This document shows positions 1 through 64,000 of a stretch of 64,000 bases of DNA, one piece after another. This stretch comes from Sulfobacillus thermosulfidooxidans (GTDB lineage: Bacteria > Bacillota > Sulfobacillia > Sulfobacillales > Sulfobacillaceae). Below the pieces are notes generated by a model. The model was not told where the DNA came from and ran no database searches. It saw nothing but the letters and a program-made list of their open reading frames with translations. Numbering within the stretch: position 1 is the first letter of the stretch; every line of letters starts with the position of its first letter. The translations under genes and the position numbers were made by a program. The stretch is taken from contig NZ_LGRO01000001.1 in the NCBI RefSeq assembly GCF_001280565.1, positions 372,001 through 436,000 of the forward strand, read 5' to 3'.

Positions 1-365
1 ACAATGCTAATGGGCACGGCCCATGAAATTTTGGCGGTCACTAATTGACCATACGGTTGCGTCATGTCCTGGGTATCGGTGTACCGGATGACTTGCACGG
101 CATGCGATCCGGTAACCGGTAGACCGCCGCCTTGCAGAATCTGTCGCACAATTTGTGAGGTTTGGGCTGTCCAACAGCCATTTTGCGCTTCGGACACCGC
201 CGCTGCGTGCGCCGCCCGATCCAGCGTTTGCTGCACGTGCCATAGCCGACTGACCGCAATGCCGCCGGTGACGCCCATCAAAATTAAGACCAATCCAAGC
301 GCGGAACCGATGGTGCCCGCTGCCGCCGGAACGCGAGGCAGCGGTTGACGACAGACCATACGCAT
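1..365 (-). CDS. TadE-like pilus assembly protein (partial, C-terminus outside window)
   Basis: The gene starts with ATG at 365 after a good AGGAGG site and runs off the left edge, so only the first 121 residues are visible. An Arg-rich N-terminus is followed by one membrane segment at about residues 17-37 and then by a periplasm-type region beginning VSRLWHVQQTLDRAAHAAAV. A single N-terminal membrane helix followed by an Ala-rich helix is the layout of TadE/TadF minor pseudopilins. It is the last visible gene of the Tad set (CpaE, CpaF, TadB, TadC), which supports the call. The family assignment is inferred from layout and context, not from a signature motif. Confidence 0.6.
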   Translation of the reverse strand, partial: MRMVCRQPLPRVPAAAGTIGSALGLVLILMGVTGGIAVSRLWHVQQTLDRAAHAAAVSEAQNGCWTAQTSQIVRQILQGGGLPVTGSHAVQVIRYTDTQDMTQPYGQLVTAKISWAVPISI

Positions 366-400
366 CGTCCCTCCTGTTCATAAAAAAGGTGGTGTCGAAA

Positions 401-437
401 GAAAAGCCCCCGGAGCTGTGAGAACGGCAGCCGGGGG
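401..437 (-). terminator. Intrinsic terminator after the small Flp-like gene
   Basis: On the minus strand CCCCCGG pairs with CCGGGGG, with further CTG/CAG pairing inside, and is followed by CTTTTCTTT. It lies between the small membrane protein gene and the TadE-like gene, so it should reduce expression of the latter relative to the former. Confidence 0.7.
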
Positions 438-446
438 ACGAGAGCA

Positions 447-665
447 CTAATCGTTAAATTGTGTGACGCTGTCCAGCATGTTATGAAACCATTGGCCGCC
501 GGGACCGTTGTTGCCAAAAAAGAAGTAGGCGACAACGCCCAACACAACGATAATCACCAGCCAAATGATTTCTTGGGTGTGACCGGCCGCGGCCATCACG
601 CGCCGCCGACGTCGGGTCATGAAAAACACCCGGAGCCACGCAATAAGCGAATTGAGTTGAGTCAT
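447..665 (-). CDS. Small single-pass membrane protein, candidate Flp-type pilin
   Basis: The product is 72 residues and starts at ATG 665, chosen because AGGAGG lies just upstream. A basic stretch (MTRRRRRVMAAAG) precedes one hydrophobic helix (about residues 30-48) and a short Gly/Asn-rich tail. Size, a G-x3-E pattern before the helix (GHTQE) and position in a Tad cluster suggest the structural Flp pilin, although Flp proteins usually have E five residues after the cleavage Gly rather than four. A terminator directly downstream fits a gene needed in excess. It could instead be a small accessory membrane protein. Confidence 0.55.
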   Translation of the reverse strand: MTQLNSLIAWLRVFFMTRRRRRVMAAAGHTQEIIWLVIIVVLGVVAYFFFGNNGPGGQWFHNMLDSVTQFND

Positions 666-712
666 GGATATCCTCCTTTGAGAGATCATAAACTGCATAC
701 ATCGTGACGAGA

Positions 713-730
713 GCGTCCCAAACGGGACGC
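713..730 (-). other. Perfect 7-bp hairpin upstream of the small pilin-like gene
   Basis: GCGTCCC and GGGACGC are separated by four bases, and an outer CGTGA/TCACG pairing extends the stem. There is no T-run, so it is more likely an mRNA processing or stability element in the leader of the 447-665 gene than a terminator. Confidence 0.4.
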
Positions 731-793
731 CAAAGGGAGCATCACGACTCCGCCAAGCCCTGCGCATACGGAACCCCTCTTTCTTTCTGTTGG

Positions 794-1426
794 CTATTCA
801 GACCGGGCCGGTATGGCCCATGTCACCCACGTCGCAGGCGTCCTCGGGTCTTTTGGCGAGACCACAGCGCCGAACATGCGTCGCTGGGTCGCGCGCATGA
901 TCCACGGAGGATAGCGACGCAAAAGTTGCGGCCACAACGGGCCATCCCAGATCGTACCGCCGGCGTGAATAATGGCTTGACGTTCCGCATCCGTCAGGCG
1001 ATTAAAGCCTGACGAAACCAGCCCGACGGTATCCGGTCGAGTTTGAATAAGCTGCACGAGTTCTTCGGCATAAGTCTGGCGATACCGCCGGGCCGCGTCT
1101 TTCGGCGTCGGTCCCGCCCAACGGCGGGCGTCCTGGGCATGCACTTCCCATACGGTCGATCCTAATGACACCGGTTCGGGCAGTTGGCGCCGGATCCAAG
1201 CGGAAGGCGAAGCGGTCCACCAAATCGCACGGGTTTGATAGCGTCTGGCACAGCGTAGCGGTTGTACGAGGAAAAAGAGGCTGTGCGTCATCGTCACGAG
1301 AATCAGTCCCGCGCCGATTATCAAATGCCCGGTCAAATCCGCCAGGCCGGCCCCTGTCAAGAACACGGTCCGTTCCCAGAATTGCCAGCGGATGTGCCAG
1401 AATAACGACGTGGCATAACCCCACAT
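794..1426 (-). CDS. Membrane protein of unknown function in the Tad cluster
   Basis: The product is 210 residues with a clear AGGAGG site before ATG 1426. Two hydrophobic segments near the N-terminus (about residues 18-60) are followed by a soluble, Trp- and Arg-rich region of about 150 residues. I do not recognise the family. It lies between tadC and the Flp-like gene on the same strand, so a role in pilus assembly or secretion is the simplest guess. Confidence 0.7.
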   Translation of the reverse strand: MWGYATSLFWHIRWQFWERTVFLTGAGLADLTGHLIIGAGLILVTMTHSLFFLVQPLRCARRYQTRAIWWTASPSAWIRRQLPEPVSLGSTVWEVHAQDARRWAGPTPKDAARRYRQTYAEELVQLIQTRPDTVGLVSSGFNRLTDAERQAIIHAGGTIWDGPLWPQLLRRYPPWIMRATQRRMFGAVVSPKDPRTPATWVTWAIPARSE

Positions 1427-1448
1427 CGAGAGGCCTCCTTGTCGAAAA

Positions 1449-2273
1449 CTACAGCACGGTAATCCCGCCCGAGGGCGCTAAGCCATGAGCAAAAAAGGTG
1501 ACCATCACGATGAGCATCATCGCGAGAATGACCAGAGCGGGGACAATGGTAATTTGTTGATCCACCCGGTCCGCTAAGGCGCGGGTGCCTTGCTGCTGCT
1601 GGGCGGCAATCAGCGTATGCAAAGGCTTTAAGGCATCCCCCGAAATCCCCCGTTCTAAATGATGGCTCAGCGTATCGGCTAATTGTTGGTAGGGAAGCAA
1701 TTTCAAGCGAGCCGCCCACTGTTGCACAATCACGGCGGGCGTATCGGTTTGTTGATGCCACGCGGCGAGTAACCGTTGCAGCTCTTGGGCCGTCTGCGGA
1801 CCGACGGCGATGAGGGCCTCCTCGACAGCGCGTTCCGGGGCATAGCCTAAATCGAAGTAGACGCTTAACATCAGCACGAGCGGGACAAAATCGCGCAGTA
1901 ATTCGTGTTGCCAGCTCACAAAATGCCGGTGAATCCACAATTGCGGGCCCCACCAGGCGCCGAAGACGGCACCGATGAGCGCCACGACATGGTTTTGGGT
2001 CACAAGGGCTAACGGCACACCGATCAACGCCCCAAAAAACAGGACCCAAAAGACCGTCTGTCCGCTCGACCAGCCCAGAACGGCCAATTCTTCACGAATG
2101 CGGTGACTCCATCGGTTTTGGGCCCACCGCACAAACGCCTTTTGGGCCCGTTGCCAGCTCGTTTCGTGGGGATGAAACGTTAAGGGGCGAGGACGTGTCC
2201 ACAGTTGCCGCCAGCTCCAGAGCCAGAGGAGCACCCCCCCTGCGGCGGCAATCCACGGTGCCGATGTCATCAT
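1449..2273 (-). CDS. tadC: TadC-like type II secretion F-family inner membrane protein
   Basis: The product is 274 residues. Start ATG 2273 was chosen because GGAGG lies just upstream; the longer reading frame has no ribosome site and overlaps tadB. An N-terminal helix is followed by a central cytoplasmic T2SSF-like domain (ERAVEEALIAVGPQTAQELQ, LPYQQLADTLSHHLERG) and C-terminal hydrophobic helices (ALVILAMMLIVMVTFF). TadB and TadC form the inner membrane platform on which the CpaF ATPase works. It follows tadB at 19 bp and is probably co-transcribed with it. Confidence 0.82.
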   Translation of the reverse strand: MMTSAPWIAAAGGVLLWLWSWRQLWTRPRPLTFHPHETSWQRAQKAFVRWAQNRWSHRIREELAVLGWSSGQTVFWVLFFGALIGVPLALVTQNHVVALIGAVFGAWWGPQLWIHRHFVSWQHELLRDFVPLVLMLSVYFDLGYAPERAVEEALIAVGPQTAQELQRLLAAWHQQTDTPAVIVQQWAARLKLLPYQQLADTLSHHLERGISGDALKPLHTLIAAQQQQGTRALADRVDQQITIVPALVILAMMLIVMVTFFAHGLAPSGGITVL

Positions 2274-2292
2274 GGCCAGCGTCCCTCCTTCT

Positions 2293-3216
2293 CTAAACTT
2301 GTTCCGCGGTGCGTTCGGCTTGCCGTTGCACCCAGGTGCCCAGCGCAATCAATCCGGTGGCGACGCCAAACACGACAAAGCCGAGGCCGTGCTGGGCGGA
2401 TTGGACGACGCCGGGACTGCTCACCCATAATCCGGCTAGGAGGACCAAACTCCCCACCACTAACAGTTTGGATAATCGCGTGCCGGCATAAATTTGGCCG
2501 CGGCGCCGGGCATCGGCCTCCATGCGCTGACTCCAGAGATGCAACACGGTGGCGAGCAAATCCGCGGTGTGTCCGCGTTGTCGTTCGGCGACGAGCACAT
2601 CGGCGACGAGTTGCAGTTCAATATGGCGAATCGCCCGCGCTTGCGCTTTTAATTCGGCTTCAAAGGGTAACAAGGTCTGATCGGCTTGCGCATCCCGAGG
2701 GCGGCCGGCCATGGGCTGGCGTCGGCCCGTGGCTTCTCCACTGAGGCACGGTTCTAAAAACCGGTGGAGCACATCATCATTTTGCGTGTAGAGCTTTTCC
2801 CAGACGGGAAGCACCGGACGGTGATCATCGAGCGCAAATTGGATACTGGTACAGGCGCTCAAGGCTTGTTGATCCAAGCGGTTCCATTGCCGGCGAGCCC
2901 ACCAGCGCACAGCCCCTTCGGGCCATCCCCAGGCAATGGCGACGAAGGCGAGCCCCATAAGCGGATTGCGGGTGATGCCGGTGACGAGAATCCCCACGCT
3001 GATGCCCAGGAGGGCATTGAGACGTTGCAGCTGCCGAGGAGACCAAGACAGACCCGTGAGCGCAATCCAGGACGCATTTAACGTCGGCGGCACGCGCCAC
3101 GTCATGGGCTTGGGTTGCCAAGTAAGCGGTTTCGGCATCGACCGCCATTGCCAGACACTCCACACCAGGATGGCAAAGCCGAGGCTGGCCAACCCCCAAG
3201 CAGCATCCGCGATCAT
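2293..3216 (-). CDS. tadB: TadB-like type II secretion F-family inner membrane protein
   Basis: The product is 307 residues with an N-terminal hydrophobic helix, a paired hydrophobic segment near residues 65-95, a helical cytoplasmic region (HIELQLVADVLVAERQRGHT) typical of T2SSF domains, and a C-terminal membrane hairpin (LLVVGSLVLLAGLWVSS, GLGFVVFGVATGLIALGTW). Its ATG overlaps the cpaF stop codon (ATGA), indicating translational coupling. Together with the next gene it would build the membrane platform of the pilus machine. Confidence 0.83.
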   Translation of the reverse strand: MIADAAWGLASLGFAILVWSVWQWRSMPKPLTWQPKPMTWRVPPTLNASWIALTGLSWSPRQLQRLNALLGISVGILVTGITRNPLMGLAFVAIAWGWPEGAVRWWARRQWNRLDQQALSACTSIQFALDDHRPVLPVWEKLYTQNDDVLHRFLEPCLSGEATGRRQPMAGRPRDAQADQTLLPFEAELKAQARAIRHIELQLVADVLVAERQRGHTADLLATVLHLWSQRMEADARRRGQIYAGTRLSKLLVVGSLVLLAGLWVSSPGVVQSAQHGLGFVVFGVATGLIALGTWVQRQAERTAEQV

Positions 3217-4574
3217 GCTCTCACCTCCGGCGCGTTGACCGGTTCAGAGGCCCCGAGTTTGGTCCGCAGATCCGCTGAGGGGTCGCCGACCCGAACCAGA
3301 TGACCGTGCTGCCAATCAAACAGTACGTGGATTGTGCCATCGGGCGTCGTTTCCGCAATCTGGCTGACCCACCGGGATCCGGATTCCGGATCGTGGTGGA
3401 CATAGACAATCAGATCAATCGCTTGGGCGACCGTCTGTTGAATCAAATCGTGGGAAAAGGGCAACCCCGATTTTTGTGCAATGTAATAGAGCCGACTAAT
3501 TAAATAACTGGGATGACGCAAGTGAATCGTGGACAAACTCCCGCCTTTTTCGGTCAAGCCCAGTTCAATAAAATCAAAGGACTCGGGCCCCCGTAACTCG
3601 CCCATAATCAAGCGGCCTGGACTTTGGCGGAGGGCGTTCCGAAACAAATCCAATAACGACACCCAGCCGTGCTGGCGTTCTTCCGCCGTGACGGACCGCG
3701 CCAACCCAATGAGATTAATCTGGTGATGAAAGGGTAAGTGCAGCTCTTCGGTATCTTCGAGGATAATCAAGCGTTCATGCGGCGGAATGGCTTCGATCGC
3801 CAAAGCCCGGAGCAAAGCCGTTTTGCCCGATTTCGTCGGTCCCGCAATCAGGCAATTGGCGCGAGCACGAATGGCCCACACCAGAAAGGCGGCGGCGTCA
3901 TCCGTAATCATGCGCCGCCGAATGAGTTCGCTCAGCTGTAACAAGGTGCCCATATTATGTTTGCGAATGGTAATGGCAGGTCCCGTCACGGCCACCCGAT
4001 GATGGGTGATATTAATCCGTGCGCCGTTTTCCGGCCAGGTGAGATCCATCAACGGTTCCGTATCCCGATATTCCCGTTGACAATGGCGGGCCAGATGTTG
4101 GGCCAGACGAATGCTGTCTTCTATGGAGGCCAACGTGAAGGCCGGTTCAATGCGCCCGTTGCGGTCCACAAAGACATACGGGCCCGTCACCATAATTTCC
4201 GAAACGGTCGGATCCCGCATAACCGGTTCCAGCACCCCAGCCCCTAACAATTGCGCTTCTAGGGCATCGGTCAATTGCATGGCCACATCCTGCGACGGAT
4301 GCAAACTCAACACCACATCCGCGATCGCTTGACGAATGGCTTGGCGATCCGCTTGATATAAATGGGCAATTAATGCGCTATACCGGTCGTTTAACAAGAG
4401 CAACGCGTGGCGGAACAGCGATTCGGAGCCGGAAGGCGAATCCGGGGTGGGGTCCATGGTGCGAAAGGGAGCCTGGACCGCCGGACCGCCAGAATCGTAA
4501 CCGAGATCTTGCAACGGATTGGGCGTCGGATCCGGCGCGCTGAAGGTTTGAACTAAGGGATTATAAAACGACAT
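3213..4574 (-). CDS. cpaF: CpaF/TadA-type secretion ATPase (VirB11 superfamily)
   Basis: The product is 453 residues, close to the usual length for CpaF/TadA. An N-terminal domain is followed by the ATPase core: Walker A GPTKSGKT at about 245-252, the Asp box LIILEDTEEL near 270, the Walker B region RLIMGELRGPE near 325, and the His-containing STIHLRHP. These hexameric ATPases power Tad pilus assembly, and the same superfamily contains the VirB11 ATPase of conjugation systems. No separate VirB11 gene is present in this window, so the protein might serve both machines. Coupled to tadB by a 4-bp overlap. Confidence 0.93.
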   Translation of the reverse strand: MSFYNPLVQTFSAPDPTPNPLQDLGYDSGGPAVQAPFRTMDPTPDSPSGSESLFRHALLLLNDRYSALIAHLYQADRQAIRQAIADVVLSLHPSQDVAMQLTDALEAQLLGAGVLEPVMRDPTVSEIMVTGPYVFVDRNGRIEPAFTLASIEDSIRLAQHLARHCQREYRDTEPLMDLTWPENGARINITHHRVAVTGPAITIRKHNMGTLLQLSELIRRRMITDDAAAFLVWAIRARANCLIAGPTKSGKTALLRALAIEAIPPHERLIILEDTEELHLPFHHQINLIGLARSVTAEERQHGWVSLLDLFRNALRQSPGRLIMGELRGPESFDFIELGLTEKGGSLSTIHLRHPSYLISRLYYIAQKSGLPFSHDLIQQTVAQAIDLIVYVHHDPESGSRWVSQIAETTPDGTIHVLFDWQHGHLVRVGDPSADLRTKLGASEPVNAPEVRA

Positions 4575-4602
4575 GGACGATCACCTTTCTTGATCCGGCA
4601 GG

Positions 4603-5307
4603 TTAGGCATGCGACGCGCCGAAGAGGGCAGCCGCCTGGGTCAGGGTCACGGCGCCCGGCGTGGTTTGTTGGACGATCCCCTGGCGATTGATCGCATAAA
4701 TGGTGGGAAAACTCCCGATGTGCCAAGCGGATTGTGTGGGGCTCGGGGCGACATAGACGTGGATATTGGCCGCCTGTAAGGGATAGGTGGACACATATTG
4801 TCGCATGGTCGCTTGCATTTGGGCGACCGTCAACGGGCCCCCAACGCCATCATGACCATGGAAGGGCGGATTTTGCGGACCCGGATCGGCAATGCCACCT
4901 TGCGGCGAGACATCCACAATATCAATGGCCCAATGGGGATGTTCTCGCGCCATTTGGGGCCACACCCAGCGATCTTCATAGCCACAAAAAAGGCACCACG
5001 AGGCCATCGCCATCACAATCGTTCCGTGAGATCCCCGCGCCAGATGCGTCGCATGGCCGGATAAGGTGGTTAACGGCGCAGACCAGGGAGCCGTTTGGCC
5101 GATGGTCCACGGCCCCGCAGAACTGGGGGGCGTCGCAGACGGCGTGGTCGGATGAAAGGTCGAGGTGCTGGACGCTGCGGTGACGCGAGACGTCGGGGCG
5201 AGCCACGCGCCCACGGTAAACCCAATGCCCATCCAGCCCACAATCGCGGCGCCCACGCCGCCGAGAAGCCACCGCCGGGCCGACGGTGAAATGTCAGAAA
5301 ATACCAT
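4603..5307 (-). CDS. Membrane-anchored thioredoxin-like protein
   Basis: The product is 234 residues; ATG 5307 was chosen although the AAGGAG site is about 14 bases away, because upstream codons overlap the preceding gene. A signal-anchor helix (about residues 13-36) and a Ser/Thr/Pro linker precede a thioredoxin fold with the redox motif SWCLFCGYE and a cis-Pro region GSFPTIYAIN. A role in extracytoplasmic disulfide formation or reduction is likely. In this setting it could oxidise or repair pilus or conjugation proteins outside the membrane. It sits between the CpaE-like gene and cpaF. Confidence 0.82.
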   Translation of the reverse strand: MVFSDISPSARRWLLGGVGAAIVGWMGIGFTVGAWLAPTSRVTAASSTSTFHPTTPSATPPSSAGPWTIGQTAPWSAPLTTLSGHATHLARGSHGTIVMAMASWCLFCGYEDRWVWPQMAREHPHWAIDIVDVSPQGGIADPGPQNPPFHGHDGVGGPLTVAQMQATMRQYVSTYPLQAANIHVYVAPSPTQSAWHIGSFPTIYAINRQGIVQQTTPGAVTLTQAAALFGASHA

Positions 5308-5345
5308 AAATGAATGCACAACTCCTTTCGAAATACCGTCCCAGA

Positions 5346-6752
5346 TTAACGACGACTCCAACGAAACCATCCATCGCGTCGCGCACGCGGCGATTCGACG
5401 TGCGTGATCGCCGTGAATAATGCCTGCCACGGTTTGGGGTGATCCAACGCTAAGGGATGATGGTTTTGTAACGCCCGCTCCCAACGCGCGGGATCATAGG
5501 GAATTTCACCTAATAACGGCAGGCCGGGCAAATGCGTCGTGCGAATACTCGCGGTCGAATAGCCCCATTTGCTGCGTTTGTTGATGATGAGCCCGCGCTT
5601 CTCGCGGGGAATGCCGAGGAGATCCAATTTGCGCATGAGGTCAATCGTTTCCAATAACACCGCATATTCCGGCGTGGTGACAATAACCACGAAGTCGGCT
5701 TGCCGGACACTGTGAATCCAGACGGGATCCGTTGGTACGCCTGGCGTGTCGACGAAGACAAACCGGGCTTGCTTTTGACAGGCCGTGAGAATGGCCGACA
5801 TCACAACCGGCGGGGGCACCGGCATGACCGTCTCGAAACGAGACGCTCCCGGCACAATGCGGGCGTTCGCTGTGACCACTTCGGCTTGTGTGACGTATTG
5901 CTGAATATCGCGGAGATCGTCATCCGTTAGCGCTTCAATCAGGGCCAACCCTTTCGCCCCACTGCTCGGGGAAGACGGTCGGTGATGGGTTTGAATCTGC
6001 GTGAGCAGCCGCCGCAAGTCCAAGGCCGGGGTATCGTTGGCTTCGTGGAAATACAGCGGTAAACTGGGCTTGATATAGTCCAAATCTAACGCAATGGTGT
6101 TCCACGATCCTTTGACCGCTAACAGATTGGCAATAATCCCCGTTTTCCCGACTCCCCCTTTGCCGCTGACCACCGCCACGGTATACGACGGCACCGTTTC
6201 CGAACGCGGCGCCTGATCGGGGGACGGGGCCGCAGACATGGCCAGGTTGGCCACGGGCTCAACCGCCGTGCCTAAATAAGGTTGAATCGCCTCCCACGAA
6301 GCATCCCGCGTCACGAGACCCGCAATCAACTCCAACGTAAATTCAGTGCCGACTAAGACGTTATAAATGTGATAGGCCGCCAGCGTGGTAATCACTTGGC
6401 GCATCGGGTCGGTCAAATGCGCGACCAATAAGGCGATCCGCAGGGCAGGAAACCGGGTTTTGATCCGCACGAGCACATCGGCTAAGGGGATGGTCCCGGT
6501 TAATTCGGATGTGACGAGCAAGGTCGTCCAGGGACAGTCCCCCGGAGGAATCTGTTCCGCCGCATGCCACAAACTATCCGTGGTGTCGCCGAGATCGGCG
6601 ATGGACCACGGGCGTTCTGTGCGCAAGGCGAGGGGGAGACTTTCGGCGACTTGGATCCGAAAGGGTTGTGATACCGCGCCCAGCGCCCAAGCCAGCACGG
6701 CGACAGCCGATTCCTCAGAAACGGGCGAATCCGATTTGACCGATGGGGCCAT
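5346..6752 (-). CDS. CpaE-like P-loop ATPase (MinD/ParA superfamily)
   Basis: The product is 468 residues from ATG 6752, spaced 8 bases from AGGAGG; a GTG nine bases upstream lies too close to that site. The N-terminal half resembles a degenerate receiver-like domain. The C-terminal half begins VVSGKGGVGKTGIIANLL, a deviant Walker A motif with the signature lysine, followed by LDLDYIKPSLPLYF and FVFVDTPGVP. CpaE/TadZ proteins place the Tad pilus machine in the cell. Position next to cpaF, tadB and tadC supports this role. Confidence 0.85.
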   Translation of the reverse strand: MAPSVKSDSPVSEESAVAVLAWALGAVSQPFRIQVAESLPLALRTERPWSIADLGDTTDSLWHAAEQIPPGDCPWTTLLVTSELTGTIPLADVLVRIKTRFPALRIALLVAHLTDPMRQVITTLAAYHIYNVLVGTEFTLELIAGLVTRDASWEAIQPYLGTAVEPVANLAMSAAPSPDQAPRSETVPSYTVAVVSGKGGVGKTGIIANLLAVKGSWNTIALDLDYIKPSLPLYFHEANDTPALDLRRLLTQIQTHHRPSSPSSGAKGLALIEALTDDDLRDIQQYVTQAEVVTANARIVPGASRFETVMPVPPPVVMSAILTACQKQARFVFVDTPGVPTDPVWIHSVRQADFVVIVTTPEYAVLLETIDLMRKLDLLGIPREKRGLIINKRSKWGYSTASIRTTHLPGLPLLGEIPYDPARWERALQNHHPLALDHPKPWQALFTAITHVESPRARRDGWFRWSRR

Positions 6753-6775
6753 ACCAGCCACCTCCTTTCCTCAAA

Positions 6776-6821
6776 CAAGCGGTCCGGCACAGGGTTTCAG
6801 GCCTCGGCACCGGACCGCTTG
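6776..6821 (-). terminator. 12-bp hairpin after the VirB2-like gene
   Basis: CAAGCGGTCCGG and CCGGACCGCTTG form a perfect 12-bp stem with a 22-nt loop, followed on the minus strand only by TTTGAGG. With such a short T-run it is probably a partial terminator or 3' stabiliser of the upstream pilin mRNA, placed before the CpaE-like gene. Confidence 0.55.
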
Positions 6822-6829
6822 CGACATGC

Positions 6830-7093
6830 TTAATTGGTGGGGACCCCAAGGATCCCGGCTAGGGATTTCAGCAATTCCGGACCAACACCGGCAATAATAA
6901 TGGCGATAATCGCATATTTGAGAATTTCTTTGCCCGTTTCCTTGGCTTGCGGCGTGTGAAAAATATGGGCGTGAATTAAGCCCCCATAGACGGCTGCCAA
7001 ACCGGCAGACGGGACCACAAATTCCAATAAGGTTTGTTGCAGGGTGGTAAACGCGCTCGTGAGTGCTGTTGCATTTAAATTTCCAGCAGCCAT
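6830..7093 (-). CDS. VirB2/TrbC-like pilin subunit
   Basis: The product is 87 residues from ATG 7093 after AAGGAGG. Two hydrophobic helices (about residues 24-45 and 58-80) are separated by a short loop with PQAKETGKE, the layout of VirB2/TrbC-type subunits, which form the conjugative pilus or channel core. It lies immediately after virB4, as small two-helix subunits often do in Gram-positive conjugation operons. A strong hairpin follows. Assignment rests on size, topology and neighbours. Confidence 0.65.
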   Translation of the reverse strand: MAAGNLNATALTSAFTTLQQTLLEFVVPSAGLAAVYGGLIHAHIFHTPQAKETGKEILKYAIIAIIIAGVGPELLKSLAGILGVPTN

Positions 7094-7215
7094 GTGTCAT
7101 CCTCCTTGATAGTTTGTCAACATCGGTTTTTTGATAAAAACGCTGTGTGTGATGCTCCGTGATTGATGAGAGAGCGGAGAGACATCACCTCCTTTACGTG
7201 CGGACGATGAGCGGG

Positions 7216-9270
7216 TTAGGTGGGCAACACCGGGTGATCCGCCGGAATCGGCGCTTGGCCGTGTAAAGGATCCGCATAGCGCGTGGCCGCCCAATCGCCT
7301 TTTTCGTCCGCGGTGGATGAGAACAGTTGGTGCAATAACGGAGGCGCTTGCCCCTGAACCGCCACGTGATAGCCTTCCGTCCGCCAAATGGCTAAGCCTT
7401 TACGGGCGTTGCGCAAAAACTGAATTTCGGTCGGGGACAAGGCAAATTCCTTGCTAATTAATTGGGCATCGGAGTCTTTATCGACCGTGCCGAGCCAGGT
7501 GATATACGTGCTGTTGAGACAAACGCGAGCATCCGCTTGACCGGGGACGACCAGCTGGGTAAACGGATCCCCAATCATATCGGTAATCGACTGGGTGAGC
7601 AACCAGACGGCTGAATTGAGCTTGGCACTCATGCGAAACAACCGGGAGAGCCAGCGGGCCGTGCCTTCATTGGCAAAGAGGATGTGCGCTTCGTCGATGA
7701 GAATAATGGTACGGCGGCCACTGTTGAGCAGGCGCTGCTGAATCAGTTCGCCAATGACGAGATAGGCAATAGGTTGTAATTGGGATTGGGCCCGCAAAAG
7801 CCCCTCAATATTAAACACGGTCAGGCGGCTGTTCAGGGCACTGGGCGGGACATCCCCGTCAAAGATATCCAGCGTGCCGCCGCGGACATACGGGGCCAAG
7901 ATTTGTGCGACACGACTTAACACGCTATCCCGCCGAAAGGCATCGACAATCGTGGCAAAGGTGGGCATCGGCTTCATTTTCGGGCGTAACGACAAGGATT
8001 GCGGATCGATGAGACTCATCGGATCATCGGTAATGCCGAGGGATTCATAGACATGCCGGATCACGCCTTCGGCGCGGGCCCGTTCTTCCAAAGACCACGC
8101 GGGACGGCCACTGGCGTCGCGCAGCATCAAATCGAGCAACGTCAGCAAAAAGTCAATTTTGCTGGTGAGCAGCCGCCGTTCGGACTCATCGAGTTTGTCG
8201 ATATGCCGGGGATATTCAATGGCACACAAATTCCAGCGGTCTTTGGTGCCGACTTTAAAGCTGATAAAGCGGCCCAAGGCATCCGCCAAGGATTGATAGT
8301 CAATCGGCGGCGACGGGTCGATGACGAACGCGTCCATGTCGGGATCGCATAAGGATTGGGTCAGCACGCTTTTGGCCGTATACGATTTCCCGGACCGGGT
8401 GGGACCAATAAAGATAATATGCCCGGCGGGATATTTATGCCGGTTGTGAATATCCAGCAACACCGGCCCGCCGGTTTGCACGTTGGTGCCGACATAGAGG
8501 CCGCCGGGCTCGATATGTTCCGTCCAGGTAAAGGGAAACATACAGGATAAGGAATTGGAGTCCAGCCGCCGCGTTTGTTCCAACCGTTGGTCGGCAATGG
8601 GCAAGGTGGTCAGCCAGGCGTTGCCATGTTCATAATACGTTTCGAGGACATACCACAGCCCGCCCGCTGCCGCATCCTTGAATTGCCGGACGTTCTCGGC
8701 GAGATCCTCGGGACTGGTGCCAAAAATCGTCATCACAAACGAAATGTTGAACATCTTAATCAAATTTTTGGCCAAGGATTGCCGGAGTTGTTCGGCTTGT
8801 TGATACGCATTGTGATCATAGGGGTTGAGCGGTTTCCCCTCTTTGGCTTGCCCGCGCAACTTGGCTTCCAGTTTCGTGACGTCATCCGTCAGTTGCTTGA
8901 CAATCGCACCATTACTAATCGGCGTGATATACAAGGCAAACCGACGCGGCATGGGGGCTCGCAACAAGGGATGCACAAACCCGTTCGACGCCAGAGCGGG
9001 ATAGGCCATGACCCGCAAACTGGCGGAATACAGTCCTTCGCCATGTTCCACAAACCGGGCCGTTTCTTTAAAGCCCGCCGGCCACAACAAGTCGCGGTCG
9101 GTCATACCCGGCGCCAGGGTACTAGCTCCGGCATCCCACGCTGGGGTCATGGTCAGCGGGGGGTTCGAAGAGGGCGAAGCGTCAGGGGATGCCGAGGTCT
9201 CGACTAACCGTAAAGGGGCTCCGGTATCGGGTAACAAGGGTTCAGACGCTTTACGACGAAATAACGCCAT
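7216..9270 (-). CDS. virB4: VirB4-type conjugation ATPase, middle and C-terminal domains
   Basis: The product is 684 residues from ATG 9270, chosen for its AAGGAG site. The Walker A motif IGPTRSGKS lies near residue 290 and the Walker B box RTIILIDEAHILF near 540, followed by the LLTQSITDM sensor segment. VirB4 ATPases energise substrate transfer and pilus assembly in type IV secretion. The region before the P-loop (KNLIKMFNISFVMTIFG) matches the distal part of the VirB4 N-terminal domain. The proximal part is encoded by the separate gene just upstream, so the ATPase is split. Confidence 0.9.
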   Translation of the reverse strand: MALFRRKASEPLLPDTGAPLRLVETSASPDASPSSNPPLTMTPAWDAGASTLAPGMTDRDLLWPAGFKETARFVEHGEGLYSASLRVMAYPALASNGFVHPLLRAPMPRRFALYITPISNGAIVKQLTDDVTKLEAKLRGQAKEGKPLNPYDHNAYQQAEQLRQSLAKNLIKMFNISFVMTIFGTSPEDLAENVRQFKDAAAGGLWYVLETYYEHGNAWLTTLPIADQRLEQTRRLDSNSLSCMFPFTWTEHIEPGGLYVGTNVQTGGPVLLDIHNRHKYPAGHIIFIGPTRSGKSYTAKSVLTQSLCDPDMDAFVIDPSPPIDYQSLADALGRFISFKVGTKDRWNLCAIEYPRHIDKLDESERRLLTSKIDFLLTLLDLMLRDASGRPAWSLEERARAEGVIRHVYESLGITDDPMSLIDPQSLSLRPKMKPMPTFATIVDAFRRDSVLSRVAQILAPYVRGGTLDIFDGDVPPSALNSRLTVFNIEGLLRAQSQLQPIAYLVIGELIQQRLLNSGRRTIILIDEAHILFANEGTARWLSRLFRMSAKLNSAVWLLTQSITDMIGDPFTQLVVPGQADARVCLNSTYITWLGTVDKDSDAQLISKEFALSPTEIQFLRNARKGLAIWRTEGYHVAVQGQAPPLLHQLFSSTADEKGDWAATRYADPLHGQAPIPADHPVLPT

Positions 9271-9308
9271 AGATGCTGAGTCTCCTTTCAAGGCAATGGC
9301 CAAGCGGC

Positions 9309-9986
9309 TTAGGTTGACGGTTCCGGCGTCAACGCGGCGTGAAAGGCATCAAAGTATTGGATGGGATCACCGGGCAAGGGATGCCCATAACTATTAGCCA
9401 GCACACTCAAAATCCGGGATCGTGAGGGAATAAAGGGTTTCATATCGGTATGGATTTGCGCCACGGCATTGATCACCGTTTGCTGACGCTCACGGGCTTG
9501 CGAGGGGAGAGAAGCCGGAATGGCAATCCAATAAACCACTTGGTCTAAATACCCGGTATAGTTTTGCAACAAATTGGCATAGGCTTGATTAATTTGCGCC
9601 CACATTGACGCATGGGCGGCATCCACGGCCTGATAGATCGCGGGATCAGCGCGCTCTTGATAGCGGCCAATTTCCTGAGACAAATCCAGCCGTTCATTCA
9701 GGATATGAATGGCAATGGGAAACGTGAGCATATGCAAGAGCGAGCGAAATTGGCCATAAATGTAATCTTGTTCTTGCTCTTGGAGCATATCAAAAGCAAA
9801 GCCGTGGGCTTCGACAATACCCACGACCGTATTATCCATCCGAGTCACCAGCCCGTCTTCGACATGATGCACATTGACCAATCGGCGAAAATGCCGGGAG
9901 ACTTTGGGAGGCTTGGCTTGAGCCTTAGTTGTGGCGATCTTTTTGGCGCCCTTTGGGGGGGCGGTTTTGGGACGTGAACCCCACAC
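9309..9986 (-). CDS. VirB4 N-terminal domain protein (split VirB4/TraC-like)
   Basis: The product is 225 residues. GTG 9986 was chosen because AAGGAGGG lies 10 bases upstream; an earlier TTG overlaps that site. After a Lys/Pro-rich leader the segment HHVEDGLVTRMDNTVVGIVEAHG resembles the opening strand of VirB4/TraC N-terminal domains, followed by FRSLLHMLTFPIAIHILNER, the matching helix and strand. No P-loop is present. With the gene that starts 38 bp downstream it would reconstitute a full VirB4. The N-terminus overlaps the upstream PrgI-like gene by 62 bp. Confidence 0.72.
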   Translation of the reverse strand: MWGSRPKTAPPKGAKKIATTKAQAKPPKVSRHFRRLVNVHHVEDGLVTRMDNTVVGIVEAHGFAFDMLQEQEQDYIYGQFRSLLHMLTFPIAIHILNERLDLSQEIGRYQERADPAIYQAVDAAHASMWAQINQAYANLLQNYTGYLDQVVYWIAIPASLPSQARERQQTVINAVAQIHTDMKPFIPSRSRILSVLANSYGHPLPGDPIQYFDAFHAALTPEPST

Positions 9987-10326
9987 GGTGAGATGTCCCT
10001 CCTTCGACGCCAAACCGACTACGCGGAAGGCCCGTAATAGCCTTCCACGGCGTCCGGTATTGGCTGTAATGAATCCAGATGCGCTGAGCCCAAACGGTCA
10101 GCGGAAATCCGCTATCGTCCATAGGCCACTTCAGCCAGGCGAACGCGGCGGTTAACAGGAGCGTGATGACGGCTAAGGGTGCCCGCACCGCTAAAGGCCA
10201 GGGTTTTTCGCCCCAAATGCCTAACGCGACCGTGGTGCCCACCAACGCCACCACTAAGCCGCCGCCGGATAACCCGGCAATCCAGTCAAATTCCCGGTTG
10301 GTATCCGGGGGAATGGGGGTTTGCAT
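9925..10326 (-). CDS. PrgI-like membrane protein
   Basis: The product is 133 residues from ATG 10326 after AAGGAGG. After IPPDTNREF come two hydrophobic helices (about residues 16-34 and 45-64) and a tail with RIWIHYSQYRTPWKA, the layout of PrgI-family proteins that precede virB4 in Gram-positive conjugation operons. Its end overlaps the next gene, which begins the split VirB4. Function in the family is poorly defined; it is thought to belong to the membrane channel. Confidence 0.65.
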   Translation of the reverse strand: MQTPIPPDTNREFDWIAGLSGGGLVVALVGTTVALGIWGEKPWPLAVRAPLAVITLLLTAAFAWLKWPMDDSGFPLTVWAQRIWIHYSQYRTPWKAITGLPRSRFGVEGGTSHRVGFTSQNRPPKGRQKDRHN

Positions 10327-10348
10327 AAAGGACCTCCTTGACGTAATA

Positions 10349-10384
10349 CAAAAATCCGTCTCTCCGAAAAACTCAGAGAGACGG
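10349..10384 (-). terminator. Intrinsic terminator upstream of the PrgI-like gene
   Basis: On the minus strand CCGTCTCTC pairs with GAGAGACGG over an 11-nt loop and is followed by ATTTTTG. It separates the upstream membrane protein from the PrgI/VirB4 group, so either read-through is regulated or that group has its own promoter. Confidence 0.75.
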
Positions 10385-10411
10385 GATGCCATAACCAAAT
10401 TCATCAAACGG

Positions 10412-11086
10412 TTACATCAAGAGAAACGCGATGAGAAACGCGAGAGGTATAATAAACGCCAGTACTCCGACATTATAGAGCAAGGCATGCGTTTTATGGG
10501 TCCGGCGCAAGAGAAACACCAAGCCAAAACTGATAGCCGACGGCCAAAGCCAGAGATGCTGGAAGGGGGCAAAGCTATGGTTAAACACGAAAATGCCCCA
10601 CGCGAAGACGATATCCACAAGGGCCATTGCAATAAACGCCCACACCCAATCCATCATGCGGTGATATGCCGCCCACGACTCGGCACTCCGTTCGGTCTCG
10701 GTTTTTTGCACGACACGCTGGCCGTCCGGTGTGGTAACGACCCGATCGCGCCGCAAGGCAGCTTGAACCCAGGGAGAAATGGGCGTCCACGGAATGCGAC
10801 CCTTACGCTGAATGCGTTTCCACACGTAAGCGTTATAGCCATTTTCGACAATATAACTCCATCGATCGTAATCACGCCGAAATTGCGGGTTTTTATCGCA
10901 CAATTCAATAACGGATCGATCAGCATCATGCAATTCTTCTTCGGTATAGCGTGTAGCTAAATCGTCATAAGACTGACATGTTGCCATTATTGCTCGTATT
11001 TCGTCTTCCGAATACTTATGCGATGGTGGGGTCCATTGCCATTGCCGAAGCCATTCCCGATCGGGGTTATAAACCATTTGGTTCAT
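10412..11086 (-). CDS. Membrane protein of unknown function
   Basis: The product is 224 residues with GGGAGG upstream of ATG 11086. The N-terminal 130 residues are soluble and rich in Arg, Trp and Tyr. The C-terminal 90 residues hold three to four hydrophobic helices (DWVWAFIAMALVDIVFAWGI, LWLWPSAISFGLVFLL, ALLYNVGVLAFIIPLAFLIAF). I do not recognise the family. Its place between the VirB6-like gene and the PrgI-like gene suggests a part of the conjugation apparatus. Confidence 0.7.
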   Translation of the reverse strand: MNQMVYNPDREWLRQWQWTPPSHKYSEDEIRAIMATCQSYDDLATRYTEEELHDADRSVIELCDKNPQFRRDYDRWSYIVENGYNAYVWKRIQRKGRIPWTPISPWVQAALRRDRVVTTPDGQRVVQKTETERSAESWAAYHRMMDWVWAFIAMALVDIVFAWGIFVFNHSFAPFQHLWLWPSAISFGLVFLLRRTHKTHALLYNVGVLAFIIPLAFLIAFLLM

Positions 11087-11155
11087 GGGGGGTCACCTCC
11101 CAGGTCTTTGCCAGCAGTATAGCATATAGACCGCCTCATTCACGAGAGCATCCCG

Positions 11156-13291
11156 TTAACGGCGGACATATGGCGAGGTGGTCGCGGCTTGTCCGGCCCA
11201 ATCCACAAAATCGCGAGAACTGTTTTTGAGTTCATGCAAACGTTGCTGCGCTTTGCCGGGCGGTCCCAGCAAGGCTTGTTCAAACGCGGTGAGCTGTTTC
11301 ATTTCACCCATAATCCCTCGGTTATTTTCGGGCTGATGGAAGTGAGGATTGATACCATCATCCTCAAAGCGATTGGCGACGGTGCCGCCCACTTCGGCGG
11401 CGGCCAATTCTTGGAACAACAGCCGCTGCGTTTGCACATTGCCAAATTGGTCTTTAGAATATCCAGATAATCGACTTAACTCTTCTTTGATATCACTAAC
11501 CGGCCCCGTTGCAAACGTATTGTGCATGTCTTGCACTCGCTTTAATTCCTCTTGCAACTTTTGCGGCTGATGGGCATACCGGAGCGCCATATTGGGGTAC
11601 ACCACATTTTTCAAATAGTTCTGCGCCATCGGGGCCACACTGCGGGCAAACTGATCCGCTGAGACCGGGGGATATTTGCCCTGGTTGTTCGGATTCAAGC
11701 GTTGATGCAGCTCTTGATAGCTGAGGGCCTCGGGGACGGTCTGATAGGCGGCGTCCATGACGGATGATCCGGTCGACAGGGGTGATGCGGTCAGAGAGCC
11801 CGCTGGTACATTCATGAGATCACCCGCCTCGGCCAAAACCGGAGAAACCGGTCCGAGCGCCGATGCCGAGTCCGTCATCGAGCCAAACCCCGCATCCGTA
11901 GTTGCAAAAGCTGCATCAGCGGGTTGAGCCGTATAGCCCACGTCAATGATAGGTCCCTCGTCAAAGGCGGGACCCGGTCCGGTCGGCGAGGGCCCGCGAA
12001 TGCCGCCCAAGCCGCCGCCTCCATAAGGATTGGGAGACCGGGGACCAGACCCCGATCCGTTAGGAAAGCCGCCGAACGGTTCACCCCAAAAGTTGGCGGA
12101 ATGACTGCCAAAGCGATCTTGCGCCGTGTTGCGAATGTTGGTCGCCGCTGCATTCATCGCCATAGCCCCAGGGCTATTGGCATCATAGCGGGCTTGATCA
12201 AAATTAGCGCGGGCGTTATGCGTCGCAATGGATTGACCCATACCATGCCATAAGCGTCCGGTCACTCCTCCGGCGGTAGACAACCGGGTTTGGGATTTAC
12301 CCAGATGATTTTCAAATCCCCGAGACACCGCTTGACCCAAGGGTGTAGCGGCCATAAGTTCTTCGCCGCCACGAGCCATCATAATCGCCATTGCGCCTTT
12401 GGCTACATCGAAGCCCCCACTGGAAGTATGACCCCGCGCTTCTTGAAGGTAGCGCGGAATCTTACCGACCATAAAAAATCCGGCAGCCCCAATGAGCATA
12501 TTGAGCAACGACGTTGTATTTTCACCGTGCAGTGCTGTGCCAAAAATGAGCCAAATGCCCAACGCCATAGCGCTTTGGGTAAAAATGGCGCCCTGCAATT
12601 GGCTCCAGACATATTGAAAGGTTTTGCGCGAGGGTTCGGCCACAATCGTTGCAGCGGCCAGGGGTAAAAGAGAGCCCCATAGCAAAATTTCGACAAGACG
12701 GAATAGCCATTGTGCTAACGCAAAAGCCATACCAAAAATAATGGCCAGTAACACGGTCTGACTAACAAGCGGATAAAGAAAGACAAACGCGGTCGCCGCT
12801 CCTGCAATCCCGATGCCTAAAATTGTGGTGGGTTGGTGACAGGACACGGCAAATGTTTTCGCTTCGTTGGAGAGAGTATTCGTAAACCCACTCGTCAAGA
12901 GAGCATTCACGTGTAACAAAACGGATACCGCAAAATAACTGCCGGCAATCCATAAGAACGCCGATCCAGCCCGCCCTACCAGTCCTTGCCACCCATCCCA
13001 TTTGGATGTTGTCATGAGCTGTTCTCCCGCTGTGAGAACGCTCCAAATGAGCAAGGCTATCAACAAGGCCATCGCCACGGCATCTAAGCTGTGCATGGCA
13101 GTAAACACATCGCTGGCTACAGTTTGATCACCATTTGAGGATAAAATGGTCTGTTTCAAAATGGCAAAGATGAGATCATAGATCAACAGGAAGATGCCGT
13201 TAAAAATTTTGGCAAATAAAATGGAAATGGCTCCTAGAAAGCCCCCCGAAACATTGGAGCATCCCGAAATCCAATCATTGACAAAGCCCAC
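11156..13291 (-). CDS. VirB6/TrbL-like polytopic channel protein
   Basis: The product is 711 residues from GTG 13291, which has AAGGA about 10 bases upstream; ATG 13411 has no such site and lies in a hairpin region. About seven hydrophobic helices fill residues 15-330, including LDAVAMALLIALLIWSVL and VLLAIIFGMAFALAQWLF, followed by a 380-residue Gly/Pro/Asn-rich soluble tail. A multi-spanning front with a long hydrophilic tail is the pattern of VirB6/TrbL and Gram-positive TrsL proteins, which form the inner membrane channel. No sharp motif exists for the family. Confidence 0.72.
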   Translation of the reverse strand: MGFVNDWISGCSNVSGGFLGAISILFAKIFNGIFLLIYDLIFAILKQTILSSNGDQTVASDVFTAMHSLDAVAMALLIALLIWSVLTAGEQLMTTSKWDGWQGLVGRAGSAFLWIAGSYFAVSVLLHVNALLTSGFTNTLSNEAKTFAVSCHQPTTILGIGIAGAATAFVFLYPLVSQTVLLAIIFGMAFALAQWLFRLVEILLWGSLLPLAAATIVAEPSRKTFQYVWSQLQGAIFTQSAMALGIWLIFGTALHGENTTSLLNMLIGAAGFFMVGKIPRYLQEARGHTSSGGFDVAKGAMAIMMARGGEELMAATPLGQAVSRGFENHLGKSQTRLSTAGGVTGRLWHGMGQSIATHNARANFDQARYDANSPGAMAMNAAATNIRNTAQDRFGSHSANFWGEPFGGFPNGSGSGPRSPNPYGGGGLGGIRGPSPTGPGPAFDEGPIIDVGYTAQPADAAFATTDAGFGSMTDSASALGPVSPVLAEAGDLMNVPAGSLTASPLSTGSSVMDAAYQTVPEALSYQELHQRLNPNNQGKYPPVSADQFARSVAPMAQNYLKNVVYPNMALRYAHQPQKLQEELKRVQDMHNTFATGPVSDIKEELSRLSGYSKDQFGNVQTQRLLFQELAAAEVGGTVANRFEDDGINPHFHQPENNRGIMGEMKQLTAFEQALLGPPGKAQQRLHELKNSSRDFVDWAGQAATTSPYVRR

Positions 13292-13360
13292 GGTTTCTTC
13301 ATCCTTCCTTAACGCCAACGACGATGTGACCAATCGACACGATATACCATTACGAGAAGA

Positions 13361-13415
13361 ACGGGTGTGAGAGAATCCCCAGTTGGGAGGATGAAATCGC
13401 TGGGAGAACACCCGT
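13361..13415 (-). other. Hairpin in the leader of the VirB6-like gene
   Basis: ACGGGTGT (13361-13368) and ACACCCGT (13408-13415) are exact inverted repeats, with inner CCCAG/CTGGG pairing. The element lies in the 172-bp gap between the primase-like gene and the GTG of the VirB6-like gene and lacks a T-run. It may be a processing or regulatory hairpin. Confidence 0.45.
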
Positions 13416-13463
13416 GGGATCCGTCAGACCTCAATACGCACCCCAATCTGGCGAAATACCGTC

Positions 13464-14654
13464 TCAATTTTCGGATGAAGAGACGTTGCCCAACGACGGC
13501 ACCGCCTCAATCCGCCATGCGGCGTGTCGCATCAACGCATCATCAAAGCCTTTGGCCTGGTCATCCTCCCAAACAATCTGGCCTAATGTTATCGTCGACC
13601 ATTGATCGCGCAAGGCCGCCGCCAGGTGTTGCGTGGCGCGTTGCACCGTCGGATTCGGCGGGCGATCTTGATCCAACGCGAGGAGCAACCGTTCGGGCGG
13701 GCGGCCCAGGGCCTGAAACAGTTGGAGGAGCGTCGGCCAGGTACTCACCCCCGGCAAGCCCAAGACCGGCAACCCCAACGATTCCGCAATGAGAATCGCT
13801 TTGAGCGGCCCTTCGGTGACAATCACTTCCGGCCATGTCGATTCCGGTTGAGCACTGGGCCACGCCCAATGCGGAATGACCCAGGCTTTGTGCCCATCAG
13901 GATACCGAAGCTGGCCCTGATCATCCACGACATTCGGCGGCGTCGACCACCACACATATTTGCCCGTCTGCACGCGATGCACGCGAATTTGCGCCCCGAC
14001 GGGCGTGCCATCGACCCACCGCACAGGAATGAGCAGACCCGAGGGGCCATGCCACGTGCCGTCATCCCGCGTGCTAAAACCGGGCACATGAGCCACCGAT
14101 TCGCCTAAGCGCTCAGACCATCGGGAGCGGTCCGCAAAAGCCGGCATGGAAATCAGGCCATGCGCCGCCCACGCGGCGGCCTCATCCCATCCCCGATCCC
14201 GTAACGCTTGCTGGTCGGCTGGCAATAAGGACGCACTGGCCCAAGCGCGGCGATAAATCTGGGCCCAATGGCGCCAGGTGGATGCGTCGGGCCATTCGGT
14301 GGTATTGTCGGGGGCAGGCCGCGGCCGATATTCCGGGGGCGGGCCATAATGCTGCAAGATGGCGCGGGCGGCTTCCGACCAGCTTTCGCCATAGAGTTGG
14401 CGGCGCCAATCGAGAATGCTGCCATGATTCTGGCCGGGCGGACAACCGTAACAATGCCAATGGCCATCCGGGTAGACCCACAGACTGGGAATCCGGTCGG
14501 CATGAAACGGGCACAAGCCATTATAGGCTTGCCCGATCCGTTTGAGACGAACAGTTTGCTGAACTTCCGCAATCAAATCGCCGCTTTCCCGAGCGGCTCG
14601 GCAGAGTTGTTGCACTTTGAGGCGTTGCGCCAAAGACCGGGTGGAGTGTGCCAT
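13464..14654 (-). CDS. CHC2 zinc-finger/Toprim primase-like protein
   Basis: The product is 396 residues with AGGAGG before ATG 14654. Near residues 45-75 a CHC2 zinc site is visible (LCPFHADRIPSL, then HWHCYGCPPG), as in DnaG-type primases. A Toprim-like part follows with VIVTEGPLKAILIAESLG near 275 and LLLALDQDRPPN near 320, supplying the acidic metal ligands. Proteins of this layout prime plasmid DNA or strands entering a recipient. Its place inside the conjugation locus fits a transfer primase. No helicase domain is attached. Confidence 0.82.
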   Translation of the reverse strand: MAHSTRSLAQRLKVQQLCRAARESGDLIAEVQQTVRLKRIGQAYNGLCPFHADRIPSLWVYPDGHWHCYGCPPGQNHGSILDWRRQLYGESWSEAARAILQHYGPPPEYRPRPAPDNTTEWPDASTWRHWAQIYRRAWASASLLPADQQALRDRGWDEAAAWAAHGLISMPAFADRSRWSERLGESVAHVPGFSTRDDGTWHGPSGLLIPVRWVDGTPVGAQIRVHRVQTGKYVWWSTPPNVVDDQGQLRYPDGHKAWVIPHWAWPSAQPESTWPEVIVTEGPLKAILIAESLGLPVLGLPGVSTWPTLLQLFQALGRPPERLLLALDQDRPPNPTVQRATQHLAAALRDQWSTITLGQIVWEDDQAKGFDDALMRHAAWRIEAVPSLGNVSSSEN

Positions 14655-14669
14655 AGGGCCTCCTGAACG

Positions 14670-15263
14670 TTAGAAAATCTGTGGGAAAACCGTCTGCGTT
14701 AAATGCCATGCTAACACAATGCCGATGCCGGTCAGCACGAAAGAAATCAAGGGCTCGATCCGCTTGATGGACGCATGAAGCGGCCAGCGAAAACCGTGAC
14801 GGGAAATAGGCCACGCCCACCATTGCGGTGTGTCATTAAACCCGTCAAGAACAAGATGGCTCAGACTTCCGATGAAACATCCGCTTGCGACCAGCCGCCA
14901 GGGATAGGCTGTAGTAACCTCATGCCAGGACGTGAGCATCGACCAGAAAACCCCACCGCTGAGTGTCACCAAGGCACTCACCAGCCCAACACCGACCGGA
15001 GAATGGGCTTGGTGTCGATGCCAGATGGGACCGTGCAATCCCCGTCGCCCGACTAAAGGCGGGCGATGCGGGCCCCGCGACTGGATCACGGCGGGCCAGG
15101 GAATCCATCGACCGATGGTGCTATCAGGATGGTCCCAGTCGGGCAACAAACCGCCAAAGCCGCTAAGGGCCAACCACGCGAAAGGATGGGAGAGGTGAGG
15201 AACAAGACACCATACACACTCGGTAGCGACAACGCCGCCTAAGATATGCGTCGAGGCATTCAT
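14670..15263 (-). CDS. YdjM/DUF457-like membrane metal-dependent hydrolase
   Basis: The product is 197 residues from ATG 15263, chosen for its AGAGG site. It starts MNASTHILGGVVATE and contains GGLLPDWDHPDS, HRHQAHSPVGV and LSHLVLDGFND, the His/Asp pattern of YdjM/YfhO-like inner membrane hydrolases, with several hydrophobic helices between. The physiological substrate of the family is not known. It may act on membrane lipids. It lies 15 bp downstream of the primase-like gene in the operon direction. Confidence 0.78.
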   Translation of the reverse strand: MNASTHILGGVVATECVWCLVPHLSHPFAWLALSGFGGLLPDWDHPDSTIGRWIPWPAVIQSRGPHRPPLVGRRGLHGPIWHRHQAHSPVGVGLVSALVTLSGGVFWSMLTSWHEVTTAYPWRLVASGCFIGSLSHLVLDGFNDTPQWWAWPISRHGFRWPLHASIKRIEPLISFVLTGIGIVLAWHLTQTVFPQIF

Positions 15264-15276
15264 CACGTCACCTCTT

Positions 15277-15507
15277 TCAATAAAGGTCATCGTGCAACTC
15301 ATCAAGAAGGTGCTGAACTTGGAAATCGGTCCATTCGGAAAATGGGGGGATATCGCGTCCGAATAATTGTGCCTGGTGTACAGCTTGTTGATACGCACGG
15401 TGTTGGGCGCGAGCAAAGTCTTGGGTCTGTTGGGTAATACTCCACCCGATTACGCCGCATAAACCGAAGAGGCTCAAGAGGAACCCGACCAGCCATAATT
15501 CGGTCAT
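15277..15507 (-). CDS. Small membrane protein, unknown
   Basis: The product is 76 residues with AAAGGAG upstream of ATG 15507. One hydrophobic helix (LWLVGFLLSLFGLCGVIGW) is followed by a Gln/Ala-rich helix and an acidic end. I do not recognise it. Tight packing between neighbours (13 and 30 bp) supports a real gene. Confidence 0.65.
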   Translation of the reverse strand: MTELWLVGFLLSLFGLCGVIGWSITQQTQDFARAQHRAYQQAVHQAQLFGRDIPPFSEWTDFQVQHLLDELHDDLY

Positions 15508-15537
15508 CCTGTTGGTATCTCCTTTATGGTGTGGGGT

Positions 15538-16398
15538 TTATTTTTTCTGAACGTGGGTTTGGGCAACATGATGGGCTAAAACAGGAGACGAATCATCAGG
15601 GGGCACATGAAGCCGGGAGACGCCAAGCAATGCGCCACTAAACAGCAGTCCTTGCGTCAAAATCCAGACATAAATCAGCAGAATCCCCAGAATCAGCATG
15701 TGATAGAGGACAACCCCCACAGCGATCCCTCCCAGTCCATCGAGGATCTCTAAAGGATAGCCCCATCGCGCAATCCAAGCGGCCCGAGAGAGCCACGACC
15801 GGCGCGAGGGCGGGGTGGTGCCGCTGAGAAAGACGAAGGCCGGGGCAATGCCTTCCATGAGCACGAAGGGAAATACCAAGAAAAAACCGACGAGATATAA
15901 GAAAAACAGTAAGAGCGTCAATCCCGATATCTCAAACGGAAGAATGCGATCGATCCCAGGCAAAAACGCAGCCTTAAATGCCTGGTAGATATCAGAGTCG
16001 GATACAATCATGATACCGACGATGGTGGCAAAGGATGAAGAAAACAGAAAAATTACTGCCGAACTGTTCATGAAGCCCCGCGACACGAATTGGCTGGAAG
16101 GCGAATCACACAGCAATAGCCGGCGATAAAAAACGCGACGGCGGTTGCGCGGAATCGGAGGGGGCCAGACCAGTTCCTGAACATGCGCCGCCATCGTGTG
16201 AAGGGTGGCGGAGAGCAAGAGCAATCCCGCCGCGATCCCATAGAAAATCACCCAATGAGGTAATTGAACGTGTTGGATGACAGACCAACCCGTTCCAACG
16301 AGGATACTGGGGCCAATTCCCCATAGGGGCACCGCATAGAATCCGGGTGTCCGAAGCAAGCGGGCCATTGTCGTGCGCCACAGAGACCAAAACGTCAT
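15538..16398 (-). CDS. Polytopic membrane protein, unknown
   Basis: The product is 286 residues with GAAAGGTG before ATG 16398. Five or six hydrophobic helices are visible (for example WVIFYGIAAGLLLLSATLH, LTLLLFFLYLVGFFLVFPF and LILGILLIYVWILTQGLLF), with a basic loop PRNRRRVFYRR. No family motif is recognised. It is the first conjugation-locus gene downstream of the toxin-antitoxin insertion and its terminator, so it should need read-through or its own promoter. Confidence 0.7.
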   Translation of the reverse strand: MTFWSLWRTTMARLLRTPGFYAVPLWGIGPSILVGTGWSVIQHVQLPHWVIFYGIAAGLLLLSATLHTMAAHVQELVWPPPIPRNRRRVFYRRLLLCDSPSSQFVSRGFMNSSAVIFLFSSSFATIVGIMIVSDSDIYQAFKAAFLPGIDRILPFEISGLTLLLFFLYLVGFFLVFPFVLMEGIAPAFVFLSGTTPPSRRSWLSRAAWIARWGYPLEILDGLGGIAVGVVLYHMLILGILLIYVWILTQGLLFSGALLGVSRLHVPPDDSSPVLAHHVAQTHVQKK

Positions 16399-16526
16399 AA
16401 TTCACCTTTCCTATCTCTCGTGTTGGGACAAGACCGAACACGGGGCAAAAACGACGTAAGGATTCTTTTCAAGCGGGTTACAGGTATCGCGGTTGACCTG
16501 GCCAATAATGCTCAAGGTGTAGGCAT

Positions 16527-16583
16527 GAAAAGAGTGACGGACTTTGCCCTCTAAGCGTTTACGTAGAGAACAGCCCGTCACTC
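16527..16583 (-). terminator. Intrinsic terminator downstream of the HEPN gene
   Basis: GAGTGACGG and CCGTCACTC form a 9-bp stem around a 34-nt loop that has its own CTCT/AGAG pairing, and TTTTC follows on the minus strand. It closes the MNT/HEPN transcription unit. Confidence 0.72.
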
Positions 16584-16613
16584 AGATCCGATAAAACATC
16601 CAGTTATTATGAT

Positions 16614-16994
16614 TTAATCAAGGAATTCTTTTTGTGATGCGGCCCACTGCTGTATTTGTTCAGCATAATGTACGGCTTGAATCGCCTCATCGTGTTCGAT
16701 ACGTAATCGACTGGGATAGCGAGCATCTATGGCATATTCGGTTAACACAATGGCAGCTTCCCGGATCGACTCAATGCCTTGAACGTAGGGTTCAAGCAAA
16801 TCGGCTAAAAAATCTAGATCGTGGCTGCGTGATGGCGACTGTCCATACAATATCAGGAGGGCTTTTAACCATTTTTCTCCGCATTGTTGGGCATGAAAAC
16901 ATGCGGCTTTATACCATCCAGCCGAGACTGCATGTTGTGCAACCGCGAAGTCTTCGCGTGCTTGCGCAATCCATGCTTCAACGGCTGCGTTCAT
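16614..16994 (-). CDS. HEPN-domain toxin of an MNT/HEPN pair
   Basis: The product is 126 residues. The sequence is typical of short HEPN proteins: AREDFAVAQHAVSAGWYKAACFHAQQ, then EKWLKALLILYG, RSHDLDFLADLL and a C-terminal RLRIEH (an R-x4-H candidate for the RNase centre). In known pairs the HEPN protein is a ribonuclease toxin that the nucleotidyltransferase silences by AMPylation. The gene overlaps the upstream MNT gene by 17 bp and ends at a terminator. The pair is inserted, same strand, within the conjugation locus. Confidence 0.88.
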   Translation of the reverse strand: MNAAVEAWIAQAREDFAVAQHAVSAGWYKAACFHAQQCGEKWLKALLILYGQSPSRSHDLDFLADLLEPYVQGIESIREAAIVLTEYAIDARYPSRLRIEHDEAIQAVHYAEQIQQWAASQKEFLD

Positions 16995-17286
16995 AAATCA
17001 CTTGCCCTTCGCGAATAATGTCATCGGCCATCATGGGAAACCCTTCAGCCACCTCTTCGGGAGTTTTCACCAAAATGTCCATCGAGATGCCACGAATCCG
17101 AGCAACGCGGCGAACTGCAATCCCTCTTTGTGTTGGAGGTTTGTCGGATGGCATGATCACCAGAAAATCCCAGTCACTATCTGGCCGGGCATCTCCTCTG
17201 GCGCGAGATCCGAACAAGATGATACGATTCACTTCAGGGAAGTGCGTCACGATATTATGAACGACGGTATCGGGCACAGAGTTCAT
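16978..17286 (-). CDS. Minimal nucleotidyltransferase (MNT) antitoxin
   Basis: The product is 102 residues from ATG 17286 after AAGGAGG. The catalytic signature GSRARGDARPDSDWD fits GS-x10-D-x-D exactly, within the segment RIILFGSRARGDARPDSDWD. Such enzymes transfer AMP onto the partner HEPN toxin and thereby neutralise it. A -10 like TATAAT (minus strand, 17320-17325) lies upstream, although I see no good -35, so the pair may be transcribed on its own. Antitoxin-first order with overlap suggests coupled translation. Confidence 0.88.
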   Translation of the reverse strand: MNSVPDTVVHNIVTHFPEVNRIILFGSRARGDARPDSDWDFLVIMPSDKPPTQRGIAVRRVARIRGISMDILVKTPEEVAEGFPMMADDIIREGQVIYERSR

Positions 17287-17431
17287 ATGCAAACCTCCTT
17301 CACCTTTCATGCTCTCATTATTATACCCCTACGGATTTAGGCCATACCATACGATACCCCACGACCTGACTCAACAGATGTTTTAGAAACATTTCCCGTC
17401 TCGAAGCGACGCGAGATGCAGATTCGTGACC

Positions 17432-17655
17432 TCATAGATGGGCCCCATCGACCCCAATGCCGTGCGTAGCCATCCAGATGAGCGCGTTGCGTCCGTCCGG
17501 CGTTATGGTCTTCCATTCTCGTTCACCTTCTAATGTCTCATGGTAATAGGACAAACGAAGAAGCAGGGGGGAATCATAATGCCTTGATTCGCGTTATCGT
17601 TCCATGCCAACGTGTCGGCCTCGGTGATTTCGCCGATGAGCGGCGTGTTTTTCAT
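17432..17655 (-). pseudogene. Small unknown gene broken at a C6 tract
   Basis: A strong GAGGAGG site precedes ATG 17655. The first frame reads MKNTPLIGEITEADTLAWND and continues to IPP, then ends at 17530 with an unlikely tail. Shifting frame by one base at the CCCCCC tract (about 17571-17576) continues naturally through LRLSYYHETLEGEREWKTI and ITPDGRNALIWMATHG to TGA 17432-17434, giving about 74 residues. The intact ancestor would have had seven Cs. I do not recognise the product. It may be a sequencing error, a real mutation or a slippage switch. Confidence 0.5.
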
Positions 17656-17716
17656 GGGCGTGTCCTCCTCGTCTTTCTTTCAGGTGGTGCGCTGCAATTC
17701 CCATGTGGCACTAGTC

Positions 17717-18013
17717 TTACGGATTAATCCAACCATCCCATTGCGTCGTTCTTGTAGCCAGCGACATGCCCGGTTGAATGGGCGCTGTAGACGGAGAGGA
17801 GGGCGGAGTGAGAGCCTGTCGGCCCCAAAACCCGATCGGAATACCGGCAAAAACCAATAGGACACTAAAACCCAAGATACGTTTAACCCGCTGGGACATT
17901 AGCTGGATGAGAACGGCGATGATGCCACTCAGCAACACGAGACCTGCTGGAAGGACCCCGACGCGCCACGCGGCGAAAAGGCTCAAGCTTACGCTAACAA
18001 TAACCCATCGCAT
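17717..18013 (-). CDS. Small membrane protein, unknown
   Basis: The product is 98 residues with two to three hydrophobic helices (VIVSVSLSLFAAWRVGVLPAG, ILGFSVLLVFAGIPIGFWG) and a Pro/Ser/Thr-rich tail. It has no ribosome site of its own; ATG 18013 lies four bases after the stop of the preceding gene, so translation is probably coupled. Family unknown. Confidence 0.6.
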   Translation of the reverse strand: MRWVIVSVSLSLFAAWRVGVLPAGLVLLSGIIAVLIQLMSQRVKRILGFSVLLVFAGIPIGFWGRQALTPPSSPSTAPIQPGMSLATRTTQWDGWINP

Positions 18014-18016
18014 ACG

Positions 18017-18508
18017 CTAAAACCGTTCGACCATATGGGGCAACGGGGATCCCGGCAAGACCGGACCCGATTCCGAGGATTCGGACGGCGCAATCGGGGG
18101 AGCCACATGGGCTAACGGCGCATCCTCGTGGGCGGCGGGCGCCACAAACGCTGGACCCACTGAGGCGGCGGGTGATGGGAAGGCGTCCGGGGCCGGAGCT
18201 GCTGGCGACGGCACATGGTCCGGGGACGGCACCTGGGACGAAGAGACGATCCGGGATGAATCGACTGGTGTGGCATACGATTGCGTGGCGGAGGATAACG
18301 TTGTCATCACGGCCATCAAATGCGATTGGAAGGCTTGCCAGAGCGTAGCGCGCCGAGATTCGAGATCGGTCAGTTGTTGAGCAATTTGATGCAATTCGGT
18401 GAGATGACTTTGCGTATTCTGCCAACTTTCGGCTAGCGTCGATTCTAAGGCGTTTTGAAATTCTTGGGTTAACTGATGTAACGCGTCTTGCCACGGAGTG
18501 GTGGGCAT
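18017..18508 (-). CDS. Helical, Pro/Ala-rich protein, unknown
   Basis: The product is 163 residues with AAAGGAGG before ATG 18508. The first 85 residues look like a coiled coil (ALESTLAESWQNTQSHLTEL, IAQQLTDLESRRATLWQAF). The rest is a low-complexity Pro/Ala/Ser segment with repeated SPAA-like units, probably disordered. No family is recognised. Conjugation loci often encode such structural or entry-exclusion type proteins, but nothing here proves that role. Confidence 0.65.
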   Translation of the reverse strand: MPTTPWQDALHQLTQEFQNALESTLAESWQNTQSHLTELHQIAQQLTDLESRRATLWQAFQSHLMAVMTTLSSATQSYATPVDSSRIVSSSQVPSPDHVPSPAAPAPDAFPSPAASVGPAFVAPAAHEDAPLAHVAPPIAPSESSESGPVLPGSPLPHMVERF

Positions 18509-18529
18509 GAGACAACCTCCTTTAAGAAA

Positions 18530-19301
18530 TTAGCGCATCCAGGGCGCGGAAAAGGGTTGAGACCCAAAATCGGGCTGTGGGGTCCCGGTGGGGACCACCG
18601 GATGGGTCATGGTCGCGGCTAACCGGCGCCGGATGGCCTCGGGCGTATAGCCCATCAGGCGACTGGCGGGATCGGCTTGCTGTAACCAGTTGATGACATC
18701 TGTTAGGCGGGACCAGCCATAGGGCACGCCCGGCTGATCGCCGCGTTCGACCCATCGCAAGCGGACGTGTTCCCCATCCGTGGCATATTGCCAAAGGATG
18801 AGCTGCCCGGCGTTATTCTCGCCCAAAAACCACCACGGCGGCGCGGTGCCCCAGGACCGATCCGGGGCTTTCCACGGAGAATCGGGGCCAATGCCGGTCG
18901 GGGTCCACCAGCGCCAGGGATGGCCCGCTTGCCAGAGCGCATACACTAACGCTTGGGGGGGAATCCCAGCGCCACTGTCCGTGGGCATCGCGAAAAATGG
19001 TGGCGGGTTCCAACCCCACCGGATCGGCCCACGCAATCCAGGTGATCGGGGAGAGCGCGCCGATCCAGACCGGGGGCTTCACCCGTTCGGCAATGGGCAA
19101 AATATCGGCGCGTGACACCACGACCAGCGGGGTGGTGCCGGCATATTGCGTCCACCAGAGACGAGCGAGTTCAATGGACGCAAAGCCTCCGCCAACCCAT
19201 AGGGTCTGATCGGCCCGCTCTTGCCAGAGCCAGCCCGTGTGTGCGCCGTATTTGGCATGCGGCGTCCAATACGCCGGCGTGGTGACAAGTGGCGCGGTCA
19301 T
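18530..19301 (-). pseudogene. Unknown plasmid protein interrupted at a C7 tract
   Basis: ATG 19301 follows GAGGAG. The first frame gives a Trp-rich protein up to HGQWRWDSPP, then meets seven Cs at 18955-18961 and continues into a low-quality tail ending at 18813. The +1 frame continues naturally as QALVYALWQAGHPWRW and runs to 18530 (ending FSAPWMR). Removing one C joins the halves into a protein of about 256 residues. Family unknown. Either an indel or programmed +1 slippage on the Pro codons could explain it. Confidence 0.6.
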
Positions 19302-19316
19302 AGCACTGTCTCCTCC

Positions 19317-20585
19317 TTAGACGCCGGGCGAGGACACCCGAGGCGTTTCTGGGGTGGTCCGCGGAAGATCAGGAATCCGATCTGCTAAGGCCGTATGCGG
19401 TGCAATTTGCTGGGCCCACCGTTGATGGATGACGGGATCGAGCTGGTGCCAGAAGGCGACGGATCGCCGCGATAACTGCTTGGCTAACGCGGGAATAGAT
19501 TCATTGGCCGGTTTGTGCCCGGCAAAATACGTCTCGTGCAGTTCGGCGGCCAAATCAAAGGCGGCGGCAGCTAATGTGCGATACAGCCGGGGTTGATCGG
19601 GATGATGCGGTTGGGTGAGAAAGGACTGGGTATCCGCCCGCCACCATGCCCATTGGGGTCGGTCGCCGATGGGTACCGCCACGGCCAGCAAATCCTGTTG
19701 CACGAGGTGTTTGAGATTGTGTTCGGTTTGACTGCGCCATGACGCATAGGGTTGGACGGTCGCCGCAAAGGTGGCTAAGGCTTCTTGTTGTTGCGGCGTA
19801 AACCGGGTGGGATGCTGGCGCCACTGTTCATAGAGGCCGCCAGGTTCGTCAAAATATTGGGCCAAAGTTTTTTGCGTCAGCAATTGTGTCCGGTCCTCAT
19901 GGGTCACGGCGTGCGCAATGGCCTCGTCCAAGTCGTCGAGATCGGGAACCGTGGGTAAAAAGACGGGCGGCTGGTTTTTGCGATAACCGGCCTGAAAGGC
20001 CCATTCCACCGCATCTTTGGCCAGCATCAGCAGCGGATCGAGGGGATAGGCCGCGTGATGTCCGGCATCGGTTTCCGGCACGAGGCGAAAGCGTTCCAAC
20101 CGATCATTGGCGGCATCGACCGGATTCGCGTCAACAATCGCGTCCCACAAGCCCTCCCAATCAGCGGGATCGATGGACCCCGACCGCGGCGGACGCGGGG
20201 GATGGCGAAGGGACACTAAAGGCCGCTCGACAATCATGCCCTGGGGATGGTCGGCTAACCAGGCGTCCGCCGCCGGGCGATCGGTCGGCACGTGGGGCCG
20301 GACCGTAAATTTCTCGACGGGCTGCGGTAAAATCGCGTCGGCATGCCGGGCGGTCGGATGATATTGCATCCACAGTTTCTTCGCGATCCGTTCGGCCTGA
20401 TCGGCCTCGGGCGCAAGATAAAACGTCCAATGACGGGGATCATGGGGTTCATACCCCGGATGACGAATGGTGATGAGGTATTGGTAGGCATAGGGCATGG
20501 CCGGGTTATGTTCCCGTTCAATGCGCGGCAAATAATCGGGCCAATACGCTTGATCATGGCGCCCAGGCGTCGCAGGCGTCGGCAT
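19317..20585 (-). CDS. Large soluble protein of unknown function
   Basis: The product is 422 residues with AGAGGTG before ATG 20585. It is hydrophilic, with no membrane segment and many Trp, His and Pro residues; LDDLDEAIAHAVTHEDRTQL and RFTPQQQEALATFAATVQ look helical. No motif is recognised. It lies between virD4 and the broken unknown gene and shares their Trp/Pro-rich style, as does the 581-residue protein further upstream. These could be element-specific proteins of a related kind. Confidence 0.65.
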   Translation of the reverse strand: MPTPATPGRHDQAYWPDYLPRIEREHNPAMPYAYQYLITIRHPGYEPHDPRHWTFYLAPEADQAERIAKKLWMQYHPTARHADAILPQPVEKFTVRPHVPTDRPAADAWLADHPQGMIVERPLVSLRHPPRPPRSGSIDPADWEGLWDAIVDANPVDAANDRLERFRLVPETDAGHHAAYPLDPLLMLAKDAVEWAFQAGYRKNQPPVFLPTVPDLDDLDEAIAHAVTHEDRTQLLTQKTLAQYFDEPGGLYEQWRQHPTRFTPQQQEALATFAATVQPYASWRSQTEHNLKHLVQQDLLAVAVPIGDRPQWAWWRADTQSFLTQPHHPDQPRLYRTLAAAAFDLAAELHETYFAGHKPANESIPALAKQLSRRSVAFWHQLDPVIHQRWAQQIAPHTALADRIPDLPRTTPETPRVSSPGV

Positions 20586-20626
20586 AGACAGTCACCTCTT
20601 TCCAAATCATGACAGACAATAGTGAG

Positions 20627-22621
20627 TTAAATGGTGCCGGGAAACCGGGTTTCCACAAAATCGGCCCCCGCAGGTGTGGGAGGCACGTCCGCTGGCACGT
20701 GATTTAAGGGATGGTCGTGCTGCGAGGGCGGTGCCGCATGATAGCGCGGCAGGGCTTGAAAGTCTTTCGATAAATCTTGGGGCTCCTCATCAGGCGCTGC
20801 GCTCCAGTCTTTTAAGACTTTCCACGCGCTCAAATCGGGCGCGGTGAGCACACCGGGCGCAAAGCCCGTTTGCAGAATCAAGGTTTTGCCGAGCGGCCAC
20901 CGCAAAATTTCATCCGGTTGCACGAGCGGACGGCCTAACCATTGTTCCGATGAGGACGAGGTGATTTGCGGGCCTTGTTGCGTACTGGTTTGGGTCGTGC
21001 GAATCGTTTGGGTGCCGCATTTTTTGGATAAGGTGTCGGCGGTTTGCGGATCGGCGGTGCCGAGAAAGATCCACATGCCACACGACCCAGACAAAATATC
21101 GGCTTTTTTGTCATATTGTTCCGTCAGTTGCGCCAGCGCCTGCACCGCCAGGAGAAAGCGTAATCCCCGGCCCCGCCCCACGGTTAAGGCTTTGTCGAAA
21201 TCGGGAATCGGCGGCAGATTGCCAAACTCATCCAAAATGAAATTCACTCGGCGCGGCAAACGGCCTTTCACGTTGGCCGCTTGCACCAAAAATTGAATGA
21301 GTTGGGTCAGAAACAGCGTTGCAATCGGATACCGGGTGGAATCCTCATCCGGGATCACACAAAAAATCGCCCAGGGTTTCGCTTGCATCGTGGCCACAAT
21401 CTCAGTAGGCCGTTGACCCATCGGCCACGCGGCATCATGCGCGCTCGTCAGCCACGCCATATCGGGATCGGCAAAGAGCCGCAACGTGGAGGTGGCGGTC
21501 ACATAAATACTTTGCCGGGTTTCCGGCGCGGCGGTGCGAATCATGGCATAGGCTTCCCGCGCCGGATGCCGTTCGGGAAAGGTGGTATCAAAATACCAAT
21601 CCAAGGCTTGGCCTTGGGCATGCGCCATCAGAATTTGATAGGCACTAAAAAGATGTTGTTCTGCCGGCGCCAGTCCGGTTGCGGTGCTATCCGACACCGC
21701 TAGGGCTAAGGCGGCAATCAGCGTTTCCGCGGTATTGCTCCAGAGCACGTTATCCCCGCCCAAGGGCTGCTGCCCGACAATGGCGTGGGCTAAGGTCCAC
21801 GCAGCCCGGCTGGCATCGGCCAACCGGTTTTCGTTTAAGGCCGCAATAATCGGGGCGAGGGGATTCCACCGGGTTTGGGGATGGCGCAAATCAAAGCGTA
21901 AGACCGCATAGCCGGCGTCTTGCAGCGGCTTGGCCGCCCAACTAAAGAGCTCGCCTTTGGGATCGCCCAAGACCAGACATTCTTGGCTTTGGGCCAGCCA
22001 CGCTAAGGTGGGCAAAATAATGCGGCGGGTTTTGCCCACGCCGGGAATCCCAATGAGTAACGTATGCACATCCCCGGTGAGTAAGGCGGCTTGGTGGCCC
22101 CATTGGCCTAAAAAAATCCCGCCCGGTCCGGGACCGGGCGGAGGCGTTTGAGGATGTCCCTGACGCCGGACAGCCTCAGACATTTGGGGATCGGGTAACG
22201 CTAATTGACCCGCACGGGGAAGACTCAATGTTTTCACCGGGCGCAACTGCACGAAACCCGTCCATTCTTTGGCTCGGCGCCAGCGCGCCGAGCCATAGCT
22301 GGTGTGTTTAATGTTTTGTGTCCCCCACATGGACGCGAGCGGATTGTCGGTGCGGTCCGCTTCGGCTTTCCAGCGGAGATATCCCCATCCGGCGATAGCG
22401 AGGCCGGGAATCGTCCGAGAGGCAGCGTGCAACGCGGCAATATGCGTGAGGCGTGGCCAGCTACGCCACGGCCAAAACCCTTGATGCTGCCATAAAAACG
22501 GGGTCAGAGCCGGATCGTGCAGCGCATACAGGCTGAGTAACACCGCCGGTGTCGCGGCCCCAATCAGGACAGCTCCGAGAAACCACGTCAGCCAAAAACT
22601 GGCAGAACGCCACGGCGCCAT
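20627..22621 (-). CDS. virD4: VirD4/TraG-type coupling ATPase
   Basis: The product is 664 residues from ATG 22621 after AAGGAGGGG. Hydrophobic N-terminal helices (FWLTWFLGAVLIGAATPAVL) anchor it in the membrane. The Walker A motif LIGIPGVGKTRRIILPT lies near 190, GDPKGELFSWAA near 225, and the Walker B segment NFILDEFGNLPPIPD near 435, followed by the coupling-protein sensor LLAVQALAQLTEQY. These proteins link the relaxosome to the secretion channel and pump DNA. Its presence argues for DNA transfer rather than only a pilus. Confidence 0.94.
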   Translation of the reverse strand: MAPWRSASFWLTWFLGAVLIGAATPAVLLSLYALHDPALTPFLWQHQGFWPWRSWPRLTHIAALHAASRTIPGLAIAGWGYLRWKAEADRTDNPLASMWGTQNIKHTSYGSARWRRAKEWTGFVQLRPVKTLSLPRAGQLALPDPQMSEAVRRQGHPQTPPPGPGPGGIFLGQWGHQAALLTGDVHTLLIGIPGVGKTRRIILPTLAWLAQSQECLVLGDPKGELFSWAAKPLQDAGYAVLRFDLRHPQTRWNPLAPIIAALNENRLADASRAAWTLAHAIVGQQPLGGDNVLWSNTAETLIAALALAVSDSTATGLAPAEQHLFSAYQILMAHAQGQALDWYFDTTFPERHPAREAYAMIRTAAPETRQSIYVTATSTLRLFADPDMAWLTSAHDAAWPMGQRPTEIVATMQAKPWAIFCVIPDEDSTRYPIATLFLTQLIQFLVQAANVKGRLPRRVNFILDEFGNLPPIPDFDKALTVGRGRGLRFLLAVQALAQLTEQYDKKADILSGSCGMWIFLGTADPQTADTLSKKCGTQTIRTTQTSTQQGPQITSSSSEQWLGRPLVQPDEILRWPLGKTLILQTGFAPGVLTAPDLSAWKVLKDWSAAPDEEPQDLSKDFQALPRYHAAPPSQHDHPLNHVPADVPPTPAGADFVETRFPGTI

Positions 22622-22633
22622 CGCCACCCCTCC

Positions 22634-23215
22634 TTAGTCGTCCTCATCCGCCGCATCCGGCAGGCGATCGTGGAGCATCACCGCGACGCCCCACCGGTCT
22701 GCCATCACAGCGGGATCGGTGGCACTGGGATCCTGCACCGCCCAGTGTGAGCCCATCTCAATGGCTTGATCGATTAAGCGTGTGACGTCCGGATCGGTTA
22801 AGCGTCCCATGGGCAAGACCACCGGAATAATTAAATGGGGCGTCAAAACCCCGAGCACTATCGCGCCAAATTGCCAGCCCTGATCATATAACCGGCTCAA
22901 AGCCCTGATGAGAGATGGGGGCATATCGTAGAGTGAAAAATCAGGGTTGCTGTCGAAATCCTGGTCATCCAACTGGTCAATGTAGGTGCGTAGCGCTTTG
23001 AGGGCTGGCACCACATCGTGCAGATGACCGGTGGGCAACACTCCCGCTGTGAGGCCAAACGTTTGCGTGGCGGGTTGATACGGAAAGGCCATTAACACAA
23101 TGAGGCGTTGGCCGTGAACCGAGGCCATAAAATCATGAAGGGCCTCGGCTAAAGGCGGCGGCAACAACGATAAGGCAGTCGAGCGGTCAAACGGCGTACC
23201 CGATTCAGAAATCAT
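22634..23215 (-). CDS. Protein of unknown function
   Basis: The product is 193 residues; ATG 23215 was chosen because AAAGGAG lies upstream and earlier codons overlap the preceding gene. It is mostly soluble, with short hydrophobic strands (RLIVLMAFPYQP, LTPHLIIPVVLPMG) and an acidic end DAADEDD. Family unknown. It stops 12 bp before virD4 and is likely in the same operon. Confidence 0.65.
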   Translation of the reverse strand: MISESGTPFDRSTALSLLPPPLAEALHDFMASVHGQRLIVLMAFPYQPATQTFGLTAGVLPTGHLHDVVPALKALRTYIDQLDDQDFDSNPDFSLYDMPPSLIRALSRLYDQGWQFGAIVLGVLTPHLIIPVVLPMGRLTDPDVTRLIDQAIEMGSHWAVQDPSATDPAVMADRWGVAVMLHDRLPDAADEDD

Positions 23216-23244
23216 CACGACTTCGTCTCCTTTAATTGAAATGG

Positions 23245-24990
23245 TTAGGACAACTTCGGCGCTTGGGGCGTCTCCTCGGCATAAAACGCTTGGACGGTTG
23301 CCTGATGAATGGCTTGCATCACCCGGCGTTCTTGCGCGACTAAAGCGTTCGGCACCGGGGCATAACGGGGATTGATCTGGCGGGTGGCCATATCCTGGAG
23401 CAAATCCACGGGACTGGTCCATTTCTTGGCGAGCTTCGCTAAGGGCCCGTCATGATCTTTCCACGCGCTCTCGGTGGCATACGAGAGAATCTGGCCTTGG
23501 GCATTTTCTCGCCAGGCCACAAACGTGACGCCTTCATCATACGAGCCCCACCGCCAGCCTTGGTCGGGTCCATTGAGCTTGGGCACACGATCGGCGACGG
23601 CGAGTTCCATCAGACGCGGCGCTTCGTCCCACCGTTGGGCATCCGACCAGAACCAGCCAGGTTGCCGGCCTAGGGCTTCTAATTCGGCATGTACGCGCTC
23701 AAAGGTTTCGCCAATGGCCTCAGCCGGAACGGGGATGGAGGCTAACGGATGGGCTTTGTCTTCGGTTTTCCACGTGTGCTGCACGGGTTGGCCCGGTGCG
23801 GCGGGTTTGACCGTTTGCCGCCGGGCTTTAGTCAACACGAGATCCCAATGCCCATCGGGAGTGCCCGGTTCCGGCGGAATGGCAAACAGCCGGGCTTTAA
23901 ACGCCGGCACATCCCGTACCCATTGAGACGGGGGCGTTTTCGGCGGCAACACCGCATCGGGAATGGGTAAGCCATCCCAATAGGCGTTGAGGGCCGCTTG
24001 CAGTCCGATCAACCGGTCTGCCGGAGCGTCCGGCAATTGCCGGGTCTCGGCCATTTTCAGGAGATATTGATGGACTTCCCCATGGGTCCAGGCGGGATCG
24101 TCATCCTCGGGATCGAGCGCATGGCGCCAGACAATTTTCCGTCCGACTTTAACCTGCATTTCCCCATCGGTGCGCGCGGTGGTGTCCGGTTCATGGGTGA
24201 CGAGCCGGGCCCCCTCATGCCAGACATCTAACGCCGATTGCAGGCCGTGTTTGTGACGGGTGACGCCATCGGGCGCATCGGTGAGCACGCCCAAGGTCGA
24301 GGCTTCACACAGGGCGGGCCATTGCGACCGGGGCTGACCGTGGGTGATAGCGCGATCCAATTGGGCACTGACCACAAAATGGTTAATGCCGACGAGATCC
24401 GGATGCGCCGTTTGGCTCCACAACACCTGGGGCGGACGGGTGGCCGTGTCCAGCAATCGGATGGTGGCTTGGTCGTCTTCGGGACGATAGGTACTGACCA
24501 GGCGTAAGGTGTCGACGGTCGGATCGTCGTCATCCGTGAATAAGGTGGTCATGCCGCGCACACGGGCCGTCCAATCGCCGGCCATCGCCTCACGCCAGAC
24601 GGTATCGGGCATCCTGTCTAAGAAATCGGCCATGGGTGCGGTGGGTGCCTGATCTAACGCGGATTGACAGAGCGCTTGCACGTGCTCCGGAGTCCAATGG
24701 GGATGGCGCGCCGGGACAGCGCTCAACACCTGAGTGAGTTGCCAATGGCGCCAGCCCGCGGCATAGGGATCGGTGGCTAAGGGTTCATCCTGTTGCCAAA
24801 TCGGGGCGTCGCCGTCTAAAAAGCCGAGATGCCACGCGGCGTCATCCGGTGGCCGACCGGGTTTCAGGCGCCAGACTTCGTAATGGGCCGTCGCTTGGTG
24901 CGTGGGTTGATCGGTAATCAGCACCAGACCGGCTTCGGGCAGAGCCGTTTGGATGACGGCATGTTCTAAGGGGATACGCAGGAGAATCAC
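23245..24990 (-). CDS. Large soluble protein of unknown function
   Basis: The product is 581 residues. I chose GTG 24990, which overlaps the helicase stop as GTGA, because no other start has a ribosome site; translation would be coupled. The sequence is hydrophilic, acidic and Trp-rich (WRHALDPEDDDPAWTHGEVH, GRQPGWFWSDAQRWDEAPRL) with no recognised motif. Its tight coupling to the helicase suggests that the two act together in DNA processing, but that is an inference. Confidence 0.65.
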   Translation of the reverse strand: MILLRIPLEHAVIQTALPEAGLVLITDQPTHQATAHYEVWRLKPGRPPDDAAWHLGFLDGDAPIWQQDEPLATDPYAAGWRHWQLTQVLSAVPARHPHWTPEHVQALCQSALDQAPTAPMADFLDRMPDTVWREAMAGDWTARVRGMTTLFTDDDDPTVDTLRLVSTYRPEDDQATIRLLDTATRPPQVLWSQTAHPDLVGINHFVVSAQLDRAITHGQPRSQWPALCEASTLGVLTDAPDGVTRHKHGLQSALDVWHEGARLVTHEPDTTARTDGEMQVKVGRKIVWRHALDPEDDDPAWTHGEVHQYLLKMAETRQLPDAPADRLIGLQAALNAYWDGLPIPDAVLPPKTPPSQWVRDVPAFKARLFAIPPEPGTPDGHWDLVLTKARRQTVKPAAPGQPVQHTWKTEDKAHPLASIPVPAEAIGETFERVHAELEALGRQPGWFWSDAQRWDEAPRLMELAVADRVPKLNGPDQGWRWGSYDEGVTFVAWRENAQGQILSYATESAWKDHDGPLAKLAKKWTSPVDLLQDMATRQINPRYAPVPNALVAQERRVMQAIHQATVQAFYAEETPQAPKLS

Positions 24991-26711
24991 GTCCTTTCTG
25001 AGGAATCTGAGGCCATAGAAGCTGCGGAAGTCGTGGCGGCGGGTTGCGCCGCCGCAATCAGTTGCGCGGCTTGGCGCATGATGCACTGGGGCGGGATGGG
25101 AATGTGATGGGCCACCAGCCAGCGGTGCTGCTTCGGCGTCAAGGGCTGGCGATCCATCGCCTCATGAATGAGCCGGGATGCCTCTTCTTGCGTCAAGACA
25201 CCGGGATCAAAGGGAATATGCAACCGCCGCAAAAGATCTTGCTGTTTGGCGGACACGAGGCGGCGGCGCCAGGGCGCATCTTTGGCCGCAAAGGCGGTAC
25301 GATTTTGCGCCCGCACCCAATCTTCCGCAATCCCTTGGGCATAGGGCAAGGGCACCGGCGCCTCATGCAGCGATTGGGAGCCCTCGGGAGAGACCCACGT
25401 CACCCGCCAGCCGTCCTCGGTGGGGGTCAGACAAATGCGATCACGCGGTCCGGCTTCGAGCCAGGGGCCGGCGGCATCGGCATGCCAGACAAACGGCGAA
25501 TGCCCCAAGGCGTCCCAGGGCAAGGGAATCGGTTGCACGCCCGGCGTCCAGTCAGCCGGGTCATCGTGGACCGCACTGGGTTCTCGCGGTGTCCGCGCCT
25601 TGCGGGGTTTGCGCTCGTCCTCGTCGGGCACCGTCAAGGCGGTCACATCATAGGTCAAGGTATGGCTTTTATCCGTAACATCTAAAATGAGACAATCCGT
25701 TTTGCCGGGCGAAGGCCGCAACCCCCGTCCGGCCATTTGGATGTACAGACCGCGGGATGCGGTGGGCCGAGCCATGACCAGACAGGAGACTTGGGGTTCA
25801 TCCCAGCCTTCCGTGAGCACCGCGCAATTGGTGAGCACGCGCAAGGTGCCGTTTGAAAAGGCAGCCAGCCGCCGCCGTCGTTCCGTCAGGGAGAGCGACC
25901 CGTCAATCCAGTCCGTCGCAATACCCTGTGCCGCAAAAGTTTCCGCTAAATGGCGGGCATGGGCGACATTGACCGCAAAAACGACGGTCTGGCGGTCTTC
26001 GGCATACTGGCGCCAACTGTCGACAATAATTTTATTGCGTTCAGGGGTATCGACGGCCAAGGCTAAATCTTTTTCCGAGAAATCGCCATGATGGGTCCGC
26101 ACGTGCCGCAGCACCGTGGGAGTCACGATGCGGTAGCCCCGGACGGGAACGAGGTAGCCTTGCTGAATGAGCGTGGGCAAATCCAGCCGATAGGCCGTGG
26201 TATCGAAGAAATCCGTCAGTTTCTTGCCGTCGGTCCGCAAAGGCGTGGCCGTAATGCCGAGTAGCACCCGGCGATCGGTTTGGGTCACAAGGCGGTGCCA
26301 CAGTTGTTGGTAGGTCGCAGCCCCAATATGATGGGCTTCATCGACAATAACCAAACGAAAGGGATCGGTGGCATCTTGCGTCAGCAAGCCCTCTTGCGCC
26401 AAAGACCGGGAAACCGTTTGCACCGAGGCCACCACGTACCGCCGGTGCCATTCCCGGCGGGGCCCCTGCACAATCCCGATATCCGCAGCCGGCACGGTTA
26501 AATGCAGCTTGGCGACGGATTGTTGCACCAACTCGTCCCGGTTAACTAAAAAAAGCAAGCGGCCTCGCGACTGCCGGGCCAAATCGGCGGCAATGACCGT
26601 TTTCCCCGCGCCCGTCGGCAACACCGCCAAGACCCGCCGAAAGCCTTGCCGGACGGCCGACTGAATCGCGTGAACGGCCTCGGTTTGGTAGGGACGGAGT
26701 TGGAGTGGCAT
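24987..26711 (-). CDS. DEAH-box superfamily 2 helicase
   Basis: The product is 574 residues from ATG 26711 after AGGAGG. Motifs appear in order: LRPYQTEAV (Q-like), LPTGAGKT (I, about 34-41), VDEAHH (II), ITATPLR (III), and QMAGRGLRPS (VI), the pattern of SSL2/type III restriction-like SF2 helicases. The C-terminal 200 residues are unfamiliar. In a conjugation locus it may unwind or process plasmid DNA. It is also a shape seen in defence systems. No nuclease domain is visible. Confidence 0.9.
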   Translation of the reverse strand: MPLQLRPYQTEAVHAIQSAVRQGFRRVLAVLPTGAGKTVIAADLARQSRGRLLFLVNRDELVQQSVAKLHLTVPAADIGIVQGPRREWHRRYVVASVQTVSRSLAQEGLLTQDATDPFRLVIVDEAHHIGAATYQQLWHRLVTQTDRRVLLGITATPLRTDGKKLTDFFDTTAYRLDLPTLIQQGYLVPVRGYRIVTPTVLRHVRTHHGDFSEKDLALAVDTPERNKIIVDSWRQYAEDRQTVVFAVNVAHARHLAETFAAQGIATDWIDGSLSLTERRRRLAAFSNGTLRVLTNCAVLTEGWDEPQVSCLVMARPTASRGLYIQMAGRGLRPSPGKTDCLILDVTDKSHTLTYDVTALTVPDEDERKPRKARTPREPSAVHDDPADWTPGVQPIPLPWDALGHSPFVWHADAAGPWLEAGPRDRICLTPTEDGWRVTWVSPEGSQSLHEAPVPLPYAQGIAEDWVRAQNRTAFAAKDAPWRRRLVSAKQQDLLRRLHIPFDPGVLTQEEASRLIHEAMDRQPLTPKQHRWLVAHHIPIPPQCIMRQAAQLIAAAQPAATTSAASMASDSSERT

Positions 26712-26721
26712 GATGCACCTC

Positions 26722-27579
26722 CTAGGATGAGGACGCCGACACGGCAAAGAAATCGCCGGCTTTGGCGTTAGCGGGAAATTGTTGCGTGACAAGATTTTGC
26801 GGCGTCACCTTATATAAATCCGGGCCCAGAGACCAGGTGTGCGAATGCGGTGCACCAAAAATTTGGATTTGAATCAACGACCCATCGGGTAAGGCTGTCG
26901 GTAAAATCCCTTCGTCTTGCGGATCTTTCCAATAGACGGGCAGATAGACATTGATCGTGGTCGAGGCCGGAGCCCCCGGTTGAGCGGCTGTCCAGGTCGC
27001 CGTCCAGGCCACCGGATTTTCAACATGCCCGGTCACATTATCCCAAGGCAGCGTGCCGCCCAATAACGGGGAATATTGGACGTTGGTTTCGAGTTGCCAC
27101 GCAAAATGCAGTGGCCAGAAAATGGGTTGCGGTAATTTTTGGGCTTGACTGATGGGCGTATTGACTAAATTCGTGGACACGGCCTGCCACTGAATCGCCT
27201 GATGTGGACGGGCAATGGCATAATACAGAAACCCATGATACGCGTGCGGTTCCAAGACTAAGGCACTGGGCAATGGCAAGTTCCAACCAGGTTGATCGGC
27301 CACGATATCGAGGGGATAGACCGGGTGATGTAATTGACGGGCTAAATCGGCTTGCACGGCTTGACTCCACGCCACCGATCCAAAAGCCGCGGTGATGGAG
27401 GACGCCGGAGAAGTCGACGCCGCTGAGCGGGAAGCCGACGCCTGATGGGCGGTATGGTGGACCGCATGCGCCGGATGCGAAGACGCGGGATGCGAGGCCG
27501 TGGTCTGGGTGCCACATCCGGCGAGAAAAAGCGGAATCAGACTCCATACGACACGGCGTGCCAGAAAACGACTCGGCAT
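26722..27579 (-). CDS. Secreted lipoprotein, unknown
   Basis: The product is 285 residues from ATG 27579 after AAAGGAG. A basic N-terminus and hydrophobic stretch end in the lipobox LFLAGC, so it should be lipidated and held on the outer face of the membrane. A Ser/His/Ala-rich linker (residues 25-65) precedes a beta-rich domain (VEDGT-like strands, INVYLPVYWKD). No family is recognised. It may be a surface part of the transfer apparatus. It lies between the muramidase and helicase genes. Confidence 0.72.
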   Translation of the reverse strand: MPSRFLARRVVWSLIPLFLAGCGTQTTASHPASSHPAHAVHHTAHQASASRSAASTSPASSITAAFGSVAWSQAVQADLARQLHHPVYPLDIVADQPGWNLPLPSALVLEPHAYHGFLYYAIARPHQAIQWQAVSTNLVNTPISQAQKLPQPIFWPLHFAWQLETNVQYSPLLGGTLPWDNVTGHVENPVAWTATWTAAQPGAPASTTINVYLPVYWKDPQDEGILPTALPDGSLIQIQIFGAPHSHTWSLGPDLYKVTPQNLVTQQFPANAKAGDFFAVSASSS

Positions 27580-27658
27580 AACAGCACTCCTTTGAGCAAA
27601 ATAATCAGACACTATCCGAAACAATTCGTGAGACATCTCCAAAAATCCTGTTCAGCCG

Positions 27659-29131
27659 TTACGAAGAAAACGGACCAGGCAAATTTTCATCCGAGGCGGC
27701 CATTTGGGCATAAGCCGCCACATCGAGAGCATATTGCGCCAAGCTCAAGGTATTGCCAGCTTGGGGATCGGGCACCACGTTGGCTAACAGCGATTCAGCT
27801 TGTGTCCACGACATGCTCGGTGTGACCCCGGCGTCTTCGACAGCTCCGGCACCTCCGTAATACGCCGAAGACGCTAAGTACCAAGACTGAAACTGTTGAT
27901 AATTTTCGGCCAGCAGTTCCGCGCCTAAAATGAGATTTTCTTGGGGGTTATGCCGGGCCCCTGGATAGTATCCCGGTAAGGATGCTGCGGTTTGCGGTTC
28001 CAGTTGCATCAGACCAAAAGCGCCGCCAGGACTTCCGGCGTCGGGACGGCCTCCCGATTCTAAGATCATTTCCCCGGCAATCCATGCCGCCGGAACTCCG
28101 GTGCGTTGACTGGCGACGAGAATGTCTTGCCACCAATGTTGGATCGCGGCTTTAATGGACGTGGGATTATACCCCGGTGTATTGCCGTTGCCGCCACCGC
28201 CTCCGACAGAAAATCCGGTCGCACTCGGCAACGTGACAGAGAGCGAAAACGTCGGCCAATGGGCCGTAATCGTGACGGGATGTTGTTGATTGACAATCAC
28301 ATCCGCGCCCCACACTGCGGCATGCGGCCACGCCGGGACTTTTTGCCCAGCGGGGATCAGCAGGGACGAGAGCATCGGCCCGTTATAGCCGTCGCTTTTA
28401 ATGGTGACGGATGTGGGCGGTTCCACCATGGAAACCGCAATATTATTGGGCACACAGACATCCTTGCCATGAATCCAAGCACAGGTGGGCGGTTTCCAGG
28501 GTACTTCCGTTGGGAGGCCGACGGGGGCACTGCCCGCGACCAGCACCCACGTTTTGGCGGTGGACCCGGAAGGATACTGCCATTGGCCGTTTTTCCAGCC
28601 GGTAGCCGGCCAGGCCGCAATCATCGGACTCGTCGATAAGGCCACGATATCTTGTTTGGTGGCATGCACAAAATCGCCGGGCGGATTTTGCGTGGCGCTC
28701 ATGAATTCGGCGAGACTGTTACTTTTGTAATGGTGCGCATCCCAATCGGCCTTGAGGACGGGCACGGCGGCATTAAAATCTTTCAGCGGATGTCCGGTCA
28801 GATGCGGATTGGGCGAGGCAAATAAGCCATGGCCATGCGTTTGATCGCTGAGCACCGCGCCATTGGACAAATTTTGGATGACCGCAATCCAGACGCTATT
28901 GGGAATGGCGGCATAGACATGGTTGGCGGCGGTGACATGGTATGACAAATTGATCCATTGATCGCTAAACGCCGGGCTTTGGGGAAAGGGAGGAGGGTCC
29001 GACGCCTGATGGAAGGCTAAGCCGCCGATGAGCATGAGGACGGGCACTAGGACAATGATGAGCAGGGGCACGCCGAATAACCCGCCACCGACAAAAGCCG
29101 CGGCCAGAAAAAGTCGACGTTGCTTAAACAT
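27659..29131 (-). CDS. VirB1-like lytic transglycosylase
   Basis: The product is 490 residues from ATG 29131, about 9 bases after AGAAGGG. One N-terminal membrane helix is followed by a large extracellular part. The C-terminal SLT domain (from about 330) shows IAGEMILESGGRPDAGSPGG with the catalytic Glu, then FGLMQLEPQTA and a late SSAYYGGAGAV. The enzyme would open peptidoglycan so that the transfer channel or pilus can pass the thick wall. Confidence 0.87.
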   Translation of the reverse strand: MFKQRRLFLAAAFVGGGLFGVPLLIIVLVPVLMLIGGLAFHQASDPPPFPQSPAFSDQWINLSYHVTAANHVYAAIPNSVWIAVIQNLSNGAVLSDQTHGHGLFASPNPHLTGHPLKDFNAAVPVLKADWDAHHYKSNSLAEFMSATQNPPGDFVHATKQDIVALSTSPMIAAWPATGWKNGQWQYPSGSTAKTWVLVAGSAPVGLPTEVPWKPPTCAWIHGKDVCVPNNIAVSMVEPPTSVTIKSDGYNGPMLSSLLIPAGQKVPAWPHAAVWGADVIVNQQHPVTITAHWPTFSLSVTLPSATGFSVGGGGGNGNTPGYNPTSIKAAIQHWWQDILVASQRTGVPAAWIAGEMILESGGRPDAGSPGGAFGLMQLEPQTAASLPGYYPGARHNPQENLILGAELLAENYQQFQSWYLASSAYYGGAGAVEDAGVTPSMSWTQAESLLANVVPDPQAGNTLSLAQYALDVAAYAQMAASDENLPGPFSS

Positions 29132-29160
29132 AGAAGAAATCCCTTCTGCTGCCAACGATT

Positions 29161-29937
29161 TTAACGACGCCGGACGACATAAATGATCTCTTGAGGAAAG
29201 AGGATGCGAATCATATCCAATAGACTCTGTTGGCGTGGAGACAATCGATGTTGGATAAGAATTCGCGATGGAGTAGACACAATATCTTCGGAAGGAATGC
29301 CTAAAATCGACGGTAACTTGGGAGCAAGAGATTGATAATGGTGTAGAAGGATAAATTGTTCCCGCGTTTGCCGGGAATAGAATTCGCGCGACAATCTCGG
29401 CTTGTCCGTATTATATTGCGCTTTTTTAATCAACGACAAGGGACCGTCCACGAGCACGAAAGTCGCTACGCCAACACGACGGACGACGTCATGGGCGACG
29501 AGGCCGGGATAGTACCGACGGCACCACTGATTGACGAGTAAGCGTAATCCTAAGCGATCTTCAAATGTCACGCGTAATTGTTCGGGATTGGGAAAATGGT
29601 TCGACAAGGGGGCATTCGAGCTGATAAATCCGCGAATTTTGGTGTGGAGAGGCAGGGATCCCAAAGGGGTGAGTGGCGTAAGGTGGTAGTGCGTAATGTG
29701 GGTGTTAAACAGGGTCCTTTTGTCCTTAACGATAAACCAAAAAGAGCGGCGATGAAGCATAGCATAATATAACTTTTGTCGCTCAAGCAATCGGGATAGC
29801 GATAAACCGAGCAATTGAGAGTTTTTAACTCGATACTGATGCATTTGCCCAATAAACATTGCGGACAAATAATAGGCCCTGTGATGAGAATGGCGCACAA
29901 CGAAACGATGCAGAACACGATCGAAAGTGATAGACAT
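29161..29937 (-). CDS. Protein of unknown function
   Basis: The product is 258 residues with CAGGAGGG before ATG 29937. It is basic, His/Arg/Leu-rich and lacks membrane helices. A helical C-terminus (RILIQHRLSPRQQSLLDMIR) could bind nucleic acid. No family is recognised. It stops 30 bp upstream of the muramidase start. Confidence 0.65.
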   Translation of the reverse strand: MSITFDRVLHRFVVRHSHHRAYYLSAMFIGQMHQYRVKNSQLLGLSLSRLLERQKLYYAMLHRRSFWFIVKDKRTLFNTHITHYHLTPLTPLGSLPLHTKIRGFISSNAPLSNHFPNPEQLRVTFEDRLGLRLLVNQWCRRYYPGLVAHDVVRRVGVATFVLVDGPLSLIKKAQYNTDKPRLSREFYSRQTREQFILLHHYQSLAPKLPSILGIPSEDIVSTPSRILIQHRLSPRQQSLLDMIRILFPQEIIYVVRRR

Positions 29938-29990
29938 ACCGATCGACCCTCCTGAACATTGAGGAATAATTTATCAGGATTTTAAATGGA

Positions 29991-30497
29991 CTACGGGACC
30001 AAATGACCGAGAACCGTCGCCACCACCGTTTCGGGCATTGACAATGGGAAACTGGACGGCCAATGAATAGGAAGAGACTGTAAATATGGCACGATTTGCG
30101 CTGGTTCCACAGGAATAAGCGATTCTGCATGAAGATAGACCTTGATAGCGTGTTGGACGCCAGAAGACAAGGGCGCGAAAGACAACAAAATGACATAACC
30201 AGACAGCAAACAGTGCTTCTGGCGTGTCTGAGGCACCAAAGGAATAAATGGAATCACTCGATGTGATTGAGCCCAGTGAGCCGCACGGTAAAGCATACGG
30301 TTTTCCTGATTGAGTGGGACATCCATTAAATACATTTGTGAGAAAGATTGACCGATGACATGCTCCCACGGAGTTAAGGATTGATGTTTGAATTTGAGTT
30401 TTGTCGGCACGGCAGAGCGCAAGCGCGGAGTGGCCGACGGTTTGTGATGCACTGACGGATGCACAATCCAATCATAGAGAGGCAGAAAATAAGCCAT
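29991..30497 (-). CDS. Protein of unknown function, first gene of the conjugation locus
   Basis: The product is 168 residues. ATG 30497 follows AAGGAG at about 12 bases; the upstream ATG at 30521 has no such site. The protein is basic, with LKFKHQSLTPWEHVIGQSFS and a hydrophobic middle (LLSGYVILLSFAPLSSGV). No family is recognised. It is the most upstream gene of the minus-strand series, immediately downstream of the noncoding RNA candidate. Confidence 0.6.
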   Translation of the reverse strand: MAYFLPLYDWIVHPSVHHKPSATPRLRSAVPTKLKFKHQSLTPWEHVIGQSFSQMYLMDVPLNQENRMLYRAAHWAQSHRVIPFIPLVPQTRQKHCLLSGYVILLSFAPLSSGVQHAIKVYLHAESLIPVEPAQIVPYLQSLPIHWPSSFPLSMPETVVATVLGHLVP

Positions 30498-30708
30498 TGA
30501 AATCCCACACTCCTTATGCACAAAAATCTAGCGTGGGTACCCTACCTTGAGGCACAAGCTTATGACATTAACAATGGAGAAAAGAAAAAATGTAGACAAA
30601 GTTGAGAGCTTCATTAGGAATCGTCGCACGATCTGAGCGTGACTTGGCCTGCTGCTGACCGAACACAAGAGACGGATGAAACGTAGTTGGGCCGGGAGCA
30701 CACAAACG

Positions 30709-30730
30709 AAAAAGCCGCTACTCAGTCGGC
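30709..30730 (-). terminator. Intrinsic terminator of the large RNA candidate
   Basis: On the minus strand GCCG-a-CT pairs with AG-CGGC around GAGT and is followed by TTTTTCG. It ends the hairpin-rich transcript and lies 212 bp before the first downstream start codon. Confidence 0.65.
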
Positions 30731-31287
30731 TCTCCTTCAGCACTTGCAACTCTGTCGGGTAGAAGATTTGGCGTGATGTCGTACGATATGTACGCCCTTC
30801 CCAGTAGCCTCTGAGGCCCCGCAATCGTTGTGGGAGGTGAAACGAATCGGGGGGTGCTCGCCTTGGAACCTGATCGGAGAGCAAAACCGATCAGCTAACA
30901 TCATACGGTACACGGGGACAGCGTGTAGTGCGTCCTCACGAACGACACCTGGAGCCGTATCGCACCTTTTCTTTACGATACGCTTTACGTACACACAGAG
31001 GCGCACGCAAGCCAGACCTGATGTTAGAAAACAGCGCGTCAGTTGACGGCTGTGCTCAAGACCGTTGGGCACTTAAAGGATACCGTCTGGATCCGATAGC
31101 GTAATTGGCTACGTCACACCGTCTCCCAAATACACCGTGTGAGCATCGCGGAATCCTTCAGAACGCTTGGGTCTTAACGTCCGAGAGCGGAATTGCGGAC
31201 GTGTGCCTGGCCCCAACAAGGACTCTCATCCTTGTCACTCAACTCTCGTAGATTGTGAATCATGGCTGCGAGAGTCAGCACTTTATG
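30709..31287 (-). ncRNA. Candidate large structured noncoding RNA (about 580 nt)
   Basis: No credible reading frame fills this stretch, yet it is bounded by a good promoter (31294-31322) and an intrinsic terminator. Between them lie many inverted repeats: ACTCTCG/CGAGAGT (31241-31276), CAAGGA/TCCTTG near 31220, ACGTCCG/CGGACGT (31178-31202), TCACAC/GTGTGA near 31114-31142, GTGCtCAA/TTGgGCAC near 31055-31075, CGTATCG/CGATACG (30955-30982) and CTGATCGG/CCGATCAG (30870-30894). The 9-mer AAGTGCTGA occurs near both RNA ends. Large ornate RNAs of similar size (OLE, ROOL, GOLLD classes) are known from Bacillota and mobile elements, but I cannot match this one to a class. Confidence 0.7.
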
Positions 31288-31293
31288 ATTATC

Positions 31294-31322
31294 ATATTAA
31301 ATAAGTTACCCTCATGAATCAA
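31294..31322 (-). promoter_or_regulatory. Promoter of the large RNA candidate
   Basis: On the minus strand TTGATT (31322-31317) and TAATAT (31299-31294) are separated by exactly 17 bases. The predicted start is near 31287, just before the first hairpin of the RNA. Confidence 0.7.
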
Positions 31323-31558
31323 GATCTTAACGGCATTTTTGTAATGAAATTTATCGAATAAACAGATGTTTGTATCGAGTCAACACGCGGAACATCTCAT
31401 CGAAGGTCCTGTTTATAATGTTTTTGTTTATGGTAAATTGTCTATGAATATTCTCAAATTACATTCGGGGAGGACTTATTGATGAAGTTGAATAATTAGG
31501 TTTCTCATCGGTTTTTGCGTAAAATATGGTACAGTAAACCCAACAAGGAGGTGAGAAC
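31323..31558. other. Divergent regulatory region between the RNA and the XRE-like gene
   Basis: This AT-rich stretch has no credible gene. A strong AAGGAGGTG site lies at its right edge (31545-31553), seven bases before an ATA codon that is in frame with the XRE-like gene. I see no convincing -35/-10 pair for that gene. Confidence 0.5.
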
Positions 31559-31609
31559 ATATCAAGGCGACGGCGACCTCCTTCTGATCCCACAGCATGG
31601 CCTTTTGTC

Positions 31610-32029
31610 TTGCCTTATGTTAGCGGTCTGCGTTTAGGCCCAATTATTCACGAGACACGAACAGCCCATAATCTCGGGTTATCGGAATTAGCTCAAATGG
31701 CGACTCCGTATTATCGAACGTATCGACCGCATGCGGCCCGTACAATTACACCGCAACAAGTGTTTGCGTTAGAAGCGGGAAAAATGCACTCGTGTGACCC
31801 AGCTCTGGCCGTTGCATTGGCCCAAGCGTTAGATCTTCCTTGGGAAGAGGTTTTACTCTGGGAATGGCCCGTCCCGGAACAAGCACTTCCGGACTTATGG
31901 GTTACTCTAACGGGACTCGGATTAAACCCCGATCAAATTCGGGCGGCTTTAGCCTTCGTCGACTTTGTCAGGGTTTATCCGCCTTATCGCCAAGGGGAGC
32001 ATAAAAAATCTTCACATTTACAAAACTAA
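31610..32029 (+). CDS. XRE-like helix-turn-helix regulator
   Basis: The product is 139 residues if read from TTG 31610. Residues 7-75 resemble an XRE DNA-binding domain (LGPIIHETRTAHNLGLSELA, then ITPQQVFALEAGKMHSCDP and LAVALAQALDLPWEEVLLWE), although the recognition helix is interrupted by an insert. The only strong ribosome site (AAGGAGGTG) instead serves an in-frame ATA at 31559, which would add 17 basic residues beginning SRRRRPPSDP. The gene diverges from the large RNA and overlaps the leader of the creatininase gene, so it may regulate either. Confidence 0.7.
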   Translation: MPYVSGLRLGPIIHETRTAHNLGLSELAQMATPYYRTYRPHAARTITPQQVFALEAGKMHSCDPALAVALAQALDLPWEEVLLWEWPVPEQALPDLWVTLTGLGLNPDQIRAALAFVDFVRVYPPYRQGEHKKSSHLQN

Positions 32030-32045
32030 TTTTGGAGGAATCAGT

Positions 32046-32678
32046 ATGCGCTGGTTACCGATTGGGAGCTGGGAACCACATGGCGGACATCTCCCCTATG
32101 ACACCGATACGCGCATTGCCATCGCTCTCTGTCACGCCTGCGCTCAACCCCAAGATACGGTGTTGCCGGCCATCCCGTATAGTTGTTCCTTTGAACATCG
32201 GGGATTGGGCCAAGTGGTCAGTATTCGGGTCGCGCACTTCGCCGCCCTTCTCACCGATATTGTGTGGGCCCAGAGTGATCCTCTGGTCATTATTAATGGT
32301 CACGGCGGGAATCAAGTTTTAGGAAGTCTCGTCCAGGAATGGAATGCCGATGGGGCCCGCGTGTTGTTGCTCCCGGACCGGGCGCATTGGGCCGCGGCCT
32401 ATCAGGCGGCAGGGTGGGATTTTGGGCCTCACGAGGACATGCACGCGGGGGCGTTGGAACGCAGTCTCCTCCTCTATTTGGCTCCGGAAACCGTTACTTC
32501 TGAAATTCCCGCTGATGTCTCCCAACCCAATCGTCCGTATTTTTCGGCAAGCGGTATGCACGGTTATACCGTATCCGGTGTAATCGGATATCCAACTGCC
32601 GCCACGGCAGAAGCAGGACAAACAGCGTGGAATGCGTTAACCGAAACGATACGCGATGTGGTGAAAGGATGGAAATGA
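32046..32678 (+). CDS. Creatininase-family amidohydrolase
   Basis: The product is 210 residues from ATG 32046, chosen for its TTGGAGG site. The family signature is clear: MRWLPIGSWEPHGGHLPYDT with metal-binding Glu, His and Asp, VIINGHGGN in the middle, and HAGALERSLLL for the last ligand. The family includes creatinine amidohydrolase, FAPy deformylase and the peptide-maturing MftE. No mycofactocin-type partner is nearby, so the substrate is open. A GntR/UTRA regulator follows four bases after its stop. Confidence 0.87.
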   Translation: MRWLPIGSWEPHGGHLPYDTDTRIAIALCHACAQPQDTVLPAIPYSCSFEHRGLGQVVSIRVAHFAALLTDIVWAQSDPLVIINGHGGNQVLGSLVQEWNADGARVLLLPDRAHWAAAYQAAGWDFGPHEDMHAGALERSLLLYLAPETVTSEIPADVSQPNRPYFSASGMHGYTVSGVIGYPTAATAEAGQTAWNALTETIRDVVKGWK

Positions 32679-32682
32679 CTAT

Positions 32683-33399
32683 TTGAGCGATGGATACCAA
32701 CCGCGTCGGTGGGATGAGATTTTTAAGACATTACAACAAGAAATCGATCAAGGGCAATGGCCACCCGATACCATTTTTTTGACCGCGGAAGCGATTGAAA
32801 AACGGTTTAGCGTCTCGATTGCCACGGCGAATCGCGTGCTTCAAGAACTCGAAATCGGGGGATGGCTCTATGGCGCACACGGTGTGAGAGAACGTCGTGT
32901 CGTAGGCACCCGCAGTGTGTCGGATCGCACGACGGAGTTTTTGCGTGATCCAGCATGGAAACACCCTTGGGTGCAAACGCTGGCCGCTGAGGTTGATAAC
33001 ACCCCCCCAAACTGGGTAACGCAATGGATGGGAACTGGCCCACTCTGGCGGTGGAAAGCACTGCAAGGTGATGGAATCATTATCGTTGCCATCTCCGAAG
33101 GATGGTATGCCGTGGATTCTCCAGTCCGGGCCTATGCGAAAGCTCCCGGACCGAACTTTTACGGTTTGCTAGAAGCCCACTATGGGTTACTAGCCGGGTT
33201 TCAAGAAACGGTGTCTGCACGTTTAGCTGATTTTGACGAACGGAAAGCGTTTCACGCGATAGGGCGAGCCCCATTGCTTGTCTTACAAATCGATCGTGTC
33301 ACCCGAACCCGAATGGGCAACGTGATTGAAGTCGTCCGCTTGGTGGATCGGGCTAGTCATTACCACCTTCAGTATGAAGTGCCATATCGACACTTTTAG
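32683..33399 (+). CDS. GntR-family regulator with UTRA-type ligand domain
   Basis: The product is 238 residues from TTG 32683, four bases after the creatininase stop, so it is probably coupled. The N-terminal winged helix (IFKTLQQEIDQGQWPPDTIF, then AIEKRFSVSIATANRVLQEL) is GntR-like. The C-terminal 150 residues resemble a UTRA effector domain (ETVSARLADFDERKAFHAIG, then LLVLQIDRVTRT). It probably controls the preceding hydrolase in response to its substrate or product. Confidence 0.82.
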   Translation: MSDGYQPRRWDEIFKTLQQEIDQGQWPPDTIFLTAEAIEKRFSVSIATANRVLQELEIGGWLYGAHGVRERRVVGTRSVSDRTTEFLRDPAWKHPWVQTLAAEVDNTPPNWVTQWMGTGPLWRWKALQGDGIIIVAISEGWYAVDSPVRAYAKAPGPNFYGLLEAHYGLLAGFQETVSARLADFDERKAFHAIGRAPLLVLQIDRVTRTRMGNVIEVVRLVDRASHYHLQYEVPYRHF

Positions 33400-33912
33400 T
33401 AACATTGATACTGACACTGCATATGCCTCGGTGATTTTTTGCGAGAACAGACTTACAAAACACCCAGTTCATGACATCCAAATCAAATTCCGTAATACGC
33501 TTAAAGACGGTTCGCTCAAATATTGGATACCAAACAGCCGCAAGATCCAAGAGCTATTACCGTAATCGTCGAATGGAGAGGAATTCTTTGTTAGTGTTGT
33601 CAATGAGAGCGGCTCTCCGCATCCAAATGATGATGCCTTATGTCCGGTGCTAGCAGCGGTCTATATGTCTCAAACGGACATACGCATTGTAAGTCAACAA
33701 ATGATCTTCCGGCTCGTAAAATTCATACAGCACTATATAATTCCTAGAATCGGGCGGTGCAAGTATCTTGCGCCGCCGAGTTTCCTGTCATCCCGAAGTC
33801 AATACAGGTTTTTAGTATTTTTTACGTTAGTGGACTTAATGGTTTTTGGACGGAGGAAGCCATTTCTTTTGAATCCACATGAACCCGGTTAAATAATGTA
33901 ATACCTTTTCGT
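33400..33912. other. Gene-poor spacer with one strong hairpin
   Basis: No convincing coding sequence is visible. At 33753-33777 GGCGGTGCAAG and CTTGCGCCGCC form an 11-bp stem with a TAT loop, followed on the plus strand by GAGTTTCC. It may act as a weak terminator for the creatininase-GntR unit. Confidence 0.45.
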
Positions 33913-33941
33913 TTGGCACGACAGTTTCGAGTCGGTATAAT
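33913..33941 (+). promoter_or_regulatory. Promoter of brnTA
   Basis: TTGGCA and a perfect TATAAT are separated by 17 bases. The TATAAT ends six bases before the brnT ATG, so the transcript should begin at or next to the start codon. Confidence 0.85.
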
Positions 33942-33947
33942 GAAGGT

Positions 33948-34241
33948 ATGGAGTTGGAATGGGATGAGGATAAGCGGCTGAGGAATCTCGAAAAGCATCA
34001 GATGGATTTTGCCGATGCCGCCAAACTGTTTGCGAGTCCCCGCTTTGAATGGCGGGATGAACGTCACGACTACGGGGAAGAGCGCCGAGTGACAATCGGC
34101 CTGATTGCCGGACGGATCTGTGTGTGCGCGTATACTCTCCGTGGATCACATTATCGGATTATTTCCTTAAGGAAGGCGAATGCCCGTGAACAAGCACGAT
34201 ATCGACAAACCCTCGCAGACCAATTGGAAGGCCGTAGATAA
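33948..34241 (+). CDS. brnT: BrnT-family ribonuclease toxin
   Basis: The product is 97 residues. The start WDEDKRLRNLEKHQMDFADA followed by ERRVTIGLIAGRICVCAYT and IISLRKANAREQARYRQ is characteristic of BrnT toxins, RelE-like fold ribonucleases that stop translation. The predicted transcription start coincides with ATG, so the mRNA seems to be leaderless. The gene overlaps its antitoxin by 62 bp. BrnA normally represses this promoter together with BrnT. Confidence 0.92.
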   Translation: MELEWDEDKRLRNLEKHQMDFADAAKLFASPRFEWRDERHDYGEERRVTIGLIAGRICVCAYTLRGSHYRIISLRKANAREQARYRQTLADQLEGRR

Positions 34242-34455
34242 ATTGGAGGACGCAGACCTCTACGATGAAGACTTGCCAGAACTCAGTGAGACATTCTGGC
34301 AGAATGCAGTTTTCATTCCGGGACCTAAAAAGCAACTCACCTTACGTATCGATGCCGACGTAGTAGAATACTTTCGCGCCCAAGGACCTGACTATCAACG
34401 TCGGATGAACGCTGTGTTACGCCATTATATGGAAGTGCAACGCCGACGTTCCTAA
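34180..34455 (+). CDS. brnA: BrnA-family antitoxin
   Basis: The product is 91 residues from ATG 34180, which has AAGGAAGG upstream inside brnT. The C-terminal ribbon-helix-helix part KKQLTLRIDADVVEYFRAQG followed by YQRRMNAVLRHYME is typical of BrnA, which binds DNA and neutralises BrnT. An acidic segment (DKLEDADLYDEDLPELSETF) before it should contact the toxin. Confidence 0.92.
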   Translation: MPVNKHDIDKPSQTNWKAVDKLEDADLYDEDLPELSETFWQNAVFIPGPKKQLTLRIDADVVEYFRAQGPDYQRRMNAVLRHYMEVQRRRS

Positions 34456-35414
34456 ATTTCTTGCTCTCGGGGGCACGTGGCATGTAACCTCATAGCTGGA
34501 AAATGCGGTGGCACAAACTTCCAGCCTGGGCACTAATCCCTTATGGCATGGGTTTGGCGAAAATGACTGTCAGCAAAGTCTGGCTGATCGGCCAATACCA
34601 TTGGCATTACGGTTAATCCCCGGAATGTTGTCTTCTGACTGACTAGTGAGGTTCTCGTTATTCAATAAATCCTCAATCACAGCCGTCTGGAGACGACGCT
34701 CGCTTATATTGGGATGAAATTGATAGTCATAGACTTGCATCAAGAACCGCCCCACCTTGACGGTGGGAATGTTTTACGCTTATGACCCGGGACATCAATT
34801 GGCGAAACCCCACCATGAAAAATGGGGAAGGACTCAGGGGCTAACGACGGGGGAGTGCCCAGAATGATGGCAGCCGTATTGATAAAAACCGGGCCGCGCG
34901 TATACTCTAAGTCAGAGAGCAACCGCTCCTGTGTTGCCCCGTCGCGCTACCGTGACGTAAGGCGCTTTGCAGAGAAAGAGCAGAGTACGCAAGGTCTCCC
35001 CAGTGAAGTTGCCCGCTGTATTTTTTAACGGTAACCTGGCCTAAATGATGGAGGAGCAGTGCCAACCGTTGAAATCGCCCTTCATCATCTCTCGTGGAAT
35101 CCACATGTTCAGACAAAGAGCAGTTCGTCTTCTGGCTTTTATGGTAACGCCTCAATTATCGGCCCTTACGGTCCCTCCCCGGAATAGATCACAAGATGGT
35201 ATCCAGTGCATGTTCGCGTCTCTGGACAACCAGCTCAGTCAAGTCGTGTTCGGGTGTCGTTGTTGCAGACATTGGCAAAACAACAAGTTTACATAAGATT
35301 TCTTATAGGACATCTTTCTTCTGCTCAATTCGGCGAGTTTCTACAAGGCGGCAGCGTTCCCTATTCCGCCATTTAGCACTTTGGCGTAGAATAACCTAGG
35401 AAAAAGAGCAAAAT
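34456..35414. other. Gene-free stretch with possible mobile-element debris
   Basis: Short frames are present on both strands but none has a convincing start site or family pattern. A CCCACC-ttgac-GGTGGG hairpin at about 34752-34769 resembles the ends of IS200/IS605-type elements, but no transposase is attached. I see nothing else that can be supported. Confidence 0.4.
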
Positions 35415-35679
35415 ATGATTACAATGAATAAAAAACGGATAGCACGCTTAGAAACACAAAAACAAACGATTGAAATAGCGGCTGCCGCTATAACGGGCGT
35501 GAGCATTTCAGATTTTGTCTCAGTGGCTAGTCGCTGTAAGACATCATGCTGAAAACGTTCTGGCACAACATCAAAACATTCAGCTGAGCGATCAAATCCG
35601 TCGGCAATTTACCGAAATGCTTCGGACTCAGACCACTCGGCGCCCCCCGTGCTTTGCGCGACGCAAAGTGTTGTCATGA
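35415..35679 (+). pseudogene. Decayed DUF1778 (TacA-type) antitoxin
   Basis: The frame from 35424 reads MNKKRIARLETQKQTIEIAA, then ITGVSISDF, the DUF1778 ribbon-helix-helix pattern, although the usual segment before QKQTIE is shortened. It hits a stop at 35550-35552 in a region where the next frame continues ENVLAQHQNIQLSDQIRRQF as expected for the C-terminus, ending at 35679. No GNAT toxin partner follows, so the pair has decayed. Confidence 0.6.
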
Positions 35680-35717
35680 CGAAATAGTTGAGTCCGGCTA
35701 AGCATATAATCCTGAGT

Positions 35718-35738
35718 GTGGTAGTCAACGACTACCAC
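35718..35738. repeat. Perfect 9-bp inverted repeat
   Basis: GTGGTAGTC and GACTACCAC are separated by AAC. It lies between the decayed antitoxin and the left end of the insertion sequence and could be a terminator remnant or a target site feature. Confidence 0.4.
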
Positions 35739-35766
35739 GTGGTCCAACATACTTCGCAAATCGGCG

Positions 35767-37463
35767 TTCCCATAAACGATGAATTCCAACGCAACAGGTT
35801 ATGCTATTTGTGATTAACAAAAAATATCTTTTTGTTCGCGAGTTTTTTGCGCTGTAGTGGATTTCGGTTTCTGCGCGTATCTCATGCAGCCGGTTTCGAT
35901 CCCGATTTCCACGAATCATTCGCCCATGGGCTATCCCCCAGATCGCTGAGAACGGGTTATGCCGATGCCAACCAGCGGCCCGTGGGGCCGCTACGAATTC
36001 CCACAATCTGTCGGGGATTCCGGACTTTACCCGACGAGCTGCCGCATCCGCTCCGGTTGCCGTTGCCGCATGCGTCCCAACGCCATTGCTAACATCACAA
36101 TGAGAGCCATTCCACACCGGAGTTGCATCTTCCGAAGGCCCCGAATCGTATGGAGTTCCAACCCGAACGAGACATCTAATCGACTGTTCACCCGTTCCAC
36201 GGCCGTGCGATGGGCATATTCCCGGGCCCATCGATAACTCGCCCGGTCAATCGGCGTAAAGATTCGCCGGTCCGTCTTTAAGGGGATCCGCATCCCCTGG
36301 GCCACAGGGCAAGTCGTGTGACCGGCACAGGATGCGCCCGCAAAGCGGGCGGGGCATCGTTTTTTGAGCGCGTGTCGGGTCTTGTCAAATCCTCCGTGGC
36401 TCATCGTGTGGACCTGCCCCGTCACGGGATCGTGACAAAATACCTCGCCCCGATAATTATAGGTCACCGTCGGGTGACTCGGCAGGACTCGCGTGGCATC
36501 AGGATCCCGCCACATATTCCGGATATCGATCACTGGCTTGATCTGGTAGGTATCCCAGCAGGGCGGCCCGTGACAGCAGGGCGGGATGGCGGTCGTGGAG
36601 ATGATTCAACAAGGGCTGCGCCCGGCTGACATCGGACACCGAGGCTTTCGTCACCTCCCACGCCACCGGCAATTCGTACGTCGCATCCACCACCAGGTGC
36701 AGCTTATACCCGAACCACTGGACGACTTTACTCCAGCGGGTCCCGTCCTCATGAACGCCCCGGTATTCCTTTCGACCGAAGTCGGCATCCACGTCGCGGC
36801 GCCCATCAGCACCAGAGTTTTTGGCGGGCCGCACGGCCCGCGAGGGAATGGCTTTACTATCGATCGCTAAACGATGACCGAAATCCGGAAGCACGGCCGT
36901 GATGTCCTCCACGAGCTGCTCAAACAGCGCGTCTATCCTGTCCTGTTCGGCCATCAGCCGACGCAAAAACCGGGTGTACGCCGATGCCGGCGGGACGGCC
37001 GCGTTGCGAAACCCACACAGTGCGCGCAGTTGGGCATTACGAGCCAGTTCCCGACGGAGGCTTTCGATGCTCAGGTGTTGGAAAACCACACCAGCTAACA
37101 CGGAATTCCACATCGCGCGGACAGGATAGTCATTGCGCCCGCGTCCGCGGGCGGTGTCTAAGTGCCGCATCAGGGCGTCGTCCGGCACCGTATCCAGAAC
37201 CAGCACGAGGCGTTCCAAATCGCCCAATTCTTGAAGATCTTGCCACGAAAACAGCGAGAGTTGTGGTATGATAGCCATGCGGGAGAGCTCCTTTCGGAAA
37301 ATTGTGGTTGGTACTTCAATTTTACCAGAGCTCGGCCCGTTTTTCTTGTGTTCAAGCGTTTTCCGGGATGATGGCACGGTTTGCCGCGGGTGGGGTCAAA
37401 TCCGCCTTCGGCCCCTGAACCCCATCGGAAAACCCACATATCGCCGTCATTTTATGGGGGAAA
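35767..37463 (-). mobile_element. IS1182-like insertion sequence (inactive)
   Basis: The element spans the broken transposase and a pair of imperfect terminal inverted repeats: left TTCCCATAAACGATG (35767-35781) and, reading inward from the right, TTCCCCCATAAAATGAC (about 37447-37463). The exact ends and any target duplication are uncertain. The element sits between toxin-antitoxin debris and the SIR2 gene. Confidence 0.5.
36027..37278 (-). pseudogene. IS1182-like transposase with internal deletion and frameshift
   Basis: ATG 37278 follows AAAGGAG. The first frame shows LFSWQDLQELGDLERLVLVL and the first catalytic Asp in RLAIDSKAIPSRA, then runs to DRHPALLSRAA. The second frame resumes CWDTYQIKPVIDIRNMWRD and ends with the catalytic Glu region EYAHRTAVERVNSRL. 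The expected segment around ADKGYD, which carries the second catalytic Asp, is missing at the junction (about 36540-36560). The enzyme should be inactive even if the frameshift were bypassed. Confidence 0.8.
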
Positions 37464-37813
37464 ATTCTTGAGGGGTAACGCTCCATCCCGCGTCCCTCAA
37501 GGGTTTTTCGACAGCGCAATTACCTCGTTCGCACAGATATTAAAAGCAGCCATTAAAGAGTTGAAAAATGCCTCTCTTGTCCTTAGACCTAAAACGTCTG
37601 CCCTACATACATAACTTTGTGCACTGCATACACATTGAACTGTCGTGCAACTTACTAATTCCCTAGACCACCCCAATAAGGGAGGTAAAGTGATTGGATT
37701 TTTCTGTAAAATTTCCGCACAATATTCATCAAGATTACAAAACAGAAAAGCAAATGTTATTTAAGTATATTAATATTATAAGGATAGTACCGCTATATTT
37801 TTGTGCGATAGAT
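37464..37813. other. Spacer between the insertion sequence and the SIR2 gene
   Basis: Base composition changes here from GC-rich insertion sequence to AT-rich DNA. No gene, promoter or hairpin can be supported. Confidence 0.5.
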
Positions 37814-39403
37814 TTACATTAGAGCAAATTCAGTAACATCCTGATTATCGTATCCCTGCCCATTTTTATAAGATTTTACAAGCAGATTCCAATGTTCATC
37901 TTTCTTTAATATCCGTATATGCCAAAAGGATTGGATTGGGTTAGATTTCTCGGTCGTATCAAACACGTATTGGGAAAGAGCCTTAAAAGGAATTCGCAAG
38001 ATTTGTTTCGGTTCGGGTGCACCACAAACCAATAGGACATAAGCCTCATTGGCGGCCTTACATGCGTTTTGTTGATACCCATGAAAACCAAACCAATAAC
38101 GTTCGTATTCATCGGTTTTACTGTGATTTTTGGAACATAAAATTACTACAACCATCTGATTATCAGCAGTCGAAAAAACTGTACGGGTAGACGATTCAGC
38201 TAGTTTTAGAGGATTCAATGAAAGATTATAATTGTCTTGCAGAATATTCACCACTTGACGTCGCCATAGGGCGTAGTCGTTGTTGAATGATTGGGCCAAA
38301 TCAAGGGTACCCTCCAATGACGATGCAGAAAGGACTTCACCGTTTAAAGCCAAGCCTTCCCTAGAATCCTGGCTCCGAGCTTCATCTTCAGCTTCACGCC
38401 TATTAATATACTGACGAAAATCACTCTTTAGTCGATTCTGTACGTTATTCCATTTGGGCCACCCAGCGCTGTTTGACAAATTTGCTTCTGACAGATTTAA
38501 CTCGTCTTCAATATGTTGATATATTTTCTGGTAGTCTCTACTTTCCTCTTTACCACACCATGAAGGTGCCATAAAAAAGTGGACAAATTCTGCCATTAAG
38601 TTTTCAAAGGTGTCTACCGATACCCATTTCACAGGAATTCTATACCTCAATTCGAGATTGTCCAACCACGGCAAAGAGGGCGCTGTGGACGAGACCCAGT
38701 ATATGCTTTCCGAGAACACCGTTGAGTCAAGTTCAGCCAAATTCAAAAACATTTTACTTACACCTAAATCGTTCCCACCGTATCCGATAACAATGAGGGC
38801 GCGGCCTTTTAGAATACGACTTAAATGAGTTTCAAATCCTTGTAATCGTTCCTTTTGCGATGCGATGTCGCTCAGTGGCTCAAATTGTGCTGTTCCATGG
38901 AGAGGTATTATAATTGGGTTTTTATCATCAGATTGAATAAATCGAGACAGCGTTGATTCGGGTACATGACGCGGCAAGAGTCTGTATTCATCGTCTAAAT
39001 ATCCGTACCAGTATAGCGCAGTTAATAGTAAGTCATCAAAGTTAGTTGTAAGCGCGATGTTAAAACGCCCTTGGAGAACCGGGTGCGTCATTAACTGAGC
39101 CAATACATAATATCCCCACCCTGGCATTCCCTGACTGCATACATCCTCAATAGCCTTTTGAAAGGTGAGCCGCCCCGGGAAACGTTCAGCTATTTTATCA
39201 AACGTGCTATTCCCGGACGCTAAGGGAAATTCTTTCTCCCAATAGGTTACGAGCTCACTAGCCGCCGGAATACCAGAGCTTCTTGAACACCCTGCTCCGA
39301 TAAACCAAGCGAATTGGCGGAAATGTGGGTAATTATGGTTGTTACGAGACCGCAACGGGAAAAAAATTTCTCTTAGAAATTCGCTTGCGTTTAATTGCTT
39401 CAT
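37814..39403 (-). CDS. SIR2-domain protein, probable anti-phage NADase
   Basis: The product is 529 residues with AGGAAGG before ATG 39403. The N-terminal half is a SIR2-like domain: GAGCSRSSGIP (about 36-46), ALTTNFDDLL with Asn121, LHG with His166, and IGYGGNDLG near 203. The C-terminal 200 residues are a separate domain (MVVVILCSKNH, RYWFGFHGYQQNA, QSFWHIRILKKDEHWNLLVK) that I cannot name. SIR2-like effectors in several defence systems kill infected cells by degrading NAD. The gene is AT-rich, stands alone between an insertion sequence and the gene-free par region, and was probably acquired. Confidence 0.85.
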   Translation of the reverse strand: MKQLNASEFLREIFFPLRSRNNHNYPHFRQFAWFIGAGCSRSSGIPAASELVTYWEKEFPLASGNSTFDKIAERFPGRLTFQKAIEDVCSQGMPGWGYYVLAQLMTHPVLQGRFNIALTTNFDDLLLTALYWYGYLDDEYRLLPRHVPESTLSRFIQSDDKNPIIIPLHGTAQFEPLSDIASQKERLQGFETHLSRILKGRALIVIGYGGNDLGVSKMFLNLAELDSTVFSESIYWVSSTAPSLPWLDNLELRYRIPVKWVSVDTFENLMAEFVHFFMAPSWCGKEESRDYQKIYQHIEDELNLSEANLSNSAGWPKWNNVQNRLKSDFRQYINRREAEDEARSQDSREGLALNGEVLSASSLEGTLDLAQSFNNDYALWRRQVVNILQDNYNLSLNPLKLAESSTRTVFSTADNQMVVVILCSKNHSKTDEYERYWFGFHGYQQNACKAANEAYVLLVCGAPEPKQILRIPFKALSQYVFDTTEKSNPIQSFWHIRILKKDEHWNLLVKSYKNGQGYDNQDVTEFALM

Positions 39404-39608
39404 AATAAAGCCTTCCTATCAATTCGGTATAGTTTTGTCGGACAATCTAAGTTATTACCTGCTAAATTAGATAACCATGATGTCCACTGTTTTAAATAAA
39501 TCTAAATAAACTTGATGTTTCCTGCTCTGACTTTCCTAGGTCTCTTAAGAAATATTTCTTTTCTTAATTTTGTATTATCTGTTTCAGGTTAACCTCATTT
39601 GGTTACTA

Positions 39609-39799
39609 TCACGAGGGATTGACGAATTTGATACGCTCATTATTCGACAGCACTTGGTGTTTCCGGTAAGGCCATTGGCCCGAGAGCCGGGAAAATGGAT
39701 ACTCGCCGGCTATGAGTGTCACAGTCTTTTCTCCCTTGAGCATTTCGAATACAATCTGTGCCCTGAATGTCGGCATGTAATGTTTTGTTTCGCCATAGT
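39609..39799 (-). pseudogene. Remnant of an IS3-type transposase OrfA
   Basis: The minus-strand frame reads YMPTFRAQIVFEMLKGEKTV, then TLIAGEY, matching the start of IS3-type OrfA proteins (usually HYTPEFKAQ...), but the leading codons are out of frame and it breaks off after about 60 residues. The flanking GTTATACTGGACACACTATGG resembles the left end of the remnant near 57150, so the two derive from related elements. Confidence 0.6.
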
Positions 39800-39987
39800 G
39801 TGTCCAGTATAACACTTGAGGGCCTCCAATTTTGTCTAGATTTCGGGGACCACTACATTTCTATTGGGTACCGCGCATCCAACGAGAATATGTGTCTAAC
39901 GAACTTTTGTTCTCATAAATATCTTTGAGATAGTTCGACGATCGACTAACAAAGAAATCGAATGATTTTACTAGTCGTCGCCAATAT

Positions 39988-40003
39988 GTTCCGATGTCGG
40001 AAA
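39988..40003. promoter_or_regulatory. parS-like site 1 (one mismatch)
   Basis: GTTCCGATGTCGGAAA differs from the six-site consensus GTTCCGAYRTCGGAAC only in the last base. It is the outermost copy upstream of parAB. Confidence 0.6.
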
Positions 40004-40370
40004 ACCTGATAAAATTGAGGAATTTTTTTTTACAATGACCAGTCTTTTAAAATTAAAAAAAGGTAGCTCCGATTTAATTAAATTAAAAACCATAAGGTCA
40101 TTGATGTGGAATGAGAAATGAAATATGTCTCTTATAAAGTCTAGAGTGTTTTGCTGCGTTCCCGATACTCATTTATTTGTATATTTTTTTGGAATAATAA
40201 AATTGCGATAAAAAGTTAAGCGCAAGAACTCGGTGCTGCTTTGATGATAAGTGCAGTCTAAGATTTTGTGTATTAATGCCACGAGTGCGCAATACGATGC
40301 GGGGTGAAAGTAAAAGTGATTAACTCATCACGCAACTATCAGTTCTGAGTTTGGTAGATCGCGCCACCTC

Positions 40371-40400
40371 CACCAGTGTTCCGATATCGGAACACTGGTG
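40371..40400. promoter_or_regulatory. parS-like site 2 within a perfect 30-bp palindrome
   Basis: The core GTTCCGATATCGGAAC is at 40378-40393 and is extended on both sides by CACCAGT and ACTGGTG, making all 30 bases self-complementary. Confidence 0.8.
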
Positions 40401-41240
40401 GGCAAGAGAATGCATCCGGATACTGATGGGATTTGATTTTTTAGAAATATCTATAAACTATATATTTTCGTATCTATCGTTATATTGTTGTAGATTAGCT
40501 GAATTAATGTTGTGGTGATAGAGCAGCCATTTTGGTGTTCGTATTCGGTAATATAGTTCGTCAAAGACTTCGCATTACCTAACTCTTCATGTATGATTGT
40601 TTCCCAATCCATCCAATTTCATTGCTTTTTAAAAAAGAAAAGTGTGTGGTTCCACGAGCAAATTCGCAGTACATAAGGGCTTATAACAATTCGCCTGTCT
40701 GGTACGGCCCCGCTTAAGATGGCTCTTGTAGCATAAGGAATCTATACCCCTTTAACGTCTAGCGATGTAGTTAGCTGTCAGACCCGTCAAATCCTCGAAG
40801 ATTCAGGATAGTAACTATACAATCGTTCCGTAATCTAAAATCGATAGGAGCGTAATCTGCCATTGGTTTGTTTTCAATTCAACAATTGTAAGATTCCGCC
40901 AAAATTAGCTAGCCGCATCAATAAGTGTCTCTATGGATAATGGGTGTGTCAAGCTAATAAGCAACCTTGAGTGACTTTGATTATCTCGTTACCATTAACA
41001 AAATAAAAAAGATGCAAAAAAAATATCGTGAACAATATCTGTGGATGAATGATGTGAACCGCTAATGGCGAAATCACGTCGTTCCTCTGCGAATATAACT
41101 ATGATAAAAAGCGCGAGAAATTAGTAGAAGGATGGCGTTTTTCAATAGACCAAAACAAACCTGCTTCTGCCACAGTCCACATGGCCGATAAAGTGTGGAT
41201 TCATTACCCATCCAGAAAAACACACTGGTTATTTTTTAAT

Positions 41241-41270
41241 GGAAAGTGTTCCGACATCGGAACGCTTTCC
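41241..41270. promoter_or_regulatory. parS-like site 3
   Basis: The core GTTCCGACATCGGAAC is at 41248-41263, flanked by GGAAAG and CTTTCC, so the symmetry again continues beyond the core although the flanking bases differ from site 2. One base pair next to the core does not match. Confidence 0.8.
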
Positions 41271-41569
41271 TGTTTTAGACGCCGTTGTCGTCCTAGTGCT
41301 GATGACAAACTGTCTGCATATATTGAATAGGAGACGGAACTGTTACTTTCTTCCTTCAATTCGCATGCCTTACACCGCACATTTTATTCTTATAACGCGT
41401 CTGTTAATTTTGGTTAATCACTTTTTTAAAAGCCACAGATAGCTACCGCCCGCAAAATCCCCATAAGTTGTTCTTCCACTGTATCGTCCCAATTCATATT
41501 TATAATTATGTGAATTTCACTTCCAGCGAAAACCGGTATTCATAGTCCGTCATTGTCCCTTTCTAAGGT

Positions 41570-41585
41570 GTTCCGACGTCGGAAC
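41570..41585. promoter_or_regulatory. parS-like site 4
   Basis: GTTCCGACGTCGGAAC is a perfect palindrome 137 bp upstream of the start codon of the HTH-parA-parB operon. Close to the operon, it may also serve as an operator. Confidence 0.78.
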
Positions 41586-41721
41586 ACTTCGTGTATATGA
41601 CCCTAACCGCATAGACGGCGAATAGCGCCGATATCATGTATTATCGTGCAGGACATGCAGGAAAATGCACAACCGATCGCGAATAGAAAGAACACAGTTA
41701 CTAATGTAAAGGAGGATTCTT

Positions 41722-41922
41722 ATGGGGAATACCACGAAAGACTATTACACCGTCGCCGATGTAGCAGAAATCCTCGCGATTAGTCCGGATACGGTCCGTC
41801 GCCTTTTGGCGCACGGCCAAATGCCCGGCGTGAAAATTTCCCCGCGGATTTGGCGTATTCCTGTTGCCGCCTTCCAAACCTGGTTAACCGATCGTGGCAA
41901 TCAGGAGGGAAAAGCTCTATGA
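41722..41922 (+). CDS. Small excisionase/MerR-like helix-turn-helix protein
   Basis: The product is 66 residues with AAAGGAGG before ATG 41722. YYTVADVAEILAISPDTVRR followed by ISPRIWRIPVAAFQTWL is the standard small DNA-binding fold used by excisionases and helix-turn-helix adaptors. It is the first gene of the parAB operon, and its stop overlaps the parA start (ATGA). The ParA here lacks an N-terminal DNA-binding domain, so this protein may be the operon autoregulator. Confidence 0.85.
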   Translation: MGNTTKDYYTVADVAEILAISPDTVRRLLAHGQMPGVKISPRIWRIPVAAFQTWLTDRGNQEGKAL

Positions 41923-42752
41923 CGTCCGTGCTTCAAACCATTCCAGAGACCCTCTCGATGGCGAGTGTCCCTCTACCGGAACATCCCATTGTCTGGAGTG
42001 CGTATGCTGTGAAAGGGGGCATTGGGAAAAGCACGCTGACGGCCAATATCGCTTTTACCTTACGCGTCCTGAATCCGATGTATCGCGTTTGCGTGGTCAA
42101 TGCCGACAGCACACGCGTGGTTCAACAATGTCTTGGCATTGGACGCGATCACCAAGAATTAACTCAAGATCTCTATGACGTATTACAAGGCGCTGTGGAG
42201 TGGCCAGCTGTTCGCATAGCGTCTCCTTATGGCGTGGATGTCATTCCGCTAGGGCCCAATCGACATGAAGCCGCACGGGAACTTAATCCTCAAGCGGTTC
42301 AAGCGCTTGTGCGCCGTTTACGCGAACATTATGATGTCATTTTGATCGATCTCCATCCAGGGGCTCAGGCTCTCATTCCTTGGCTCAACGTCATTCACAG
42401 TGTCTTATTACCCGTCACGTTAAATGCGAGCGGCGTTGAAGCGGTTCTGGACACCGTAGACGATTTGCAAACATGGCGTCGGCAAGGATTAGCAATTCCC
42501 GATATCGCAGGCGTCGTCATTAATAAATGGGACGGTCGCATGCGGATTGCGAAAAATTGGCTAGACCAATTAGAACGGGTTCTGCCTCATGAATGGATTT
42601 ACCCTTGGGCCATCCGTAATACCACAGCCATCGAACACGCTGAAACCGCATGGCAACCGATATTGCGAGAATCTTCGCCGAGTGCGCAAGAAGTCGGCCG
42701 AGCCCTCCAATTGATCACACAAAGGTGGTTGACCTATGCTTTCGCGCGATAA
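41919..42752 (+). CDS. parA: ParA partition ATPase
   Basis: The product is 277 residues from ATG 41919 after CAGGAGGG; the longer frame has no ribosome site. The deviant Walker A motif VKGGIGKST lies at about 31-39, followed by CVVNADSTR, the Walker B region VILIDLHPGA and LLPVTLNASG. ParA moves plasmid copies apart by cycling on the nucleoid under control of ParB bound at parS. There is no N-terminal helix-turn-helix. It overlaps parB by 17 bp. Confidence 0.93.
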   Translation: MTSVLQTIPETLSMASVPLPEHPIVWSAYAVKGGIGKSTLTANIAFTLRVLNPMYRVCVVNADSTRVVQQCLGIGRDHQELTQDLYDVLQGAVEWPAVRIASPYGVDVIPLGPNRHEAARELNPQAVQALVRRLREHYDVILIDLHPGAQALIPWLNVIHSVLLPVTLNASGVEAVLDTVDDLQTWRRQGLAIPDIAGVVINKWDGRMRIAKNWLDQLERVLPHEWIYPWAIRNTTAIEHAETAWQPILRESSPSAQEVGRALQLITQRWLTYAFAR

Positions 42753-44004
42753 TACCGTCAAAATGCTAAGAGAATTTGTTGAGTTGGTGCTCGATGACAC
42801 GACACGCCGCCAATTAGCCCAAACCTGGGCCATTACCGATGCGGACATTGCCACACCTCGGCGCTTTGCGACCACAGTGGTTACACACCACCGGGAGAAG
42901 TTATTACAAGCGATTGCCGAAAATGATCGGCTCGATACGCAGTGGAAGGCTTATCAACACGATGGGTTAGCAGGGGTCCAAGCCTTATGGGAGTCCGAAC
43001 GACGTCTGCGTCGTCAGATGGACAAGGGACCCTCTTCATCTCTACGATCCATCGCCGCACCGGTGTCCTCAACAGACAACGAATCGCCTACACCGCTGTC
43101 TGAAACGTCCGTAACGACGATAGAAGCGGTGAAAGCCGTGGCGGAGGCCCCTATTCAAGAAGTCCCCCTCGCGACGATAGTGGTGCGGGATGTTAATGTC
43201 CGATTAAATATTGAAGATGACCCGTCGTTTAGCGAATTAGTGACCAGTATTGAGCAGCATGGACTTCTTCAGCCCGTGGTAGTCACCCCTGATGGAGACA
43301 CGCCCGGACAGTGGCGACTCCTAGCGGGAGAACGACGTTATCGCGCCGTCAAGACGTTGGGGTGGACGACTATTTTAGCCCGGATTGTTGACGTGCCAGA
43401 AAGCGCATGGAAAATCGTGATGTTAACCGAAAATGTGCAGCGACAAGACCTGGCACCGTGGGAAGAAGCGTTAGGTTATCAACAACTGTTGGATAGCGGA
43501 TTGTCTTTGCGCCAATTGGCGAAACAACTCCATAAGTCTCCCGCTTATTTATCCGGTTTACTCAAATTAATCCGGAATCCCCTTATTCGCGAGGCGATGC
43601 GAGATCATCGCTTAGATACCCGGTCTCTGGCACTCGAACTTGCACCGCTCATTGATACAGACGGCCACGAGAAAATCCCCAATACTATCGAATCGGTTTT
43701 ACAATTTATTGTGACAAAACGCCCCACGGTGACCCAACTGCGCGAATACATTACGGAACGTCTCGCAGAGCCATCGCCTTTATCCTCAAAAACGTCCCCA
43801 CCGCAAAAGTCTCGGGCTGCACGGGGAAGCTTCCTGAAAAAAGAAGTGGCGCGATTGGAAGATATTCAGAAAACCCGCATTGCTCGTTTGTCCCCCGAAG
43901 AACTCGCGGTTTTAGCCGACTTGTATGATCGCACAGCGCGCGCCTTACGAGAACGGCTTGGAAATAGTTCGACACCGGACGAGTCAACCCCCGGTTCGTC
44001 GTGA
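42736..44004 (+). CDS. parB: ParB centromere-binding protein
   Basis: The product is 422 residues. A 140-residue N-terminal extension precedes the ParB core: IEQHGLLQPVVVTPDGDTPG, the CTP-binding box LLAGERRYRAVKTLGW near 196-210, and TENVQRQDLAPWEEALGYQQ. A helix-turn-helix follows (LSLRQLAKQLHKSPAYLSGL), then a Ser/Pro linker and a C-terminal dimerisation helix. It should bind the surrounding GTTCCGAYRTCGGAAC palindromes. The N-terminal extension may carry the ParA-contacting segment. Confidence 0.93.
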   Translation: MLSRDNTVKMLREFVELVLDDTTRRQLAQTWAITDADIATPRRFATTVVTHHREKLLQAIAENDRLDTQWKAYQHDGLAGVQALWESERRLRRQMDKGPSSSLRSIAAPVSSTDNESPTPLSETSVTTIEAVKAVAEAPIQEVPLATIVVRDVNVRLNIEDDPSFSELVTSIEQHGLLQPVVVTPDGDTPGQWRLLAGERRYRAVKTLGWTTILARIVDVPESAWKIVMLTENVQRQDLAPWEEALGYQQLLDSGLSLRQLAKQLHKSPAYLSGLLKLIRNPLIREAMRDHRLDTRSLALELAPLIDTDGHEKIPNTIESVLQFIVTKRPTVTQLREYITERLAEPSPLSSKTSPPQKSRAARGSFLKKEVARLEDIQKTRIARLSPEELAVLADLYDRTARALRERLGNSSTPDESTPGSS

Positions 44005-44030
44005 TGACACTTTGATGTATATGGTTCACG

Positions 44031-44058
44031 AGCAGTGTTCCGATATCGGAACACTGCT
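44031..44058. promoter_or_regulatory. parS-like site 5 within a perfect 28-bp palindrome
   Basis: The core GTTCCGATATCGGAAC is at 44037-44052 and is extended by AGCAGT and ACTGCT into a perfect palindrome of 28 bp. It lies 26 bp after the parB stop. Confidence 0.8.
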
Positions 44059-44232
44059 GCTCCGTTGAATAAACGTCAAGATCTGTCACACGCCTTCTCC
44101 CAACGCGGAATAGAACGGGGATCGGAGTTAAACACGAGTACTAATACCGAACAATCATGGTGACTCAAGACCCTTTGCGATGAACGGCTTTGACCCCCTT
44201 GGGTGCAATACCGCCACGAAGGATCCTCACGT

Positions 44233-44248
44233 GTTCCGACATCGGAAC
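44233..44248. promoter_or_regulatory. parS-like site 6
   Basis: GTTCCGACATCGGAAC matches the consensus exactly. Its flanks (ACGT and AGTG) are not symmetric beyond the first base. Confidence 0.75.
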
Positions 44249-44315
44249 AGTGCACCCACCGCCCACCTCGTTGAGAACCCGCGGATACCCGAGGTGGCAT
44301 CACGCATGTTGTATG

Positions 44316-45482
44316 TTAAGCCCCACATTCTTCTGCAAGTTCCAACGTCACCAGATCAGGACGTTCCTGTGCGGCTTTGAGAATAAAGCTCCGCCACGTA
44401 GGGCTGCCCTCGCGAAAGACATGGGCGAATAACGATCCGAGAGCTTTTCGCGCCAACTCGGCTGCGTATACCTTTAAGCCAGACAATTCCGATAAACGTG
44501 GTGCTAATCTCTCCCATTGCGCCGTCGCTTCCGTCTGTGCCGCGTGTATGCGTTCTTCATCGGCTATTTCTTGAGCCTTTTGCGTTTGCAGATACGTCAA
44601 ATGTTCAGCATAATCTATGCGCCGTTGTCGAAGTTCATGCACCCAGCGTGGTGCCGCCCACTCTTCGCGCAGTGCGCGTTCCATCCATCCACCGGGAAAC
44701 TGAATCGCTTTCGGGGGTGCCGAGACCATCCATATTGCCACTTGCGCAACACGTGCCATGTCGTAGTGCCGTAACCAATGCCGGATGCGCTTGATGGAAA
44801 TTTGGTGTTTTTGAAGCATCGCAATTAAAAACAACTGGACATCGTGCTTTGAGGAGAATGTCCAAAGAGGCGCTCCAGGGATAGGTTGATCACTCTTACT
44901 GAAAGTCTTTTTTTCTGGGATCGGCTCGCGAATAGAGGTCTCAATGGTTGATGGATCAAGGTCTCGCGCCGATTCCCCCCGTGGACAGTCTGACGGGGAC
45001 CCTTCGGACACCTCGGGCCACATAAATACCGTGTCAGGCGTGGGGGTGGGTTCAGATGCCGGAGCCGATTCTGTTGTGTCGTGAACCCGCTCGACGGTGG
45101 TGATGGTCGGTTGCGGAACGCTCTTCAAAGGTTGCCAGGTTAAGACATACCGATTGGACGTGGTTCCGCCGTTGGCCCGTTTGCGGGAAATAATCCGCAA
45201 TAATCCTAACATTTCTAAACGTTGGAGGGAGCGACGCACGGTGCGGGTACTCATATGCGTTTCGCGCGCTAGTGTCTTTTCGGAAAATATTAATCCTAAA
45301 GGGAGTCGGGGTGTTTGAGTTTTGGCGCGCCAGAGAAAAAGATATAACTGTCGCGTGTTAGGAGGGAGTCCCCGTTCGACCAGATCGGTCTCAATCCGCT
45401 TTAATGTCGGAAGAACTCGGGAGTATGAATGAGGAGATGTGTGGGTATTCTGTTTCATGAGTGGTTTTGCCGTAATGGTCAT
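44316..45482 (-). CDS. Plasmid replication initiator-like winged-helix protein
   Basis: The product is 388 residues from ATG 45482; no ribosome site is seen there, nor at the ATG eight codons later. Residues 40-115 form a winged helix (SEKTLARETHMSTRTVRRSL, then MLGLLRIISRKRANGG) as in many plasmid Rep and DnaD-like proteins. An acidic Pro/Ser linker and a helical C-terminal half follow. Position next to parAB, divergent promoters and a pIP501-like antisense-controlled leader make it the likely initiator. The family itself is not one I can name. Confidence 0.72.
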   Translation of the reverse strand: MTITAKPLMKQNTHTSPHSYSRVLPTLKRIETDLVERGLPPNTRQLYLFLWRAKTQTPRLPLGLIFSEKTLARETHMSTRTVRRSLQRLEMLGLLRIISRKRANGGTTSNRYVLTWQPLKSVPQPTITTVERVHDTTESAPASEPTPTPDTVFMWPEVSEGSPSDCPRGESARDLDPSTIETSIREPIPEKKTFSKSDQPIPGAPLWTFSSKHDVQLFLIAMLQKHQISIKRIRHWLRHYDMARVAQVAIWMVSAPPKAIQFPGGWMERALREEWAAPRWVHELRQRRIDYAEHLTYLQTQKAQEIADEERIHAAQTEATAQWERLAPRLSELSGLKVYAAELARKALGSLFAHVFREGSPTWRSFILKAAQERPDLVTLELAEECGA

Positions 45483-45635
45483 GATTGGCTTGACAGGATG
45501 ATTATCCTCTTATACAATCATGAGAGTAAAGCGATGCCCGGTACTCAAAGGGGTTCTGGTAAAAATTTCCTTTGAGCACTGAGAAGTCGCGCCTATGGAT
45601 TAAACGGCAAATGAACCTCCTTTTACATGTTTTTG

Positions 45636-45676
45636 GGACACACACGACTGTTGGTTGCAGTTGTGTGTTTTGTTTT
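45636..45676 (+). terminator. Intrinsic terminator on the plus strand in the rep leader
   Basis: ACACACgACTG pairs with CAGTtGTGTGT over a 7-nt loop and is followed by TTTTGTTTT. It would stop plus-strand transcription running through the rep leader; read as RNA on the rep strand it is a leader hairpin without a U-run. Confidence 0.5.
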
Positions 45677-45694
45677 GCGCGCTGTTTAACGCAC

Positions 45695-45727
45695 AAAAAA
45701 ATAACCTTGAGACACTCCCTCAAGGTT
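45695..45727 (-). terminator. Transcription attenuator in the rep leader
   Basis: On the minus strand AACCTTGAG pairs perfectly with CTCAAGGTT over a 7-nt loop and is followed by A and seven Ts. It lies about 210 bases before the rep start codon and downstream of the counter-transcribed RNA target. Premature termination here would limit rep expression. Confidence 0.82.
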
Positions 45728-45755
45728 TGAACGAGAAGACGCTTTACGCTATAAT
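45727..45755 (+). promoter_or_regulatory. Promoter of the counter-transcribed RNA
   Basis: TTGAAC and a perfect TATAAT are separated by 17 bases. It drives plus-strand transcription from about 45762, opposite to rep. Confidence 0.85.
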
Positions 45756-45761
45756 GTGAGC

Positions 45762-45831
45762 GTCGTCGTTCACCGCTGTCAGGAGTGGTGAACGGGCCTG
45801 AGGGGACTGCGCGGGAACGCGGTCCTTTTTT
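45762..45831 (+). ncRNA. Counter-transcribed antisense RNA controlling rep (about 70 nt)
   Basis: From the predicted start the transcript folds into CGTTCACC/GGTGAACG (45767-45794), then the terminator hairpin GGACtGCG/CGCgGTCC (45804-45825) with six Ts. It lies wholly inside the rep leader on the opposite strand, so the two RNAs are fully complementary. Its segment CCTGAGGGG (45797-45805) is the complement of the likely antiterminator arm. This matches the logic of RNAIII in pIP501 and related Gram-positive theta plasmids. Confidence 0.8.
45804..45831 (+). terminator. Terminator of the counter-transcribed RNA
   Basis: GGACtGCG and CGCgGTCC form an 8-bp stem (one T-G pair) around CGGGAA, followed by TTTTTT. 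Confidence 0.85.
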
Positions 45832-45850
45832 CTTTCCTCTTACCCAAGAT

Positions 45851-45885
45851 GTAGTGAACGCCATCCCTGAATGGGTATCCACTAC
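45851..45885 (-). other. 5' stem-loop of the rep mRNA leader
   Basis: GTAGTG and CACTAC close a hairpin with inner ATACCC/GGGAT pairing. It is the first structure after the predicted rep transcription start. Confidence 0.5.
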
Positions 45886-45897
45886 CCTCTGCGCACT

Positions 45898-45926
45898 ATG
45901 ATACAGGTTTTTGGACAGATTTCCAA
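45898..45926 (-). promoter_or_regulatory. Promoter of rep
   Basis: On the minus strand TTGGAA (45926-45921) and TATCAT (45903-45898) are 17 bases apart. The start near 45891 would give a leader of about 410 nt containing the antisense target and attenuator. Confidence 0.72.
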
Positions 45927-46059
45927 TAATCGGCACGATTTTTGGTTTGTTGATACCGGAGTTAACGGATTACCGTCCACCTTGCCCGCGAGCTATCTTG
46001 TCAGGACCCGGCCCATGTGAGAGAGTCTGGATAGTAGGACGTTGCGGGAGGAGGATGGC

Positions 46060-46923
46060 ATGCGATTTCCGACCGAGGTGGATCCTGCCATACGGGACGC
46101 GATTTGGGCTGCGGAAACGGGCCGGTGTGAAGCGTGTGGTCGCCCCATGGATCGGCGGGTGGCCCGGGTGATTCCACGGGGGCGGAATGAGGGACTCGAC
46201 CCGGCTACGGCGGTGCTGCTGTGTCCGCTGTGTCTCCACCATCAGCGCCCCCCCTTTCAGGAGGCGGTGATTGACGCCGACACCTTACGCCACATTGCGG
46301 AAGCTCGACAAATCTCGCATGAAGAGGCGGCCGGCTGGCTTCGTGCGCAACTTGATGACGCTGCCGTGCTGTTAGCGGTGTTTCGCGATCGGTTAGACTG
46401 CTGGCTGCCGGGCATTGGCCGATTCCAAGTCCGGGCGCGATCTCAAGGGGTACCGGAAATCCGTTTGAAAGCGTGCCAGGCCGATACGACCTGGCAGGTC
46501 TCCGCGCCGCCTCCAATTCATCGTCGAGGATTTCCGCGTGTGCCGCGGGTCCGCAATCGTGTGTGGGGTTTCCCATCATCTCATCCAAGCCCTGCCCAAA
46601 CACTGCCCAAGGAGGTTGTGACGATGCCCCCGATTGCTGTGCGCACCTTGAAAGTGACATTAACAATGGCGCCGGACCAGTGGCCTCGGGATGTGGCATT
46701 GTCCGGTGATCACGTAATCGTGCCCGTGACGACGCCGGAAGGTCTGACGGTGCAGGTTCCGCTTAAAACTAAAAGTATCCGCAAGGCCCTGAAAACCGTT
46801 GCCGCGATACGTGCGGAGGGAGATGAGGCTTTATTCCTCATTCAAGGGCGGCTTTTGCCCGGGATGCAGCTGACTGAGGCGGGGTTGAGCGTGCAGCGAA
46901 AGAGTCACCTACCTCCCGGCTAA
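46060..46923 (+). CDS. HNH-like zinc-ribbon protein with a FinO-like C-terminal part
   Basis: The product is 287 residues from ATG 46060 after GGAGGAGG. The N-terminus has paired Cys motifs (RCEACGRP, then LLCPLCLHHQ) like an HNH nuclease, but the usual catalytic His between them is replaced (RVIPRGRNEG). The C-terminal 99 residues (LKVTLTMAPDQWPRDVA, then LIQGRLLPGMQLTEAGLSVQ) loosely resemble short FinO-like RNA-binding proteins. A separate strong start inside the gene would make this part alone. The family call is tentative; it lies next to the antisense-controlled rep locus. Confidence 0.6.
   Translation: MRFPTEVDPAIRDAIWAAETGRCEACGRPMDRRVARVIPRGRNEGLDPATAVLLCPLCLHHQRPPFQEAVIDADTLRHIAEARQISHEEAAGWLRAQLDDAAVLLAVFRDRLDCWLPGIGRFQVRARSQGVPEIRLKACQADTTWQVSAPPPIHRRGFPRVPRVRNRVWGFPSSHPSPAQTLPKEVVTMPPIAVRTLKVTLTMAPDQWPRDVALSGDHVIVPVTTPEGLTVQVPLKTKSIRKALKTVAAIRAEGDEALFLIQGRLLPGMQLTEAGLSVQRKSHLPPG
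46624..46923 (+). CDS. Possible internal product: FinO-like C-terminal protein
   Basis: Within the preceding gene and in the same frame, CCAAGGAGG lies seven bases before ATG 46624. This is as good as any ribosome site in the window. Initiation here gives 99 residues starting MPPIAVRTLKVTLTM. It could be the true second gene of a pair that has become fused in frame, or a second product from one gene. RNA-binding function is suggested only by weak resemblance. Confidence 0.45.
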   Translation: MPPIAVRTLKVTLTMAPDQWPRDVALSGDHVIVPVTTPEGLTVQVPLKTKSIRKALKTVAAIRAEGDEALFLIQGRLLPGMQLTEAGLSVQRKSHLPPG

Positions 46924-47162
46924 AGCTGGGGTCTTGCGATGAATAAGCACGCCTTCTCCCCAGGGCTGAAGCCCGAGGCTTCCAGCATCGCGTAATCTGG
47001 TGGCTGTTAGCCTATATTTTTTTCATCGATTTCGTGTGGATTCGCTTGACATGGCGATCCCGGGAAATAGGCTAATAGCCAGTCTTTCTGTCTTTCTGTC
47101 TTTCTGTCTTTCTGCTTTTCTGTCCGATGGGGTATAATGTAATCAGGAGGAGGAGATTTCTT
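46924..47162. other. Regulatory region of the AbrB/PIN pair with inverted and tandem repeats
   Basis: Small hairpins (CCCGGCTAAAGCTGGG at the end of the previous gene and GGGCTGAAGCCC near 46961) are followed by an inverted repeat, GGCTGTTAGCCTAT (47002-47015) against ATAGGCTAATAGCC (47067-47080). Between the arms lies TTGACA (47046-47051). A TATAAT sits at 47133-47138. Confidence 0.6.
47083..47122 (+). repeat. Tandem octamer repeat (TCTTTCTG)
   Basis: Four perfect copies of TCTTTCTG are followed by one imperfect copy (CTTTTCTG). They lie between TTGACA and TATAAT, immediately upstream of the toxin-antitoxin genes. Confidence 0.9.
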
Positions 47163-47435
47163 ATGGACAAATATCTACTCCAGTTGAGAGACCGCGGCGT
47201 GGTGACCTTACCTAAAACCGTGCGCCAGCACTATGGGCTGGGGCCCGATACGCCGCTCACATTGGTCGATTGGAATGGGGTTTTTATCTTGAGTCCCCGC
47301 ATTCCGGTCGTCACCGAGCTCGCTAAACAAATTGCGGCAGAACGCGCTGCAGCGGGTCTGTCAGTTCAAGACCTGTTAAGGGCCTGGACCCAAGAACGCT
47401 ATGGCCCGGATGCCCCGCAATCCGAGGACGCATGA
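47163..47435 (+). CDS. AbrB/SpoVT-like antitoxin
   Basis: The product is 90 residues from ATG 47163 after AGGAGGAGG; the longer frame crosses the promoter. LQLRDRGVVTLPKTVRQHYG followed by PLTLVDWNGVFILSP is the swapped-hairpin AbrB pattern that binds DNA. The C-terminal helix should hold the toxin. Its stop overlaps the PIN start by 4 bp (ATGA). The inverted repeat upstream is its likely operator. Confidence 0.87.
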   Translation: MDKYLLQLRDRGVVTLPKTVRQHYGLGPDTPLTLVDWNGVFILSPRIPVVTELAKQIAAERAAAGLSVQDLLRAWTQERYGPDAPQSEDA

Positions 47436-47866
47436 TTCCGCCTCTGCGCGTCTTTTTTGATGCTGATGTGATCATTGCGGGCAGCGCGTCCTCCGAGGGG
47501 GCATCGCATGCCTTGTCGCAAGTGGCGGAAATCGGGTTAATTGAGGGATGGACGGCGTTCCCAGTGCTAGACGAAGTGCGTCGTAATCTCCAACAAAAAA
47601 TTCCCCGGGCCTTGCCCATCTTTGAGACCTTATGGCCGCGTTGTTTACACATCGGTCCCGATCCCGATGATTCGGACCTGCAGAAGGTCATGGAGTATGC
47701 TCACGAGAAGGATCGTCACGTGGTGGCGGCGGCCTTACGGATTCCGACGCATTGGCTTGTGACCTTTAATGGGCGTCATTTCTACTCTCCTCCAGGACTC
47801 GTGATTTTACGTCCGGCTGAAGCGAACCAACGCCTTCGCACCCTGATTAGTGACCAGGCGCAATGA
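47432..47866 (+). CDS. PIN-domain ribonuclease toxin
   Basis: The product is 144 residues. RVFFDADVIIAGSASSEGAS gives the first acidic residues of a PIN fold; the conserved Glu follows in VLDEVRRNLQQ, and DPDDSDLQKVMEYA plus EKDRHVVAAAL supply the later ones. PIN toxins cut RNA and are held by the AbrB-type partner. Translation is coupled to the antitoxin by the ATGA overlap. Confidence 0.85.
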   Translation: MIPPLRVFFDADVIIAGSASSEGASHALSQVAEIGLIEGWTAFPVLDEVRRNLQQKIPRALPIFETLWPRCLHIGPDPDDSDLQKVMEYAHEKDRHVVAAALRIPTHWLVTFNGRHFYSPPGLVILRPAEANQRLRTLISDQAQ

Positions 47867-48255
47867 AGCTCAAAGGAATGGGTCAGCTTGTAGTAATGGA
47901 TTTGAACTGTCGGCTTAAGATAACTTTAGGCAGAGGCTCTTTCACTGGTTTTTGGTGGGAACGGTCCGAAGCCACGCTGGGGAGAGCACGCAAGACGTCG
48001 GAGACCGCTTGAGCCATGGTTATGGTCATCCACAATTCTGTGGAAATCTATTCCAGCATAATATCGCTCCTTTAATGACCTCGTACTCACCCGGAATGCG
48101 ATGACCGCGCAGGAATAACCCAGACAATGTTTCATCGAGGAGACCACATGGGGCGTTTGGCGACACGTCTTCGTGAACCCGAGACGCTGGGAAACACAAT
48201 GATGCTCAGACGTGTGTTGGGTGGGCTGTGTGATCAGTGGTCATCGCACTACAGA
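47867..48255. other. Spacer without supported genes
   Basis: Short frames exist on both strands, but none has a ribosome site or recognisable product. Confidence 0.5.
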
Positions 48256-48284
48256 TTGTTCGTCACCGCGTCACGAATTATGAT
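48256..48284 (+). promoter_or_regulatory. Promoter of the ferritin-like gene
   Basis: TTGTTC and TATGAT are separated by 17 bases and lie 40 bp upstream of the start codon. Confidence 0.65.
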
Positions 48285-48323
48285 ATTCTTGGGGCGGCAA
48301 ACGAGGGCAAAGGGGAACAGAAA

Positions 48324-48992
48324 ATGGAATGGTTCGATGATGTTGACCAATACTCTGCATATTTGGCAAGTCTAACAACCGATGAACGGGTTGCTATATT
48401 GTTGGGGTTTTATCAACTGGAACGTCTTGGAGCCATGCGTCTTCCGGATTTGGCGCAGATGGTCCCGGACACGACATTTCAACGCGAAACGCTGATGCAC
48501 GCGGCGGACGAGTCCCGACACGAACACCTCTTTCAGCGGATTATGAACCTTCTGGGAAATCCATCACCTAATTCGAACGTCACTCCCCCGAGCTTGGGGG
48601 GACAACTTATTGCCCAAGCTCTGGCCGAGTGGCCATCATTGACGCGTGATGTGCCTATTTTGCGGGTCACTCCATTGTTGGTCTATCTCTTGGCGAGCGA
48701 GGAACGGGCTGTCGTCTCTTTTGCGGCGCATGCTCAGTTGTACCCGACAGGAGACGAAATCGGGACAATTCTTCGTCAAATTGTTTCCGATGAAAAACGG
48801 CACGTACGCATGATTCGCCACCGTTTGGACCGTTGGTGCGAGGACGTTCCGGCCGTGCGGCAGCGGGTTGCGGCGACTGAAACGCAAATTACCCAGATTC
48901 GTGCTCAATTTTTATCGTCCACGGAAGGTGACACATGGCGAGAGCAACACAATGATAGAGGCGGTGAGCGGAGTACCGGGGAATTGCTTTAA
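48324..48992 (+). CDS. Ferritin-like di-iron protein
   Basis: The product is 222 residues from ATG 48324, with AGGGGAA upstream; earlier codons overlap the promoter. Metal-binding patterns of a ferritin-like four-helix bundle appear as HAADESRHEHLFQRI (E-x2-H), LLASEERAVVSFAAH and IVSDEKRHVRMIRHR (E-x2-RH type). Such proteins store iron, oxidise substrates or protect against peroxide. The exact class is unclear. It stands alone with its own promoter. Confidence 0.78.
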   Translation: MEWFDDVDQYSAYLASLTTDERVAILLGFYQLERLGAMRLPDLAQMVPDTTFQRETLMHAADESRHEHLFQRIMNLLGNPSPNSNVTPPSLGGQLIAQALAEWPSLTRDVPILRVTPLLVYLLASEERAVVSFAAHAQLYPTGDEIGTILRQIVSDEKRHVRMIRHRLDRWCEDVPAVRQRVAATETQITQIRAQFLSSTEGDTWREQHNDRGGERSTGELL

Positions 48993-49966
48993 GCGTTTGA
49001 ACATAGTTGCATATTTCGGTGTGATTTACCAGGGAGATCGGAAAGTCGTTACCAGGTAGATCGGACATCTCTTACTCATCGCGTTCGGAAATTCTTGACC
49101 CTTCCTACAGGATTATTCCGTGACGCTGGTTGGATTGCGTTCGGCTGGGCTTGACAAGACTGTGCGCATTGATTCGCCTTGAATGCTCACGCGATGAGAT
49201 CCATGCATGAACCGATCGCAAATCGCGTCCACGAACCCCTTGGAGCGGTTCAATCGGGAAATCGGCTGACGGGCCGATGTCGTAGGCATCTTTCCCCATC
49301 AGGCTGCGGCATTGCGCTAGGGGCTATCGACTAAAATTGCTGTAAAAAGCATTGAGATTTCTCTTACGATGGAACGGGGACGAGAATGGCATTTGGTCGT
49401 GCCCAAGGGGAACCTACGATCCCACATGACATGGCAACCCATGCATCCAAAAAGTTTTTATGTTATCCACAATAAATGACGACATCCTGGGGACAGTTGC
49501 TGTCGTGGCGGGACAAACTTTGAGTCATCCCGGTAACCAGCCTCGCTGCATCGTCGTTTGCCCACCGGGTGGTCACCGGTACCAATCCGTACGGGCAGCT
49601 GGACTGCAAATATGGATTCATTATTGCCGGAGATGATCCCTTTTTCTCGTCATTGCTGTCTTTGATCGGTCCATCCTCGCTTGTCCTATGGAGGCTCACT
49701 GTACTGCGGATTCAAACCTTCAGTGGGGACACAACTTTTGAAACTTTGTGAGCAACCAGTTTGTTGAATGAAGTGCTTGCCGTTACATTCGGCTGATCTT
49801 TTTATTCGGCTGGATGTCAATGTTAGTCAATCCGTCCGAGCCACTCCATCAAAAATTAGTAGAACGCCCAAATTCGCGAGTGAAGGGCCTCGAGTTCTTG
49901 ACGCGGGCAGATGCCTATGCTAGCTTGTGGGTGACCAGTCAGTCATTAAGAATATGAGGTGACCTC
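48993..49966. other. Gene-free stretch before the TetR operon
   Basis: No gene is supported. A perfect DnaA box TTATCCACA occurs at 49463-49471, but without partners it is probably chance. Frames near 49105-49299 (minus) and 49569-49751 (plus) look like eroded coding DNA of unknown type. Confidence 0.45.
49925..49953 (+). promoter_or_regulatory. TetR operon promoter with operator-like palindrome
   Basis: TGACcaGTCA (49932-49941), extended by a further GTCA, lies between a weak TTGTGG and a TAAGAAT. It is the kind of arm pair that TetR proteins bind, so the first gene probably represses its own operon. Confidence 0.5.
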
Positions 49967-50557
49967 GTGGATTCTGAAGACAAACGCGAAGATCTATTAC
50001 GAGCCGCGGCCGCTGAGTTTGCTGCTAAAGGCTTTGACCGGGCGAATATCAATGAGATTGCCATAAACGCGGGATTGGGCAAGGGAACGGTCTATCTCTA
50101 CTTTTCTAGTAAAAAAGATCTTTATTTAGCGGTGTTGCAGTACATCGTGGACCAATTTAACGCGGTGTCTGAGACCATTCTGGCCCTGCCGATTTCCCCC
50201 ATGGCGCAACTGGCTCAGGCTGTTGAGGCCTTCATTCACTTAGACCCTGATCTCATTCCGTTTGCGCGGATCTGGGTGCGACACCAATTTCATCATACGC
50301 CGGAATTTCGCGAAGACGTGGATACGATTTTTGCGCAGCTGCGGCAGCCGTTCTGCGAAATTGTGGAATCAGGGGTGGCGCGCGGCGAGTTTGCGACATC
50401 GTATCCCACCATTACCGGATATTTCATTCTTAGCTTGCTGGTCATGATCATGCCGGAACTTGACCCGCCCGTCCACATGCCGATTTTGCCGGTAGACCGC
50501 CGGGTCGCGTTTGTGTTGGAAACCGTTCGTAAAATGTTGGCTCGAAAGGAGGAGTAA
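49967..50557 (+). CDS. TetR-family repressor
   Basis: The product is 196 residues from GTG 49967 after GAGGTG. The N-terminal domain is textbook TetR: REDLLRAAAAEFAAKGFDRA followed by INEIAINAGLGKGTVYLYFS and KKDLYLAVL. The C-terminal helices form the ligand pocket (FARIWVRHQFHHTPEFREDV). It heads a same-strand series of seven genes with overlaps or short gaps and should control them, perhaps in response to a fatty acyl or aromatic compound. Confidence 0.92.
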   Translation: MDSEDKREDLLRAAAAEFAAKGFDRANINEIAINAGLGKGTVYLYFSSKKDLYLAVLQYIVDQFNAVSETILALPISPMAQLAQAVEAFIHLDPDLIPFARIWVRHQFHHTPEFREDVDTIFAQLRQPFCEIVESGVARGEFATSYPTITGYFILSLLVMIMPELDPPVHMPILPVDRRVAFVLETVRKMLARKEE

Positions 50558-50563
50558 TGAGTG

Positions 50564-51175
50564 ATGAACAATTTAGATCAAGCGTTGACCGTTCTTGATG
50601 CAGGCGGTCTGATTATTGTGGCGGATGATGAACATCGTGAAAATGAAGGCGATTTAATTGGTTTGGCGGATCGGGCCAGCCCGGACATGATCAATTTTAT
50701 GATTACCCAGGGCCGGGGACTGGTGTGCTTTCCGATGATACGGACACTGGCCGAGCGTTTGGCCCTCTCGCTGATGGTTCCGCACACGACCGACCCGTTT
50801 CGCACTGCGTTTACTCAGTCGATTGATGCGCATCCGCGCTTTGGACTTTCGACCGGGATCTCGGCCGGGGATCGGGCGCGAACGATTCAAGTGGCTCTCC
50901 GGGACGATGCCGTGGCTGAGGACCTCGTACGGCCCGGGCATGTCTTTCCCCTTATTGCGCAGGACGGAGGAGTTCTTGTCCGTCGTGGCCACACTGAAGC
51001 CGCGGTGGACTTGGCCCAAATGGCCGGCCATCAACCGGCTGGCGTCATCGTCGAAATTTTGCGCCCCGATGGTATGATGGCGCGTCGAGATGATTTGCAC
51101 GCTATGGCGAAGGCTTTTCAATTGCCTTATTTAACGGTGTCGGATATTGCCTTGGCGCGGGCCTCCGTGTCGTAA
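50564..51175 (+). CDS. ribB: 3,4-dihydroxy-2-butanone 4-phosphate synthase
   Basis: The product is 203 residues from ATG 50564; GTG 50561 is one codon earlier and better spaced from AAGGAGG. The active-site segment IIVADDEHRENEGDLIG, then FGLSTGISAGDRARTI and GHTEAAVDLAQMAG and GVIVEIL are diagnostic. The enzyme makes the four-carbon unit of riboflavin from ribulose 5-phosphate. There is no cyclohydrolase domain and no other riboflavin gene in the window, so it may raise flavin supply for the operon or serve a special product. Confidence 0.93.
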   Translation: MNNLDQALTVLDAGGLIIVADDEHRENEGDLIGLADRASPDMINFMITQGRGLVCFPMIRTLAERLALSLMVPHTTDPFRTAFTQSIDAHPRFGLSTGISAGDRARTIQVALRDDAVAEDLVRPGHVFPLIAQDGGVLVRRGHTEAAVDLAQMAGHQPAGVIVEILRPDGMMARRDDLHAMAKAFQLPYLTVSDIALARASVS

Positions 51176-51195
51176 GCGAATGAGGAGGTGCGCGC

Positions 51196-52413
51196 ATGAT
51201 TGAACAAGTATCCCGTGGGATTATTGTTCCGGTGACGCAAAGGTTTGTGTTAGGACAGGTGGAAGGTACGGAGTATATTCCTGAAAGCGGTGGTTATCTG
51301 ATTGTCGCAAACCACGCGAGTTTTATCGATCATTTTGTGGTGGCTACAGTCATTCAACGGGCTCGAGGTCATCGGGTCTATTTTCTGACCAAAAAAGAAA
51401 GTTTTGAGCACCCCGTGTCGCGGTGGTGGCATACGGCGGTGGGATGTATCCCTCTGAACCGACAGGCAGCCGATTCTCAAGCGATACGAGCCACGTTACG
51501 CGCTTTAAACAATGGGCAAGTAGTCTGTGTGTATCCAGAAGGCACTCGAACACCGACGGGCTTTTTACAACCTGGCAAACCTGGAGTGATTCTGCTCGCC
51601 GCATTGGCTCATGTTCCGATTGTTCCGATGGGCATTACCGGCACATTTGACGTGCTTCCTAAACACCGGAGGTGGCCGCGACGCCACCGAGTCACCGTGC
51701 GGATCGGAGAATCACTGTCCGTTCCGCTCTTGCCGCGTCATAATCGGGATGCGGCCTTGACCCAATGGATGCAGATGGTTATGGAGCGACTGTCTCTGTT
51801 AACTGATGAACCGATCTGGCCAGGGGGTTCGATGCCCAATCACTCCGCAGCACGGTATTGGAACGAGCAGGGCATCGAAGCCACCAACCAACATCAGACT
51901 CTAACCGCGCAACGCTACCATGAGCGGGCCTACTATATTACACAAGAACTGCTTCGCCACGAACCTCCGACGGCGGATGTTTTGTTTGAATACGGTCGGG
52001 CACTCGGACGTTTGGCGCTGGCTCACCGTGGACTGACGAAAATTGTGACCATATTTCGAGCGCGTCGGGCCTTTGAACGCGTGGTGCATATGGATCATCA
52101 TTACGCGCACGCTCTGTACGCCTTGGGATTATGGCATCAAACTGTGCCATGGATTCCAGGCCGACTGTCCGATGCCTTGTCATATTTTAGCGCTGCCGTT
52201 CAGTTAGTCCCTGATCAGATTGGGTTTTGGATGGGGCTCGGACGTTGCGCGATTGTCGCCCATCAATGGGAGCTGGCTGAGCACGCCTTTCATCAAGCCG
52301 CGCAGTTACCGGCCCAGACTGTCGCCGACCAACGTCGACACTATGAAGCATGGGCATGGTTACTACGTTGGCATCCCGAACGTGAAATAAATGAGGTGAA
52401 AACCCATGCGTAA
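51196..52413 (+). CDS. PlsC-like acyltransferase with C-terminal TPR-like domain
   Basis: The product is 405 residues after GAGGAGG. Residues 1-200 are a 1-acylglycerol-phosphate acyltransferase-like domain with LIVANHASFIDHFV (H-x4-D) and VCVYPEGTRTPTGF. The C-terminal 190 residues are helical repeats (DVLFEYGRALGRLALAHRGL, HYAHALYALGLWHQTVPW, FWMGLGRCAIVAHQWELAEH), an uncommon fusion. It probably transfers an acyl chain to a lipid or carrier and uses the repeats to hold a partner. The end overlaps the exporter gene by 8 bp. Confidence 0.88.
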   Translation: MIEQVSRGIIVPVTQRFVLGQVEGTEYIPESGGYLIVANHASFIDHFVVATVIQRARGHRVYFLTKKESFEHPVSRWWHTAVGCIPLNRQAADSQAIRATLRALNNGQVVCVYPEGTRTPTGFLQPGKPGVILLAALAHVPIVPMGITGTFDVLPKHRRWPRRHRVTVRIGESLSVPLLPRHNRDAALTQWMQMVMERLSLLTDEPIWPGGSMPNHSAARYWNEQGIEATNQHQTLTAQRYHERAYYITQELLRHEPPTADVLFEYGRALGRLALAHRGLTKIVTIFRARRAFERVVHMDHHYAHALYALGLWHQTVPWIPGRLSDALSYFSAAVQLVPDQIGFWMGLGRCAIVAHQWELAEHAFHQAAQLPAQTVADQRRHYEAWAWLLRWHPEREINEVKTHA

Positions 52414-54670
52414 GCGGTGGATTGCATGGATTATCCGCCACGCCAAGTGGGTGATTGTGGTGTGGCTCGTTGTCTTGATAATTTCTGTGAGCGTGGCACC
52501 GCGTTTGCCGCGCACCTTATCCGCGGGCGGATTTAGTAACCCTCGTAGTGAATCTGCGGTGGCGTCGCAGATCATGGCCCGCGATTTCCCCGCCCAAAAT
52601 CCCAATACGTTGCTGATCGTTATTGCTAATGTCCAAACCCAAGTCACGACGTCTTCCGTCCGTGAGGTAATTGACCATCTTGCGGGACGTTTGCGTCGTC
52701 AGTCGTGGGTCCAGCACGTCACGACAGCCTACCAGCCCCCCAATCCTGTCATGATTGGGGATCATGGTCACGCTACCTATTTAATCGTGCGTCTTGCGAC
52801 GACGCACAGTACCGTAGCGCAAAACTTGGTACCCCAACTCACGCGGCTCGTCGCGCACAGTTTGCCTCCATTCGATCGCTTCTGGGTGACGGGGGGACCG
52901 GCCTTAAACGCGGCGTTGAACACGGCCACGCAACACGATGTCACCGCTGCCGAGCGGATTGCTTTTCCCCTTCTGATCGTCGTGTTGTTGTGGGTGACGC
53001 GGTCGGTGATGGCCACGCTGATTCCGCTCGGAGTGGCGGGATTCGTCTTGCCGACCTCAATGGCTTTGGCCTATGTGGTGGCCAGGCATCTCACGCTGAA
53101 TATTTTACTCACCAATGCGATTAGTATGATTGGGCTCGGGGTGGTGGTAGATTATGCGTTGTTTATTGTCAGCCGCTACCGACAAGAATTGGATAACGTG
53201 GTGCCGGCCGTGGCGATTCAGCGAGCCATGACGAGCGCAGGACGAGCGGTATTCTTTTCAGGTGTGACCGTATTGGTGAGTCTTGCGGCTCTCTTTTTAG
53301 CGCATTTAATGATTTTTACATCGATTGCAGTCGGTGGAGTGCTTGTTGTCGCGGTCGCCGTTGCGGCAGCGTGGAGCCTGTTACCGGCTGGACTGGTGTT
53401 GATCGGGACGCAGATTCGCCGGGGCACGTTGCCCGGAGCCTCGTGGCCTCAAGCCATGACGCGCTGGCGGCGATGGGTCAATCGCATTGTGAGGCATCCC
53501 TGGGCATTTTTGGTACCAGGCATTTTGGGACTTGGGGTGCTTGCCGTGCCTGTCGCGTCTTTGCGTATGCAAGTGCCCGTGGCGTCCGCGCGGGCCTTGC
53601 CTTCCCACAGCCCAGCGCGCCAAGGATTGTCGTTTCTGACGGCGCACTTTGCCACGCGTGATTTGTTTCCGATTGATATTGTGATTACGAGCCCCAGATC
53701 GCTGACCACACCGCAGGCCTTGCAACCCATTGTGCAACTTACGGCCCATGTGATGGCGGAGCCTGGGGTCACCGCAGTTATCGGGCCGACCACGTGGGCT
53801 CGCGGATGGTCTGCGGCGCAATATGCCGTGGCGGACCAAAGATGGCATACACTGCCTCCGGCCATGCAAGACGCGGTAACCCAGACTGTCGCTGTCACAC
53901 ACGGAGCCCGCGATGCTTTGATCCGGGTGGTCCCGCGGGCCGGACCCAATGCCGTGGCGACTCACGTTCTGGTCGCGCGACTACGTCACAGTATGCCGCG
54001 CTGGGTGGCGGGAACGGGTCTTTCAGCGTGGATAGGCGGCCAGACGGCGACGGGGTACGATTTTGACCAGAGTGTTCAGCACCGGTTGCCATGGATCATT
54101 CTGGCGGTGTTTGGGGTGAGCCTGGTGATCTTGACATGGACCTTCCGGTCGTGGATTCTTCCGCTTCAGGCTTTACTTTTTAATGGTCTGGTCACTCTCG
54201 CGAGTCTCGGCGGGCTGACTGCAGTCTTTCAATGGGGATGGGGGACGGGACAGGGAACGGGATCTTTAAATTCGGTCACTCCCGTAGTGTTATTTGCGGT
54301 GCTCTTCGGGCTCAGTATGGATTATGAAGTATTTATTGTCAGTCGGATTCGGGAATATCGACTGACGGGGCTGTCTACGACCCACAGTATTCGACAGGGT
54401 GTTGCGGAAACCGCACGGTTAGTCACTGGTGCGGCCGCCATCATGATTGCGGTATTCGGGGCTTTTGCGACGGTGCCCGTGGGAGTTGTGCGCCAACTAG
54501 GGTTTGCGCTTGCGCTGGCCATTGCCTTAGATGCCTTAATTGTGCGCCCGGTGATTTTGCCAGCGGCCATGCGGTTGTTCGGAGAATTCAATTGGTGGAA
54601 CGGGCGTCGTTTATCGCAGTCGTTGAGCACGCCTGGAATCGACATGTCCGTTGAGGAGGAATCGCCATGA
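52406..54670 (+). CDS. MMPL-family RND exporter
   Basis: The product is 754 residues with GAGGTG before ATG 52406. Two similar halves are visible, each with one helix, a large outer loop and five helices. SMIGLGVVVDYALFIVSRYR (about 245-265) and LFGLSMDYEVFIVSRIREYR (about 630-650) are the MMPL proton-relay motifs. MMPL proteins export lipids or polyketides in mycobacteria and related compounds elsewhere. With the acyltransferase it could move a lipid product to the envelope. Confidence 0.93.
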   Translation: MRKRWIAWIIRHAKWVIVVWLVVLIISVSVAPRLPRTLSAGGFSNPRSESAVASQIMARDFPAQNPNTLLIVIANVQTQVTTSSVREVIDHLAGRLRRQSWVQHVTTAYQPPNPVMIGDHGHATYLIVRLATTHSTVAQNLVPQLTRLVAHSLPPFDRFWVTGGPALNAALNTATQHDVTAAERIAFPLLIVVLLWVTRSVMATLIPLGVAGFVLPTSMALAYVVARHLTLNILLTNAISMIGLGVVVDYALFIVSRYRQELDNVVPAVAIQRAMTSAGRAVFFSGVTVLVSLAALFLAHLMIFTSIAVGGVLVVAVAVAAAWSLLPAGLVLIGTQIRRGTLPGASWPQAMTRWRRWVNRIVRHPWAFLVPGILGLGVLAVPVASLRMQVPVASARALPSHSPARQGLSFLTAHFATRDLFPIDIVITSPRSLTTPQALQPIVQLTAHVMAEPGVTAVIGPTTWARGWSAAQYAVADQRWHTLPPAMQDAVTQTVAVTHGARDALIRVVPRAGPNAVATHVLVARLRHSMPRWVAGTGLSAWIGGQTATGYDFDQSVQHRLPWIILAVFGVSLVILTWTFRSWILPLQALLFNGLVTLASLGGLTAVFQWGWGTGQGTGSLNSVTPVVLFAVLFGLSMDYEVFIVSRIREYRLTGLSTTHSIRQGVAETARLVTGAAAIMIAVFGAFATVPVGVVRQLGFALALAIALDALIVRPVILPAAMRLFGEFNWWNGRRLSQSLSTPGIDMSVEEESP

Positions 54671-55281
54671 TTTATACGATTGGGTGCCCATTGATAATTC
54701 CTCACAGTATCCCTTGGACTAGTCAGCGCTCGGTCGCCTTGCACGCCACAGATTGGGTCGTGATCGATCCCCGAGGCCGGTGCGAGTGGGAGGTGGTCTC
54801 TTATCATCCCTATCGTTCGCGACTCCGCGCTATTGTGCCGACGCCGCAACAACAGAACCTGATAGCGGACTTTGTGCGACAAGGCGGACGGCTTGTCACG
54901 TTTCTGACTAAAGACGTGACACAATCGGAACAGGTATGGGTTTTCTTGGACGAAATAAAGTCCTATATCGGATCGTTGCCGATTTATGCGCACGGAGACG
55001 AATGGGTCGAATTGCGCATTCCTCGCTATGATTGGCTCGACGGGGTGAAATCGGGATTGTCAAGCATCTTATCAACGATCCGCCTGATGCCTGAATCTCC
55101 CGCTTGGCAATTTGATGGGACACACTATAGTGCGTCGACTCGTAGTCCATCGTGGACGGTGATTCCGTTAGACCCCGGATGGTTGATTCTGAGGCATGGA
55201 CCGTCTTACACGATGGGAGCATCATTTGATGTCACACTATCGACGCTGTGGGAGTCTCTTTTACAGGAGGGTATTGCATGA
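54667..55281 (+). CDS. Protein of unknown function in the exporter operon
   Basis: The product is 204 residues, coupled to the exporter by an ATGA overlap and to the following reductase by another 4-bp overlap. It looks soluble and mixed alpha/beta (ATDWVVIDPRGRCEWEVVSY, RLVTFLTKDVTQSEQVWVF, LDPGWLILRHGPSYTM). No motif is recognised. Conservation of this coupling elsewhere would point to a role in the same pathway. Confidence 0.72.
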   Translation: MIYTIGCPLIIPHSIPWTSQRSVALHATDWVVIDPRGRCEWEVVSYHPYRSRLRAIVPTPQQQNLIADFVRQGGRLVTFLTKDVTQSEQVWVFLDEIKSYIGSLPIYAHGDEWVELRIPRYDWLDGVKSGLSSILSTIRLMPESPAWQFDGTHYSASTRSPSWTVIPLDPGWLILRHGPSYTMGASFDVTLSTLWESLLQEGIA

Positions 55282-56018
55282 AACCACTAGCCGGTCGTGT
55301 GGCGTTAGTTACCGGCGCGTCGGGAGGCATTGGCCAAAGTCTTGCCACAGCCTTAGCCCATGCGGGGGCTACCGTCGCTATTCATTATGGGCGTCATGGT
55401 GAGGCAGCACGCTACACGTTGAAAGCGGTCGAAGCCCAAGGCAGTCACGGCATATTAGTGTCGGCCAACCTTGAACAGGAAGGAGCCGTTCAAGCTATGG
55501 TGGAAACCGTGTTGGCCCATTATCGTCGACTAGACATTTTAGTGAACAATGCGGGCATCACCCGCGACGGTCTCTTGATTCATTTGACTCAGGAGTTCTG
55601 GGATGAGGTTCTGAATACGAATTTGCGGGGCGCGTTCTATTGCGCCAAGTATGCATTACGTCCCATGATCCGACAAAAATCGGGAACGGTGATTAATATT
55701 TCATCGATTAGTGGGGTTTTGGGTAATGCGGGTCAAGCCAACTATGCGGCAGCCAAAGCCGGGCTGATCGGATTAACGCACACTATTGCTCAGGAATATG
55801 CCGCGAAAGGAATTACCGCTAACGCCGTCGTGCCGGGCATTATCGACACGGCGATGACCCGTGCGGTGCGTCCCCAAGTTGTGAACGACAAGCTTCAGGC
55901 AATTTTGCTACGTCGTGCAGGCACACCGGATGAGGTGAGTCAAGCTGTGGTGCTATTAGCGCAAAATGCGTACATTAATGGGGCCGTGTTGCGGATTGAT
56001 GGCGGCATCCGATTTTAA
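55278..56018 (+). CDS. FabG-like short-chain dehydrogenase/reductase
   Basis: The product is 246 residues from ATG 55278 after CAGGAGGG. The cofactor loop VTGASGGIGQS, NNAGITRDG, the catalytic Ser in INISSISGVLGNAGQANY, the Y-x3-K pair YAAAKAG and a C-terminal RIDGG are all present. The best comparison is 3-oxoacyl-ACP reductase, NADPH-linked. In this operon it may reduce a beta-keto group on an acyl carrier or CoA. No ketosynthase or ACP gene is nearby. Confidence 0.9.
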   Translation: MKPLAGRVALVTGASGGIGQSLATALAHAGATVAIHYGRHGEAARYTLKAVEAQGSHGILVSANLEQEGAVQAMVETVLAHYRRLDILVNNAGITRDGLLIHLTQEFWDEVLNTNLRGAFYCAKYALRPMIRQKSGTVINISSISGVLGNAGQANYAAAKAGLIGLTHTIAQEYAAKGITANAVVPGIIDTAMTRAVRPQVVNDKLQAILLRRAGTPDEVSQAVVLLAQNAYINGAVLRIDGGIRF

Positions 56019-56033
56019 TTAGGGAGGATGCGG

Positions 56034-56468
56034 ATGGAAGCACGACGGGAACTGGGGATCAACCAATCGGCGACTGCGGTGTGGCAGCATGTCGCGAACG
56101 TCTCAGAGTGGATCCAGTGGAATGGAGCCATTCGCGCTATGAAACGGACCTTCGGCAGCCAGGATGACATATGGATGATTCGCCTGACGGGCGTTGGGTG
56201 GGTAACGGTCGCAATCCATGCCGATGACCAGAATCGGCGACTGTGTTATCGCATGACGGGGAAGGGGGCGATTGAACTGGGACAACTAACAGTGTGTTCC
56301 GAGGGCAATACCACCTGTCGCGTAGACTATAGGGTGAGGTATGGAGGATGGGCTGCATGGTGGCGGCCCTTAAGGCACACGGTGGCGTGGCGGCTCATGC
56401 GCTTAAAGGAATGGAGTGAAACCGGACAAATTCGGAATCGGTGGTCCTTAGAGACGTTTCAGCGGTAA
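56034..56468 (+). CDS. SRPBCC/START-like protein (polyketide cyclase family)
   Basis: The product is 144 residues from ATG 56034, chosen because AGGGAGG is properly spaced; an ATG two codons earlier touches that site. The start INQSATAVWQHVANVSEWIQ and later GVGWVTVAIHADDQNRRLCY fit the helix-grip fold that binds hydrophobic ligands, used by polyketide cyclases and lipid carriers. Last gene of the TetR operon, 15 bp after the reductase. It may bind or shape the lipid product. Confidence 0.78.
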   Translation: MEARRELGINQSATAVWQHVANVSEWIQWNGAIRAMKRTFGSQDDIWMIRLTGVGWVTVAIHADDQNRRLCYRMTGKGAIELGQLTVCSEGNTTCRVDYRVRYGGWAAWWRPLRHTVAWRLMRLKEWSETGQIRNRWSLETFQR

Positions 56469-56480
56469 ACAACGCACAAC

Positions 56481-56759
56481 CTAACTAGATGACGCGCCCG
56501 AGATATCCGAGTATGTGGCTAGCTTTTCACAGGTTCTAGAGTGTACCTCACCGTCAAGAATGGATAAATACAATTCCGGGTCAAATAGCTGCCACTGAGA
56601 ACTAGCGACATCTAACTTTCTTCGAGAAGCATGCTCCTGGTTTACCCCAGATGGGTTGATAACATAATCATCTATGTTGGGCGGAAAACCGGACCACCAA
56701 TAACAAAGAGTTAACAGGACTATGCCGTGACATGGAGGCGACTGATGCAGATTTGTCAT
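56481..56759 (-). pseudogene. Fragment of an unknown protein
   Basis: The frame of 92 codons reads natural-looking sequence (NIDDYVINPSGVNQEHASRR, then QLFDPELYLSILDGE and CEKLATY) that begins after a weak GGGGG site and ends abruptly. It looks like the N-terminal part of a larger protein that has lost its 3' end. Family not recognised. Confidence 0.4.
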
Positions 56760-56920
56760 AACCCCCTACGTTTTGGAGATAGATTACACGGATGCCGACC
56801 GGATGAATGCTGCTGGTAAGAGTGGGTGAGTGGGGTGCTTTCAGAGGCCTTGTTCAGATGTGTGATGACCCTCGGTTTTTTGTCATGGGCTATGAATGTC
56901 TCTCACGAATTGCGGAGATT

Positions 56921-56958
56921 ATCTCCCGCCTGGACTGTAGGCGGGAGATTCTTGTTTT
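56921..56958 (+). terminator. Strong intrinsic terminator
   Basis: ATCTCCCGCCT and AGGCGGGAGAT form a perfect 11-bp stem over GGACTGT, followed by TCTTGTTTT. It is the first strong terminator after the TetR operon. Confidence 0.8.
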
Positions 56959-57164
56959 ATGGATGGTGACCTAACACAGAGCTAATATGTTGGACCCCGG
57001 CGATGCTCAAAAAATGCACAATTCGAGATGGGTTTAAGAGACTGAGACAAAGTTGTGAAGAGCCCGTATCTCGCTGACAGACTCGGTCCCTGGGTTTCTC
57101 CGGAAACAAGTTGGGATCTGTTACGTTAGATTGGTGATCGGTGATGTGTTACACTGGACACGTT

Positions 57165-57338
57165 ATGGCGAAGCAAAAACATTAGGCACCAATAGTCAAG
57201 GCGCAGGTCATGCTCGAGATGCTCAAGGAAGGAAAGATCGTGACTCAAAGCGCCGCCGAGGATCCAATTCGTCTCGGCCAATTGCATCGCTGGAACCGCC
57301 CGCTAGATAACTTTCGGCGTCTGTTTACAGAGTCGTAG
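57165..57338 (+). pseudogene. Remnant of an IS3-type transposase OrfA
   Basis: ATG 57165 begins MAKQKH and then a TAG, after which APIVKAQVMLEMLKEGKIVT, QSAAED and LGQLHRW continue the OrfA pattern to a stop at 57338. The sequence just upstream (GTGTTACACTGGACAC) resembles the end of the remnant near 39800. Only OrfA traces remain. Confidence 0.65.
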
Positions 57339-57418
57339 GGGCTTAAGCCACAGATCGACACCCATGAACAGCAATACATACACCTCGCCGTATGCCGCAA
57401 TCGGAAAGCTTAAAAGCC

Positions 57419-57725
57419 GGAATGGGTAGAGGCCTTAGGTTATGTGCTCATGCTCGCCGCGTTGGTGCTCAGCCTCATCGAACGTCGGGCCCGACAGGCC
57501 CCGCCCCTTCCCACGCCGACCCGCGGTCTGTTGGCGCGGCCCACCGGGCAGGACGTGGACATCCTCTGCGCGGATGGCTTGTCATGCCCTGCGATGCCCA
57601 GACCCGTCAACTGGTTGTCCCGGCGGTTCATCCTCAGCCGGTGGCGGCCATTTTGGCCGCATGGGGTTTCACGGACACGATTACCACGCAGGTGCCCCCT
57701 AGACCCTCGGGATAAATTCCGCGCC
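57419..57725 (+). pseudogene. C-terminal remnant of an IS1634-like transposase
   Basis: In one frame WVEALGYVLMLAALVLSLIE, then RRARQAPPLPTPTRG and LLARPTGQDVD, resemble the C-terminus of IS1634-type transposases. The expected ending (QLVVPAVHPQPVAAILAAWG) continues in another frame. Frameshifts and the missing front make it a relic. Confidence 0.5.
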
Positions 57726-57804
57726 TTTCACCCAGCACGTGCCGAAGAGGAGTCATAAGGGGTTTCAGTTGATATTGACTTCAGTGTCACAACCGAGTTT
57801 CCGC

Positions 57805-58851
57805 TTATTGTTCCCAATAACCCTGACGTTGGGAACGCAACAGCTTATCCATGGTCTGAAGAAAGTTGGCAGCCTGAACCCCATCTACTGCCCGGTGATC
57901 AAATGTTAGCGACACGGGAAAGCTCTTGTCGTCTCCGGCACCAAGGCCTAAAATGGCCACGGTGGGTACCATTAACCGCGGGGTAAAATATTCAATACCC
58001 CATGGACCCAAATTGCTGATAACAAAAGATGGTTGGGAAAAATCCCAGTGCTCCCAATGGTTATCGTGAGCGGCACGCCGTAATTCGGCCAATGCTTGAT
58101 TCCAGCCATCTAAATCACGAGAGCCCACGAAGATGGGCACGATCAATCCTTGTGCCGTCGAGGTCGCAACACCCAGCCGCAGTTCTGTAGCCGGGGTAAA
58201 TCCCTCGGCGTTGGCCCATCCATGAATTTCCGGATGCCGTTTAAGAGCTTGGTCCGCCGCCCAGCAAATTCGCACGAGCGGGGAAAATTGGGAATCCCCC
58301 GCCGCGATGCGGCGTGACAAGGTTGTTGGTAGTGCATTCTTATCAGTTAAGTTGTGGATTAAGCGCTGGCGAAAAGGTGAATAAGGTTGCACCGGGGTGG
58401 ATCCGTGTTGTTGAATCCAATTGTCAATATCTTCTACGGTCAACGGCCGATGAGAAATCGCTTGAGCCAGCTCTTTTAAATTGATGCCTTTTTCCCTGGC
58501 ATACCGCCGTACCCGCGGTGGAGCCGGCACAAATTCGTCCTCCGACGGGGCATGGTTATTCGCCCCGTTATCACGGCTCTCACGATGAGGTGAATCTTGA
58601 GTTCTTGGAATTTGTGTTTGGGTAATTTTCGCAATAGCCTGTCCAGATGAAAACGTGTCATTTTCCTTAAGCAGGGGATGCAAATACCCCTCGACCGGCG
58701 CTTCAATGGACAGCGAGACTTTATCCACCATCGCTTCGGCAATAATTTCGTGCGATCGAACTAGCGCTCCCTCATCATAAACCCAATGGATGAGTACGGC
58801 TTCGGCATCCGCCCGGTCGCTAAATTCCACTTTGACTAAGGTCTCTTCCAT
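57805..58851 (-). CDS. 2-oxoacid dehydrogenase E2 acyltransferase
   Basis: The product is 348 residues from ATG 58851 after GGGAGGA. One lipoyl domain with the target Lys in EAMVDKVSLSIEAP (about 41-54) is followed by a linker, a peripheral subunit-binding domain (PPRVRRYAREKGINLKELA, about 110-130) and a short catalytic domain with FDHRAVDG near the end. It passes acyl groups from E1 to CoA. A single lipoyl domain and length suit the acetoin or branched-chain type as well as pyruvate dehydrogenase. It starts 10 bp after E1 beta. Confidence 0.88.
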   Translation of the reverse strand: MEETLVKVEFSDRADAEAVLIHWVYDEGALVRSHEIIAEAMVDKVSLSIEAPVEGYLHPLLKENDTFSSGQAIAKITQTQIPRTQDSPHRESRDNGANNHAPSEDEFVPAPPRVRRYAREKGINLKELAQAISHRPLTVEDIDNWIQQHGSTPVQPYSPFRQRLIHNLTDKNALPTTLSRRIAAGDSQFSPLVRICWAADQALKRHPEIHGWANAEGFTPATELRLGVATSTAQGLIVPIFVGSRDLDGWNQALAELRRAAHDNHWEHWDFSQPSFVISNLGPWGIEYFTPRLMVPTVAILGLGAGDDKSFPVSLTFDHRAVDGVQAANFLQTMDKLLRSQRQGYWEQ

Positions 58852-58861
58852 GATGTCCTCC

Positions 58862-59878
58862 CTATTTCGCGAGTTGACGCATCTCGTCGGCAATTTTTTC
58901 CACAGAGGGAATCACGGCTTGCTCCAGCACACGGCTATAGGGAATCGGCACGTCAGGTAGGGCCAGACGGCGGATGGGCGCATCCAGATAATCTAACGCC
59001 TCTTCGGCGATGACAGCGGCAATTTCCCCACTCATGCCAAAAGACCGGTAATCCTCATCGACGATGAGGGCCCGGTGCGTTTTACGGACGGATTGAATGA
59101 TGCGGTCGCGATCGAGGGGCACCAATGTGCGTAAGTCGAGGACTTCTACAGAAATGCCTTCATTCTGAAGTTGCTGAGCTGCTCTGAGGGCTTTGGGCAC
59201 CATGGCACCAATGGTAATCACAGTAATATCGGAACCTTCTTGAACGAAATGGGCCTGTCCAAAAGGAATCGTATAAGATTCTTCCGGCACATGCACTTCG
59301 GCTAAATCATCTGAAGGCATCCATCCTAATCCCAGCAATCCCTTATGAAAGAAATACATCACCGGATTGTCATCACGAATCGCCGAGATCATCAACCCTT
59401 TGGCGTCATAGGCATTGGACGGCACCACAATTTTAAGGCCGGGAAGATGGGCAAATAACCCGTATAAACTTTGACTGTGTTGTGCCCCATCGTTGTATCC
59501 GCCGCCTATGGCCGTCATCAACACGACCGGATGCCGGAAACTCCCTCCGGACATATAATGGTTTTTAGCCAGATGATTATAAATTTGATCCATAACCACC
59601 CCAAAAAAATCCACAAACATCAGCTCAACAATAGGGCGCATGCCTTCGGCACTGGCGCCAATGGCCGCTCCGATAAAGGCACTTTCCGATATCGGAGTGT
59701 CCATCACCCGTTCTGGACCAAAACGCGCCAAGAGTCCTTGTGTGGCGCCAAAGATCCCGCCATAAACCCCGACGTCTTCGCCCCATACCAAAACACGGGG
59801 ATCACGCTCCATTTCCTGGCTGATGGCCTCACTGATAGCTCGCGCCATTGTCAATTTACGCATTGATGCTGTCACCAT
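58862..59878 (-). CDS. 2-oxoacid dehydrogenase E1 beta subunit
   Basis: The product is 338 residues with AGGGGGA upstream of ATG 59878. Family hallmarks include ISEAISQEMERDPRVLVWGE, the segment DTPISESAFIGAAIGASAEG and VEVLDLRTLVPLDRD. With E1 alpha it forms the TPP-dependent decarboxylase. Pyruvate, acetoin and branched-chain versions cannot be told apart safely from sequence alone. The order alpha, beta, E2 on one strand suggests one operon. Confidence 0.92.
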   Translation of the reverse strand: MVTASMRKLTMARAISEAISQEMERDPRVLVWGEDVGVYGGIFGATQGLLARFGPERVMDTPISESAFIGAAIGASAEGMRPIVELMFVDFFGVVMDQIYNHLAKNHYMSGGSFRHPVVLMTAIGGGYNDGAQHSQSLYGLFAHLPGLKIVVPSNAYDAKGLMISAIRDDNPVMYFFHKGLLGLGWMPSDDLAEVHVPEESYTIPFGQAHFVQEGSDITVITIGAMVPKALRAAQQLQNEGISVEVLDLRTLVPLDRDRIIQSVRKTHRALIVDEDYRSFGMSGEIAAVIAEEALDYLDAPIRRLALPDVPIPYSRVLEQAVIPSVEKIADEMRQLAK

Positions 59879-60013
59879 ATAGCCTTTTCCCCCTTATGAC
59901 TTTTGATCTCTCTCATCTTTTAGTGTCTCCGTAGTCCTATGACGGTGGGATATGGTTCGCGGCAAGTCTGAATCAAACCGTAATCCCCTTCCTCTAGCGT
60001 TAGGACACAGCAC

Positions 60014-61027
60014 TTACGACTCCACGAAAACGTCGAACAATGCTTCTTCGGGTGCCGGCTCTGGCGATTGCCGGGCAAAGTCTATTGCCTCTTCAACCTG
60101 TGTGATGACGGCATTTTGAATCTGCTGGTCTTCATCTTCCGTGAGAAATTGGTGCTCAAAAAGGTATTCACGAAATCGTTTGATCGGATCCAACTGTCGC
60201 CAGGCATCTTTTTCGCCAGCATGGAGATAGACTTCGGGATCGCCTTGGAAGTGCCCGTAAAGTCTTGTCGTTTCCACTTCCAGTAACGTCGGGCCCTTAC
60301 CTTGCCGTGCCCGACTGATGGCTTCTTCGGCCGCTTCCGAAATCGCCAGCACATCATTGCCGGCAATATAGACCCCAGGAAGCCCGTAAGCTTGGGCCCG
60401 CTCGCTATTATGAGCAATGGCCGTCGACTGCTCTTTCGGTACAGATATGGCATAGTGATTATCCTCAATCACAAAAATGACCGGGGCTTTCCACAACGCG
60501 GCCAAGTTCAGACTTTCATGAAATGTGCCCTGATTAGCAGCCCCTTCCCCTGCAAAGGCAATAGCCACATTGTCACGCCCTTGCCGCTTAAAGGCTAATG
60601 CCGCTCCAACAGCGGGAGGAAATCCAGCGCCCACAATACCGGAACAACTAAAATGGGTGAGGGGATCGAAAAGGTGCATATGACCCCCCTTCCCGTGGGA
60701 GAGCCCTGTTTGGCGGCCAAAGATTTCCGCAGTCATCCGCTTGAGATCAACCCCTTTGGCGATGGCGAAATGATGAGGGCGGTGCGGAGCCGTTACCGCA
60801 TCCTCCCTCCGTAAATGCCGTATCACCCCTACGGCTACGGGTTCTTGACCGGCTGCTAAATGCATTTCGCCTGGGATGGTTCCCGCCGCAATACTAAATA
60901 AAGGGGTTTTGCCTTCGGTATAAATCTCCGCGATCCGATCTTCGTAACGGCGAATCAAACACATTGTGCGGTACATCTCGACATACTTCGCCACCTGTGT
61001 CTTGTCCGGATTTTCCATCTGGTCCAT
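60014..61027 (-). CDS. 2-oxoacid dehydrogenase E1 alpha subunit
   Basis: The product is 337 residues from ATG 61027 after AAAGGAC; the longer frame has no ribosome site. The TPP motif GEGAANQGTFHESLNLAALW runs on to the closing EDN, and HGKGGHMHL and YRMC-like N-terminal MYRTMCLIRRYEDRI are typical of PDH/acetoin dehydrogenase alpha subunits. It lies downstream of an IclR regulator on the same strand and 135 bp upstream of E1 beta. Confidence 0.92.
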   Translation of the reverse strand: MDQMENPDKTQVAKYVEMYRTMCLIRRYEDRIAEIYTEGKTPLFSIAAGTIPGEMHLAAGQEPVAVGVIRHLRREDAVTAPHRPHHFAIAKGVDLKRMTAEIFGRQTGLSHGKGGHMHLFDPLTHFSCSGIVGAGFPPAVGAALAFKRQGRDNVAIAFAGEGAANQGTFHESLNLAALWKAPVIFVIEDNHYAISVPKEQSTAIAHNSERAQAYGLPGVYIAGNDVLAISEAAEEAISRARQGKGPTLLEVETTRLYGHFQGDPEVYLHAGEKDAWRQLDPIKRFREYLFEHQFLTEDEDQQIQNAVITQVEEAIDFARQSPEPAPEEALFDVFVES

Positions 61028-61138
61028 TGTTTCCGTCCTTTCTCTGTTCTGACATTCTTGTACGTAACGATGCGCTCGTTTTCCAAAACTCAACGTTCTC
61101 AGTCTCAAATCTCATCGACTAGGTGGTTTTTCAAATCG

Positions 61139-61954
61139 TTAACCCGTCGATTTGGTATACTCTACCCGCTCAGGATGTTGGTCACTTGATACGCGAAAGC
61201 CCAACTCTTGGGATACTTTCGTGGATCGTTGCAACAAATCGGCCAATAATGAAGCATGCAGACGATCGTAGCGACTTCGGGGAAGAGAAATCGCTATGGA
61301 ACCCCATATGCTTTGGGTATAATTAAAAATCGGCACGCCAATGCAGCATACGCCTTCTTCCCATTCTTCTTCGTCCAAGGAATAGCCGCGTTCCCTCGTA
61401 ACAAGTCGTGCGTGTTGCAAATCGTTCCATTGAATGCGGGAATGTTCGGTGCGGATGACGGGTGGATGGCGGAGATAATACTGGTGAAATGTCTTAGGCG
61501 AGACGTAAGCCAAAATGGCTTTGCCTAACGCATGAACGAACGCATGCTCATAATATCCCACATAGAGTGAACGAACCTTCAATGCTTGATTTCCTTCAGC
61601 GATATACTGGATGACAATCTCGTCACCGTCCCACTTTGCGACGTAAGTCGTTTCATGCCAGTGACGACTCATTTCATGGGCGAGATCTTGCAGCTCAATC
61701 GGCACCGTTTGTTGAGATTGAATTTGACTGTGCAAGTAGGAGACCTTATGGGACAGGATATAAACGTGCCGTTCGCGATCCTTTTTCACATACCCACAGT
61801 CCACCAAGGTGTTAATCAAATGATAACAGGTGCTGATAGGAATTCCCGATACCCGGCTGAGCCATTTTATGGTGGTACCAGCGGGCTGCTCCCCCAAAAG
61901 ATCGAGTAAGTGCAATCCCCGGGACAAGCTTTTTATCGTCCAGGATTCAGCCAT
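61139..61954 (-). CDS. IclR-family regulator
   Basis: The product is 271 residues after GGAGGTAGG. The N-terminal winged helix (WTIKSLSRGLHLLDLLGEQP, then SRVSGIPISTCYHLINTLVD) and the C-terminal effector domain (HALGKAILAYVSPKTFHQYY, RERGYSLDEEEWEEGVCCIG, VPIFN) are typical of IclR proteins that sense small carbon metabolites. It probably controls the dehydrogenase operon that follows, and perhaps the divergent transporter. Confidence 0.9.
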   Translation of the reverse strand: MAESWTIKSLSRGLHLLDLLGEQPAGTTIKWLSRVSGIPISTCYHLINTLVDCGYVKKDRERHVYILSHKVSYLHSQIQSQQTVPIELQDLAHEMSRHWHETTYVAKWDGDEIVIQYIAEGNQALKVRSLYVGYYEHAFVHALGKAILAYVSPKTFHQYYLRHPPVIRTEHSRIQWNDLQHARLVTRERGYSLDEEEWEEGVCCIGVPIFNYTQSIWGSIAISLPRSRYDRLHASLLADLLQRSTKVSQELGFRVSSDQHPERVEYTKSTG

Positions 61955-61995
61955 GGTCCTACCTCCAATGTGTCTGAATCGGCCGCTCCATGTCC

Positions 61996-62023
61996 ATTAT
62001 AAAAGCTCACGCATCTCGCTCAA
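61996..62023 (-). promoter_or_regulatory. Promoter of the IclR gene
   Basis: On the minus strand TTGAGC (62023-62018) and TATAAT (62001-61996) are separated by 16 bases. Confidence 0.72.
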
Positions 62024-62131
62024 TACAAAGTATTTCAAATAATGAGAACCACCGATGCCTGTTCATGCTTGTTGGGCTTTCGGGGATAAGTTTTTCGGAA
62101 AAAACGGAGTTATCTTGAAAAACATATATGA

Positions 62132-62160
62132 TTAAGATGATAGGGTTTATCTGGTATAAT
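62132..62160 (+). promoter_or_regulatory. Promoter of the YeeE/YedE gene
   Basis: TTAAGA and TATAAT are separated by 17 bases, with AAAGGAGG and the start codon 34 bases beyond. It diverges from the IclR promoter. Confidence 0.72.
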
Positions 62161-62193
62161 TGGTCAAGCATTTCGATAAAGGAGGCAAGTAGG

Positions 62194-63447
62194 ATGGCCA
62201 CGGAAGAACGACACGTATCAAATCTCGATGAACCCATTTCTGGGAAAGCGATAGGGCGACCACCGAACCGACGCATCGTGTCCATCGCCGTAACCGTTCT
62301 CGGACTAGGCGTAATTGTTTTGGGATCCTTTCAATCTTGGACTCTCGCGACATTATTCGGTATCGGATGTGTGCTCGGTCTCGGTTTGTACCATACACAT
62401 TATGGATTTACGTCATCGTTTCGGCATTTCTTATTAGACCGTCGAAGTGCAGGTCTTCGTGCTCAAATGCTGATGATCCTTATCGCCAATATGCTGTTTC
62501 TTCCGTTATTAATACGTGGCGAGGTTTTGGGTCATCGTGTCACGGGATACGTCTTTCCTGTTGGCTTGGCGGTGGTTGCGGGCGCTTTTCTTTTTGGAAT
62601 AGGCATGCAACTGGCAGATGCCTGTGCCTCGGGGACTTTATACCATACCGGAGGCGGCGATCGTCGGGGGATTCTTACGATTGGTGGATTTGTTCTCGGG
62701 TCGGTATTGGGTAGTGTAAACTTCCCGTGGTGGATGCGTACTCCACATTTACCAGCCATTTCGTTTATTGAATCATTGGGTATCGTGGGCGGTGGGCTTC
62801 TTCAACTGCTTATTGTCGGGACGATCTTTTTGGCCGTGTGGTGGCTGGAACGGATGCAGCATGGTCAGGTGCAAGCCCTATTTAATGGCGGTCCCGGTAG
62901 GAGAGTAGACGGGAGACGCTATTGGACGCCTGTTCTACAAGGGCCGTGGTCATGGGTGACGGGAAGCGTGATTTTGGCCTTCGGAAATTTCCTGGTCTTG
63001 ATGTTGTCGGGCAAACCATGGGGGATTACGTTCGCTTATGCATTGTGGGGGGCAAAAATTGCCGAAGGGCTAGGATTTCAGGTTACTCATTGGGCGTATT
63101 GGCAGATTCCAGCTAATGCCCACGCGTTACATCAGAGTATTTTTCACGATGTCACGACGGTATTGGATTTTGGAGTAATTGTGGGAGCGTTGCTGGGAGC
63201 GGGTCTCGCTGGAGGATTATTGCAAATGTCCTTAAAACAACTACCCCGCCGGCTACTGGTGTCGGTTTTCCTCGGCGGAATTATGATGGGTTATGGCGCA
63301 CGCATTGCATTTGGATGCAACATTGGCGCATATTTTTCCGGTGTGGCTTCATTCAGTCTCCATGGTTGGCTATGGTTGTTTAGCGCTATGCTGGGAAGCG
63401 CATTAGGAGTAAGATTGCGGCCGATATTTGGACTGGTAAACTGCTGA
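62194..63447 (+). CDS. YeeE/YedE family transporter (thiosulfate or sulfur-compound uptake)
   Basis: The product is 417 residues from ATG 62194 after AAAGGAGG. About nine to ten membrane helices are visible. The family Cys motifs occur in QLADACASGTLYHTG (Cys144) and ARIAFGCNIGAYFSG near the C-terminus; these Cys residues relay thiosulfate in TsuA. The usual first Cys position in the N-terminal repeat reads HYGFTSSFRHFL instead. Thiosulfate uptake is the best-supported role, selenium or other sulfur compounds remaining possible. Confidence 0.85.
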   Translation: MATEERHVSNLDEPISGKAIGRPPNRRIVSIAVTVLGLGVIVLGSFQSWTLATLFGIGCVLGLGLYHTHYGFTSSFRHFLLDRRSAGLRAQMLMILIANMLFLPLLIRGEVLGHRVTGYVFPVGLAVVAGAFLFGIGMQLADACASGTLYHTGGGDRRGILTIGGFVLGSVLGSVNFPWWMRTPHLPAISFIESLGIVGGGLLQLLIVGTIFLAVWWLERMQHGQVQALFNGGPGRRVDGRRYWTPVLQGPWSWVTGSVILAFGNFLVLMLSGKPWGITFAYALWGAKIAEGLGFQVTHWAYWQIPANAHALHQSIFHDVTTVLDFGVIVGALLGAGLAGGLLQMSLKQLPRRLLVSVFLGGIMMGYGARIAFGCNIGAYFSGVASFSLHGWLWLFSAMLGSALGVRLRPIFGLVNC

Positions 63448-64000
63448 CATTTAGGCTGTGCTGGAATTCTGAGCGTGGGATTGTGGTCCAAGTGTCATTT
63501 TGGAGGACACGGAATCCGTAGGCTATAGACGCCTCAGCCTTGTAGTAGGTCGGTAGTGACAATAAGTTGTATCCTTTTCGCCTCGCGTCATTCTTCAGAT
63601 GGAGGGGGCTAGACACGACTTGGGGCCTCATCATCATAATCCTCCTTAGGGTGATGGTTTCGATTTGGATGACGCGAGCGTTTGCGCGATGTGACGGTAA
63701 TTGTTGCGGGAATCACTGCGCGGGTTTTCTAAGAGTAAGACCAGCTGATCTTTGGGGCTGGTAAGGAATTTGTCAGGACATGGCACCCTCGTTTCTTTTC
63801 ACCGGGGTGCCCGTTTTTGTGACATGTGGCCCATGTAGGAGAATCAAGAGTGGGGGTGATCACCAAACACGGATCCATCGACCCTCAAATCGGAACCAAG
63901 GGGAATATGGTATGCGCAAAAAGAGCTGCCGCGTAGTGGACCATATGGTCCTGTCGGACTTTCTTAGCATCGTCTATTCTTAAAAACAAAGCGTGACCAT
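63448..64000. other. Downstream spacer to the window edge
   Basis: A minus-strand frame (63386-63637) contains natural-looking sequence (NDARRKGYNLLSLPTYYKAE) but has no ribosome site and may be a gene fragment. No terminator or other gene can be supported before the edge. Confidence 0.4.

Follow-up and report, generated by a model that had tools for sequence, protein, structure and literature searches.

At the head of a conjugative transfer operon in Sulfobacillus thermosulfidooxidans lies a minus-strand region that, judging from comparative sequence data, very probably represents a new family of structured non-coding RNA, with members of 590-770 nt that carry their own promoter, precede the transfer genes of Sulfobacillus elements and diverge from an HTH regulator. 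The window, which is the whole stretch of 64,000 nucleotides analysed here (G000:C1:372001-436000), comes from a genome of 3.83 Mb, and the RNA of about 580 nt occupies its positions 30709-31290 (-), with a putative 5′ end near 31287 as placed from the -10 box. A first-pass annotation of this DNA had described a new large structured RNA at this site, a view borne out by synteny, by compensatory changes, by the absence of a conserved reading frame and by the absence of any match in Rfam.

The signals that delimit the unit can be read on the minus strand. The promoter already proposed for it is there (31294-31322, -), made of TTGATT (31322-31317), a spacer of 17 nt and TAATAT (31299-31294); since it scores 8/12 to consensus and the promoter scan was set at 9/12, it is absent from the scan list. 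The TAAGATCTTG word and the TTTAATAT box recur in the homologue of a second genome of the genus, G003, with the same spacing as in the window. At the 3′ end, a terminator-like hairpin AGCCG...CGGCU followed by U5 (30709-30731, -) reaches -8.1 kcal/mol with its flanks, compared with -19.0 in the homologue of a third genome, G001, and a weak counterpart in G003. A promoter-to-terminator unit, as suggested at first, is plausible, but the hairpin that would end it is weak in the window, and the transcript may extend past this point into the operon. Between these limits there are at least seven strong local stems where the annotation had put them, such as 31276-31241, 31236-31215, 31202-31177, 30894-30870 and 30852-30817. 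The fold energy of this one sequence is not convincing as proof of an RNA, with z of -1.87 for the minus strand and -2.34 for the plus strand against shuffles. Neither does the AAGTGCTGA repeat, once taken as a hint of an organised fold, hint at anything: the RNA does contain it, but chance alone would give about 0.66 repeated 9-mers over 587 nt.

Homologues of the RNA were found by synteny. The collection by BLASTN that the first-pass annotation had advised gave none in 61 relatives, plasmids and phages, since the divergence lies below the range of blastn. Relatives of the gene at 29161-29937 with 25% identity lie at G001:C92 and G003:C2, both from genomes of the genus, and the window and these two elements keep one gene order, formed by the divergent HTH regulator, the RNA, the terminator-like end, a small protein, a protein of ~258 aa and a lytic transglycosylase (SLT). 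In the three elements, the gene-free stretch between the regulator and the small protein measures 590-770 nt, and the RNA is separated from the first gene by a gap of 110-190 nt. The window RNA, homologous to L008:3530-4281 (-) and L007:3755-4528 (-), is 59% identical to that of G003 along 449 nt that take in the promoter (E 4e-14 for a pairwise search space), and the non-coding stretch of G001 shares three blocks. A covariance model of the RNA core with the P2 hairpin included (R1) retrieved only the three known loci from 154 genomes of the class, weak matches at E 0.2-0.7 having been set aside. The search based on SLT yielded many other transfer operons and no further RNAs where there was room to look, as those operons have another gene order, without the pair of small and NusA-like proteins; in S. 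thermotolerans, pL15 and pY0017 also show another order without this pair and no RNA. Reverse transcriptase/maturase ORFs of the group II intron type, carried by L059:1-1617 and by pL15/pY0017 (L067, L068), are inserted in or near the transfer genes of related elements. In viral contigs, the regulator, SLT and NusA-like profiles found nothing; the conserved-motif pattern had four matches there, judged to be chance given the size of the collection, and R1 lists only one of them, at E 1.5.

Conservation at the level of structure was followed in an alignment of the window and G003 built without regard to structure. For the RNA strand the consensus fold has a z of -6.4, and for the opposite strand one of -4.35, none of 100 column shuffles being as good, while control alignments of six protein-coding neighbours from the same pair gave z between -1.5 and +1.4. 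Over the first ~250 nt, the alignment of all three elements has a consensus-fold z of -3.8. Double-compensated pairs amount to 27 of 84. Shuffles give 13.4, with none of 500 reaching 27, and sliding the partners leaves 0-4; the column-shuffle z is a fairer measure than this count, because the structure was derived from the same alignment. Three homologues are too few for covariation power of the R-scape kind. The 3′ part aligned between G003 and G001 gives no consensus-fold signal (z +0.26), since MAFFT leaves those stems unaligned. A pseudoknot joins the 3′ elements in all three cases: an ACC-N5 loop pairs with the five nucleotides that precede the single AGGGCGYA box (N5-AGGGCGYA), through UCCCA/UGGGA in the window, UUCCU/AGGAA in G003 and UUCUC/GAGAA in G001. 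The probabilities of such complementarity by chance are 0.029, 0.0029 and 0.0022 in the same order, values that carry some selection, as the pseudoknot was spotted by eye and then tested.

These data bear on two other explanations of the region. A decayed gene, or hairpins arisen by chance in a spacer, would agree with a single-sequence fold energy close to that of shuffles, but the three elements show compensatory changes and share no frame, which makes it hardly credible, and comparison of the elements already contradicts it over the 5′ two thirds and at the pseudoknot. No reading frame is conserved among the ORFs that the four loci have in the region, those of the three elements and of a more distant one in G005, whereas a neighbouring gene taken as control gave E 7e-52; the ORFs of the region are thus not common to the loci, in keeping with the earlier opinion that no credible protein is encoded. 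Structured DNA rather than RNA, such as a transfer origin or a single-strand replication origin, would find some support in dyads located beside transfer genes on a mobile element and in the conserved fold that the opposite strand also has. It is nevertheless very unlikely: the minus-strand RNA gives the better fit, in 11 pairs only one side has changed, with G-U wobble keeping a pair that would be broken on the other strand, and the promoter and the terminator-like end flank the region in the right direction.

A detailed view of the RNA shows several conserved parts. The P1 domain (31203-31281, -) is closed by the stem GUGCU (31281-31277)/GGCAC (31207-31203), which encloses the hairpins 31276-31241 and 31236-31215 and abuts P2. 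This stem occurs at the same position with a wholly different sequence in the other elements (GAUGCAUG/CGUGCAUC in G003 and CGUAUCCG/UGGAUACG in G001), with shuffle frequencies of 0.44 in the window, not significant alone, 0.048 in G003 and 0.032 in G001. The P2 hairpin ACGUCCG...CGGACGU (31177-31202, -) is near-invariant in the three elements and followed by a conserved core, WAAG...CCCAAGCG (31177-31164, -). Another conserved core, AAGUGCCCAACGG (31062-31074, -), has the consensus UAARNGCCCAAYGG in alignments A5 and A6. The P7 hairpin CUGAUCGG/CCGAUCAG (30870-30894, -), with a conserved GUUUUGC-like loop, corresponds to helix 17 of the consensus and contains two double-compensated pairs. In the P8 hairpin (30817-30852, -) the loop motif is kept and the stem sequence differs in each of the three elements; its apical loop, ACC-UCCCA in the window, provides the first strand of the pseudoknot (30835-30831). 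The second strand, UGGGA (30803-30799), precedes the conserved box AGGGCGUA (30798-30791), both within 30791-30803 (-). This AGGGCGYA box, found in the window at 30798-30791 (-) and in L008 and L007, resembles the RfaH ops element GGGCGGTAGCGT, as quoted in PMC8955417, a resemblance only.

The conjugation locus that had been announced downstream of the RNA is real, since the minus-strand genes from 30521 to the low end of the window include those for a transfer coupling protein, a TraG/VirB4-like ATPase, a T2SSE-type ATPase and the SLT transglycosylase. The transfer operon is ~30 kb long, and the SLT of its transfer apparatus lies at 27659-29155 (-; PF01464, E 1.2e-17). In G001 and G003, homologues of this SLT occupy the corresponding position. 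The divergent XRE-like regulator is present too, in the form of an HTH gene at 31571-32029 (+), with an uncertain start codon, whose product is 45-50% identical to the same-place regulators of G001 and G003 and has a distant relative in G005. After this gene (31965-33399, +) come a creatininase-family amidohydrolase and a GntR/UTRA regulator, a pair that G003 keeps in the same order (L008:4935-6292). Elsewhere in the window, two overlapping transposase-like ORFs (36027-37377, -) are apparently, as seen by eye, one insertion-sequence transposase split by a frameshift, and for a stretch of ~1.4 kb at 39813-41238 the greedy gene list has no ORF of 60 aa. The G+C content of this stretch is low (0.37 at 40001-41000 compared with ~0.55 around).

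Two of the genes that follow the RNA may be linked to transcription elongation. The 258-aa protein (29161-29937, -) is predicted to have a NusA-like S1-KH1-KH2 fold. With its AlphaFold model (pLDDT 69), all 16 Foldseek matches at E <= 0.001 are NusA, the best at 1.1e-7, and they include NusA from the lambda N and rrn antitermination complexes. In VIA-align, residues 42-258 follow S1-KH1-KH2 in order (Z 7-8, 170-224 residues, rmsd 9-14), the large rmsd being explained by different domain orientations; RbfA is a further match for the first KH domain (Z 8.7). The likeness is a claim at the level of fold, since sequence profiles do not detect it (hhalign P 0.65); the NusA family model TIGR01953 matches above cut-off only one other gene in G000, and not the 258-aa protein. 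Residues 1-48 are modelled unreliably (pLDDT < 50) and are too short for a full N-terminal RNA-polymerase-binding domain of NusA, and no GXXG was seen in the KH region. A NusA-like profile run over the class found only the three elements, and viral structures gave no match to the NusA-like model at E <= 0.001. On the other side of this gene, the first one after the RNA (29991-30521, -) encodes a 176-aa protein with homologues in G001 and G003 and a weak motif like the N-terminal domain (NGN) of NusG. It has no Pfam match, PF02357 not reaching it, and its AlphaFold model is unusable (pLDDT 41); a four-sequence profile that includes the G005 protein aligns with NusG over NGN in register, weakly (P 0.011), a suggestive sign of a NusG-like protein.

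The fourth locus (G005:C23) has the distant regulator beside an ImmA/IrrE-like metallopeptidase, recognised from the HELIH motif of its sequence. An RNA-like leader of ~870 nt (L012:2010-2890, +), resembling that of a transfer operon, is placed between this ImmA/ImmR-like regulator pair and an ORF with NusG-like motifs. The ~870-nt region has a strong promoter, TTGACT-16-TATACT, and a fold z of -2.5, cannot be aligned with the other three RNAs and has no blastn relative in the class. Either the RNA family has diverged beyond recognition in G005, or unrelated RNAs occupy the same slot.

Altogether, the RNA may act in cis as the leader of the transfer operon, in processive antitermination with Nus-like partners encoded by the element, a reading to which we give about an even chance. 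It is favoured by the position at the operon head, the terminator-like end, the few strong terminators and the Nus-like partner. The divergent regulator would let the RNA promoter fire, and we infer that this is the main promoter of the operon; the nascent leader would fold and stay attached to RNA polymerase, and the NusA-like protein of the element, perhaps with the NusG-like protein encoded next to it, would bind and join the complex. The polymerase modified in this way would pass the terminator at the end of the leader and those inside the ~30-kb operon. The operon strand (-) of the window carries strong intrinsic terminators at 22142-22118 (-22 kcal/mol) and 10384-10356 (-20), and G003 has one of -27.8; those of the window have stems of 11 and 13 bp with T runs, one inside the coupling-protein ORF and one in a same-strand intergenic gap. 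The enrichment in terminators that antitermination predicts was not confirmed, as none was observed along the entire operon (36 terminators against ~37 expected in two scans taken together, and 5 against 2.8 in a strict scan). The leader-end terminator, weak in the window and in G003, also counts against antitermination.

The main rival of the antitermination leader is a stand-alone and stable RNA in the manner of the large ornate OLE, ROOL and GOLLD, with its own terminator and a function in trans, perhaps as a homo-oligomer or RNP, which would only happen to lie before the transfer operon. Such an RNA would be consistent with the size, the own promoter, the terminator-like end that is strong in G001, the gap before the first gene, the long-range pairs and the pseudoknot, but it seems rather unlikely when no Rfam match to those three families appears even at E 10 and when a fixed place before the same operon, beside a NusA-like gene, suggests a role in cis. 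A cis-regulatory attenuator or a leader that senses a ligand or protein, acting only on the first gene, through its read-through or its translation, and without processive antitermination, is improbable: the leader position and a terminator-like end right before a gene suit it, but the RNA is far larger than common attenuators, matches no Rfam riboswitch and would have no need of a NusA-like partner. Returning to antitermination, a wider and still doubtful proposal is that of a private elongation module, in which the ~600-nt pseudoknotted leader and the NusA-like and NusG-like proteins would make RNA polymerase terminator-resistant for the transfer operon, and in G005 the same role would fall to a second RNA of unrelated sequence.

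RNA families of this size are few. This one, if it is linked to conjugation and works with a NusA-like protein of the element, would be a new way of controlling horizontal gene transfer, and the window RNA offers a directly testable case of an RNA that would reprogram RNA polymerase over tens of kilobases. Moreover, the leaders of transfer operons diverge too fast for sequence searches, which suggests that more such RNAs are hidden and could be found by synteny. The NusA-like neighbour and the constant position at the operon head are pointers to the function of the RNA that go beyond the first-pass annotation.

Among known systems, the Rfam search that had also been advised matched no family, with nothing at gathering score for the window RNA and only three irrelevant weak matches at E <= 10; L005-L008, L012 and L014 gave no match to OLE, ROOL or GOLLD either. 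GOLLD and ROOL are often found on mobile elements. Together with OLE (PMC12286853), they are similar to the window RNA in having several hundred nucleotides and many helices, but they differ in setting. Membership in these families was rejected on the absence of a match to their covariance models, which leaves size alone in the likeness first drawn. The EAR and put antiterminator RNAs were discarded in the same way, with no Rfam match at E <= 10. They are structured leaders that modify RNA polymerase for processive antitermination, which is here only predicted, and they are much shorter than the 590-770 nt of the present RNAs, which have a NusA-like gene alongside. As for the 258-aa protein, it is similar to NusA in its predicted S1-KH1-KH2 fold over residues 42-258 and differs in having no sequence-level similarity and a short or absent N-terminal domain. 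Two precedents of processive antitermination are known at the same place in Gram-positive elements, and both are likened here by description. The 452-bp canT of Tn916, whose host is phylogenetically far from that of the window, is most likely a cis-acting RNA antiterminator in the same position, for which the excerpted text reports no element-encoded Nus-like protein (PMC11658703). The conAn system of pLS20 combines the ConAn1 protein and the conAn2 RNA (PMC8955417) and, like the system of the window, places an RNA and a protein at the start of a conjugation operon, in that case of >30 kb.

Follow-up and report, generated by a model that had tools for sequence, protein, structure and literature searches.

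A rep leader in Sulfobacillus with probable antisense-controlled attenuation and a second predicted antisense RNA

How does a replicon whose Rep belongs to an unfamiliar family control the making of that Rep? The question is raised by a stretch of 64,000 nucleotides from Sulfobacillus thermosulfidooxidans (hereafter the window; positions are counted from its first letter), in which the gene for a winged-helix replication initiator of 388 aa (rep, 44316..45482, minus strand) lies behind a leader of about 409 nt, beside the replicon's parA (41850-42752) and parB (42736-44004), both on the plus strand. Antisense-driven attenuation of rep has been described, in the available parts of two articles, for staphylococcal and for streptococcal and enterococcal plasmids (PMC5703833, PMC4981023). 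A sequence-only reading of the window had proposed a complete module of this kind, with the logic of pIP501/pAMbeta1 RNAIII. Our analysis makes it quite likely that the leader of the window and those of its family are antisense-controlled attenuation leaders which would set the copy number of a plasmid-type replicon, with a second antisense RNA, A2, as an added control. The attenuation principle is already known; what is new here is that a hairpin of the leader, H, is reassigned as the probable antiterminator, and that the second antisense RNA is conserved.

The Rep does belong to an unfamiliar family, as that reading held. The protein has an N-terminal winged helix and Pfam matches to HTH_11 and HTH_36, only the generic HTH_11 passing the Pfam/NCBIfam cut-off. 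Its likeness to replication initiation proteins in PHROG is weak (E 2.9e-12 for the best match), and a PDB sequence search gave nothing below E 0.09. A structural model made from the single sequence was poor (mean pLDDT 57.4) except for a good winged helix; its PDB structure matches were generic winged-helix regulators with E 0.005 at best and were discarded. The first ATG of rep (45482) is out of frame in genome G003, which has a 1-nt insertion, and the in-frame ATG shared by the two is at 45458, where rep possibly starts; on inspection neither ATG has a Shine-Dalgarno sequence nearby.

The Rep had matches in 11 of a set of 61 genomes, in 17 of the 42 genomes of the order by a profile search (weak matches included) and in 11 of the 154 genomes of the class at E 1e-10, each count including the window's own genome. 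No relatives were found by peptide pattern in GTDB contigs, in viral contigs, or in PLSDB with the window protein as query; relatives in PLSDB surfaced only when we used the Rep of pY0017. This plasmid and pL15, both from Sulfobacillus thermotolerans, carry a distant homologue, which BLASTP aligns at 28% identity along 114 aa in the winged-helix part (E 2e-8); its gene precedes hicB-parA-parB and is annotated in pL15 merely as a hypothetical protein. DNA searches gave no match of the leader in plasmids and none of the rep region in phages. We compared the leaders at 12 of the 15 Rep-family loci counted, namely ten genome leaders, that of the window among them, followed by those of pY0017 and pL15. 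Left out were G018, where rep is truncated, and the most distant Rep matches, G023 and G139, in which no leader module could be recognised. Weaker, HTH-only profile matches are outside these counts, and some of them were inspected as ORFs only.

All the attenuation elements named in the sequence-only reading, a rep promoter, an opposing promoter with a hairpin RNA ending in its own terminator, and an attenuator followed by a T-run, are present where it had placed them. The rep promoter (TTGGAA-17-TATCAT, 45898..45926, minus strand; 9/12 consensus matches) predicts a rep RNA starting near 45891 on the same strand. It is opposed by the promoter of the first antisense RNA, A1 (TTGAAC-17-TATAAT, 45727..45755, plus strand; 10/12 consensus matches). 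A1 itself (45762..45834, plus strand, both ends predicted), which had been put at 70 nt, is predicted to be about 73 nt long and to fold into two hairpins (−37.0 kcal/mol for the 73 nt), the second of which together with a T-run forms its terminator (45800-45829, plus strand). The 5′ hairpin of A1 faces hairpin H of the rep leader (45768..45793, minus strand), its presumed target. Further downstream is the attenuator (45695..45727, minus strand), with a stem at 45703-45727 that is perfect over 9 bp (AACCTTGAG/CTCAAGGTT), or 10 bp if the next pair is counted, and a T-run reaching 45695; some 220 nt separate its end from rep. Six promoter-like sites lie in 2 kb of this region (1.0 ± 1.0 in shuffled sequence), along with four terminator-like sites (2.5 ± 1.6 in shuffled sequence). 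Rfam covariance models gave no match in the window at the gathering threshold, and none in six loci when E values as high as 1 were admitted. An imperfect dyad, CCAAAAATCGTGCCGATTATTGG (45923..45945), overlaps the −35 box of rep; it is a possible operator candidate, judged by its sequence, and is identical in G003, where the rep promoter region from about 45945 inward matches the window letter by letter while the DNA upstream differs.

By inspection, the order of rep promoter, A1 terminator, A1 promoter and attenuator is seen in 11 of the 12 leaders, including those of the window, pY0017 and pL15. A strict automatic rule, requiring an antisense promoter, a terminator and a sense attenuator, was passed by 4/10 genome leaders, the window included, and by none of 400 dinucleotide shuffles of the ten leaders, nor by any of 84 pieces taken from elsewhere in the window; A1 and attenuator assignments beyond these four passes were made by inspection, and we think that the misses are due to a weaker terminator, a weaker promoter or a large loop. 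Wherever an A1 terminator was assigned (7/7 leaders), A1 is 66-79 nt long and has two main hairpins.

Which part of the A1 target would act as the antiterminator? The sequence-only reading gave this role to the spacer CCCTCAGG (45797..45804, minus strand); on that view H would be only the loop of first contact for A1. The 9-mers it quoted are not complementary over their full length of nine, but a pairing of 8 bp with one G-U does exist between the spacer and CTTGAGGG (45717-45724), worth −15.8 kcal/mol without gaps. Since an 8-bp match is equalled by 6% of shuffled targets, this complementarity by itself is weak evidence. We then used a permutation test in which the pairing energy of H with the attenuator 5′ arm of its own leader was compared with that for the arms of other leaders, over seven clades and 5040 permutations. 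The cognate sum was −110.0 kcal/mol against a permuted mean of −75.9 kcal/mol, and the true assignment was the best of all 5040; H was chosen after the folds had been seen, although a leader's own pair and the exchanged pairs enter the test on equal terms. When H was moved by −8, −4 or +4 nt the true assignment ranked 1, 2 and 3 of 5040, and at +8 nt the signal was lost (3853). The attenuator 3′ arm, used as a negative control, gave no cognate signal (1196 of 5040), the whole A1 target gave a weaker one (20 and 122 of 5040 ungapped, 7 gapped), and the spacer ranked 54.

Because the cognate complementarity between H and the 5′ arm is conserved and is absent for the 3′ arm, the A1 target, as judged by this comparison of sequences, contains a competitor for the attenuator 5′ arm, mainly H. 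Folding of RNA that ends before the 3′ arm agrees in favouring H: in the window the 5′ arm was paired with H at a probability of 0.76 and with the spacer at about 0. In all 11 leaders the probability of pairing between the 5′ arm and the A1 target was 0.29-0.88, above that for shuffled targets, 0-16% of which did as well as the real one; for the window, the shuffled mean was 0.18 and 2/100 shuffles were as high as the 0.76 observed. The spacer is thus unlikely to be the antiterminator, despite its 8 bp and its rank of 54, as both the permutations and the folds before the attenuator is complete, the latter in all 11 leaders, favour H, and part of the spacer in G000 pairs with the 5′ leader. The main antiterminator is probably H.

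Once the attenuator is complete, the leaders behave differently. In the free RNA of 5/11 leaders it stayed unfolded (probability 0.00-0.01), and in the remaining ones it reached 0.61-0.99, so that by equilibrium folding it dominates even uncovered in four leaders (window, G030, G041, pL15) and does so in part in two more (G021b, pY0017). The earlier reading had called for folding with and without the antisense RNA; with the A1 target covered, the attenuator formed at 0.80-1.00 in 10/11 leaders, the exception being G026, which stayed at 0.03. In the window itself, however, covering changed little (0.97 free, 0.99 covered). As the attenuator of the window wins at equilibrium without A1, any switch there must be kinetic and take place during transcription, which equilibrium folding cannot display. 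The same values, with the terminator at 0.91-0.99 at equilibrium whether A1 is present or not (window, G030, G041, pL15), are what one would expect if the hairpin were a leaky constitutive terminator and A1 owed its effect chiefly to transcriptional interference, titration or RNase III cleavage. We consider this improbable, since it gives no reason why the A1 target should be complementary to its cognate 5′ arm and not to the 3′ arm. The comparison of leaders supports the attenuation logic of the sequence-only reading, with the layout kept in 11 leaders and the A1-target complementarity conserved; its choice of the spacer is less well supported (54 against 1 of 5040 for H).

The comparison with pIP501/pAMbeta1 fits in logic and fails in parts. 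In pIP501, RNAIII has 136 nt and attenuation takes place in a 329-bp rep leader (available part of PMC4981023); antisense attenuation in a long leader is what the Inc18 plasmids pIP501, pAMbeta1 and pSM19035 have in common with the mechanism predicted for the window. Unlike in these plasmids, A1 has about 73 nt, no XRE-type CopR gene was found among 8 ORFs scanned within 41.7-49.0 kb, the Rep has no Pfam match to PriCT_1 at E 0.1, and A2 is without a counterpart in the accessible part of the pIP501 description. In size A1 is nearer to RNAI of the staphylococcal plasmid pT181 (87 nt), which lies over the repC leader and follows the same logic, a pre-emptor pairing with the 5′ arm of the terminator as long as no antisense RNA occupies the leader (PMC5703833, as far as available). 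The hairpin of pT181, however, directly precedes the start codon, and the ribosome-binding site is predicted to lie within it according to the same partial source, whereas here it lies about 220 nt upstream; the Rep of the window has no Pfam match to Rep_trans, and a second predicted antisense RNA has a promoter and terminator of its own. Because the Rep type and the other tested features differ, the replicon is, by its sequence features, a member of neither the pT181 nor the Inc18 family, and the predicted A1 logic is that of both. RNAI of pSK41 resembles A1 in having about 83 nt, two stem-loops and a target far upstream of the rep start, but it hides the ribosome-binding site and does not attenuate (PMC5703833, available part). 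There is also a likeness with pY0017 and pL15, which have a homologous Rep, adjacent parA/parB and the same leader layout; they differ in being free circular conjugative plasmids, where the window has a chromosomal copy, and in the weak T-run of their A2 terminator. Across titles and abstract beginnings on Sulfobacillus antisense RNA, Sulfobacillus plasmid replication, pY0017 and dual antisense RNAs on rep mRNA, the module is unreported; the original description of pL15/pY0017 (Deane and Rawlings 2011) was outside this coverage and may mention it.

The module was not complete as first described, in that A2 had been overlooked. Its promoter (TTGACA-17-TACAAT, 45490..45518, plus strand) agrees with the consensus at 11/12 positions, more than any other promoter of the region, and the predicted RNA of about 150 nt (45525..45674, plus strand, both ends predicted) begins at rep, closes with a terminator hairpin (45640-45668, plus strand) and stops short of the attenuator. 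A TTGAC[AG]-17/18 promoter directed away from rep was found just before or at the rep start in all ten genome leaders, and in nine of them a terminator lies between it and the attenuator zone, the hairpin in G026 being assigned by eye. An automatic rule for A2 was passed by 10/12 leaders, against 17/3600 shuffles and 2/84 other pieces of the window; it fails in pY0017 and pL15 on their weak terminator T-run, and G026 probably passes by combining the A2 promoter with the A1 terminator, because that is the only antisense terminator detected there. The length predicted by folding is 117-196 nt in 9/10 genome leaders and 355 nt in G030. The G021a locus (G021:C320) keeps A2 without A1 and the attenuator, which it either lost or never had. 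Within the zone, G000 and G003 differ in a leader hairpin (45541..45579, minus strand) by two double changes, each of which preserves a base pair. Close to the 5′ end of A2 is the motif CGGGCAT (45534..45540, minus strand), which as CGGGYAT is present in 9/10 leaders (shuffled mean 0.20), 18-23 nt from the end of the A2 promoter. Combined with the A2 promoter as a search pattern, it hit 4/42 genomes of the order, all at known rep loci, and a reversed control pattern gave 1 match; this search of the 42 genomes gave no evidence of the module ahead of genes other than rep.

What would A2 do? The motif AAGGAGG/AAAGGAG (AAAGGAGG) lies inside the A2 zone in 8/10 leaders, with 0.14 expected from shuffling, and also in pY0017 and pL15. 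In the window the Shine-Dalgarno-like site is AAAAGGAGG (45616..45624, minus strand), about 135-140 nt upstream of rep. A leader peptide after AAAGGAGG was excluded, as no conserved ORF or start codon follows in the ten leaders. By sequence, the site therefore has the make-up of a STAB-SD, a Shine-Dalgarno-like site in a 5′ UTR without an ORF behind it, and both an anti-SD that fits it and an RNase J are encoded in the genome. The cry3A mRNA is stabilised by a site of this kind at which translation does not start (PMC4113751, PMC3997798, available parts); the likeness is that of a Shine-Dalgarno-like 5′ UTR sequence without translation initiation (PMC4113751, in part), and the difference is that the site here would be covered by an antisense RNA and that any stabilisation is a prediction from sequence. 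It is conceivable, and we propose it tentatively, that a 30S subunit at AAAGGAGG shields cut rep mRNA from 5′-3′ decay and that A2 prevents this shielding. Against this, AAAGGAGG could serve the translation of rep as a standby or long-range site, given that no Shine-Dalgarno sequence is seen near the rep start codon. An effect on translation would recall the RNAII/CopG system of pMV158, whose RNAII acts on translation from an antisense promoter at the rep start, as A2 might; RNAII has 48 nt, the Rep is different, and the accessible part of the source describes no attenuating first antisense RNA (PMC5703833).

A function of the A2 zone at the level of DNA is a serious rival, to which we would give clearly less than even chances, about as doubtful as the shielding of cut messages. 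The A2 promoter would drive a replication primer, or the stretch would be mainly DNA, as an origin or Rep-binding sites, with an incidental transcript. Pointing this way are the repeats TTTTGATAG, likely iterons or Rep-binding sites by their sequence, which lie in the A2 zone of pL15, G030 and pY0017, a 9-bp inverted repeat that flanks the A2 promoter in G000, and the conservation of CGGGYAT, dispensable for antisense pairing. A terminator hairpin at the lengths predicted for A2 would, on the other hand, be needless for a primer or an accidental transcript. CGGGCAT is conserved in itself, although antisense pairing requires no fixed sequence. There are five copies in pL15, three in G030 and one in pY0017, and each of the three leaders also has an inverted copy at −22; in pL15 the repeats span the leader from −269 to −22, before rep. 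A candidate palindromic operator inside the A2 promoter of G000 was dropped, being broken in G003.

Taken as antisense-controlled attenuation with an added control, the leader would work as follows, the production of A1 and A2, termination by A1 binding and the role of A2 being what we infer from the sequences. Transcription of rep mRNA would start near 45891, and H would pair with the attenuator 5′ arm, so that transcription continues into rep. The amount of A1, which is transcribed from the opposite strand, would follow copy number, and A1 would bind the leader over H; with H occupied, the attenuator would fold and transcription would end near 45695. A2 would start at the beginning of rep and cover the remainder of the leader downstream of the attenuator, and most likely would lower rep output from messages that have passed the attenuator, through translation or message stability. 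The most specific form, two independent antisense RNAs in series, conserved across the Sulfobacillus order, with A1 gating the attenuator and A2 masking a STAB-SD-like ribosome site so that full-length mRNA is left unprotected, is to us rather doubtful; if true, plasmid copy number would be controlled by RNA at two checkpoints across that order. With A2, the idea that a single message passes two RNA checkpoints becomes open to experiment. Since the predicted attenuation is associated with a different, winged-helix Rep family and its complementarity is kept while the sequence changes, these comparisons suggest that antisense attenuation of rep arose or spread more widely. The leaders of pY0017 and pL15 could also inform the design of stable vectors for biomining bacteria.

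The window lies within a contig of 3,195,503 bp (C1) of a 3.8-Mb genome. From 1 to about 48.9 kb it matches G003:C2 (20-41 kb was outside the search), a separate contig of 248,656 bp that has a Rep homologue, conjugation-type genes and parAB, and from 49.9 to 56.1 kb it matches a main contig of G011. Because the left part corresponds to a separate contig in one relative and the right part to main contigs of relatives, the replicon is probably a conjugative plasmid integrated in the chromosome, with a junction at about 48.9-49.9 kb; plasmid integration of this kind has been published for Sulfobacillus thermotolerans Kr1 (PMC6803676, available part). The neighbour upstream of rep is a divergent HNH-like ORF, and beside the replicon, at 47127-47866, is a MazE-like antitoxin gene paired with a PIN-domain gene, a probable toxin-antitoxin module by sequence.
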